Shown: piece after piece, positions 1 through 37,494 of the stretch
How the letters are laid out: the number at the start of each line of letters is the position of its first letter
Numbering within the stretch: the first letter of the stretch is position 1
NCBI GenBank assembly: GCA_018401385.1
Contig: JAGYKZ010000014.1
Span: forward strand, 1-37,494
Direction of reading: 5' to 3'
Source of the DNA: Roseicyclus sp.
Lineage (GTDB): Bacteria; Pseudomonadota; Alphaproteobacteria; Rhodobacterales; Rhodobacteraceae
Length of the DNA stretch: 37,494 nucleotides
Notes under the pieces: generated by a model
What the model saw: only the letters and a program-made list of their open reading frames with translations
Databases searched by the model: none
What the model was told of the DNA's origin: nothing
Position numbers and translations under genes: made by a program

Positions 1-2
1 CT

Positions 3-1763
3 GATGTTGAGGATTTTATCACCGCCAAATCAGATGCGGCGCGTCTGCGGATGTTTAATGTGTCGGTTCTTGTGACAGATGCGTTTATGGAAGCTGTCAA
101 AGCAGATGGGCCTTGGGAATTGGTTTTTGGCAATAAGGTCTATCGCACTGTGCAAGCGCGTGATTTGTGGAACCGGATCATGCAATCGACCTATGATTAC
201 GCCGAACCTGGTGTGATCTTTATCGACCGCATCAATCAGGCCAATAATTTGGCTTATTGCGAAACCATTGCCGCAACAAACCCTTGCGGTGAACAGCCGT
301 TGCCGCCCTATGGGGCGTGCTTGCTTGGCTCCATCAACCTTGCGCGGCTTGTGCGCGCGCCGTTTGAGGCGGATGCGGCGCTTGATCTTGACGCGCTCAA
401 GGATTTGGTGCGGGTCGCGGTGCGGATGATGGACAATGTGGTGGACGCAAGCCGCTTTCCGCTTGAGGCACAGGCCCGTGAGGCTCAAGCAAAGCGGCGC
501 ATCGGTTTGGGCGTCACGGGTTTGGCCGATGCGCTGCTGATGTTGGGGCTGCGTTATGGGGCCGATGATGCGGTGGCGCAGTCCGAGATGTGGATGAAAG
601 AAATTGCCCATGCGGCTTATTGGGCCTCGGTCGAATTGGCTCGTGAAAAAGGGGCGTTTCCGCTCTTTGATGCGGAGGCGTTTTTGGCCTCTGGAACAAT
701 GGCGCAGACGGATCAAGATTTGCGCGATGCCATTGCCAAAGATGGCATTCGCAATGCGCTTTTGACCTCGATTGCCCCAACAGGCACGATCAGCCTTTAT
801 GCGGGCAATGTCTCCTCAGGTATTGAGCCTGTTTTTGCCTATAGCTACACCCGCAAAGTGTTACAGCGTGATGGGTCGCGCAGCGAGGAGGAGGTGACCG
901 ATTACGCGGTCAAACTTTGGCGCGAGAAAATGGGCGATGCGGCGCTGCCTGATTATTTCGTCAATGCGCAGACCCTCTCGCCTATGGATCATGTGCGGAT
1001 GCAGTCTGCCGCCCAAAAATGGGTGGACAGCTCTATCTCAAAAACCATCAACGTGCCCGAGGATATCAGCTTTGAGGCGTTCAAGGATGTCTATCTTCAA
1101 GCCTATGAAACGGGCTGTAAGGGCTGCACCACCTATCGCCCAAATGACGTGACGGGCAGTGTCTTGAGTGTCTCTGAGGCAGAAACAAAGTCAGATGGCG
1201 CTACCGCGCATGAGGCTTCTAAAGGTGAAGTGGTTTATATCTCCGATCCGCTTGACAGGCCGCAGACGCTTGAGGGCAATACCTATAAACTGAAATGGCC
1301 CGACAGTTCGCACGCGATTTATATCACGATCAATGACATTGTGCTCAACGGGCATCGCAGGCCCTTTGAGGTGTTCATCAATTCCAAGAATATGGAACAT
1401 TACGCCTGGACAGTGGCCTTGACACGCATGATGTCGGCGGTGTTTCGCCGTGGCGGTGACGTGAGTTTCGTGGTGGAAGAACTCAAAGCCGTGTTCGATC
1501 CGCGCGGGGGCGCGTGGGTTGGTGGAAAATATGTGCCATCAATCTTAGCGGCCATTGGCGGCGTGATTGAGCGGCATTTGATATCCATCGGATTTATTGG
1601 TGGTGAGGGCATGGGGTTGAAAACCGATCCCACCGCTGAAATTTTTGATATGGGTGCCGCGCGTTCGCACATGGCCAGTTGTGCGTCCTGTGGCTCGTCC
1701 CATATGCGGATGAGCGAAGGCTGTATGACCTGTAGCGATTGCGGCTATTCAAAATGTGGCTGA
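3..1763 (+). CDS. nrdJ: Vitamin B12-dependent (class II) ribonucleotide reductase, C-terminal part
   Basis: The protein reduces ribonucleotides to deoxyribonucleotides in the cytoplasm, using adenosylcobalamin to generate the radical, so it does not need oxygen. The frame is open at the left edge and the N-terminus lies outside the window; about 586 residues are visible. Visible family marks are the active-site block [18 protein letters not shown], whose Cys is the radical-bearing position of class II enzymes, the later APTGTIS loop, and a cysteine-rich tail (CASCGSS, then [13 protein letters not shown]), which is probably the redox-active or zinc-binding C-terminus. A region of about 100 residues before the tail (from [15 protein letters not shown]) fits the TSCPD-type domain found in these proteins. 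The reading frame is clean. The gene ends 146 bases before the next gene, and no strong T-rich terminator follows it. Confidence 0.93.
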
Positions 1764-1909
1764 GTGCTGTGGGTCCAGCATCACAGTAATAAACAAAATT
1801 TAGACACAATTAAAAAATATAAAATTTGCAAGTGCTGCGGTGATAACCTGCGGCAAAGGTTGATTTGCGCATGGTCCCCTTGCGCGTTGCTTGCAAAGGT
1901 TATGCTCTC

Positions 1910-2828
1910 ATGCGGCTTTTTTCGGGTGGCTTTCTCCTCGCGGTGGTGATTGTGGTCGGGGGGGCATTGCCGGTGACGGCACAACCCGTTGATTTCACAT
2001 ACTTGGGCAATGGACGTTTGCTCAACAATGATGTGATCGGCGATGGCAATGATCGTTGGCGCACAGGCTCATATTCGGTCAGCTTGCTGTATGGTTCCGA
2101 ATGGCAGGGAAATTTGACCACCAGCCCCCGCGATGTGATTGACCTGTTTGCGTGGCGAGGATTTCGTCATGTCGTGACAAACCCTGCGCTTAATGACCGG
2201 CTTTATGCGGGTGTTCTGCCTTTGGGGTACAGCCACTTCACATGGCGTATGCTGATATTGTGGCGGGTGCGGAGTGTTGGGTTTTGGGCCCTGGCAGACG
2301 GGTATTCGCGAATTGCAGCGCGATTTGCATGAGGCATTGAGCCAACCCGTTGTGAACTCTGCCAATCGTGAGTTGCAAAACAAGACATTGCTTGACGTGA
2401 ATTTGGAAGCCAGCAACGACTATGCGCTTGGCGCGGGGACTTTTGTGCGCCCCTTCATCGGCCTCGCCTACGGAGCGGAGGATTTGGTGCGTCTTGGCGT
2501 GGATGTGACCGTGGGGCAATGGGGGCAGGGCGGCCTGCGTCTGCGTGACCCGATCACAGGGCACCGCTTCAGTGGGATTGCATCCGATCAGGATAACGGC
2601 CTTTCCCTCGTCTTTGGGGCCGATTGGGCCTACGTGGACGACTCGGAATATCTGCCCTCGGGGCATGGTGCCGAGCTGCGCGATGATCGTCACCGTTTGC
2701 GCGGTGGGGTGCATTACGGCCAAAATGGATATACCGCCTTTTACGGGGTGACCTATCTCTCGCCTGAATTTGGCACCCAACCCGACGGGCAGATGGTTGG
2801 CTCTGTCAGCTTGGGTTGGAATTTCTAA
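1910..2828 (+). pseudogene. LpxR-like (DUF2219) outer-membrane lipid A 3'-O-deacylase, frameshifted
   Basis: LpxR-family proteins are outer-membrane beta barrels that remove acyl chains from lipid A. The chosen ATG gives a signal peptide (MRLFSGGF, a hydrophobic run, cleavage near VTAQP). The mature start has LLNNDVIGDGNDRWRTGSYS, which resembles the conserved Asn-Asp and D-x-Y/W-T-x-G start of the family. The second half has FGPWQTGIRELQ...LHEA and ends in alternating strand residues with a terminal Phe (SLGWNF), typical of barrels. The frame breaks twice: near 2240 the homologous reading moves to frame 1 (MAYADIVAGAE), and near 2270 it moves to frame 3, which runs to the stop at 2828. The combined length is about 305 residues, normal for the family. 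An AT-rich promoter-like stretch lies at 1790-1835. The family call is by motif and could be a related barrel. Confidence 0.6.
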
Positions 2829-2955
2829 TCCCAGAGTCGCGAAAATCCGCCAAAACGCGTCAAAGGGGATTCACAGGGCGAATCACCCATGCTAGGCTAC
2901 CCCTCAAGCCGATAAAAAAACGGCACCTATTGGGGTAAGTTAAGGCAGGCATCGC

Positions 2956-4047
2956 ATGAGCATGGGGTTGCGCGGTGCGTTCATTATTGCTTGGGCGCAG
3001 ACGCGGATCGAGGGAGACTCGGACTATAACAAAAAAGATCTGGCTGAAGGGATGAGTTGGAGCTGGCACGGTCGTGCCTTCCCGCTTGAAGGCAACGACG
3101 CCGCCCTTGTTCTGACATCCAGCCGAGATCTTCTTCAGCTTCGTGCGAAAGCGGCGCGGGTCGTGCATAAATTCATGCATCGGCCCGCGCCTCTGCACGC
3201 TCAAGACTTGGATGTACATGATCCTCTGTATCGCGGCGGCTTGATCATTTCCGATGGGGTGCGATTTTACACGGCCATTCCGCTGACTTTGGAAAATAGC
3301 CGTGAGACGGTGTTGCTGTTCCCTGATGGAATGCCCCCCGCTCGCCAATATTTGACAATTATTTCGGTAGGGTCTGATTTCTGCGCGCCACGCCACCAAA
3401 GCGCGCCTGTGGTGTGTTTTGTCAAGGGCACGCGCTTGGCTGGCATCAAAGGTGAGGTTGCGGTTGAGGATATCGCAATTGGTGATCACCTGATCACCCG
3501 TGACAATGGGCTCAAGGAAGTGCTGTGGATCGGTCAGCGCCGTTTGTCGGGGGCGCAGCTTTTTGCAATGCCGCATCTGCGGCCCATTCGCTTGCCGCAA
3601 GGTATATTCGGCACGGGGCAACCTGAGCCTGACTTGTTGGTGTCGCCGGATCATCGCATTTTGATAAAGTCATCCGAGGCGCGTGGCCTGTGGGGCGAGG
3701 ATGAAGTGATGGTGCGTGCGCAAGATTTACTGGCCGACATGGGCGCGCGTGTCGATCATCGGGGCGGGTCAGTTACCTATTTCCATATCATGCTGGAGGG
3801 GCATCAGGTTTTGATTGCCAACGGAATGTGCGTGGATAGCTTTCACCCTGCTTCGGTTGCTCTTTCAGAGAGTGATTCAGATCCGGATGCACAGGCCTGC
3901 CTGGAAGACCTCTATGATCGTCACCCCGATCTTTTGTCACATCCTGACCTTTTTGGTCCGTTTGCGCGGCGTATGCTTGGCGCAGCAGAGGCGGCGATCC
4001 TCGGCGCGCATATGGGGCAAGGCCGTGGGATTTACGGGTTAAGCTAG
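2956..4047 (+). CDS. Hint-domain (Hedgehog/intein-like) protein
   Basis: This is a 363-residue protein. From residue about 154 (VCFVKGTRLAG) it shows the start of a Hint_2-type domain: a Cys at the splice-site position, then a pattern like AVEDIAIGDHLITRDNG, a His in VSPDHRILI, and a closing block with FHIMLEGHQVLIANGMCVDSF. Such Hint domains are common in Rhodobacterales proteins of unknown role and are thought to process their own polypeptide. The first 150 residues match no family I recognise and lack a signal peptide. After the Hint block there is an acidic stretch (SESDSDPDAQ) and a short tail. The gene stands alone, 127 bases after the LpxR-like gene and 199 bases before rpsD. Confidence 0.75.
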   Translation: MSMGLRGAFIIAWAQTRIEGDSDYNKKDLAEGMSWSWHGRAFPLEGNDAALVLTSSRDLLQLRAKAARVVHKFMHRPAPLHAQDLDVHDPLYRGGLIISDGVRFYTAIPLTLENSRETVLLFPDGMPPARQYLTIISVGSDFCAPRHQSAPVVCFVKGTRLAGIKGEVAVEDIAIGDHLITRDNGLKEVLWIGQRRLSGAQLFAMPHLRPIRLPQGIFGTGQPEPDLLVSPDHRILIKSSEARGLWGEDEVMVRAQDLLADMGARVDHRGGSVTYFHIMLEGHQVLIANGMCVDSFHPASVALSESDSDPDAQACLEDLYDRHPDLLSHPDLFGPFARRMLGAAEAAILGAHMGQGRGIYGLS

Positions 4048-4066
4048 GGCGGTGGCCCCGCTTGGC

Positions 4067-4093
4067 TTGACAGCGCGGGGAATCCCCTATAGC
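4067..4093 (+). promoter_or_regulatory. Possible sigma-70 type promoter for rpsD
   Basis: TTGACA at 4067-4072 is followed after 15 bases by TATAGC at 4088-4093. The -35 box is a perfect match, but the spacer is shorter than the usual 16-18 bases. It lies about 155 bases before the rpsD start, in an otherwise empty gap. Confidence 0.4.
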
Positions 4094-4246
4094 TCGCGCG
4101 TCACTGAGGCATCGTTTGCGGTGCTTCTTTTCATTGGTGTTGGTGGCCCCCGCAAGGGAATGCCTGTCAGCCAAAGCGCAAGCTGCGGCAAAGGACAACG
4201 CCCTTCATAGCTCCGCACAGGGGCGTTCTAGCGAAGGAGATCAGCC

Positions 4247-4867
4247 GTGACCAAACGCACGTCTGCCAAGCATAAAATCGACCGCCGTATGGGCGAAAAC
4301 ATTTGGGGCCGTCCCAAATCCCCGGTGAACCGCCGTGAATATGGCCCGGGCCAGCATGGTCAGCGCCGTAAGGCTAAATTGTCTGACTTTGGCACGCAGC
4401 TGCGCGCCAAGCAGAAGCTTAAGGGCTATTACGGCGACCTGACCGAAAAGCAATTCCGCCGCATTTACGCCGAAGCAGAGCGCGTCAAGGGTGATACGGG
4501 TGAAAACCTGATCGGCCTGTTGGAGCGCCGCTTGGATGCGGTTGTTTACCGTGCGAAATTCGTGCCGACTGTCTTTGCGGCCCGTCAATTCGTGAATCAC
4601 GGCCATGTTCTGGTCAATGGCAATCGGGTCAACATTCCGTCCTACCGTGTGAAAGAGGGCGATGTGGTCGAGGTGCGCCAAAAGTCCAAACAATTGGCAG
4701 TTGTGCTTGAGGCCGTGCAATTGGCCGAGCGTGACGTGCCTGATTATGTTGAGGCGGATCACGCCAAGATGACTGCCACCTTCGTGCGCACCCCTTCCTT
4801 GGGGGATGTGCCATATCCCGTGATCATGGAACCCAACCTGGTGGTTGAATTCTACGCGAAGAACTGA
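4247..4867 (+). CDS. rpsD: 30S ribosomal protein S4
   Basis: S4 is a primary 16S rRNA-binding protein of the small subunit. The 206-residue product has the alphaproteobacterial S4 pattern: [21 protein letters not shown] at the start, [22 protein letters not shown], then the S4 RNA-binding domain ([15 protein letters not shown], then [14 protein letters not shown]) and a C-terminal EFYAKN. The start is GTG, supported by AAGGAG seven bases upstream. The gene is monocistronic in this region, with a possible promoter at 4067 and a strong terminator directly after it. The reading frame is intact. Confidence 0.98.
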
Positions 4868-4893
4868 TCTTCGCCGATCCAATCCAAGACTTC

Positions 4894-4923
4894 AAAAGCG
4901 CGCCCAAAGAGGCGCGCTTTTTT
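4894..4923 (+). terminator. Rho-independent terminator after rpsD
   Basis: The stem AAAGCGCGCC pairs with GGCGCGCTTT across a CAAAGA loop and is followed by a run of T. It begins 27 bases after the rpsD stop. Confidence 0.9.
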
Positions 4924-4979
4924 GTTGCTGTTCCTTTTGTCAGCCTGCGTTATGCTGACGCGGAACAGGAGAGGGGCGC

Positions 4980-5970
4980 ATGGCAACGCGAAAAACTCCG
5001 ATCATATTGGATGAGCAGCCGCAGCCAGAACGGGCGATATCCCCGATGGATGCGCCTGCCGTTGTCGATGAGATGTCAGCAGATATTCCAACCCTCTCGG
5101 CGACCCCATCCCGGCCTGTAGCAATGCGGCTGTTTCTTTGGGCCAGCGGCGTGTTGTTGGGCGCGATATTGGTCAATGCCGTGTGGGGCTTTGTGCTTGA
5201 TATGATGGCGCGCGGCACAGTTCTGGGGCAGGTGGCGCTTGGTTTGGTGGGGGTGTTCCTTGCCTCCGCCTGTTTTTTCATCCTGTCCGAATGGCGCGCC
5301 TATCGGCGGCTGTCGTATATCAGCGATGTGCAAGATAAGGCACGGGCGGTGCTGAACGAAAAAAACCTTGAGGGGATAACAGCGCTGCGCCGTGATCTGA
5401 CGGTGCTCTATCGCGGGCGCGCGCACTGATGACCGCAGCGGATGCGGCCCTGGTCGGGTTTGACGAGATGTTTGACGCAGATTTGCGCTTCGCTGCGTGG
5501 AAAGCCGCCTATCTGACCCCCTTGGACCACAGGGCGCGGGCTGAGATTGCCCAATCTGCGCGCCGTGTGGCCAGCCTGACCGCTTTGTTGCCATTTGGGA
5601 TTTTGGATATGGTGCTTGCGCTATGGATCAATCTGCGCATGATCCGCCGCTTGGCGGATATGTATGGTGGACGCACAGGCAGCTTTGGCGCGTGGCGGTT
5701 GTTGCGTTCCGTGATTGCACAGCTTTGGCGACTTAGGTGCGCTGGTGTTGGCGATGATCAGTCAGCTCCACCTTGGGCGGTTCGCTCGCTGCGAAACTTT
5801 CGCGCCCGTTTTGGCGAAGGGGGGTGTTCAACGGGGCGATGACGGCGCGGCTTGGATTGATCGCGATGGAGCTGTGCCGCCCTTTGCCCTTTGTGGCCGC
5901 CCACGACCCAGTTTGCGTAGCGTTTTGTCGGAGGCGTTTCGGGGCTTTCAAAGGCTCAAATCCCTGAATC
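4980..5970 (+). pseudogene. TIGR01620 / YcjF-type (DUF697) membrane protein, frameshifted
   Basis: Members are inner-membrane proteins of about 330-350 residues that often accompany a YcjX-like GTPase; their role is unclear. The ATG follows a strong AGGAGAGGGG ribosome binding site. Residues 48-105 hold two membrane segments, followed by LSEWRAYRRLS and LRRDLTVLYRGRAH. That frame stops at 5429, where ATG overlaps TGA, and the continuation (LTPLDHRARAEIAQSARRVASLTALLPFGILDM, NLRMIRRLADMYGGRTG, AWRLLRSVIA) is in frame 2. The frame breaks again near 5720 and several times before 5960, where GAMTARLG and CRPLPF of the conserved end are still readable. The first break could be a real gene overlap, but homologues I know are one chain. 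From 5970 to 6177 I see no gene. Confidence 0.7.
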
Positions 5971-6177
5971 CCAAAACGCTTCTTTACCCCATGCGTTTGC
6001 AGCGATATACGGCACCCTATGAGACGGATGAACACACAGATTGCGATACGAATTATTGGCCCGGCGCTCACAGTCAGCAGGGCCGCCGGGACTAAGGTGT
6101 TGAGCTATCGCGCCGCTCTTTCCCCCTCATTGGTCATGGCCTGCCATGCCGCAGTAGCCGATGGGATTTTTCTTTCC

Positions 6178-6690
6178 ATGTGTGCCGACCTTCCCGACTA
6201 TAAAGACACGTTGAACCTTCCCCAAACCGATTTCCCGATGCGCGCAGGCCTGCCCACAGCGCGAGGCCCGAATGTGTTGTACTGGGAAAGTCGGCGTCTA
6301 TCAGCGGCTGCGCGATAAGGCAGCAGAGGCGGCCGCAAGGCTGGCGCGCCGCGCCCGCCGTTCGTGCTGCATGATGGCCCCCCTATGCCAATGGCAATCT
6401 GCATATCGGCCACGCGCTGAACAAAGTGCTGAAGGATATGGTCGTGCCTTAACGATGATGGGCCATGAGGCGCGCTACATCAGGGTGGGATTGTCACGGT
6501 CTGCCCATCGAGATGGAAGATCGAGGCCTATCGCGCCAAAGGCCGGGATAAGGACAAGATTGACGTTGTCGATTTCCGTCAGGAATGCCGCCGCTTTGCC
6601 GAAGGCTGGTTGATGTCCAGCGCGCGGGTTCAAGCGCCTAGGCGTGACAGGGAGTGGGACAAGCCCTACCTCACTATGGATTTCCACGCC
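6178..6690 (+). pseudogene. ileS: Isoleucyl-tRNA synthetase, N-terminal fragment with frameshifts
   Basis: IleRS charges tRNA-Ile. The fragment begins with MCADLPDYKDTLNLPQTDFP, the normal start of alphaproteobacterial IleRS. Other pieces in changing frames are VGVYQRLRDKAAE, PFVLHDGPP, the class I signature NGNLHIGHALNKVLKDMV, MMGHEARYI, AYRAKGRDK, DFRQECRRFAEGW and [14 protein letters not shown]. At least six single-base shifts are needed to read them as one chain. After the codon ending near 6690, IleRS similarity stops and KDPG aldolase similarity begins. About 170 of roughly 950 residues are present. The matching C-terminal part of IleRS is found at 8226-9167, fused to CysRS, with foreign genes between the two halves. 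Confidence 0.85.
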
Positions 6691-6874
6691 GAGTGCAGAT
6701 ATTCGCTTTTGCCCAACAGGCGGCATCAGCCTTGCCAATGCGCCAAGCTATCTCAGCCTGCCCAATGTGCTGTGTGCGGGGGGCTCATGGGTTGCCCCGA
6801 AAGCGGCCATGGCGGCGGGCGATTGGGATGCGATCACCAAACTGGCGCAAGAGGCCGCAGCGCTGCCGCGTTAA
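6691..6874 (+). pseudogene. eda: KDPG/KHG aldolase, C-terminal fragment
   Basis: The complete enzyme splits 2-keto-3-deoxy-6-phosphogluconate in the Entner-Doudoroff pathway. Only the last 60 residues or so are present: [18 protein letters not shown], then [14 protein letters not shown], then [20 protein letters not shown] and a stop. The FCPTGG and GGSW blocks belong to the phosphate-binding end of the aldolase barrel. The catalytic Lys and Glu lie upstream and are missing. The fragment is fused directly to the broken ileS start and has no start codon of its own. Its frame is clean, unlike the ileS piece. It ends tail to tail with the next gene, overlapping it by three bases. Confidence 0.8.
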
Positions 6875-7245
6875 CCCAAGAATTTGACCTCATCAAAGGG
6901 CGGAAGGCTGGCTTGCTGATTGGCGTTTAATTCTGCGCGGACCTGGGCATAGCTGCGCGTGATATAGCGGCGCAGCTCATAGGGGGTGGTGTTTTGCCAT
7001 TGCAGCATCACCCAGCCCCCGCTTTTGAGATAGGGGGCGGAAACAGCCTTTCCCGCTTGTATCATTTTCTGCGCCTCGGTCGCACTTTCTGCGCGTAGTG
7101 AAACACCTGTGCTGCCCCTTGTGTAAGCCGCAAACATTTTTTCGGCCACGGTCCACACATACATATCGGGGCCGAACGGTTCAGACAGGCGCGCACCAGG
7201 CAGGGATTTGCAATGGCGCTCCACAAAATCTTCAAACATGGCCAC
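6871..7245 (-). CDS. MmcQ/YjbR family protein
   Basis: This is a small protein of 122-124 residues with the YjbR-like fold, which resembles a CyaY-type DNA-binding module; its function is not established. Visible family features are the N-terminal helix ([15 protein letters not shown]), a strand pair around [17 protein letters not shown], a basic turn and WVMLQ. The start is GTG at 7245 or ATG at 7239; the ATG removes two residues and is equally acceptable. The gene is intact and lies between the eda fragment and the CysRS/IleRS fusion, on the opposite strand. Confidence 0.8.
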
Positions 7246-7394
7246 AGAATGTGGATTTTATTATCGAATGCAAGGAAATTATGCAGGGCACCACGGCCTT
7301 GCTGCATCGCTGTGCGCAGTTGCAACGGAGATTGGGATATTTGCAATTCCATAACAACCTGCTAGGTCAAGGACGCAAAAAAACGGGGCGGGTG

Positions 7395-9167
7395 ATGGCC
7401 AAGATCAAGCTGAGAAATTCAATGTCCCGCAAGGTTGAGGATTTCGTGCCCATTGATCCGCACAATATCCGCCTCTATCTCTGCGGCCCCACGGTTTATG
7501 ACCGCGCCCATTTGGGCAATGCGCGCCCCGCGATTGTGTTTGATGTGCTGTATCGGCTGCTGTGCCATGAATATGGCAAAGATCACGTGACCTATGTGCG
7601 CAATTTCACCGATGTGGATGACAAGATCAACGCGAAGGCCGCGCAGACCGGGCGCAGCATCGCCGAGATCACCGATGAAACCATCGGCTGGTATCATGAA
7701 GATATGGATGCGCTTGGCATTTTGCGCCCCACACATGAGCCGCGCGCGACCCAGTATATCCCCCAGATGATCGCGATGATTGAGGGGTTGATTGAAAAGG
7801 GCCATGCCTATGCGGCGGAGGGTCATGTGCTGTTTTCTGTGGCAAGTTATCCCGATTATGGCCGCCTATCTGGGCGCACGGTCGATGATATGATCGCAGG
7901 CGCGCGGGTCGAGGTGGCCCCGTATAAGCGCGATGCGATGGATTTTGTGCTGTGGAAACCATCGGATGCGGACACGCCCGGATGGGACAGCCCATGGGGC
8001 TATGGCCGCCCAGGGTGGCATATTGAATGCTCCGCCATGAGCCACGAATTGCTGGGCGCGCATTTCGACATTCACGGTGGCGGCAATGATTTGATGTTCC
8101 CGCACCATGAGAATGAAATCGCGCAAAGCTGCTGCGCGCATAAGGTCGCGGGATTTGCCAATATCTGGCTGCATAATGAAATGTTGCAGGTCGAGGGCAA
8201 GAAAATGTCCAAATCCTTGGGCAATACGGTGGCCCCGCAAGCCGTGATTGACCAATATGGCGCGGATATTCTGCGCCTGTGGGTGGCGCAATCGGATTAC
8301 ACCGCTGATCTGCGCATCGGGCCTGAGATTTTGAAGAACGTGGCGGATAGCTACCGCCGCTTGCGCAACACGATGCGGTTTATGCTCGGCTCGCTTGGCG
8401 ATATCACCGCGGCGGATCACACCGAAGCGGCAGATATGCCTGAATTGGAGCGGTTCATCTTGCACCGTTTGGCGGAGTTGGACCAGATCGTGCGCGAGGG
8501 CTATCGCACATATGATTTCCAAGGCGTGTTCCAATCCCTGTTCAACTTCGCCACCACGGATTTGTCCGCCTTCTATTTCGACATCCGCAAAGACGCGCTT
8601 TACTGTGATGGTGACACGTTGGAGCGCCGTGCCGCCCGCACGGTGTTGCAGCATTTGTTTGATCGCCTGACGACCTGGCTTGCGCCCATTTTGACCTTTA
8701 CCATGGAGGAGGTTTGGCTTGAGCGGAACAAAGACCCCGAAGCCTCCGTGCATCTGGTCGATTTTCCTGAAACCCCCACAGCCTGGCATGATCCAGAATT
8801 GGCCGCAAAATGGGCGATGATCCGCCGCGCGCGCCGCGTGGTGACAGCCGCGCTGGAGGTGCAGCGCCGTGACAAAGTGATCGGCGCTTCGCTGGAGGCG
8901 GCCCCCGTGATCCATGTCGCCCAAGCACAGATGCGCGCGGCGCTGCAATCGGTCCCGTTCGAGGATTTGGTGATTACCTCTGCGGTCACTTTGACGGATG
9001 CGGTGGCCCCTCTCGATGCGTTCGCCCTGCCCGAAATCGAAGGGATCGCGGTGGTCTTTGCCAAGGCGACAGGCGAGAAATGCGCGCGCTGTTGGAAAAT
9101 TCTGCCCGATGTGGGCAGCCACAGTCATGCCCATGTCTGCGGGCGCTGTGATAGCGCCTTGTCCTAG
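7395..9167 (+). CDS. Chimeric cysteinyl-/isoleucyl-tRNA synthetase
   Basis: This is one clean open frame of 590 residues. Residues 1 to about 277 are Cys[20 protein letters not shown] holds a zinc Cys and the HIGH-type signature, [11 protein letters not shown] follows, then [13 protein letters not shown] (zinc Cys) and [19 protein letters not shown] (zinc His/Glu). Residues 278-590 are Ile[59 protein letters not shown], and the C-terminal zinc finger [13 protein letters not shown]...CGRCDSAL. The switch falls in [10 protein letters not shown] (8196-8225), which both enzymes share. A normal CysRS would continue with its own anticodon domain after this motif. The join keeps frame perfectly. The fusion would pair a cysteine-activating core with an isoleucine tRNA-reading domain, so I doubt it works as a synthetase. 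The start is the ATG before AKIKLRNS, with a GGGGCGGG upstream; an earlier in-frame start lacks family similarity. Confidence 0.9.
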
Positions 9168-9245
9168 ATTGCCACTTCGTGACTTGGAGTCGAATGAAAT
9201 TAGGTTAGGCTTCCATCCATCACACCCAGAAATGAGGGATAGATC

Positions 9246-10109
9246 ATGTCGGAAAATGCGCCGTATACCCCACCAAAGGTGTGGGTTTGGGACAAGGAAA
9301 ACGGTGGCAAATGGGCGGGGCTGAACCGCCCCATTGCAGGGCCCACCCATGACAAGGATTTACCTCGGGGGGATCATCCATTTCAGCTGTATTCACTGGC
9401 CACACCCAATGGGGTGAAGGTCACGGTGATGTTCGAGGAATTGCTGGCCGCGGGCCATGCGGCAGAATATGATGCGTGGCTGATCCGTATCGGAGATGGG
9501 GATCAGTTCGGGTCTGGCTTTACGAATGTAAACCCCAACTCAAAAATTCCCGCGCTGATGGATTATTCAGGTGAAACCCCTGTGAGGGTGTTTGAGTCAG
9601 GCGCGATCTTGCTGCATTTGGCAGAAAAATTTGGCGCTTTCTTGGGCCGTCCTGAGGATCGTCCAGCACTGCTGTCTTGGCTGATGTGGCAGATGGGCAG
9701 TGCGCCTTATTTGGGGGGTGGTTTTGGGCATTTCTATGCCTATGCGCCCTTTGCACAGGAATACCCGATCAACCGTTTCGCGATGGAGGTGAAGCGCCAG
9801 TTGGACGTGTTGGATCGTCATTTGGCGGGGCGCGATTGGATGCTGGGCGATGCGATGAGCATCGCTGATATTGCCATTGCCCCATGGTATGGCCGTCTTG
9901 TGCGTGGCGAGGCTTATGATGCGGGGGCGTTTCTCTCTGTTCATGAATATAAAAACGTCGTCGCTTGGGCCGAGCGGTTCTATGCCCGCCCTGCTGTGCA
10001 GCGCGGCGCAATGGTCAACCGCACCTATGGCCCGCCTGAGGGGCAATTGCACGAACGCCATTCTGCCGATGATTTTCTGACCCGTACGCAGGACAAACTG
10101 GGCGGTTGA
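9246..10109 (+). CDS. yghU: YghU-type glutathione S-transferase / disulfide-bond oxidoreductase
   Basis: This is a 287-residue cytoplasmic enzyme of the Nu-class GST group, which in Escherichia coli uses glutathione to reduce disulfides. The N-terminal extension (YTPPKVWVWDKENGGKWAGLNRPIAGPTH) is typical of YghU. The thioredoxin-like domain follows with YSLATPNGVKV and the glutathione-binding turn NSKIPAL, then FESGAILLHLAEKFG. The helical domain contains GGGFGHFYAYAP and ADIAIAPWYG. The start ATG is preceded by GAGGG. The frame is intact. It follows the synthetase fusion by 78 bases and appears to be transcribed on its own. Confidence 0.92.
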   Translation: MSENAPYTPPKVWVWDKENGGKWAGLNRPIAGPTHDKDLPRGDHPFQLYSLATPNGVKVTVMFEELLAAGHAAEYDAWLIRIGDGDQFGSGFTNVNPNSKIPALMDYSGETPVRVFESGAILLHLAEKFGAFLGRPEDRPALLSWLMWQMGSAPYLGGGFGHFYAYAPFAQEYPINRFAMEVKRQLDVLDRHLAGRDWMLGDAMSIADIAIAPWYGRLVRGEAYDAGAFLSVHEYKNVVAWAERFYARPAVQRGAMVNRTYGPPEGQLHERHSADDFLTRTQDKLGG

Positions 10110-10871
10110 TTAGCCTGTGAAATGCACCTCTGCCGCGCCCGCCTGCATCACAGTTTGGGCGCGGTCAAAACGCAAGTAAGCCAGCGCTTGATCCCCCACA
10201 ATGCTGTGAAGCCGCCCTGCCTCACGCCCGTCTGCGGTGATGGTTGTGCCTTCCTCTGCTGCGCCGCTGACCGTGACCCGTGCCAGACCTTTGCGCAATT
10301 CGGTCTTATGTTTCATCCGCGCCGTCACTTCTTGCCCGACATAGCAGCCCTTTTGGAAATCCACGCCATTAAGGCGCTCAAACTCAAGCTCAAGGATATA
10401 GCTGTCATTGGGGGTCAATTCGGCCCCATGTTCGGGGATCACATGGGCGATCCGGGTGGCCTTCCAGCTTTCGGCGTCCCATAGGTTGGACACTCCCGAT
10501 TGGCCATAGGCCCGCCAACCAAGCGCTGCGTGGCGCGGGTCAGGATAGGCGCCCTCAGGTTGCGCGCTATGCCCCACAGCAACGGATATATCCGATAGGG
10601 AAAGCGCAACATCGGCTCGCAGCTTAAACATCGACAAACGCTGCATCAGCGGTGCTGCCAAATTGCCATCCACATCCAGCAGCACATCATCCCCTCGGCT
10701 CAGCATAAAAAAATCGGCCAAATATTTGCCCTGCGGGCTGAGGATGGCACTGTACCGCAGCCCTTCTGTCATCTCAGGCAGGGCATTGGTCGTCAGGCCC
10801 TGCAAGAATTTCTCGCGATCTGATCCTGATACCTCAATGATTTTGCGGTTTTGCGGCTGCGCGTTGCTCAT
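10110..10871 (-). CDS. ygfZ: YgfZ/GcvT-like folate-binding Fe-S cluster maintenance protein
   Basis: YgfZ binds tetrahydrofolate and helps to maintain iron-sulfur proteins such as MiaB. The 253-residue product has the defining K-G-C-Y-x-G-Q-E motif (FQKGCYVGQEVTARM) near residue 178 with the conserved Cys, plus an N-terminal GcvT-like part (FLQGLTTNAL, LSPQGKYLADFFML) and a small C-terminal barrel (GREAGRLHSI). The gene is convergent with the GST, whose stop abuts it, and divergent from the aminotransferase at 11008. The frame is intact. Confidence 0.9.
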   Translation of the reverse strand: MSNAQPQNRKIIEVSGSDREKFLQGLTTNALPEMTEGLRYSAILSPQGKYLADFFMLSRGDDVLLDVDGNLAAPLMQRLSMFKLRADVALSLSDISVAVGHSAQPEGAYPDPRHAALGWRAYGQSGVSNLWDAESWKATRIAHVIPEHGAELTPNDSYILELEFERLNGVDFQKGCYVGQEVTARMKHKTELRKGLARVTVSGAAEEGTTITADGREAGRLHSIVGDQALAYLRFDRAQTVMQAGAAEVHFTG

Positions 10872-10939
10872 GGCCCTTTTCCCCTTGTCCTGACCCGAAG
10901 CTAATCATTCCTGCGCTCTTGCCAAGGCTGTCAGAGTAA

Positions 10940-10992
10940 TTGAAATTGCATCCAGACGCAAAAGCCTGTGCCTTGCTTTTTGCAAATTTCAA
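10940..10992. promoter_or_regulatory. Imperfect inverted repeat in the ygfZ/aminotransferase divergent gap
   Basis: TTGAAATTGCA at 10940-10950 is answered by TGCAAATTTCAA at 10981-10992, with one extra base in the right arm. It lies directly before the AAAGGGAC ribosome binding site of the gene at 11008. It could be an operator or an RNA hairpin; the sequence alone does not decide. Confidence 0.35.
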
Positions 10993-11007
10993 CAAAGGGA
11001 CAAATTC

Positions 11008-12210
11008 ATGAGCCTTGCAAACGGTCGTCACTATCTTGCCATCCCTGGTCCTTCGGTCATGCCTGATCGGGTGCTTCAGGCCATGCACCGTCCCGCGCCG
11101 AATATTTACACGGGCGAATTGGTGGACATGGTGCATGGGCTGATCCCCGACCTCAAAGCCGTTGGCCGTGCGCAACGCGCCAATGTGGCGATTTATATCG
11201 CGAACGGGCATGGGGTCTGGGAGGCGGCCCTGTGCAACACGCTGTCGCGCGGGGATAAGATTTTGGTGCTTGGCACGGGGCGGTTCTGCCTTGGCTGGGG
11301 GGAGTTTGCCGCCGCACTTGGGATTGAGTGCCAGATAATAGATTTCGGCGCGCAATCCGACATTGATATGGCCCGTGTTGCTGAGGCATTGGCAGCCGAT
11401 AAGGCCCATGAGATTAGAGCGGTTCTTGCGGTGCAGGTGGATACTTCCAGCAGTGTGCGCAACGATATTTTGGCCTTGCGCCAGACCTTGGATGCGGCGG
11501 GACATCCCGCACTTTTGTTCTCGGACAATATCGCGTGTCTTGCCTGTGACGCGTTTGAATTTGACGCATGGGGCGTGGATGTCATGGTCACTGGCAGCCA
11601 AAAGGGGTTGATGACCCCGCCCGGAATTGGGTTTGTGTATTTTTCGGAAAAAGCGGACCAAGCACGCGAGCGGGCCAATTGCGTGACGCCTTACTGGGAT
11701 TGGCGGCCGCGTGTGAACCCGACCGAGTTTTACAAATATTTCAACGGCACCGCGCCTACCCACCACCTTTACGGTTTGCGCGTGGCTTTGGATATGATCC
11801 TGCATGAAGAAGGGTTAGAGGGGGTTTGGGCGCGCCATGCGACCTTAGCCCGTGCCGTCTGGGCAGCGTTGGATCGTTGGGGGGCGCATGGCCCCGTTGC
11901 GGCCAATATTGCCGATCCTGCGAAACGCTCTCATGCCGTGACCACAGTGGATATGGGCACGGGAAATGGTGCGAAGATGCGCGATTGGATGACCGCTACG
12001 GCAGGTGTTACGCTTGGTATCCCCTTGCAGGGTTTGCGCGCTGATCACGCGCATGGGGCGGATTTCTTCCGCATTGGCCACATGGGCCATGTGAATGCGC
12101 ATATGGTGTTGGGGCTTTTGGGAAGTTTGCAGGCGGGGATGAAAGCCATGCAAATTCCGCATGATCCAACAGGGCTAGAGGCCGCGATTGAGGTGATAGC
12201 TGAGGGCTAG
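11008..12210 (+). CDS. Class V aminotransferase, serine-glyoxylate / alanine-glyoxylate type
   Basis: This PLP enzyme probably moves an amino group from serine or alanine to glyoxylate, linking C2 metabolism with glycine and serine. The 400-residue chain starts with IPGPSVMPDRVLQAM. It contains NGHGVWEAAL (cofactor phosphate region), VQVDTSSSVRNDI, and the PLP lysine in VTGSQKGLMTPPG near residue 200, followed by YWDWRPRVNP and THHLYGLRVALDM. These features fit the SgaA/AGT group. AAAGGGAC precedes the ATG. The substrate is inferred from the family only. The gene is convergent with the DUF305 gene, six bases apart. Confidence 0.85.
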   Translation: MSLANGRHYLAIPGPSVMPDRVLQAMHRPAPNIYTGELVDMVHGLIPDLKAVGRAQRANVAIYIANGHGVWEAALCNTLSRGDKILVLGTGRFCLGWGEFAAALGIECQIIDFGAQSDIDMARVAEALAADKAHEIRAVLAVQVDTSSSVRNDILALRQTLDAAGHPALLFSDNIACLACDAFEFDAWGVDVMVTGSQKGLMTPPGIGFVYFSEKADQARERANCVTPYWDWRPRVNPTEFYKYFNGTAPTHHLYGLRVALDMILHEEGLEGVWARHATLARAVWAALDRWGAHGPVAANIADPAKRSHAVTTVDMGTGNGAKMRDWMTATAGVTLGIPLQGLRADHAHGADFFRIGHMGHVNAHMVLGLLGSLQAGMKAMQIPHDPTGLEAAIEVIAEG

Positions 12211-12216
12211 GGCGGA

Positions 12217-12615
12217 TCAGAACCCGTTCTTCGCCAGCCAATCGCGCATCCACGCGATTTCGGTTTCCTGCGCGGCGATGATCTGTTGGGCAAGTTCCTG
12301 CACCTCGGCATCAGTGCCATGCTCCAGGACCACTTGGGCCATGGCGACCGCCCCTTCGTGATGGGGAATCATGCCGCGGATGAAATCGGCATCGGCATTT
12401 CCGCTATAGGCAATGTCCATATCGGCATGCATCGCGTCATTGACCGCGCGAAACGCATCCTCGGCCGGGCCGGTGGAGGCTGTGGGCATGGCACCATGGC
12501 CTGCATGGGCGTCATGCCCGCCATGTTGTGAATGATCCATCTGGGCCATTCCGATCCCAGCGGCGATGGTGATCAATGCGGCGGCAGCGGGCCAAGCTTT
12601 TACGGTGCGATTCAT
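12217..12615 (-). CDS. DUF305 family exported histidine-rich protein
   Basis: This is a 132-residue exported protein. Residues 1-25 form a signal peptide ([20 protein letters not shown], cleavage near GMAQ). A His/Met-rich stretch follows ([16 protein letters not shown]), and then the DUF305 helical domain with the signature [17 protein letters not shown]. The paired His and Met residues suggest binding of copper or another metal in the periplasm, as reported for some DUF305 proteins. Its ATG overlaps the stop of the upstream aminotransferase by four bases (ATGA) and its AGGAGA site lies inside that gene, so the two are probably co-translated. Confidence 0.85.
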
Positions 12616-13787
12616 TGTTTAGTTCTCCTGTTTTGCAAGCCATGCCCGCTTCCAGCAACAGGAAGGCAATTCACAGAAGCCGTGGTAGCCTCGGCAATGC
12701 GGCGGAGCAAGGCGGCAAAGAAAGACCTGGGGTCGGCAGGCGTGCCAGCCCGAAAGCCTGGATGCAGCGATCTTGCGGTGGGGTAAAGGGCATGCGCATG
12801 AATGCCGCGCTCGACCAGCCCCGCCAGCACCGCGCGCGCATAGGCCCCATCCCGCCCACAATCCACCGCCACGAAATTCGTGGCCGAAGGCACAGGCTGT
12901 AACCCATTTGCCATGGCAATGCGCGCAATCTCAGCGCGGGCTTGGGTGATGTTCTGCACGGTTGTGATAAGATGGTCTTGGTCCTCTAGCGCCGCCAAAG
13001 CGCCCGCTTGCGCGATGCGACCCATCCCGAAATGGTTGCGGATCTTGTCAAAGGCGCGGATCAGATCGGGATGGCCGATGCCGTAGCCCACGCGAAGCCC
13101 CGCAAGGCCATAGGCCTTGGAAAAGGTGCGCATTCGGATCACGCGTGGATGGGTGACATCCATGGCGGGGATCGCATCCTTGGGCGCTGTGTCGGCATAG
13201 GCCTCGTCCAAGATCAACACCGTCTTCTCGGGCAGCGCTGCGATGAGCTGTTCAATCACCTCTGCCTTGTGCCATGTGCCCATCGGGTTATCAGGATTGG
13301 CGAGGTAGAGCAGCTTGGCCCCTGTTTTATCAGCCGCATTCAGCAACCCCTCTGGGTCTTCGTGATCGTCTTTATAGGGAACTGCCGTTACCTGCCCGCC
13401 AAATCCAGTGACATGATAAAGGAAGGTCGGGTATGCCCCAAGCGAGGTGACAACGGCATCCCCCTCGGCCACCAAAAGCCGCACCAGATAGCCCAACAGC
13501 CCATCAATCCCTTCGCCCACCACGATATTCTCGGGCGCGACCGCATGATGGGTCGCAAGCGCGTGGCGCAGCGCGTGGATTTCTGGGTCGCCATACATCC
13601 ACACTTCGCGCGCGGCGCCTTTGATCGCGGCGATTGCATGAGGGGATGGGCCAAAGACGCTTTCATTGGCCCCAAGCCGTGCGGCGAAGGTGAACCCTAG
13701 CGCGCGCTCCTGTGCTTCGGGACCGACAAACGGAACCTTCGCAGGCAGGCTCTCAATCAGCGGAGTGTAGCGCGGATAAGTCATCAT
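12612..13787 (-). CDS. HisC-like class I/II aminotransferase, with a garbled segment near the C-terminus
   Basis: This PLP aminotransferase resembles histidinol-phosphate aminotransferase; the substrate is not certain. The chosen ATG ([15 protein letters not shown]) starts where family similarity starts, although the frame is open far upstream. Family marks are [28 protein letters not shown], the PLP lysine in [18 protein letters not shown], and [11 protein letters not shown]. Between about 12765 and 12812 the encoded [15 protein letters not shown] does not fit the family, whereas the next frame reads [15 protein letters not shown], the expected FxRxP...RCIR block. Two compensating indels therefore scramble about 15 residues, including the conserved Arg that binds the substrate carboxylate. 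The last 20 residues may also be out of frame. The gene overlaps the DUF305 start. Confidence 0.83.
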
Positions 13788-13985
13788 ATGGCCCTCGCCT
13801 GTGGCCGCATCGGCCCGAGATGATTTTGCTCTTTTGCGCTTGTTCCAAAAATCCCCTCGCCTCGCAAGCGCGATATCGCCTGTGCAAAGCCGTGACCACC
13901 TCGCGGATTTGGCAAGGTGGTGACAGCGGCCGCAATCGGCGTTAAGGGAGTGCCAATCCTTCTGCCCCTCAGAAAGCCAAGTGTC

Positions 13986-14672
13986 ATGCCCTTTGATCGT
14001 TCCATTAAAATCGCCCCTTCGATCCTTTCCGCAGATTTTGCTGATTTTGGTCGCGAGATCCGCGCAATCGAATCCCAAGGTGCCGATTGGGTGCATATTG
14101 ATGTGATGGATGGTCACTTCGTGCCGAATCTGACCTTTGGTCCACCAGCAGTGAAGGCGTTTCGGCCTCATGTGAAAACGGTGATGGATGTGCATTTGAT
14201 GATCACGCCAGTTGATCCCTATATCGAGGCCTATGCCGATGCAGGTGCGGATATTTTGACTGCCCATATCGAAGCGGGGCCCCATATCCACCGAACGGTG
14301 CAAGCCATTCGCGGGGCGGGGATGAAAGCGGGTGTTGCGCTCAACCCCGCAACACCGGCCGAGAGCATCGCTCATCTTTTGGAGCTCTGCGATTTGGTAT
14401 GCGTGATGACGGTGAATCCTGGTTTCGGCGGGCAAAAATTTATTGACCTTACCGATAAGATCGCGCGCCTGCGCACCATGATCGGTGATCGTCCGATTCA
14501 TATCGAGATTGACGGTGGTGTGGACCAAAAAACTGCCCCACTGGGGGCCGCCGCAGGCGCAGATGTTCTCGTTGCAGGCTCTGCCGTGTTCAGGGGGGGC
14601 TCGGTTGAGCGCGCGGAGGTTTATGGCGCGAATATCGCAGCCATCCGTCAGGCCGCATCTGAGGCCCAATAA
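13986..14672 (+). CDS. rpe: Ribulose-phosphate 3-epimerase
   Basis: The enzyme interconverts D-ribulose 5-phosphate and D-xylulose 5-phosphate in the pentose phosphate or Calvin pathways. The 228-residue TIM barrel has all family blocks: [32 protein letters not shown] (metal His and Asp), [26 protein letters not shown] and AGSAVFRG. The start ATG is followed directly by family sequence. The gene is divergent from the aminotransferase, with a 198-base gap, and is followed by a bidirectional terminator. Confidence 0.96.
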
Positions 14673-14700
14673 AAAGGCGCGCAAAAAGCGCGCCCTTTTT
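14671..14700. terminator. Bidirectional Rho-independent terminator between rpe and ccr
   Basis: A run of A, GGCGCGC, an AAAAA loop, GCGCGCC and a run of T form a symmetric hairpin. Both strands end in a T-run, so it serves rpe (rightward) and ccr (leftward), whose stop codons flank it. Confidence 0.9.
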
Positions 14701-14718
14701 ACAGCTTTGCCTTCGGAT

Positions 14719-16013
14719 TCAGGCGCGGTTTGGGCCAGCCTCCAACACATCGTCCAAGGTGCGCAAGCCTGTGCGTGGCGCTTGAACAAGCACAGCCATA
14801 TTGCCTGGCTTATGCTCGTTGCGCATCATTTTCACATGGGCCAGCGGCAGATCTTCCCATGGAAAGACCTCTGACATACAGGGATCAAGACGGCGATCAA
14901 GCATCAGTTTATTGGCCGCGGCCGCTTGTTTCAGATGGGCAAAGTGACTGCCTTGAAGACGTTTTGGTGGCTCCACATATGGCGCACGTCAAAGGTGCAG
15001 TTGTAGCCGCTTGTGCCTGCGCAGATCACAACCATGCCGCCACGCTTGACCACGAAGGTGGAGACGGGGAAAGTCGCCTCACCTGGGTGCTCAAAACCAT
15101 GTCGACATTCACGCCTTTTCCTGTGATGTCCCAGATTGCTTTGCCAAAGCGGCGCACTTCGGCGAACCATTCGGCATATTCATCAGTGCCTACTTCGGGA
15201 AGAGCGGCCCCAGCAGTTGAAATCCTTCCGATTGATCACGCCCTTTGCACCAAGGTCCATGACAAATTGGCGCTTGTCCTCTTCGGAGATAACCCCGATG
15301 GCATTCGCCCCTGCGGTGTTAATCAACTGAATTGCAAAAGACCCAAGACCGCCAGACGCGCCCCAGACCAGAACGTTCTGGCCAGGTTTGAGGTCATGGG
15401 GTTCATGGCCAAACAGCATCCGATAGGCGGTGGCCAGCGTCAAAGTATAGCAGGCGCTTTCTTCCCATGTGAGGTGCTTGGGGCGCGGCATAAGCTGCTG
15501 AGATTGGACACGGGTAAATTGTGCAAATGATCCATCTGCGGTTTCATAGCCCCAAATGCGCTGAGAGGGCGACAGCATCGGGTCGCCGCCATTACATTCC
15601 TCATCATCTCCATTGTCTTGGTTGCAATGCACCACGACCTCATCACCGACTTTCCAGCGTGTGACCTTGTCGCCAACGGCCCAAACGATGCCAGCTGCAT
15701 CTGATCCGATGATTGCGTAGGGGGCTTTGTGTTGATTGAACACGGAAGCGGGTTTGCCCAAACAGGCCCAGACCCCGTTATAGTTTACGCCCGCCGCCAT
15801 CACCAGAACCAGAACCTCGTTGCTGTCTATGGTGGGTGTGTCGATCACCTCAAGCTCAAGCGCCTTATCGGGTGTTCCGTGACGCTCTTGACGCAGAACC
15901 CAAGCGTGCATTGAGGGCGGAACAAATCCCAAAGGGGGCATTTCGCCCATATCATAGAGGTCTTTCTCTGGCGCCTCGTAAGAGGTGGGCGTCTCGTTGA
16001 TGTCCAATGCCAT
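14719..16013 (-). pseudogene. ccr: Crotonyl-CoA carboxylase/reductase, frameshifted
   Basis: Ccr reductively carboxylates crotonyl-CoA to (2S)-ethylmalonyl-CoA with NADPH and CO2, the key step of the ethylmalonyl-CoA pathway. Conserved sequence covers the whole enzyme: MALDINETPTSYEAPEKDLY at the start, VMAAGVNYNGVWA, HCNQDNGDDEECNGGDP, QRIWGYE, the nucleotide-binding loop [52 protein letters not shown] and the C-terminal MAVLVQAPRTGL. The frame breaks near 15195, at 15093-15096 (a run of four A where five restores the frame) and at 14962-14965 (a run of four T where five restores it). The homopolymer sites suggest sequencing error in an intact gene. The start at 16013 fits homologues; ATG at 16037 is possible. 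It is divergent from ecm. Confidence 0.9.
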
Positions 16014-16200
16014 AAGGGCCTCCGTTGCTTGCGCCATGTGTGGCGTGTGGTGCTGCGATGCGGAATCGCGCGTTTGCTTTTGCAGCATTGAATATCCAAG
16101 CCCACGCAACAATTCAAACAAAATTGCAATTATTTAGAAATAAAATGTCGCAGGGTGCAGTTTCGTCGGTGGGTATGGGTTAGGCCATTACAATCTTGGG

Positions 16201-16218
16201 TTGCGAAGCATTTCGCAA
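16201..16218. promoter_or_regulatory. Palindromic operator candidate between ccr and ecm
   Basis: TTGCGAA, then GCAT, then TTCGCAA forms a perfect 7-base inverted repeat with a 4-base centre, midway between the divergent ccr and ecm genes. The layout, two TTTGCAAA-like boxes around four bases, resembles as far as I recall the site described for short-chain acyl-CoA regulators of the ScfR/RamB family in Rhodobacterales. The regulator itself is not in this window. Confidence 0.55.
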
Positions 16219-16284
16219 GATCCTAATTTCATTTGATATAATGCGCCGCGGGTTGAGTCCCCACTCATTCTGCGCCGCAGCGAA

Positions 16285-16314
16285 TTGACAGGGACATAAA
16301 ATTTTCCATATACC
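16285..16314 (+). promoter_or_regulatory. Probable promoter of ecm
   Basis: TTGACA at 16285-16290 is followed after 18 bases by TATACC at 16309-16314 (or after 17 bases by ATATAC). The likely start of transcription is about 40 bases before the ecm ATG and about 75 bases downstream of the palindrome at 16201. Confidence 0.55.
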
Positions 16315-16359
16315 ACTGTTTGAGTAAGGATATTGCTAGACACGAATCTGGAGGGCTGA

Positions 16360-18330
16360 ATGTCCGTATCGCAAAAAGATAAGCCATGGTTGATCCGCAC
16401 CTATGCGGGGCATTCCACCGCGCAAGCCTCCAATGCTTTGTATCGCAGCAATCTGACCAAAGGGCAGACAGGTCTTTCCGTGGCTTTCGATTTGCCGACC
16501 CAAACAGGCTATGACAGCGACCATGTGCTGGCCCGTGGCGAGGTGGGTAAGGTTGGCGTGCCGGTGAGCCATTTGGGGGATATGCGGACCTTGTTCCAGG
16601 ATATCCCACTTGACCAGATGAACACCTCTATGACCATCAATGCGACCGCCCCGTGGCTTTTGGCGCTTTATATCGCGGTGGCCGAGGAGCAGGGTGCGGA
16701 TATCGCGGCCCTGCAGGGCACGGTGCAAAATGATTTGATTAAGGAATATCTGTCGCGCGGGACCTATATTTGCCCGCCCGCGCCTTCGCTGCGGATGATC
16801 GCGGATGTTGCGGAATATTGCTACACCCATGTGCCTAGATGGAATCCGATGAACGTCTGCTCCTATCATCTGCAAGAAGCGGGTGCGACACCTGAGCAGG
16901 AGTTGGCCTTTGCCCTTGCCACGGGGATTGCCGTTTTGGACGCGCTCAAACCCCGTGTCGCGGTAGAAGATTTCCCTGCCCTTTGTGGCCGCATATCATT
17001 CTTCGTGAATGCGGGCATTCGTTTCGTGACTGAGATGTGTAAAATGCGCGCCTTTGTTGATCTATGGGACGAAATCTTGGAACAGCGCTATGGCGTGGAA
17101 GATCCGAAATACCGCCGCTTTCGGTATGGGGTTCAGGTGAACTCGTTAGGCCTCACAGAGCAGCAGCCAGAGAATAACGTCTATCGTATCCTCATCGAGA
17201 TGTTGGCGGTGACCCTGTCCAAACGCGCGCGGGCACGCGCGGTGCAGTTGCCTGCGTGGAACGAGGCGTTGGGCTTGCCGCGCCCATGGGATCAGCAATG
17301 GTCGATGCGGATGCAGCAGATCATGGCGTATGAAACCGACCTTTTGGAATATGGAGATCTTTTCGATGGCAATCCTGTTGTCGATGCGAAGGTCGAGGAA
17401 TTGAAAACAGGCGCAAGGGCTGAACTGGCCAATCTCGACTCCATGGGCGGTGCGATCATGGCGATTGACTATATGAAAGCGCGTCTGGTCGAGGCGAATG
17501 CCGACCGTGTAGGCGGGATCGAGCGGGGCGAGACCACCGTTGTGGGCGTCAACCGCTTTACCCAAACCGAACCTTCGCCGCTGGTTGATGAAGAAGGTGG
17601 CATCATGGTGGTTGATCCTGCCGTTGAAGCGGATCAAATCGCGCGGCTGACCACTGGCGCAGCAGCCGTAGATGGTGGCGGAACAGGCTGGTCTTTGGCC
17701 CAGTTGCGCGTGGATGCCGCGGCGTGAGCCGCAACGTTATGCCCGGCGTCTGCCGCCGCGGCGGAGTCGCGGCGCATCGGCGAATGGGCCGAAGTGCGCG
17801 CGCGGTCCATGGCCAATATCAAAACAACAGGTGTGTCGAAATCCGCTTCAGCCGATCTGGGGCGTTCGGAGGTAGATATTCGCGCCGCAAAAGATGTGGT
17901 CACATGCTAAACGGGGTCGCCGCCCCAAAGCTTATGGTCGGCAAGCCTGGGGCCTTCGATGGACATTCCAATCAGTCGAGCAAATCGCAGCCCGCAAATG
18001 GATTTGCGGAAATTGGAGACCGCTGCAGGGGTATTCGCTTGACCGAAGAAATTGTGACGTTGCGCTTTCAAAGATCCTTCCGCGTGGATCGGCTTTGTCA
18101 CCTTGTCGGGTAGCCATGTGCCTTGGTCGAACAAAGGTTGCCGTTACAGGATGCGGGTCTTGGCCATCTGCCCGTAGTTGTAGGTATTATACCAGAAGCG
18201 GAGCTAGAAAAGCGTCTGCGCTCCATGGGCGTTAGCGCGGTTCACACCCCAGCGTTGACTTAATTAAATCGCATTATGTTTGATATTGTGGTTCTGTTGA
18301 ACCGCGGCCTGCTGCGGCCGAATGCTCACG
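16360..18330 (+). pseudogene. ecm: Ethylmalonyl-CoA mutase, B12-binding end frameshifted
   Basis: Ecm converts ethylmalonyl-CoA to methylsuccinyl-CoA using coenzyme B12. Residues 1-455 are clean and give the barrel domain: WLIRTYAGHSTAQASN, GLSVAFDLPTQTGYDSDH, MNTSMTINATAPWLLALY, QVNSLGLTEQQPENN and the closing TTVVGVNRFTQTEPSPL. An in-frame stop appears at 17725-17727, but family sequence continues in shifting frames: RNVMPAS, IGEWAEVRA, the cobalamin-binding GKPG...DGHSN, GIRLTEEIV, VVGIIPEAELE, LRSMGVSAVHTP and IMFDIV near 18290. About 650 residues are covered in total, the normal length. At least five indels lie between 17728 and 18260. The end at 18330 is approximate. Clean first two-thirds and a noisy last third suggest a local sequencing-quality problem. 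Confidence 0.88.
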
Positions 18331-18809
18331 GATCGTGGTTCCTGCATATTACAGGCAAACAGTCACCTATTTTACGCCGCAGCATAAATTCACGTTATTT
18401 CAGCGGTAATCGCTCTTTCAGAAGTTTGAAATTCCAAACGGGTTGAGGCATTATACTCCTTGCCGATCCTTCTTTCTCTTCTGCGCCCGAAAGCAGCTTT
18501 ATCGCCATAAAGGCAAACGGCAATTAAAGATTTTGATAAACGTAAAGAAAGGTCCAATGCAGCGCAAAAGCCGTTCACAGGAATTTACACGGTTTCAGCC
18601 TTAGTATGAGGTTCTGGCGGCGTAAATATGGGCAAAGGTAATCGAAATACCGCGTTAATCCGGGCAACCAGAGACGCAAAATCAGACAGTGCCGTGTCGC
18701 AAACCCCTTTGGGTGGTTGATGCGCTAGGTCGCAATCGTTGAAGGATCATTATTTGAGACTGATGATGAAACGCCGCCCGCGTTTTTCGCTGTATAAAAG
18801 ATGATGTTG
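18331..18809. other. 480-base gap with no recognisable gene
   Basis: This stretch lies between the ends of the convergent ecm and ornithine decarboxylase genes. I see no recognisable protein family, RNA or repeat in it. Short leftward frames exist (for example 18390-18578, 62 residues), and a leftward segment near 18470-18560 looks weakly coding but carries no motif. Because both flanks are full of indels, a small frameshifted gene may be hidden here. A base composition poorer in GC than the flanking genes also fits non-coding DNA. Confidence 0.4.
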
Positions 18810-19978
18810 GCATCCAAAGGCGAAACCGTTTTTTAAACCCATCATCAGATGCATAGGTCGATATAAAAAGCCGCAGGCGGAGATAATAACGATCCTCGCC
18901 TACCTGGTTAGTACTCGCACTAAGCGTTATAAAGCACATCTGCGCTGTCACAAGATGGGCCTGCAAGGACGTATGATCCTGTCATTTCGTGGTCGCGTCG
19001 GGAGGGGATGAATTGGGATAGCGGATGGCCTCATCCATGGTTTCGGCAAGGCCTGAGAATTTGCCAATGCCGTCAGAGATAGAACGCCAACGGCACAGAT
19101 CATCTGTTGATTTGCGCGACACCAGAAGCACCCTCGCACGGTGATCACCCGCTCACTCCAATCAGCCCAGGCTCGCCATGATGCGGGGCGACCAACAATT
19201 TAGCACGCACCTGATCCATCACCGTGCGGGCATAGGCGGTGGGGGGGGGGATGTCTTCGCCGTAGAAGGCAGGAAAGCCACCACCGATATTGAGAAGGCT
19301 CAAATCATGACCCGCCGCGCGGGCCGCGTGCCAGACAGCCGCGATTTGATCCAGCGTATCGCCCCACATCATCGGATCACGGGTCTGGCTGCCCACATGG
19401 AAGGACAGACCCCGGGGATCAAGCCCCAAGCCACGGGCATGGTCAATTAAGCCCAGAACTGCTTCGCGGCTTGTGCCAAATTTCCGTGTCAGCGGCCAAT
19501 CTGCGCCTGATGCCTCGACAATCACGCGGATATAGACCTGTGCATTTGGGGCATGGGCCGCGATTTTGTCCAATTCCTCAACCGCATCGGCGGCAAAGAG
19601 CGTGATCCCTTGGTCGTGCGCATAGGCAATATCGGCGGGACGCTTGATCGTGTTGCCGTAGGAGATATGCGCAGGCCGCGCACCATGGGCCAAACAGGCC
19701 TCAATCTCCGCGCGGGAGGCGGCATCGAAATGCGCGCCAAGCGCTACCAGACGGGCCAAGATTTCAGGCGCGGGATTGGCTTTGACCGCATAGTGAATAT
19801 CCGCATGCCCCAAACCCGCCTTGAGCGCGTGATACTGCGCTTCGATCCGCTCCAGATCCAGAACGAGGGTCGGACGGTCAAAGCCTGTGCTGCGGATATA
19901 GCCCAAGAGACGGGCATCAGGATCAACTGTTTGAGAAATAGCTTCGCAAACCGAAGGCTCGGCAAATGTAGCGTTCAT
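18810..19978 (-). pseudogene. Ornithine/lysine decarboxylase (fold III, PLP), 3' end frameshifted
   Basis: The enzyme decarboxylates ornithine to putrescine, the first step of polyamine synthesis. The clean N-terminal part holds the alanine-racemase-like barrel: TLVLDLERIEAQYHAL, the PLP lysine in IHYAVKANPAPEIL, FDAASRAEIEACL, the FHVGSQ block with its His, and LNIGGGFPAFY. After about 19150 the homologous reading continues in other frames: VLLVSRK, CRW, IGKFSGLAETMDEAIRYP, then the catalytic-cysteine block GPSCDSADVLY, and traces of the last strands to about 18810. At least four indels are needed. The start at 19978 is chosen because GGAG sits six bases before it; TTG or ATG codons 6-12 bases upstream are alternatives. 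It follows the DUF1989 gene on the same strand. Confidence 0.85.
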
Positions 19979-19984
19979 GTGCAT

Positions 19985-20140
19985 CTCCAATAGACATGGG
20001 ACCCATCTGGGCCAGACGTTCCAAGGGAGACGTTACCGTCGCTACATTAACCGCGTGGGTGCTAGCCCACCTCGCCAGAGGCGCGTGCGTTGGCGTCTGT
20101 GCGCGGGCGTTTGCATCACCTGCGACCAAATAGCAAGAAG
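19985..20140 (-). ncRNA. Candidate speF-like leader RNA of ornithine decarboxylase
   Basis: The 5' region of this gene is 170 bases long and rich in short hairpins when read leftward, for example GACGGTAACGTC, TGGCCCAGATGGG and ATGGGTCCCAT just before the GGAG site. Alphaproteobacterial ornithine decarboxylase genes are known to carry the structured speF RNA motif in this position. The call rests on location and hairpins; I have not matched the published consensus. Confidence 0.45.
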
Positions 20141-20156
20141 TTTTTTGACCGCCCCC

Positions 20157-21005
20157 TCACAAACCATGGCTGCGGTCGTAGCCATTGGCGGGACGTGGGG
20201 TGAAATCTGCGGTCAACTCGCTGTCAAACACCTCCACCAGCATCGGGTGGCAGGGGGCGCTGTCGGAGGAATGTTCCGCCCCACAATCGCCGCCAGGGCA
20301 GGCCGACAATGCGCCCAACAGATCCATCTCGGCCAGAAAATCCAGATGATCCCCCGCCCGCGCGGGCGTGGCCTTCATGAAATATTGGCCCGTGTCACGG
20401 GTGAACCCTGTGCACATAAACACGTTGAGGACGTCATGCACCGCCGTCTCGGCCTCGGCCAAAGATAGGCCGCGATGTGCCGCGAGCGCGCGGGTCAGGT
20501 TGGAATGGCAGCAGTGATGATACTGCCCCCCAGACAGCAGGTTATGCGTATAAGGGTCACAGCGCGTACCGATCACATCATGCACCGCGCCGCCAAAATC
20601 ATCACGCCCATACCATGCCAAACTGTCCTCTAGGATAAGGGCCATGGCGCGCAGATGCGGCAGGTTGGAATAGAGCGTGTGGCCCGTGGTCACATGGCTG
20701 CCATGGATGGCGCGGGTTTTGCCCGAAAAGAACCGCTCGGACAGATCATGGGCATTCCATAGATTCAGATCCCCCACCTGCGCCCCCTGCGGCAGGGAGA
20801 TGCGGAAGGATTGCCCCGCCTTTACCTCGAAACAGGCCGCTTCGCGTGGAGGGATCAGCACCTCGGCCGTTTTGCGCCACGCGCTGCGCGCGCGCGCCAT
20901 GCGAGTGGGGTCGGGCGCGGGCAGGCTATCGGTGGGATAGCAGATCACAGGCGACACCGCGCGGCGCGCCTCGGCATCCTGTGGGGCCGTTATATGGTCT
21001 GTCAC
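20157..21005 (-). CDS. DUF1989 (urea carboxylase-associated type) protein
   Basis: This is a 282-residue protein of the DUF1989 family, members of which accompany urea carboxylase and other nitrogen genes; its reaction is not known. The domain starts near residue 50 (VLIPPREAACFEVKAGQSFRI) and has metal-site-like motifs: GDLNLWNAHD, GSHVTTGHTLYSN, GTRCDPYTH and YHHCCHSNL, then LNVFMCTGF. The repeated Cys and His residues probably bind a metal. The start is GTG. The gene is intact and lies 179 bases upstream of the ornithine decarboxylase on the same strand, so a shared role in ornithine or urea metabolism is possible but not shown. Confidence 0.8.
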   Translation of the reverse strand: MTDHITAPQDAEARRAVSPVICYPTDSLPAPDPTRMARARSAWRKTAEVLIPPREAACFEVKAGQSFRISLPQGAQVGDLNLWNAHDLSERFFSGKTRAIHGSHVTTGHTLYSNLPHLRAMALILEDSLAWYGRDDFGGAVHDVIGTRCDPYTHNLLSGGQYHHCCHSNLTRALAAHRGLSLAEAETAVHDVLNVFMCTGFTRDTGQYFMKATPARAGDHLDFLAEMDLLGALSACPGGDCGAEHSSDSAPCHPMLVEVFDSELTADFTPRPANGYDRSHGL

Positions 21006-21068
21006 AATGCGCCCTCCCGCATGGGTTTTGACCCGTTCTAGCGGGAAGGCAGGTGTCAGGCAAAGGGG

Positions 21069-21266
21069 TTAATACAGACGATACCCCTCAGCCCCCGCAG
21101 GGGTCGGCCCTTGCGGGGTGTAATAGCCAAACATCCCCTCAAGATCGGGGTCATCAAGGCTGGGTGGTTTCGGGTAACGGGGTGCATTACAGGTCGTGTT
21201 ACGGGTGGTGTTACGGGGCACAGGATAGGCAAACGCCCAAAACAGGTCTTGCAACATATGGATCAT
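21069..21266 (-). CDS. Small hypothetical protein (65 residues)
   Basis: This small open frame lies 64 bases upstream of the DUF1989 gene on the same strand. The product begins MIHMLQDLFWAFAYP, continues with an NTTRNTT stretch encoded by a near-exact short DNA repeat (GTGTTACGGG twice), and ends PSLDDPDLEGMFGYYTPQG...GYRLY. I do not recognise a family. The codon choice and position make it a plausible first gene of a transcript with the DUF1989 gene, but it could also be a chance frame. Confidence 0.4.
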   Translation of the reverse strand: MIHMLQDLFWAFAYPVPRNTTRNTTCNAPRYPKPPSLDDPDLEGMFGYYTPQGPTPAGAEGYRLY

Positions 21267-21331
21267 CTTTTCGCCCTTTCATGAGGCAGAGGTGATCCTC
21301 CCTATGGGGTAGTTATAGCATGAAATTTGTG

Positions 21332-21337
21332 TATAAT
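21332..21337 (+). promoter_or_regulatory. Probable -10 box of the low-GC islet
   Basis: TATAAT lies in a very AT-rich stretch (21310-21360), 27 bases before the ATG at 21364. No good -35 box is visible at the usual distance, so it may be an extended or activator-dependent promoter. Confidence 0.4.
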
Positions 21338-21363
21338 TATAAAAAAATTTAGAATTATGTGTG

Positions 21364-22113
21364 ATGAACAGTTTCGATCATGCTATCATAAAGTGGCGCG
21401 AAGGTGATCCAACGAAGTTTGAACAGGCTTCAGATTGGCTTGCTTTTCAGTTGCATAGTGGAACTTTAAGGACTTGGTCGTTACGGCCTATGCTATTGGG
21501 CTTATTGGGGAACCTGTTATTAGTTCTTTCGCCCGTTGCCCTTCCATTTTTTTTCGAACAGATATCATGGGATCAAGCTAAGAAGGGGATCTTTTATTTG
21601 TTCATTGCTTTCTTTCTAAAGTCATTAGTCGATCGATGGAAAGGTAATCAAGTTGACTACAAGCTAGTAGCATCGAGTGCAAACAGTGTGCGAGTTGGTG
21701 ATTTAATCACTTCGATCTCGGGCCGAAAAATTTCCACTGAAAAAAGAAATCATGAAATAAATACAATTTTGGGGATAATTGAAGGATATGCTTTAGAAAT
21801 CACAAATTCGAGAAAGGGAGATGTCGCAGTCAGTGTAGCGCTCTATGAGGACGACAGGCATTGCTCAATGATTATCAAACATCGCAATCAGGGAAGTGAA
21901 CGACCACTTGGACGCAAATTAATAAATATTGAACGGGTTTTAGGGCACATTGCTTGTAAAAATGGCACCTGCCCAATGGTAGTTAACGATCTGGGCAAGT
22001 TTGGTAAAGAGGCTAAATTTAGTCCGACAGGATCATCATTAAACTATAAATCAATGATATTAGTCCCGTTAATATCTAAAGATAGCTGCAGGCCCATCGG
22101 TTTTTGTTCATAG
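21364..22113 (+). CDS. Two-TM protein with C-terminal GAF-like domain; low GC, probably frameshifted at the end
   Basis: This is a 249-residue product of unknown function. An N-terminal segment of about 40 residues (KWREGDPTKFEQASDWLAF) precedes two hydrophobic helices (LLGLLGNLLLVLSPVALPFFF and GIFYLFIAFFLKSLV). A soluble part follows that looks like a GAF sensor domain: VSVALYEDDRHCSMIIKHRN, GRKLINIERVLGHIA, YKSMILVPLISKD and PIGF. The frame stops at 22113 right after a run of five T; one more T would continue it as FLFIDCRMSYAFY, the normal end of a GAF fold. The true end is probably near 22164 or 22222. The base composition is much richer in A and T than that of all neighbours, which suggests recent acquisition. 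ATG at 21364 is preferred; GTG at 21361 is possible. Confidence 0.6.
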   Translation: MNSFDHAIIKWREGDPTKFEQASDWLAFQLHSGTLRTWSLRPMLLGLLGNLLLVLSPVALPFFFEQISWDQAKKGIFYLFIAFFLKSLVDRWKGNQVDYKLVASSANSVRVGDLITSISGRKISTEKRNHEINTILGIIEGYALEITNSRKGDVAVSVALYEDDRHCSMIIKHRNQGSERPLGRKLINIERVLGHIACKNGTCPMVVNDLGKFGKEAKFSPTGSSLNYKSMILVPLISKDSCRPIGFCS

Positions 22114-22221
22114 ATTGTAGAATGAGTTATGCATTCTACGATCACAAGGCGAATGGCTTCTTGTAACCTGCGGGCCATGCTTTGAATATTTGAATCAACC
22201 ATCCTTAGGAGGTAAGAACTG

Positions 22222-22455
22222 ATGCAAATGTGTTCAGATCATCAAGCGGTAGGTTGATGGGCAAAAATCAACAGGCAAGCCTCAAGGCTTTACAGCAAGT
22301 TGATGAGCGAAGTCAAAAATCAGAAGTATGCACCAAAGTGGAGAGATATCTGCTGAAGAGGCAGCTCAACGTCTTTCCCTGGTTTACTCTAATAAACTAG
22401 CGGTAATACACCAAGCAAAACATCGTCTTGGTCTGCTTAATACAGTCATATGGTT
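22222..22455 (+). CDS. Small protein gene coupled to the GAF-like gene (frameshifted)
   Basis: A strong AGGAGG (22206-22212) precedes an ATG at 22222 that overlaps TGA in the sequence TGATG. The frame then stops early (MQMCSDHQAVG). Neighbouring frames hold longer, coding-looking pieces: MGKNQQASLKALQQVDERSQKSE (22258) and SGEISAEEAAQRLSLVYSN...KLAVIHQAKHRLG (22328 onward). Read together with two indels they would give a protein of roughly 75 residues that ends just before the terminator at 22461. No family is recognised. The low GC matches the preceding gene. Confidence 0.4.
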
Positions 22456-22460
22456 AATTC

Positions 22461-22484
22461 AAAGGGCGCCTCTCGGCCCTTTTT
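22461..22484 (+). terminator. Rho-independent terminator closing the low-GC islet
   Basis: AAAGGGC pairs with GCCCTTT across an eight-base loop and is followed by more T residues. It sits just past the end of sdhB on the other strand, where the T-run is weaker. Confidence 0.75.
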
Positions 22485-22490
22485 GTTTCC

Positions 22491-23232
22491 CTCACAACCG
22501 CCGTCCACCATCATCTTCTTGATATTGGCGATGGCCTTGGGCGGGGTTTAGGCCTTTGGGGCAGGTTTTGCGCAGTTCATGATCGTGTGGCAGCGATAAA
22601 GTTTGAACGGATCTTCCAACTCGTCCAGACGTCGCCTGTGGCCTCGTCACGCCGTCGATGATCCACCGATAGGGCGTGCAGAAGCGCTGGCCCAAGAAGC
22701 GGTCGCCGTTCCACCAATAGCTGGGCATGAGGTGGAGCAGAGTACATCATCGCACAAAGCCCGTCCACTTTGGTGGTCTGATGGATTGGCGCCATCTTTC
22801 GGGCGCTGCTTCGTCTCAAGCCATGCATGATCGAGGAGCGTGCCGTGCGTAGAAATGCGTCAGGTCGGGGATCAAATCTTGACCACGGGCATATGGGGCA
22901 GCGATTTTCACATCGCCCCTGATTTCATCCATGCCATAGATACAGGCCAATGTGTTGATCCCGTCAATATTCATCGCGCAAGACCCGCAAAACTCGCGGG
23001 CAGGAGCGGCGGAAGGTAAGTGTTGGTCGATCTCGCTTTTGATCTGATCAGCGCGTCCAAAACCATCGGCCCGCAGCTGTCCATATCCACCCACAGGTGT
23101 CGACACGGGGTTTTGCCCGTCATCGGGTTCCAGCGGTAAATCTGAATTTGCGCAGGTTCGTGAGCCTCGGGCTTGGGCCAAGTTTTGCCCGTTGTAGATC
23201 TTGCGAATTCTTTGAAGGGTGAGTTCTACCAT
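22491..23232 (-). pseudogene. sdhB: Succinate dehydrogenase iron-sulfur subunit, heavily frameshifted
   Basis: SdhB carries the 2Fe-2S, 4Fe-4S and 3Fe-4S clusters that move electrons from SdhA to quinone. The gene begins MVELTLQ at 23232. Recognisable pieces in several frames are PDDGQNPV, IKSEID, FCGSCAMNIDGINTLACIYGMDE (2Fe-2S ligands), DLIPDLTHFYA, STSCPSYWWNGDRFLG (cluster ligands), [14 protein letters not shown] and KKMMVDGG. At least six shifts are needed, and the segment is about 40 bases shorter than a normal sdhB. The stop is uncertain; adding one T near 22493 would end the protein as GGL. Since the rest of the operon is present and succinate dehydrogenase is a core enzyme, sequence error is more likely than gene death. 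Confidence 0.85.
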
Positions 23233-23244
23233 GTCGTCTCCGTC

Positions 23245-23531
23245 TCACTGGCTGCCCGTTTCGTAGAGGGGTGTTTCGGGCGCTTGGCCTCAATCTGGTT
23301 ACGCAGGTGGTATACAGACATCTTCGGGTCGGCAGCGCCTGCGAGGTAATCCGAGGACAGACCGATTTGACACCGGCCGATGCCGCCTGTGCCGACACCT
23401 ACGGATATTTGGCTCGTGGCCCCGTGGTCGGCGTCTGCGCGTTGGCGGCATTGCGCCTCGGCCTGCGCCATTGTGGGGCTTGGCGGGCCACAGGCCACCA
23501 GAAGCGCCACAGCGATCAGGGCAGGCATCAT
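23245..23531 (-). CDS. Small lipoprotein-like protein inside the sdh operon (frameshifted near the end)
   Basis: The product begins MMPALIAVALLVACGPPSP, a short signal peptide with a lipobox-like LLVAC, so it is probably a lipoprotein. The body has CRQRADADHG, SVGVGTGGIGRCQIGLSSDYLAG and two Cys residues. Near 23310 and 23285 single-base shifts change the frame; reading across them gives VYTTCVTR and then GQAPETPLYETGSQ before a TGA at 23245, a sensible end just before sdhB. Without correction the frame runs on to 23226 and overlaps sdhB. AGGAG precedes the ATG, which overlaps the stop of the sulfotransferase gene (ATGATG). I do not know a function. Confidence 0.6.
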
Positions 23532-24343
23532 GGTCGTGTCTCCTGCACCCAATCGCTGGGATGGGTTTCATAGCCAAGCGCCACCAAATCCGCGCCGAAT
23601 ACCTCGGCATAGTCTTCGGCAATGGCGCGGGGCAATTCTTCGCGCCACCGTGCGGGTGCGCCCGACTCGATATGAACATCCAATGTTTCGCCAATGCGGT
23701 CACGATGGGTCATTGGCCCGAACAGAGAGTGATCCAGAAAACAGCCGCGCCCTGTGTCGATTGCGCCCGCGTCAAAGCCCAAGAAATGCAAGATATCGGC
23801 AAAAAGCGCGCCATCCTGATCTGCCATCAAATCCTCATATCGGATTTCGGCAAATGTATCGCGGGTGTAATCCCATCCGGTCATTTCTGCGATGGTTTGC
23901 GCGTGCCGCCCTGCCATCTCAAACCGCAATTGCGCGGCCAGATCAGGCAGGCTGCGCATATGGTCGAGATAGGATTTCCCGCCAAGCGCGGGGTCAGGGC
24001 GGGCCAATTGTGGCTCGCGCGCATCTGGCACACGGGCGTGGTAGCGCGCGCCTGAGATCAGCACATCGCGTGGATCGCGGATCATGTGCAGGCCCCGCAT
24101 ATCGGAGCGGGCCAAGGTCTCGGGGGCGAAATCGGATGACCAATGCGCGATCACGTTGCGCCCCTCCTCCGCCGTGGCGGTTTTGCCAAAGCCGAAGGGA
24201 AGGTTGAGCTTGTAGCACATCGCGCGGAACACCCAGCGCATCCACAGCGTGCCCGTCTTGTGGTGGGTGCCGATACAAATCAGGCGCACAGGGGGGGCGG
24301 GCGCAGTGATATGTTCTGCGCCCGTCTGCATATCGGTGGTCAT
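23528..24343 (-). CDS. Sulfotransferase-domain protein
   Basis: This is a protein of about 271 residues that probably transfers sulfate from PAPS to an unknown acceptor. It has the 5'-phosphosulfate loop (CIGTHHKTGTLWMRW, near residue 28) and the 3'-phosphate-binding block (MIRDPRDVLISGARYH, near residue 90), then YEDLMAD and a C-terminal YAEVFGADLVALGYE common in bacterial sulfotransferases. The ATG at 24343 is chosen; one five codons upstream also exists. The gene starts 27 bases after the sdhA stop and overlaps the next gene, so it appears to be transcribed with sdh. The position inside an sdh operon is unusual. The frame is clean while both sdh neighbours are damaged. Confidence 0.82.
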   Translation of the reverse strand: MTTDMQTGAEHITAPAPPVRLICIGTHHKTGTLWMRWVFRAMCYKLNLPFGFGKTATAEEGRNVIAHWSSDFAPETLARSDMRGLHMIRDPRDVLISGARYHARVPDAREPQLARPDPALGGKSYLDHMRSLPDLAAQLRFEMAGRHAQTIAEMTGWDYTRDTFAEIRYEDLMADQDGALFADILHFLGFDAGAIDTGRGCFLDHSLFGPMTHRDRIGETLDVHIESGAPARWREELPRAIAEDYAEVFGADLVALGYETHPSDWVQETRP

Positions 24344-24369
24344 GGCCTGCAGTCCCACCGCATTCTCCC

Positions 24370-26195
24370 TTAGTAAACCCGCGCTTTCGGCGCGATTTTC
24401 TTCAGGTCGATCCCGCCCTCAGACACAGGGGTCAGCGGGTCGAGGTGCACGGGGCGGTAATCAAGTTCCACCTTTTTGCCGTCCACCACGGCCAAACTGT
24501 GCTTGCGCCATGTCTTATCATCGCGATCTGGATAATCCTCATGCGCGTGTGCGCCACGGCTTTCCTTGCGCGCCTCAGCGGAGACGATGGTGGCCAAGGC
24601 GTTTGGCATGAGGTTGGTCAGCTCCAATGTCTCCATCAGGTCTGAATTCCAGACAAGGCTCCGATCGGTGACTGATAGGTCATCCATCTTGGCGGCAACC
24701 GCCTCCATTTTGGCGCAGCCTTCTGCAAGCGTTTTGTCGGTGCGGAACACGGCCGCATCGGCCTGCATGGTTTTTTGCATCTCAAGGCGCAGTTCCGCTG
24801 TGGTAACCGTGCCCTTTGCGTGGCGTAACCCGTCAAAACGGGCCAAGGCCGCGTCAAGGCTGGCTTGATCCAAGGCAGGGTTTGCGGTTTCAGGATCGAC
24901 AACTTTGCCCGCGCGAATGGCTGCCGCACGGCCAAAGACCACAAGGTCAATCAGCGAGTTTGAACCAAGGCGGTTCGCACCATGCACGGAGGCGCAGCCT
25001 GCCTCACCCACGGCCATCAAGCCTGGCACAACCGCATCGGGGTTCTCTTTGGTGGGGTTCAGAACTTCACCCCAATAGTTGGTGGGGATGCCGCCCATGT
25101 TGTAATGCACTGTTGGCAAAACGGGGATAGGCTCGCGGGTGACGTCCACGCCTGCAAAAATCCGTGCACTTTCCGATATTCCCGGCAGTCGTTCAGCCAA
25201 GGTTTCAGGTGGCAGGTGGTTAAGGTGCAGGAAGATATGGTCTTTTTCTTTGCCGACACCGCGGCCTTCGCGAATTTCCATGGTCATACAGCGCGAGACC
25301 ACATCGCGGGATGCAAGGTCTTTGTAGGTGGGGGCATAACGCTCCATGAAGCGCTCGCCTTCGGAGTTGGTGAGGTAACCGCCCTCGCCGCGCGCGCCCT
25401 CGGTGATCAGGCACCCGGCGCCGTAGATGCCGGTCGGGTGGAACTGCACGAATTCCATGTCCTGCAGCGGCAGGCCGGCGCGCAGCACCATGGCGTTGCC
25501 GTCGCCGGTGCAGGTGTGGGCCGAGGTGCAGGAGAAGTAGGCACGGCCGTAGCCGCCGGTCGCCAGCACGGTCTGGTGGGCCCGGAACCGATGGATGCTG
25601 CCATCCTCCAGGCACAGCGCCATCACGCCGACGCAGGCGCCGTCGTCGTCCATGATCAGGTCGAGGGCGAAGTACTCGACGAAGAACTCGGCGTGGTTGC
25701 GCAGCGACTGCTGGTAGTTTTTCTTCAATTATCAGACCATAAAGCGTGTGCAAGATCGCGTGGCTCTGTGCGGTCATGGCGGCACAGGTGCCTGATTATG
25801 GGCCTTCGCCAAATTCTTGTGGTATGACCGCCGAAGGGCGCTGGTAAATCTTTCCTCGCGCAAAAACCGTAGTAAATCACGCCGCGACAAACCCACCCAT
25901 ACACAGCCTTTAAGCTGCGGCGAGATATTCCATCGCATCCGTGTCGCCAAGCCATCAGACTTTGACCGTGTCATATACATATGCCACTGCCAGCTATCCG
26001 GCCCCATATTACCAAGAGAGGCGGCAATTCCCGCCTTTGCGCGGCCAACAAAGCCAACGGTCGTGAAAACCTGGTCACGCAGGCGGTCTTGAGGCCTTGC
26101 TCCGCCATGCCCAATGTCGCGCGCAGGCCTGATCCGCCCGCGCCAACAACGACAACGTCATAGCTGTGGTGATGAATTTCGTAGGAAGCGGTCAT
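24370..26195 (-). pseudogene. sdhA: Succinate dehydrogenase flavoprotein subunit, frameshifted and partly replaced by GC-rich sequence
   Basis: SdhA oxidises succinate to fumarate with covalent FAD. The start ([21 protein letters not shown], then [19 protein letters not shown]) is normal, but from about 26100 to 25728 the frame changes several times; [18 protein letters not shown] and AILHTLYG remain readable. From 25728 to the stop it is open: [68 protein letters not shown] and the terminal [10 protein letters not shown]. The part at about 25378-25722 has nearly every codon ending in G or C, unlike the rest of the gene. The total length is about normal (601 residues expected). RBS-like GACGGAAC precedes the ATG, 25 bases after sdhD. 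Confidence 0.9.
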
Positions 26196-26220
26196 GTTCC
26201 GTCGGCTCCTGTTTGTCTGT

Positions 26221-26592
26221 TCAGAACGCGAGTTTTGCAATCGCGAAAAGCCCTGTCGCCATCAGCCCGTAGGAGATGATCGAGAAGGCGATGAGAGAGG
26301 CTTTGCGGGTCAGTCCGCCTGTATAATCCTCGATCACGGTTTGGATGCCGAGGCGGAAATGATGCAGACCCACGATGATCATCAATGCCATGATGAGGGC
26401 GCGCAGCGGATGGCCAAGGGCCGCAACCACCGCATCATAGGGTTGCCCAAGCAAAGGGCCGAAGGTGAATACAAAAACCGGTGTCAACACCAAGAGGGCC
26501 ACCGAGGTGACGGTCATTGTCCAAAAATGCCCCGTTCCAGAGCCAGCGGAGCCAAGACCCACAACGCGTTTGCGATCAGTTGCGAATTTCAT
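26221..26592 (-). CDS. sdhD: Succinate dehydrogenase membrane anchor subunit D
   Basis: SdhD is one of two membrane anchors that hold heme b and the quinone site. The 123-residue chain starts [20 protein letters not shown] and has three hydrophobic helices: [21 protein letters not shown], a middle one with [25 protein letters not shown] (heme His region), and [21 protein letters not shown]. The start at 26592 is preferred because AGGAAAGG lies upstream; an earlier in-frame ATG falls within the end of sdhC. It is intact and follows sdhC by 19 bases. Confidence 0.93.
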
Positions 26593-26611
26593 ATCTTGCG
26601 CCTTTCCTGTC

Positions 26612-26995
26612 TTAGACAACAAGGATGGTGAGAAGGGTTAGGATCACCGCACCAATGATCATGGCCCACCCCATGCGATCGGCTGCGTCCAGTTCCAGAC
26701 CCCGCCCTGTGTCCCAAATCAAATGGCGCACCCCGCCAAGCGCGTGATACCACAAACCCAGAACGGAGGCGGTCATCAGCACATCGCCGAGCAAAGAGGT
26801 CATCAGCCCATCGACAAGGTTGAAATAGGCTTGGCCCGTAGCGGCGGCCAGCAGCCACCAAACAATAAGAATCGCGGAGCCAAGCATGGCAACGCCCGTG
26901 ATGCGGTTGAGGATGGATGTCGCGGAGTTGAGCTGTTTGCGATAAATCTGCAAATGCGGCGACAAAGGGCGATTGCCCCGATTTACGTCTGCCAT
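26612..26995 (-). CDS. sdhC: Succinate dehydrogenase cytochrome b556 subunit C
   Basis: This is the first gene of the sdh operon; 127 residues. It starts MADVNRGNRPLSPHLQIYR, the SdhC signature, followed by three membrane helices and the heme-ligand block WYHALGGVRHLIWDTGRGL. The start at 26995 lies where family sequence begins and has GAGAGGG upstream. The operon runs sdhC, sdhD, sdhA, a sulfotransferase, a lipoprotein and sdhB. A pair of palindromes lies 148-176 bases upstream. Confidence 0.94.
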   Translation of the reverse strand: MADVNRGNRPLSPHLQIYRKQLNSATSILNRITGVAMLGSAILIVWWLLAAATGQAYFNLVDGLMTSLLGDVLMTASVLGLWYHALGGVRHLIWDTGRGLELDAADRMGWAMIIGAVILTLLTILVV

Positions 26996-27142
26996 ATTGG
27001 GAACCCTCTCAGGTTGTCGTGGTCTGGTCTTCTGTTCAACGACTATCCATACGCGAATTTTCGTCCCTGTCACGGGGTTTACAGGGTTTAAGTGATGAAT
27101 TTCGAGCAAAATTTGATGATTTTATGCCGCAGAAGACAGTTC

Positions 27143-27171
27143 GTGATCACAAGATAAAATCTCGTGATCAC
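27143..27171. promoter_or_regulatory. Paired GTGATCAC palindromes upstream of sdhC
   Basis: GTGATCAC occurs at 27143-27150 and 27164-27171, with centres 21 bp apart (two helical turns) and an AT-rich 13-base spacer. Flanks extend the symmetry (TTCGTGATCACAAG, CTCGTGATCACGAA). The same arrangement with the same spacing precedes sucC. It is probably the binding site of one dimeric regulator; the protein is unknown. Confidence 0.65.
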
Positions 27172-27201
27172 GAAAATTGCGCTGAATTCAGCTTTTGATC
27201 C

Positions 27202-28236
27202 TCAGCGCGGCATCAGCACCCAGTAGTCCAGATCAAGCAGCACATGAGGCAGATATTTGCCTGCCTCATCGCGCAAACGCCCTGCGGTTCCCGCGGCGCT
27301 CGTTGCAACAAGGCGCAGACGCAGCGCGCCTACACTGGGTGATGCGGTTTCGGCTTTGTCCAAAACCTCAGACCATGCACGGATCGTGGTGCCTGCAAAG
27401 CATGGGTTGGCATGGGCGCCGCCATTGATTCCCGCGATCACTTGCGCATTGGCCAAACCATTAAATGACAAGGCCCGCGCCATCGAGATCACATGGCCGC
27501 CATAGATCAACCGTTGGCCATCTTCGCGGAAGGTCGCGTCAAAATGCACCTTGGCGGTGTTTTGCCATGCACGGGTGGCCAACATATGCTCGGCCTCCTC
27601 AACGGTGACCCCGTCAACATGGTCTATCACTTCGCCGATCTCATAATCGCCCCAGCGATGTGGCTCGCCTGCGCGGGTGAAATCGTAATCCCCAAAATGC
27701 AGCCCATCGGGGCGGGTTAATGTATCGGCGGCCATCACATTTTGCAGGTCTGGGATCACCGTTTCTGGGGCAGGTGCATCCAGATTGTTTTTGCGCACCA
27801 TCACCCAACGCACATAATCCAACACCACGTCACCATGTTGGTTCGTGCCTTGGCTGCGGACATAAACCACCCCCGATTTTCCATTGGAGTTTTCTTTTAG
27901 GCCAATCACTTGGCTGCGCGCGGTTAGGCTGTCGCCTGCATAGACAGGTCGCAAGAAGCGACCTTCGGCGTAGCCCAAATTGGCCACAGCATTAAGCGAG
28001 ATGTCCGGCACGGTTTTGCCGAATACGATGTGAAAGGTGATCAGATCATCCATCGGGCTTTGCGTCAGCCCGCATGATTGCGCGAAGGCATCGGAGGAAT
28101 GAAGGGCGTGACGGGCGGGATAGAGTGCGTGATACAGCGCACGTTCTCCCCCCGAAACCGTGCGCGGAACGGCGTGTTCAATCACTTGGCCGAGGTGATA
28201 ATCCTCAAAGAAATTACCAGAATTGGTTTTCATCAT
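27202..28236 (-). CDS. mch: Mesaconyl-CoA hydratase (beta-methylmalyl-CoA dehydratase)
   Basis: Mch hydrates mesaconyl-CoA to beta-methylmalyl-CoA in the ethylmalonyl-CoA pathway. The 344-residue protein consists of two MaoC-like hot-dog domains: the first with FEDYHLGQVIEHAVPRTVSGGE and FHIVFGKTVPDISLN, the second starting near residue 190 with GDYEIGEVIDHVDGVTVEEAEHM and YGGHVISMARAL. The start MMKTNSGNFFEDYH has GGAGG upstream. The gene sits with DUF1737, nnrU and mcl2, an order I recall from Rhodobacter genomes, which supports the assignment over other MaoC dehydratases. Confidence 0.9.
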   Translation of the reverse strand: MMKTNSGNFFEDYHLGQVIEHAVPRTVSGGERALYHALYPARHALHSSDAFAQSCGLTQSPMDDLITFHIVFGKTVPDISLNAVANLGYAEGRFLRPVYAGDSLTARSQVIGLKENSNGKSGVVYVRSQGTNQHGDVVLDYVRWVMVRKNNLDAPAPETVIPDLQNVMAADTLTRPDGLHFGDYDFTRAGEPHRWGDYEIGEVIDHVDGVTVEEAEHMLATRAWQNTAKVHFDATFREDGQRLIYGGHVISMARALSFNGLANAQVIAGINGGAHANPCFAGTTIRAWSEVLDKAETASPSVGALRLRLVATSAAGTAGRLRDEAGKYLPHVLLDLDYWVLMPR

Positions 28237-28253
28237 GCCGTTCCTCCGCCTGC

Positions 28254-28469
28254 TTATTGCTGCCCAAGTTTCATATCTGGATGATAGGGGGCCGCGATCT
28301 GCTTGGTCACGGCTTGTGCGCAGCGCAATTTGTTTGTGCTGGGGTCGAAGGCGTAGGACGGGCTGCCATAAAGCACCCATCCCTTCGCCAGAGCCTCCGA
28401 CACTTTGTGACAGAAAACAGAACTGTCTTCTTCGGTCAGGAGGCGATAGATGATATGCGCCTCAGCCAT
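28254..28469 (-). CDS. DUF1737 domain small protein
   Basis: This is a 71-residue protein of unknown function: MAEAHIIYRLLTEEDSSVFCHKVSEALAKGW, then VLYGSPSYAFD and QAVTKQI. The short DUF1737 fold is expected to be a small alpha/beta unit. Its start overlaps the end of nnrU by eight bases and it ends 17 bases before mch, so it is part of the mch operon. Confidence 0.8.
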   Translation of the reverse strand: MAEAHIIYRLLTEEDSSVFCHKVSEALAKGWVLYGSPSYAFDPSTNKLRCAQAVTKQIAAPYHPDMKLGQQ

Positions 28470-29016
28470 AAGGGAAATATCCCAAAAGCGTGTGGACATA
28501 CCCGACCGCCACCATCGCAACCGCGCCTGCCACAAAGGCTAATCCATCCTTGACAACGCTTGGGTTTGCGGGGCGCACCCAATCACGGCCTTGGCGGTTG
28601 ATGATGATCACGGAGGCCACGGCCCATGCCAGCATCCCCCCGAAGAGAATGATCGACGCCAGATCACCATTCACCAATAGATGTCCGATGGCCCACGCCT
28701 TTATGGCAGAAAGCTGCTTGTGCCGAATACGCGCTGCGATTGTGCCCGCCATCTGAGACAAGGCAAACAACCAAAACGCAATCAACATCAAAAGGTTGTT
28801 GATATGGGTCAGGAAGGCAGGCGGTGACCAAAGCTGCACCACGGGGGCGGCACGATATCCGATGACCATCAGCACAACGCCCGCAAGCATTGCCACGGTG
28901 AGGATCATTCGACCTTTGGGATCACCCATTCGCGCGCGCAAATCAGGCGCAAGGCGTTTGACCCAATGCCCCCCCGCAAAGAAGGCAAGCCCGATGATAA
29001 GAAGAAGATAGGCCAT
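28462..29016 (-). CDS. NnrU family membrane protein
   Basis: This 184-residue integral membrane protein has five or six hydrophobic helices (for example AYLLLIIGLAFFAGGHW, MILTVAMLAGVVLMVIGY and LASIILFGGMLAWAVASVII) and the NnrU markers AIKAWAIGHLLVNGDLASI and RDWVRP. NnrU proteins are related to NnrS/isoprenoid-biosynthesis-type membrane proteins, first noted near denitrification genes; the role is not known. Its ATG overlaps the last base of the mcl2 stop (TAATG), so translation is coupled. Confidence 0.85.
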   Translation of the reverse strand: MAYLLLIIGLAFFAGGHWVKRLAPDLRARMGDPKGRMILTVAMLAGVVLMVIGYRAAPVVQLWSPPAFLTHINNLLMLIAFWLFALSQMAGTIAARIRHKQLSAIKAWAIGHLLVNGDLASIILFGGMLAWAVASVIIINRQGRDWVRPANPSVVKDGLAFVAGAVAMVAVGYVHTLLGYFPYG

Positions 29017-29894
29017 TACTGTTGCTCCAATTCTGCAATTGCTTCTGCTTTTGCAAGCGTGGCGCGGGCCGTCTCAACGTGCAGGTTTTCAACGATTTTG
29101 CCATCTACAACTGCGACCGCTTCGCCACGTGCGATGGCCGCATCATAGGCTTCAATCTGCCTGCGGGCGAGGTCAATCTCGGCATCGGATGGTGAAAAAA
29201 CCTGATTTGCAATCTCGAGCTGCGCGGGATGGATCAAGGTTTTGCCATCCATTCCCCAGTCGCGTGCTTCGATACATTCTGCGTGCAATCCGTCCTCATC
29301 TTTGAACGCGTTATACACCCCATCGATGCAAACAATTCCATGGGCGCGCGCAGCCGTTAAACAGGATTGCAGCGCGAAATGCATCGCGCCGCGCGTGCGC
29401 GACCCCAAATCCTTGGCCAAATCATTCGTGCCCATGATAAACCCCGCCATACGCGGGGCGGCGGCAATGGCGCTTGCGTTTAAAATGCCGAGCGGGGTTT
29501 CCATCATGGCCCAGACGCGTGTTTCTTGCGCTGCGGGTATGGTGTCGAGATAGGCCGCCACCGCCGCGATATCATCTGCGGAATTGACTTTGGGCAGAAG
29601 AATAGCCTCTGGTCCGATCGCGGCGAGGCTTTCGAGATCATCCATGCCCCAAATGGTGTCGCTGCCATTGATCCGAATGATCTGCGCGCGTTGCCCGTAG
29701 CCACCTGTGATGAGGCATTGTTTGAGAATAGTCCGCGCCGCGACTTTCTCGTCAGGGGCAACCGCATCTTCGAGATCGAAGATAATCGCATCCGTCCGAA
29801 GGCCTTGCGCCTTTTCCAAGGCCCGTTCCTTTGAGGCTGGAATATAGAGAACGGAGCGGAAAGGTCGCGCGCTGCGTGCGGATGTCTCAGGCAT
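29016..29894 (-). CDS. mcl2: (3S)-malyl-CoA thioesterase / malyl-CoA lyase-like (CitE family)
   Basis: Mcl2 hydrolyses (3S)-malyl-CoA to malate, the last step of glyoxylate assimilation in the ethylmalonyl-CoA pathway. The 292-residue barrel has the HpcH/HpaI-CitE markers: RSVLYIPASKERALEKA, IIFDLEDAVAPDEK (Mg-binding Glu/Asp), IRINGSDT, ILLPKVNSADDI, MMETPLGILNA and GKTLIHPAQLEIAN. The length and VLYIPASK start fit Mcl2 rather than Mcl1 (about 318 residues); a citrate lyase beta subunit or another malyl-CoA lyase is the alternative. Start 29894 has AAGGGGG upstream. Confidence 0.83.
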   Translation of the reverse strand: MPETSARSARPFRSVLYIPASKERALEKAQGLRTDAIIFDLEDAVAPDEKVAARTILKQCLITGGYGQRAQIIRINGSDTIWGMDDLESLAAIGPEAILLPKVNSADDIAAVAAYLDTIPAAQETRVWAMMETPLGILNASAIAAAPRMAGFIMGTNDLAKDLGSRTRGAMHFALQSCLTAARAHGIVCIDGVYNAFKDEDGLHAECIEARDWGMDGKTLIHPAQLEIANQVFSPSDAEIDLARRQIEAYDAAIARGEAVAVVDGKIVENLHVETARATLAKAEAIAELEQQ

Positions 29895-30011
29895 ATGGCC
29901 CCCTTGGGTGGAGTGATTCTGCATTGCAGCATAAAAAGCAGGATGGTCGCGCGACCGCAAGTTACGTTTTGACGCATACAAAAGAAATTTTATTGCGTGA
30001 ACGGTGCAAAA

Positions 30012-30764
30012 TTAGACCAGCCCATCATAGATCAGCTTGATCCCCGTCAGAACCAAGGCGACATAGGTGATCCCGAAAAACAGCTTTTCGGGAATGGCAT
30101 GATGTGCTTTGACCCCCGCATATGTTCCCAGAACCGCAACGGGGGCAAGCAGGGCGACATCGCCCATCAATTCCCATGAAAACAGGCCAAGATAGGCGTA
30201 GCTTGCGAATTTCATCAGGTTGATTGCCCAGAACACGATGACGGTCGTGGCTTGATACAAGGTCTTTCCAATATCGCGTTGCGAGAGCATGAAAACCGCA
30301 ACCGCTGGTCCACCCGCATGGGAAATGAAGCTGGTGAAACCTGCCGCGACACCCGCGATTATTCCCTCTCGGGCTGAGAAATCGCGGGGTTTTGGCGAAA
30401 TCCATGCCCGCGCGCGCGCCAATTGAAACAGCGGAAACAGAAGGGCAATCGCCCCAATCATCAGGCGCAGCACATCTGCGGAAATGATTTTGAACAGCAG
30501 GATACCGCCAATGCAGCCAAAAACAGAACCAATCAACAAGACGCGCGTTGAGGGGCCATCCCATTGTTTCCAATAGGGTTTCAGCGCGGAGAAATCCATG
30601 ATGATCAGCAGGGGTAGCATCAGCGCCAAAGCATGGGTTGGCTCCATCACGATGGCGAGAATCGCTGAGGAGACAAAACCGATGCCCGACCCAAATCCGC
30701 CTTTGGATATGCCCGCGACAAAGACAGCGAATGCCGCTATTGGCCAAAGCCAACCTTCGAGCAT
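30012..30764 (-). CDS. TSUP family (TauE/SafE) membrane permease
   Basis: This is a 250-residue inner-membrane protein of the sulfite-exporter TauE/SafE family, which moves small organic or inorganic anions. It has eight hydrophobic helices and the two family motifs: GISKGGFGSGIGFVS near the start and the matching GVAAGFTSFISHAGGPAVAVFML in the second half. The start at 30764 has a strong GGAGGGGG. An earlier in-frame start would add 32 residues with no membrane or family character. It is divergent from mdh, and its substrate cannot be read from the sequence. Confidence 0.87.
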   Translation of the reverse strand: MLEGWLWPIAAFAVFVAGISKGGFGSGIGFVSSAILAIVMEPTHALALMLPLLIIMDFSALKPYWKQWDGPSTRVLLIGSVFGCIGGILLFKIISADVLRLMIGAIALLFPLFQLARARAWISPKPRDFSAREGIIAGVAAGFTSFISHAGGPAVAVFMLSQRDIGKTLYQATTVIVFWAINLMKFASYAYLGLFSWELMGDVALLAPVAVLGTYAGVKAHHAIPEKLFFGITYVALVLTGIKLIYDGLV

Positions 30765-30829
30765 GATTTCCCCCTCCGCATCAGGATTTTCGCCAAAATA
30801 CAATGTTTTGAGGTGAACAAAAGCCCTAA

Positions 30830-31921
<1,092 letters not shown>

Positions 31922-31948
31922 GCACAGGCACTTCTGGAAATGAAGATG

Positions 31949-31978
31949 AAAAGGCGGCGCAGTCTGCGCCGCCTTTTT
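31949..31978 (+). terminator. Rho-independent terminator after mdh
   Basis: AAAGGCGGCGCA and TGCGCCGCCTTT form a perfect stem with a three-base loop and a T-run, 28 bases after the mdh stop. Confidence 0.92.
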
Positions 31979-32059
31979 CTGTTTCAAATATCGGTGAGTC
32001 GCGAGGGTTAACACACCCTTAAGGCGAGCGGTGTTGCAACAATGATGCGACACCCTTTT

Positions 32060-32088
32060 GTGATCACGCTTATTTTTTCTGTGATCAC
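32060..32088. promoter_or_regulatory. Paired GTGATCAC palindromes upstream of sucC
   Basis: GTGATCAC occurs at 32060-32067 and 32081-32088, centres 21 bp apart, with a T-rich 13-base spacer. It lies 112-140 bases before sucC and after the mdh terminator. It is the same architecture as the pair upstream of sdhC. Confidence 0.65.
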
Positions 32089-32199
32089 AAATGTCGAATT
32101 TTGCTCTGAAATCTAAGCTGCCGCGCAAATTGCCGTTTATTCTTATAGGCGGGATGTGTTTAGACCGCTTGAAATGACAGCAACACACGGGACAGTTTC

Positions 32200-33393
32200 A
32201 TGAACATTCATGAATATCAGGCGAAAGCCTTGCTTCGCCAATATGGTGCACCGGTCAGCGATGGCCGCGTTGTTCTCAAAGCCGAAGAGGCGAAAACCGC
32301 CGCGGGTGAACTGGACGGCCCACTTTGGGTGGTCAAGGCCCAAATTCATGCAGGCGGTCGCGGCAAGGGTAAATTCAAGGAAGCCGATGCGGGCGAAAAG
32401 GGCGGTGTTCGCCTCGCCAAATCCGTTGAGGAAGCTGCGGCTGAAGCCAAGAAGATGTTGGGCCGCACTCTGGTGACCCATCAGACTGGTCCCGTGGGAA
32501 AAGTCGTCAACCGCATCTACATTGAAGATGGCTCTGGGATTGAGCGCGAACTTTACCTCGCGTTGTTGGTGGATCGTCAGACCAGCCGCATTTCCTTCGT
32601 CTGTTCGACCGAAGGCGGCATGGATATCGAAGATGTGGCAGCACAAACGCCTGAAAAAATTCTGTCCTTCTCGGTCGATCCCGCCACGGGTTACCAGGCA
32701 TTCCATGGACGCCGCATCGCCTTCTCGCTTGGTCTTGAGGGTAAACAGGTCAAGGAATGCGTCAGCCTGATGGGTATTCTTTACAAAGCCTTCGTTGAGA
32801 AGGACATGGAGATGCTTGAAATCAACCCGCTGATCGTCACCGATGAGGGCAGCCTCAAGGTGTTGGATGCGAAGGTTGGGTTTGATGGCAACGCGATTTA
32901 CCGCAATGCGGATATCGCAGCGCTTCGGGACGAGACCGAAGAAGACCCAAAGGAGCTGATGGCCTCCAAATATGACCTCAACTACATCGCGCTGGATGGT
33001 GAGATTGGCTGTATGGTCAACGGTGCGGGCCTTGCGATGGCCACAATGGATATCATCAAGCTTTATGGCGCCGAGCCTGCCAACTTCCTCGATGTGGGCG
33101 GCGGAGCGACCAAGGAAAAGGTCACCGAGGCGTTTAAGATCATCACCTCTGACCCCAATGTGAAAGGTATTCTTGTGAATATCTTCGGCGGCATCATGCG
33201 CTGCGATATCATCGCCGAGGGCGTTGTGGCCGCAGTCAAAGAGGTTGGTTTGCAGGTGCCACTGGTTGTTCGCCTAGAGGGGACAAACGTGGAAAAGGGC
33301 AAGGAGATTATCAACACTTCTGGCCTCAATGTGATCGCGGCTGACAATCTGTCGGACGCGGCCCAGAAAATCGTTAAAGCGGTGAAAGGCTGA
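32200..33393 (+). CDS. sucC: Succinyl-CoA ligase (ADP-forming), beta subunit
   Basis: With SucD this subunit converts succinyl-CoA, ADP and phosphate to succinate and ATP. The 397-residue chain has the ATP-grasp start [81 protein letters not shown] and the C-terminal ligase half with [16 protein letters not shown]. The frame is clean. sucD starts four bases after the stop. Confidence 0.97.
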
Positions 33394-33397
33394 TCTG

Positions 33398-34279
33398 ATG
33401 GCTGTTCTTGTCAACGAAAATACAAAAGTCATTTGTCAGGGTTTCACGGGAAGCCAAGGCACATTTCATTCCGAACAGGCGATTGCCTATGGCACGAAAA
33501 TGGTCGGTGGCGTCACCCCTGGCAAAGGGGGCCAGACCCATTTGAACCTGCCTGTTTTTGACAGCGTGCATGAGGCGAAAGCCAAGACCGAAGCAAACGC
33601 CTCGGTGATTTATGTGCCACCGCCCTTTGCAGCAGATTCGATCCTTGAGGCAATTGATGCCGAGATGGAATTGATCATCTGCATCACCGAAGGCATCCCC
33701 GTCCTCGATATGATGAAGGTAAAGCGTGCTTTGGAGAATTCCTCCTCCAAGTTGATCGGCCCCAACTGTCCAGGTGTCATTACGCCTGACGCCTGCAAAA
33801 TCGGCATCATGCCCGGTCATATTCATCGCCGCGGGTCTGTCGGTGTGGTATCGCGCTCTGGCACGCTGACTTATGAGGCCGTGAAGCAGACGACCGATGT
33901 AGGTCTGGGTCAGTCCACCTGTGTCGGCATTGGTGGCGACCCCATCAAAGGCACCGAACATTTGGACGTTCTGGAATGGTTCTTGGCCGATGACGAAACC
34001 CAGTCGATCATCATGATTGGTGAGATTGGTGGCTCTGCTGAAGAAGAAGCAGCGCAATTCCTGAAAGACGAGGCCAAGCGTGGCCGCAAAAAGCCGGTCG
34101 CAGGCTTCATTGCAGGACGCACGGCCCCTCCAGGGCGCCGTATGGGTCATGCTGGCGCAATTGTTGCAGGCGGCAAAGGCGGCGCAGAAGATAAGATCGA
34201 AGCGATGAAATCCGCAGGGATCGTGGTGGCCGACAGCCCCGCAACCCTTGGCGAAGCGGTCCTCAAAGCGATCGGTTGA
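33398..34279 (+). CDS. sucD: Succinyl-CoA ligase, alpha subunit
   Basis: This subunit binds CoA and carries the phosphohistidine. The 293-residue chain has the CoA-binding [69 protein letters not shown] and the active-site His in GHAGAIV near the C-terminus ([16 protein letters not shown]). It is intact and directly follows sucC. Confidence 0.97.
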
Positions 34280-34287
34280 TAACACTG

Positions 34288-34334
34288 CCCCGCGCACCTG
34301 GCTGATCTGGCTTGCGCGGGGCCTTTCCCTTTTT
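34288..34334 (+). terminator. GC-rich hairpin with T-rich tail between sucD and sucA
   Basis: CCCCGCGCA at 34288-34296 pairs with TGCGCGGGG at 34313-34321, followed by a T-rich stretch. It looks like a terminator inside the suc operon, possibly partial or attenuating, since sucA starts only 12 bases later. Confidence 0.6.
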
Positions 34335-34345
34335 CAGGTGCGGTC

Positions 34346-37311
34346 ATGACTGAACAAAGCTCGAATGATATCTTCCACGCCTCCAGCTTCATGCAGGGGC
34401 ATAATGCCGAGTATCTCGAACAGCTTTATGCGCGCTATGCGCAAGATCCTAACGCGGTCGAAGAAAGCTGGAGGGCTTTTTTCGCCAGTCTGGGCGATGC
34501 ACCAAATGACGCTACGGCGGAGGCCGCGGGCCCTTCGTGGGCGCGCGCGGATTGGCCGTTGTAACCTGCTGATGATTTGACCATGCGCTGACAGGCGAAT
34601 GGTACGCCGCAGCCGCGCCCGAAGTGAAAGGCGCAGACAAGAAAAATTCGCGAGAAGGCCGAGGCGGCAGGTATTGAGCTGACCGATGCACAGGTGCAGC
34701 GCGCTGTTTTGGACAGTATCCGCGCATTGATGATCATTCGGGCCTATCGTATCCGTGGTCACTTGATCGCGGATATTGACCCGCTTGGTATGCGTGATCA
34801 GGACACCGCACCCTGAACTGGATCCGCGCAGCTACGGTTTCACTGATGCGGATATGGATCGCCCGATTTTCATCGACAATGTGCTTGGCCTGCAAATGGC
34901 ATCCATGCGCCAGATCATGGAGATTGTGAAGCGCACCTATTGCGGCACTTTCGCCCTGCAATATATGCATATCTCCGATCCAGAGCAGTCAAGCTGGCTG
35001 AAAGAACGGATCGAGGGTTACGGCAAGGAAATCGCCTTTACCCGTGAAGGCCGTAAAGCCATTCTGAACAAACTTGTCGAGGCCGAAGGGTTCGAGAAAT
35101 TCCTGCACGTCAAATATATGGGCACCAAGCGCTTTGGCCTAGATGGCGGCGAGGCGTTGATCCCTGCGATGGAGCAGATCATCAAACGCGGCGGTGCGCT
35201 GGGTGTGAAAGAAGTCATCATTGGTATGCCCCACCGTGGCCGCCTCAGTGTTTTGGCCAATGTGATGGGAAAACCCTACCGCGCGATATTCAACGAATTC
35301 CAAGGCGGGAGTTTCAAGCCCGAAGACGTGGATGGATCGGGCGATGTGAAATATCACTTGGGCGCGTCCTCGGATCGCACCTTTGACGACAACACCGTGC
35401 ACTTGTCCTTGACCGCCAACCCCTCACATTTGGAGGCGGTGAACCCCGTGGTTCTCGGCAAAGTGCGCGCCAAGCAAGATCAAATGGGCGACACCGATCG
35501 GCATCAGGCTTTGGGGATTTTGCTGCATGGTGATGCGGCCTTCGCGGGTCAAGGTGTTGTCGCCGAAGGCCTGGGGCTTTCGGGCCTGCGCGGGCATCGC
35601 ACAGGCGGCACGATTCATATCGTGGTGAACAACCATGATCGGGTTCACCACCGCGCCGCACTTAGCTCGTTCCTCCCCTTATCCAACCGATATCGCCTTG
35701 ATGGTGGAGGCCCCCATCTTCCATGTGAATGGTGATGACCCCGAGGCCGTGGTGCACGCGGCCAAGGTTGCGACCGAATTCCGCCAGAAGTTCCACAAAG
35801 ACGTGGTCATCGATATTTTCTGCTATCGCCGCTTTGGTCACAATGAGGGTGACGAGCCGATGTTCACCAACCCGGTGATGTATAACCGGATCAAGAAACA
35901 CAAAACGACCCTTCAACTCTATACAGAGCGTCTGGTTCAGGATGGGCTGATCCCCGAAGGCGAGATCGAGGATATGAAGGCCGCCTTCCAAGCACGCCTG
36001 AATGACGAGTTCGAAGCAGGTAAAGAATATAAGCCCAACAAGGCCGATTGGCTTGACGGGCGCTGGAGCCATCTCAACCGCGAGGGTGAGGATTACCAGC
36101 GCGGTGAAACCGCCATCAAGCCAAAGACGTTGAAAGAAATCGGCAAGGCTTTGTCCACCGCGCCCGAGAATTTCGCGCTTCACAAGACAGTGGCGCGTCT
36201 TCTTGAGACGAAGCAGGAAATGTTCAACGCGGGCCAAGGCTTCGATTGGGCAACAGCGGAGGCTTTGGCCTTTGGCAGTTTGCTGACCGAAGGCTATCCT
36301 GTGCGCCTTGCGGGTCAGGACAGCACGCGCGGCACATTCAGCCAACGCCATTCGGGATTGATCGACCAAGAAACCGAAGATCGGTATTACCCGCTCAACC
36401 ATATCCGCGAAGGGCAGGCGCGCTACGAGGTGATCGACTCGATGCTGTCTGAATATGCGGTGTTGGGGTTTGAATATGGCTACAGCCTTGCTGAACCCAA
36501 TGCCTTGGTGATGTGGGAAGCGCAATTTGGCGATTTTGCCAATGGCGCGCAGATCATGTTTGACCAGTTTATCTCATCGGGCGAAAGCAAATGGTTGCGT
36601 ATGTCGGGCTTGGTGATGCTGCTGCCGCACGGGTTTGAGGGGCAAGGCCCCGAACACTCCTCCGCGCGTCTGGAGCGGTTCTTGCAAATGTGCGGCCAAG
36701 ACAATTGGATCGTGGCCAATTGCACCACGCCCGCCAATTACTTCCACATTTTGCGCCGCCAGATCCATCGCAGTTTCCGCAAACCCTTGATTTTGATGAC
36801 GCCAAAATCACTTTTGCGCCACAAGCGCGCCGTCTCGCGGGCCGAGGAATTCACAACGGGGTCTTCTTTCCACCGTGTGCTTTGGGATGATGCACAATAT
36901 GGCAATTCCGATCTGAAGCTGAAATCGGACGACAAAATCCGCCGCGTGGTGATCAGTTCGGGCAAGGTCTATTACGACCTGCTCGAAGAACGTGATGCGC
37001 GGGGCTTGGATGATGTCTATCTCCTGCGCCTTGAGCAATTCTACCCTTTCCCTGCGATGTCGCTGATGAAGGAGTTGGAGCGCTTTAAGACTGCTGAGAT
37101 TGTCTGGTGTCAGGAAGAGCCGAAAAACCAAGGGGGTTGGACATTCGTTGAACCCAATCTCGAATGGGTTCTGACACGGATTGGCGCAACCCATAGTCGC
37201 GCCACCTATGCAGGACGTGCCGCTTCGGCCTCGCCTGCAACGGGTCTCGCTTCACAACACAAAGCACAGCAAACCGCGCTCATCAACGAAGCGCTGACGA
37301 TCGAAGGGTAA
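34346..37311 (+). pseudogene. sucA: 2-oxoglutarate dehydrogenase E1 component, frameshifted
   Basis: This thiamine-diphosphate enzyme decarboxylates 2-oxoglutarate and passes the succinyl group to SucB. The N-terminal block that docks E2 is present (FMQGHNAEYLEQLYARYAQDPNAVEESWRAFF). The frame breaks at about 34562, 34585, 34640 (AAGAAAAATTCG, one A too many) and 34800. It is then clean to about 35636, where one inserted T turns VVNNQIGFTTAP into NNHDRVHH. From there to the stop it is open: ADAP-like core motifs FCYRRFGHNEGDEPMFT, GQDSTRGTFSQRHSG, MWEAQFGDFANGAQIM and HGFEGQGPEHSSARLERFLQ are all visible. The total of about 988 residues is normal. The few indels are more likely sequence errors than decay. 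Confidence 0.92.
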
Positions 37312-37316
37312 AGACA

Positions 37317-37494
37317 ATGGCGACAGAAGTCCGCGTGCCCACTTTGGGCGAATCCGTGACCGAGGCCACCGTGGCCACTTGGTTCAAAAAACCAGGGGAT
37401 ACAGTCGCGCAGGATGAGATGCTGTGCGAATTGGAAACCGACAAGGTGACAGTCGAGGTGCCCGCGCCCGCCGCAGGCACATTGGGGGAGATTG
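37317..37494 (+). CDS. sucB: 2-oxoglutarate dehydrogenase E2 (dihydrolipoyl succinyltransferase), N-terminal part
   Basis: The gene starts five bases after sucA and runs off the right edge. The visible 59 residues are the lipoyl domain: [20 protein letters not shown], then WFKKPGD and the lipoyl lysine in [17 protein letters not shown]. The catalytic and E1/E3-binding domains lie outside the window. Confidence 0.95.

Follow-up and report, generated by a model that had tools for sequence, protein, structure and literature searches.

An in-frame CysRS-IleRS chimera in a Roseicyclus contig is very probably an assembly artefact

Does the long open frame at positions 7395 through 9167 of a Roseicyclus sp. 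contig encode a new tRNA synthetase, or were two genes brought together only when the contig was put together? The window, by which we mean the whole stretch of 37,494 nucleotides that was analysed (G000:C46:1-37494), had been read in an initial annotation as carrying one frame in which the catalytic half of cysteinyl-tRNA synthetase (CysRS) is followed by the anticodon-binding half and zinc finger of isoleucyl-tRNA synthetase (IleRS). Two origins were proposed for it: recombination that created a new gene, or a misjoin of two loci at a short k-mer common to both. Were the frame genuine, it would be striking, a synthetase with a mismatched active site and anticodon reader; such an enzyme is predicted to be able to charge tRNA-Ile with cysteine.

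The frame is present as described. Translation of the window gives 590 stop-free residues at 7395 through 9167, in which Pfam recognizes the CysRS core (tRNA-synt_1e, PF01406; residues 17 through 315, E = 1.6e-113, a value that rules out chance similarity), Anticodon_1 (residues 353 through 501) and zf-FPG_IleRS (residues 560 through 586). Among the NCBIfam models, cysS matches residues 4 through 346 and ileS residues 245 through 503. Residues 1 through 303 are 89% identical to the CysRS of a congener (G003), and position 7395 agrees with the start of that protein; in the list of open reading frames, the frame stays open farther upstream, with a GTG at 7098. Neither enzyme is complete. Like CysRS, the chimera has the N-terminal catalytic half up to KMSKS, but the C-terminal part of that enzyme is missing; the match to the cysS model (TIGR00435) scores 411.5 bits against a cut-off of 340 and covers positions 1 through 341 of 466, hence it is not full-length. 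Like IleRS, the chimera has the anticodon-binding domain and the C-terminal zinc finger, but codons 177 through 674 of ileS are missing and the 5′ part lies upstream in a broken frame; the ileS model (TIGR00392) is matched at positions 586 through 856 of 861 with 208.2 bits, below its cut-off of 621.4. On the opposite strand, a 494-codon open frame (7866 through 9350, minus) runs antisense to the chimera; the composition of the coding strand probably accounts for it.

The first 14 kb of the window were compared by BLASTN with the ileS and cysS loci of three same-genus genomes among the relatives searched (G001, G002 and G003). These congeners carry ileS and cysS at widely separated places; each gene occupies a long open frame and gives one match per genome. 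Against G003 (ileS locus, L039; cysS locus, L040), window positions 3 through 6693 correspond to 2616 through 9331 of L039 (87% identity), positions 6706 through 8225 to 8241 through 9772 of L040 (90%), and positions 8194 through 12197 to 10794 through 14795 of L039, the contig being collinear with the ileS locus from there onwards. The breakpoints are identical against all three congeners; in each of the three, the ileS locus matches both flanks and the cysS locus only the part between, and both pieces of the chimera align to the same three genomes at 78 to 90% DNA identity. The initial annotation had described a single join between two loci. This has to be revised, as there are two: the contig passes from ileS into 1.5 kb of cysS-locus sequence and then back into ileS. 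One crossover between the two loci is ruled out by the second join, at 6693/6694. The features are, in order:

5724 to 6693, no strand: indel-rich patch ending at the left join, with frameshifting indels relative to G003 clustered at 5724 to 6652
6178 to 6693, plus strand: 5′ part of the native ileS, about codons 1 to 176, assigned by BLASTN to L039; several small indels break the frame
6693/6694, no strand: left join, an abrupt passage from ileS to the 3′ part of eda, located by comparison with L039, L040, L042 and L044
6694 to 8225, plus strand: block from the cysS locus (3′ end of eda, YjbR-family gene, 5′ part of cysS), assigned by BLASTN to L040
6871 to 7245, minus strand: YjbR-family gene within the block, recognized by Pfam
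7395 to 8225, plus strand: 5′ part of cysS with the CysRS catalytic domain (PF01406, and the identity to the G003 CysRS given above)
8201 to 8225, no strand: right join, a word of 21 to 25 nt common to ileS and cysS (KMSKSLGN codons), located by word comparison
8226 to 9167, plus strand: 3′ part of the native ileS, from codon 675 (G003 numbering) to the end, assigned by BLASTN to L039; Anticodon_1 and zf-FPG_IleRS

The 5′ part of ileS starts with MCADLPDYKD at 6178 and gives a match to the ileS hidden Markov model at 6378 through 6518 that contains two internal stops. The contig leaves ileS after codon 176 and re-enters it in register at codon 675 (G003 numbering), so that the foreign block stands for codons 177 through 674. 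The block measures 1532 bp; the ileS stretch that is missing measures 1494 bp in G003, 1446 bp in G001 and 1509 bp in G002. The eda gene of G003 is recognized by NCBIfam TIGR01182.

The switch between the two enzymes had been placed inside a motif that both possess, and it is found there: the DNA resembles cysS before 8201, is common to both genes within 8201 through 8225 (the codons of KMSKSLGN), and resembles ileS thereafter. The longest exact word that occurs in both genes measures 25, 25 and 21 nt in G001, G002 and G003, respectively, and lies at the right join in each, compared with a longest shared word of 13 to 14 nt in codon-shuffled cysS controls (20 per genome). Translation continues across this join because both genes read the word in one frame, as one motif. 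A word of this kind suits a k-mer or short-overlap misjoin and homologous recombination alike; therefore, the word alone does not decide between them.

At the left join, comparison with L039, L040, L042 and L044 revealed no word shared across the boundary; a pure k-mer misjoin thus explains the right side only. We placed this join at 6693/6694 because the frame of bases 6694 through 6705 is that of eda (ADIR, followed by FCPTGG). Their letters differ in all three congeners, and on the evidence of the frame they would belong to eda. The join closes the indel-rich patch of ∼970 bp; 14 frameshifting indels at 5942 through 6693 recur identically in the comparisons with G003 and G001 and are therefore private to the window. 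Relative to G003, other indel-rich patches lie at 14640 through 15210, 17649 through 19150, 22504 through 23490 and 25765 through 26080. Together, the five patches, which were picked after the map was seen, hold 170 frameshifting indels (40 per kb; 102 deletions and 68 insertions) versus 58 (1.9 per kb) in the remaining aligned window, in counts that pool coding and noncoding sequence. Identity at aligned columns, also relative to G003, is 86.4% in the patches, little below the 88.5% of the other sequence. There are no frameshifting indels at 6706 through 8225 relative to the cysS locus, where the block shows a single 12-nt gap just upstream of cysS, and none at 8194 through 9166 relative to the ileS locus.

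The pattern of indels suggests that the patches are probably unpolished stretches between polished ones and that coverage was probably low in the patch at 5724 through 6693. The four downstream patches are probably sequence errors, and therefore pseudogene calls on this contig are untrustworthy; some of the indels outside the 5′ part of ileS may be true differences. A similar indel-rich patch is present on another contig of the same assembly (C112; positions 5711 through 7151 of L061, G000:C112:20000-31362), so the mosaic quality reaches beyond the window. The end of contig C130 has few indels.

Intact ileS and cysS had been expected elsewhere if the join were real. The assembly (2.10 Mb in 197 contigs) is estimated to be 69% complete; the search was run and found no whole ileS or cysS in this bin, an absence that alone decides nothing. 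In a profile search of the bin, PF01406 exceeded its cut-off only at the chimera and the ileS model had no match above its cut-off; nor was the middle part of ileS found. A 28-base match on C68 in the search for that middle part was taken as chance. Matches on C179 and C184 lie far below the cut-off of the ileS model and were rejected as ileS; both are probably related class I synthetases (the C179 match has 31% identity to P0001). A search of the bin with 14 kb of the G003 cysS locus returned, besides weak matches, only the chimeric block and close pieces on C112 and C130. The weaker matches, seven in number (65 to 78% identity), fall within one gene stretch of L040, which we take to be ABC-transporter-like, and were treated as paralogues. 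The pieces on C112 and C130 both end at the last base of their contigs, which indicates that the native cysS locus is itself broken up in the assembly; in G003 coordinates, the end of C112 lies ∼1.8 kb and that of C130 ∼3.0 kb away from the block, rather than at its edges.

In other genomes, no counterpart of the chimera was found. None of the 40 other relatives (41 including the window's own genome; G024 had no match of any kind) has a match that spans both halves, and the same holds for the 197 other family members, among the matches listed. The family search covered 198 genomes, a set that overlaps the 40 relatives, and left G022 and G024 without a match at the threshold. Ordered by E-value, its matches run from 1377 bits for the window's own genome to 571 for the next best and 502 for the last listed; with the list ending at 502 bits, it should include any chimera whose two halves both reach family-level identity. 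Among GTDB contigs, a set that may lack records of the window's own genome, the best 80 of at least 577 confirmed relatives include none that spans both halves. A conserved, lineage-specific fusion was rejected on its absence from the three congeners and the other genomes examined. Judged by titles and the beginnings of abstracts, the papers returned by a literature search describe no natural CysRS/IleRS fusion.

Of the two origins proposed initially, the recombined new gene fares poorly and the misjoin at a shared k-mer is strongly favored, given the ileS context on both sides and the shared word at the right join. We therefore regard the chimera as very probably an assembly artefact, a reading of the sequence in which the native gene is ileS, single-copy in the congeners, with a middle of ∼1.5 kb that was not recovered. 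An assembler or gap-filler would have bridged the gap in ileS with 1.5 kb taken from the cysS locus, a locus that it entered abruptly from the poor-quality patch and left again for ileS by way of the longest word that the two genes share. The near-equal length of block and gap suggests, but does not prove, that gap-filling was constrained by length. We infer solely from the pattern of indels that the assembly may have been a hybrid one; the origin would then lie in path-finding or gap-filling during hybrid or scaffolded assembly rather than in a chimeric DNA molecule in the library. Several findings count against an artefact: the left join has no shared word, the block is without a frameshifting indel, the ends of C112 and C130 lie away from the block edges, the end of C130 is poor in indels, and the word at the right join would suit real recombination too.

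The same clean block, in frame, is what a real recombination would leave, in which the middle of ileS gave way to ∼1.5 kb of the cysS locus while another, intact ileS and an intact cysS persist elsewhere, outside the bin. The 21 to 25 nt of homology at the right end would serve such an event, and intact copies could be missing from a bin of this completeness. However, homology at the left end was not seen, ileS and cysS are single in all three congeners, the insert nearly fits the length that was lost, the left join falls at the edge of an indel-rich patch, and no other genome examined has the chimera. As ileS is single in the congeners, a real replacement would remove the only IleRS unless a duplicate arose. 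We consider this course of events very unlikely. Slightly more doubtful again is its extension, that a real replacement led to an expressed enzyme combining a CysRS active site with an IleRS anticodon half, the cell living on another ileS that lies outside the bin.

Template switching is known to occur at short shared words, and the right join would fit a chimeric DNA molecule that arose during laboratory work (by multiple-displacement amplification, PCR or ligation) and was then faithfully sequenced and assembled; since this requires two switches in one molecule, the second returning to the same gene in register, and leaves the near-equal length and the indel patches unexplained, it is, if anything, a little less likely than recombination in the cell.

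The closest known parallel is the misassembled metagenome contig. In PMC7881036, chimeric contigs are documented at low to intermediate coverage, and two hybrid assemblers are described as producing frequent misassemblies, while hybrid assembly is judged beneficial overall, with better contiguity and accuracy at relevant coverages. The present contig is like those chimeric metagenome contigs in that it unites pieces of separate loci, one of its two joins falling on a short shared word, and in that its assembly is fragmentary and incomplete. It differs in that the contigs described there mix reads of different genomes, whereas both pieces here align to the same three congeners, and in that the frame here stays open and the product resembles a gene.

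The open frame is real as letters and almost certainly false as biology, and we attach no biological significance to it. Its value is as a warning: a motif common to related enzymes, such as KMSKS of the class I synthetases, can yield a chimera whose frame is intact and which slips through both an open-reading-frame check and family searches. Here, comparison with congeners exposed the fault at once.

Two further features of the window lie downstream of the chimera. A frame of 250 codons (21361 through 22113, plus strand) has no Pfam match at E 0.001, and the ∼1.1 kb that hold it aligned with the adjacent parts of neither G003 nor G001. At 12217 through 12615 (minus strand), a DUF305 gene lies in a 591-base stretch that replaces 123 bases of G003 and resembles an ordinary gene insertion.
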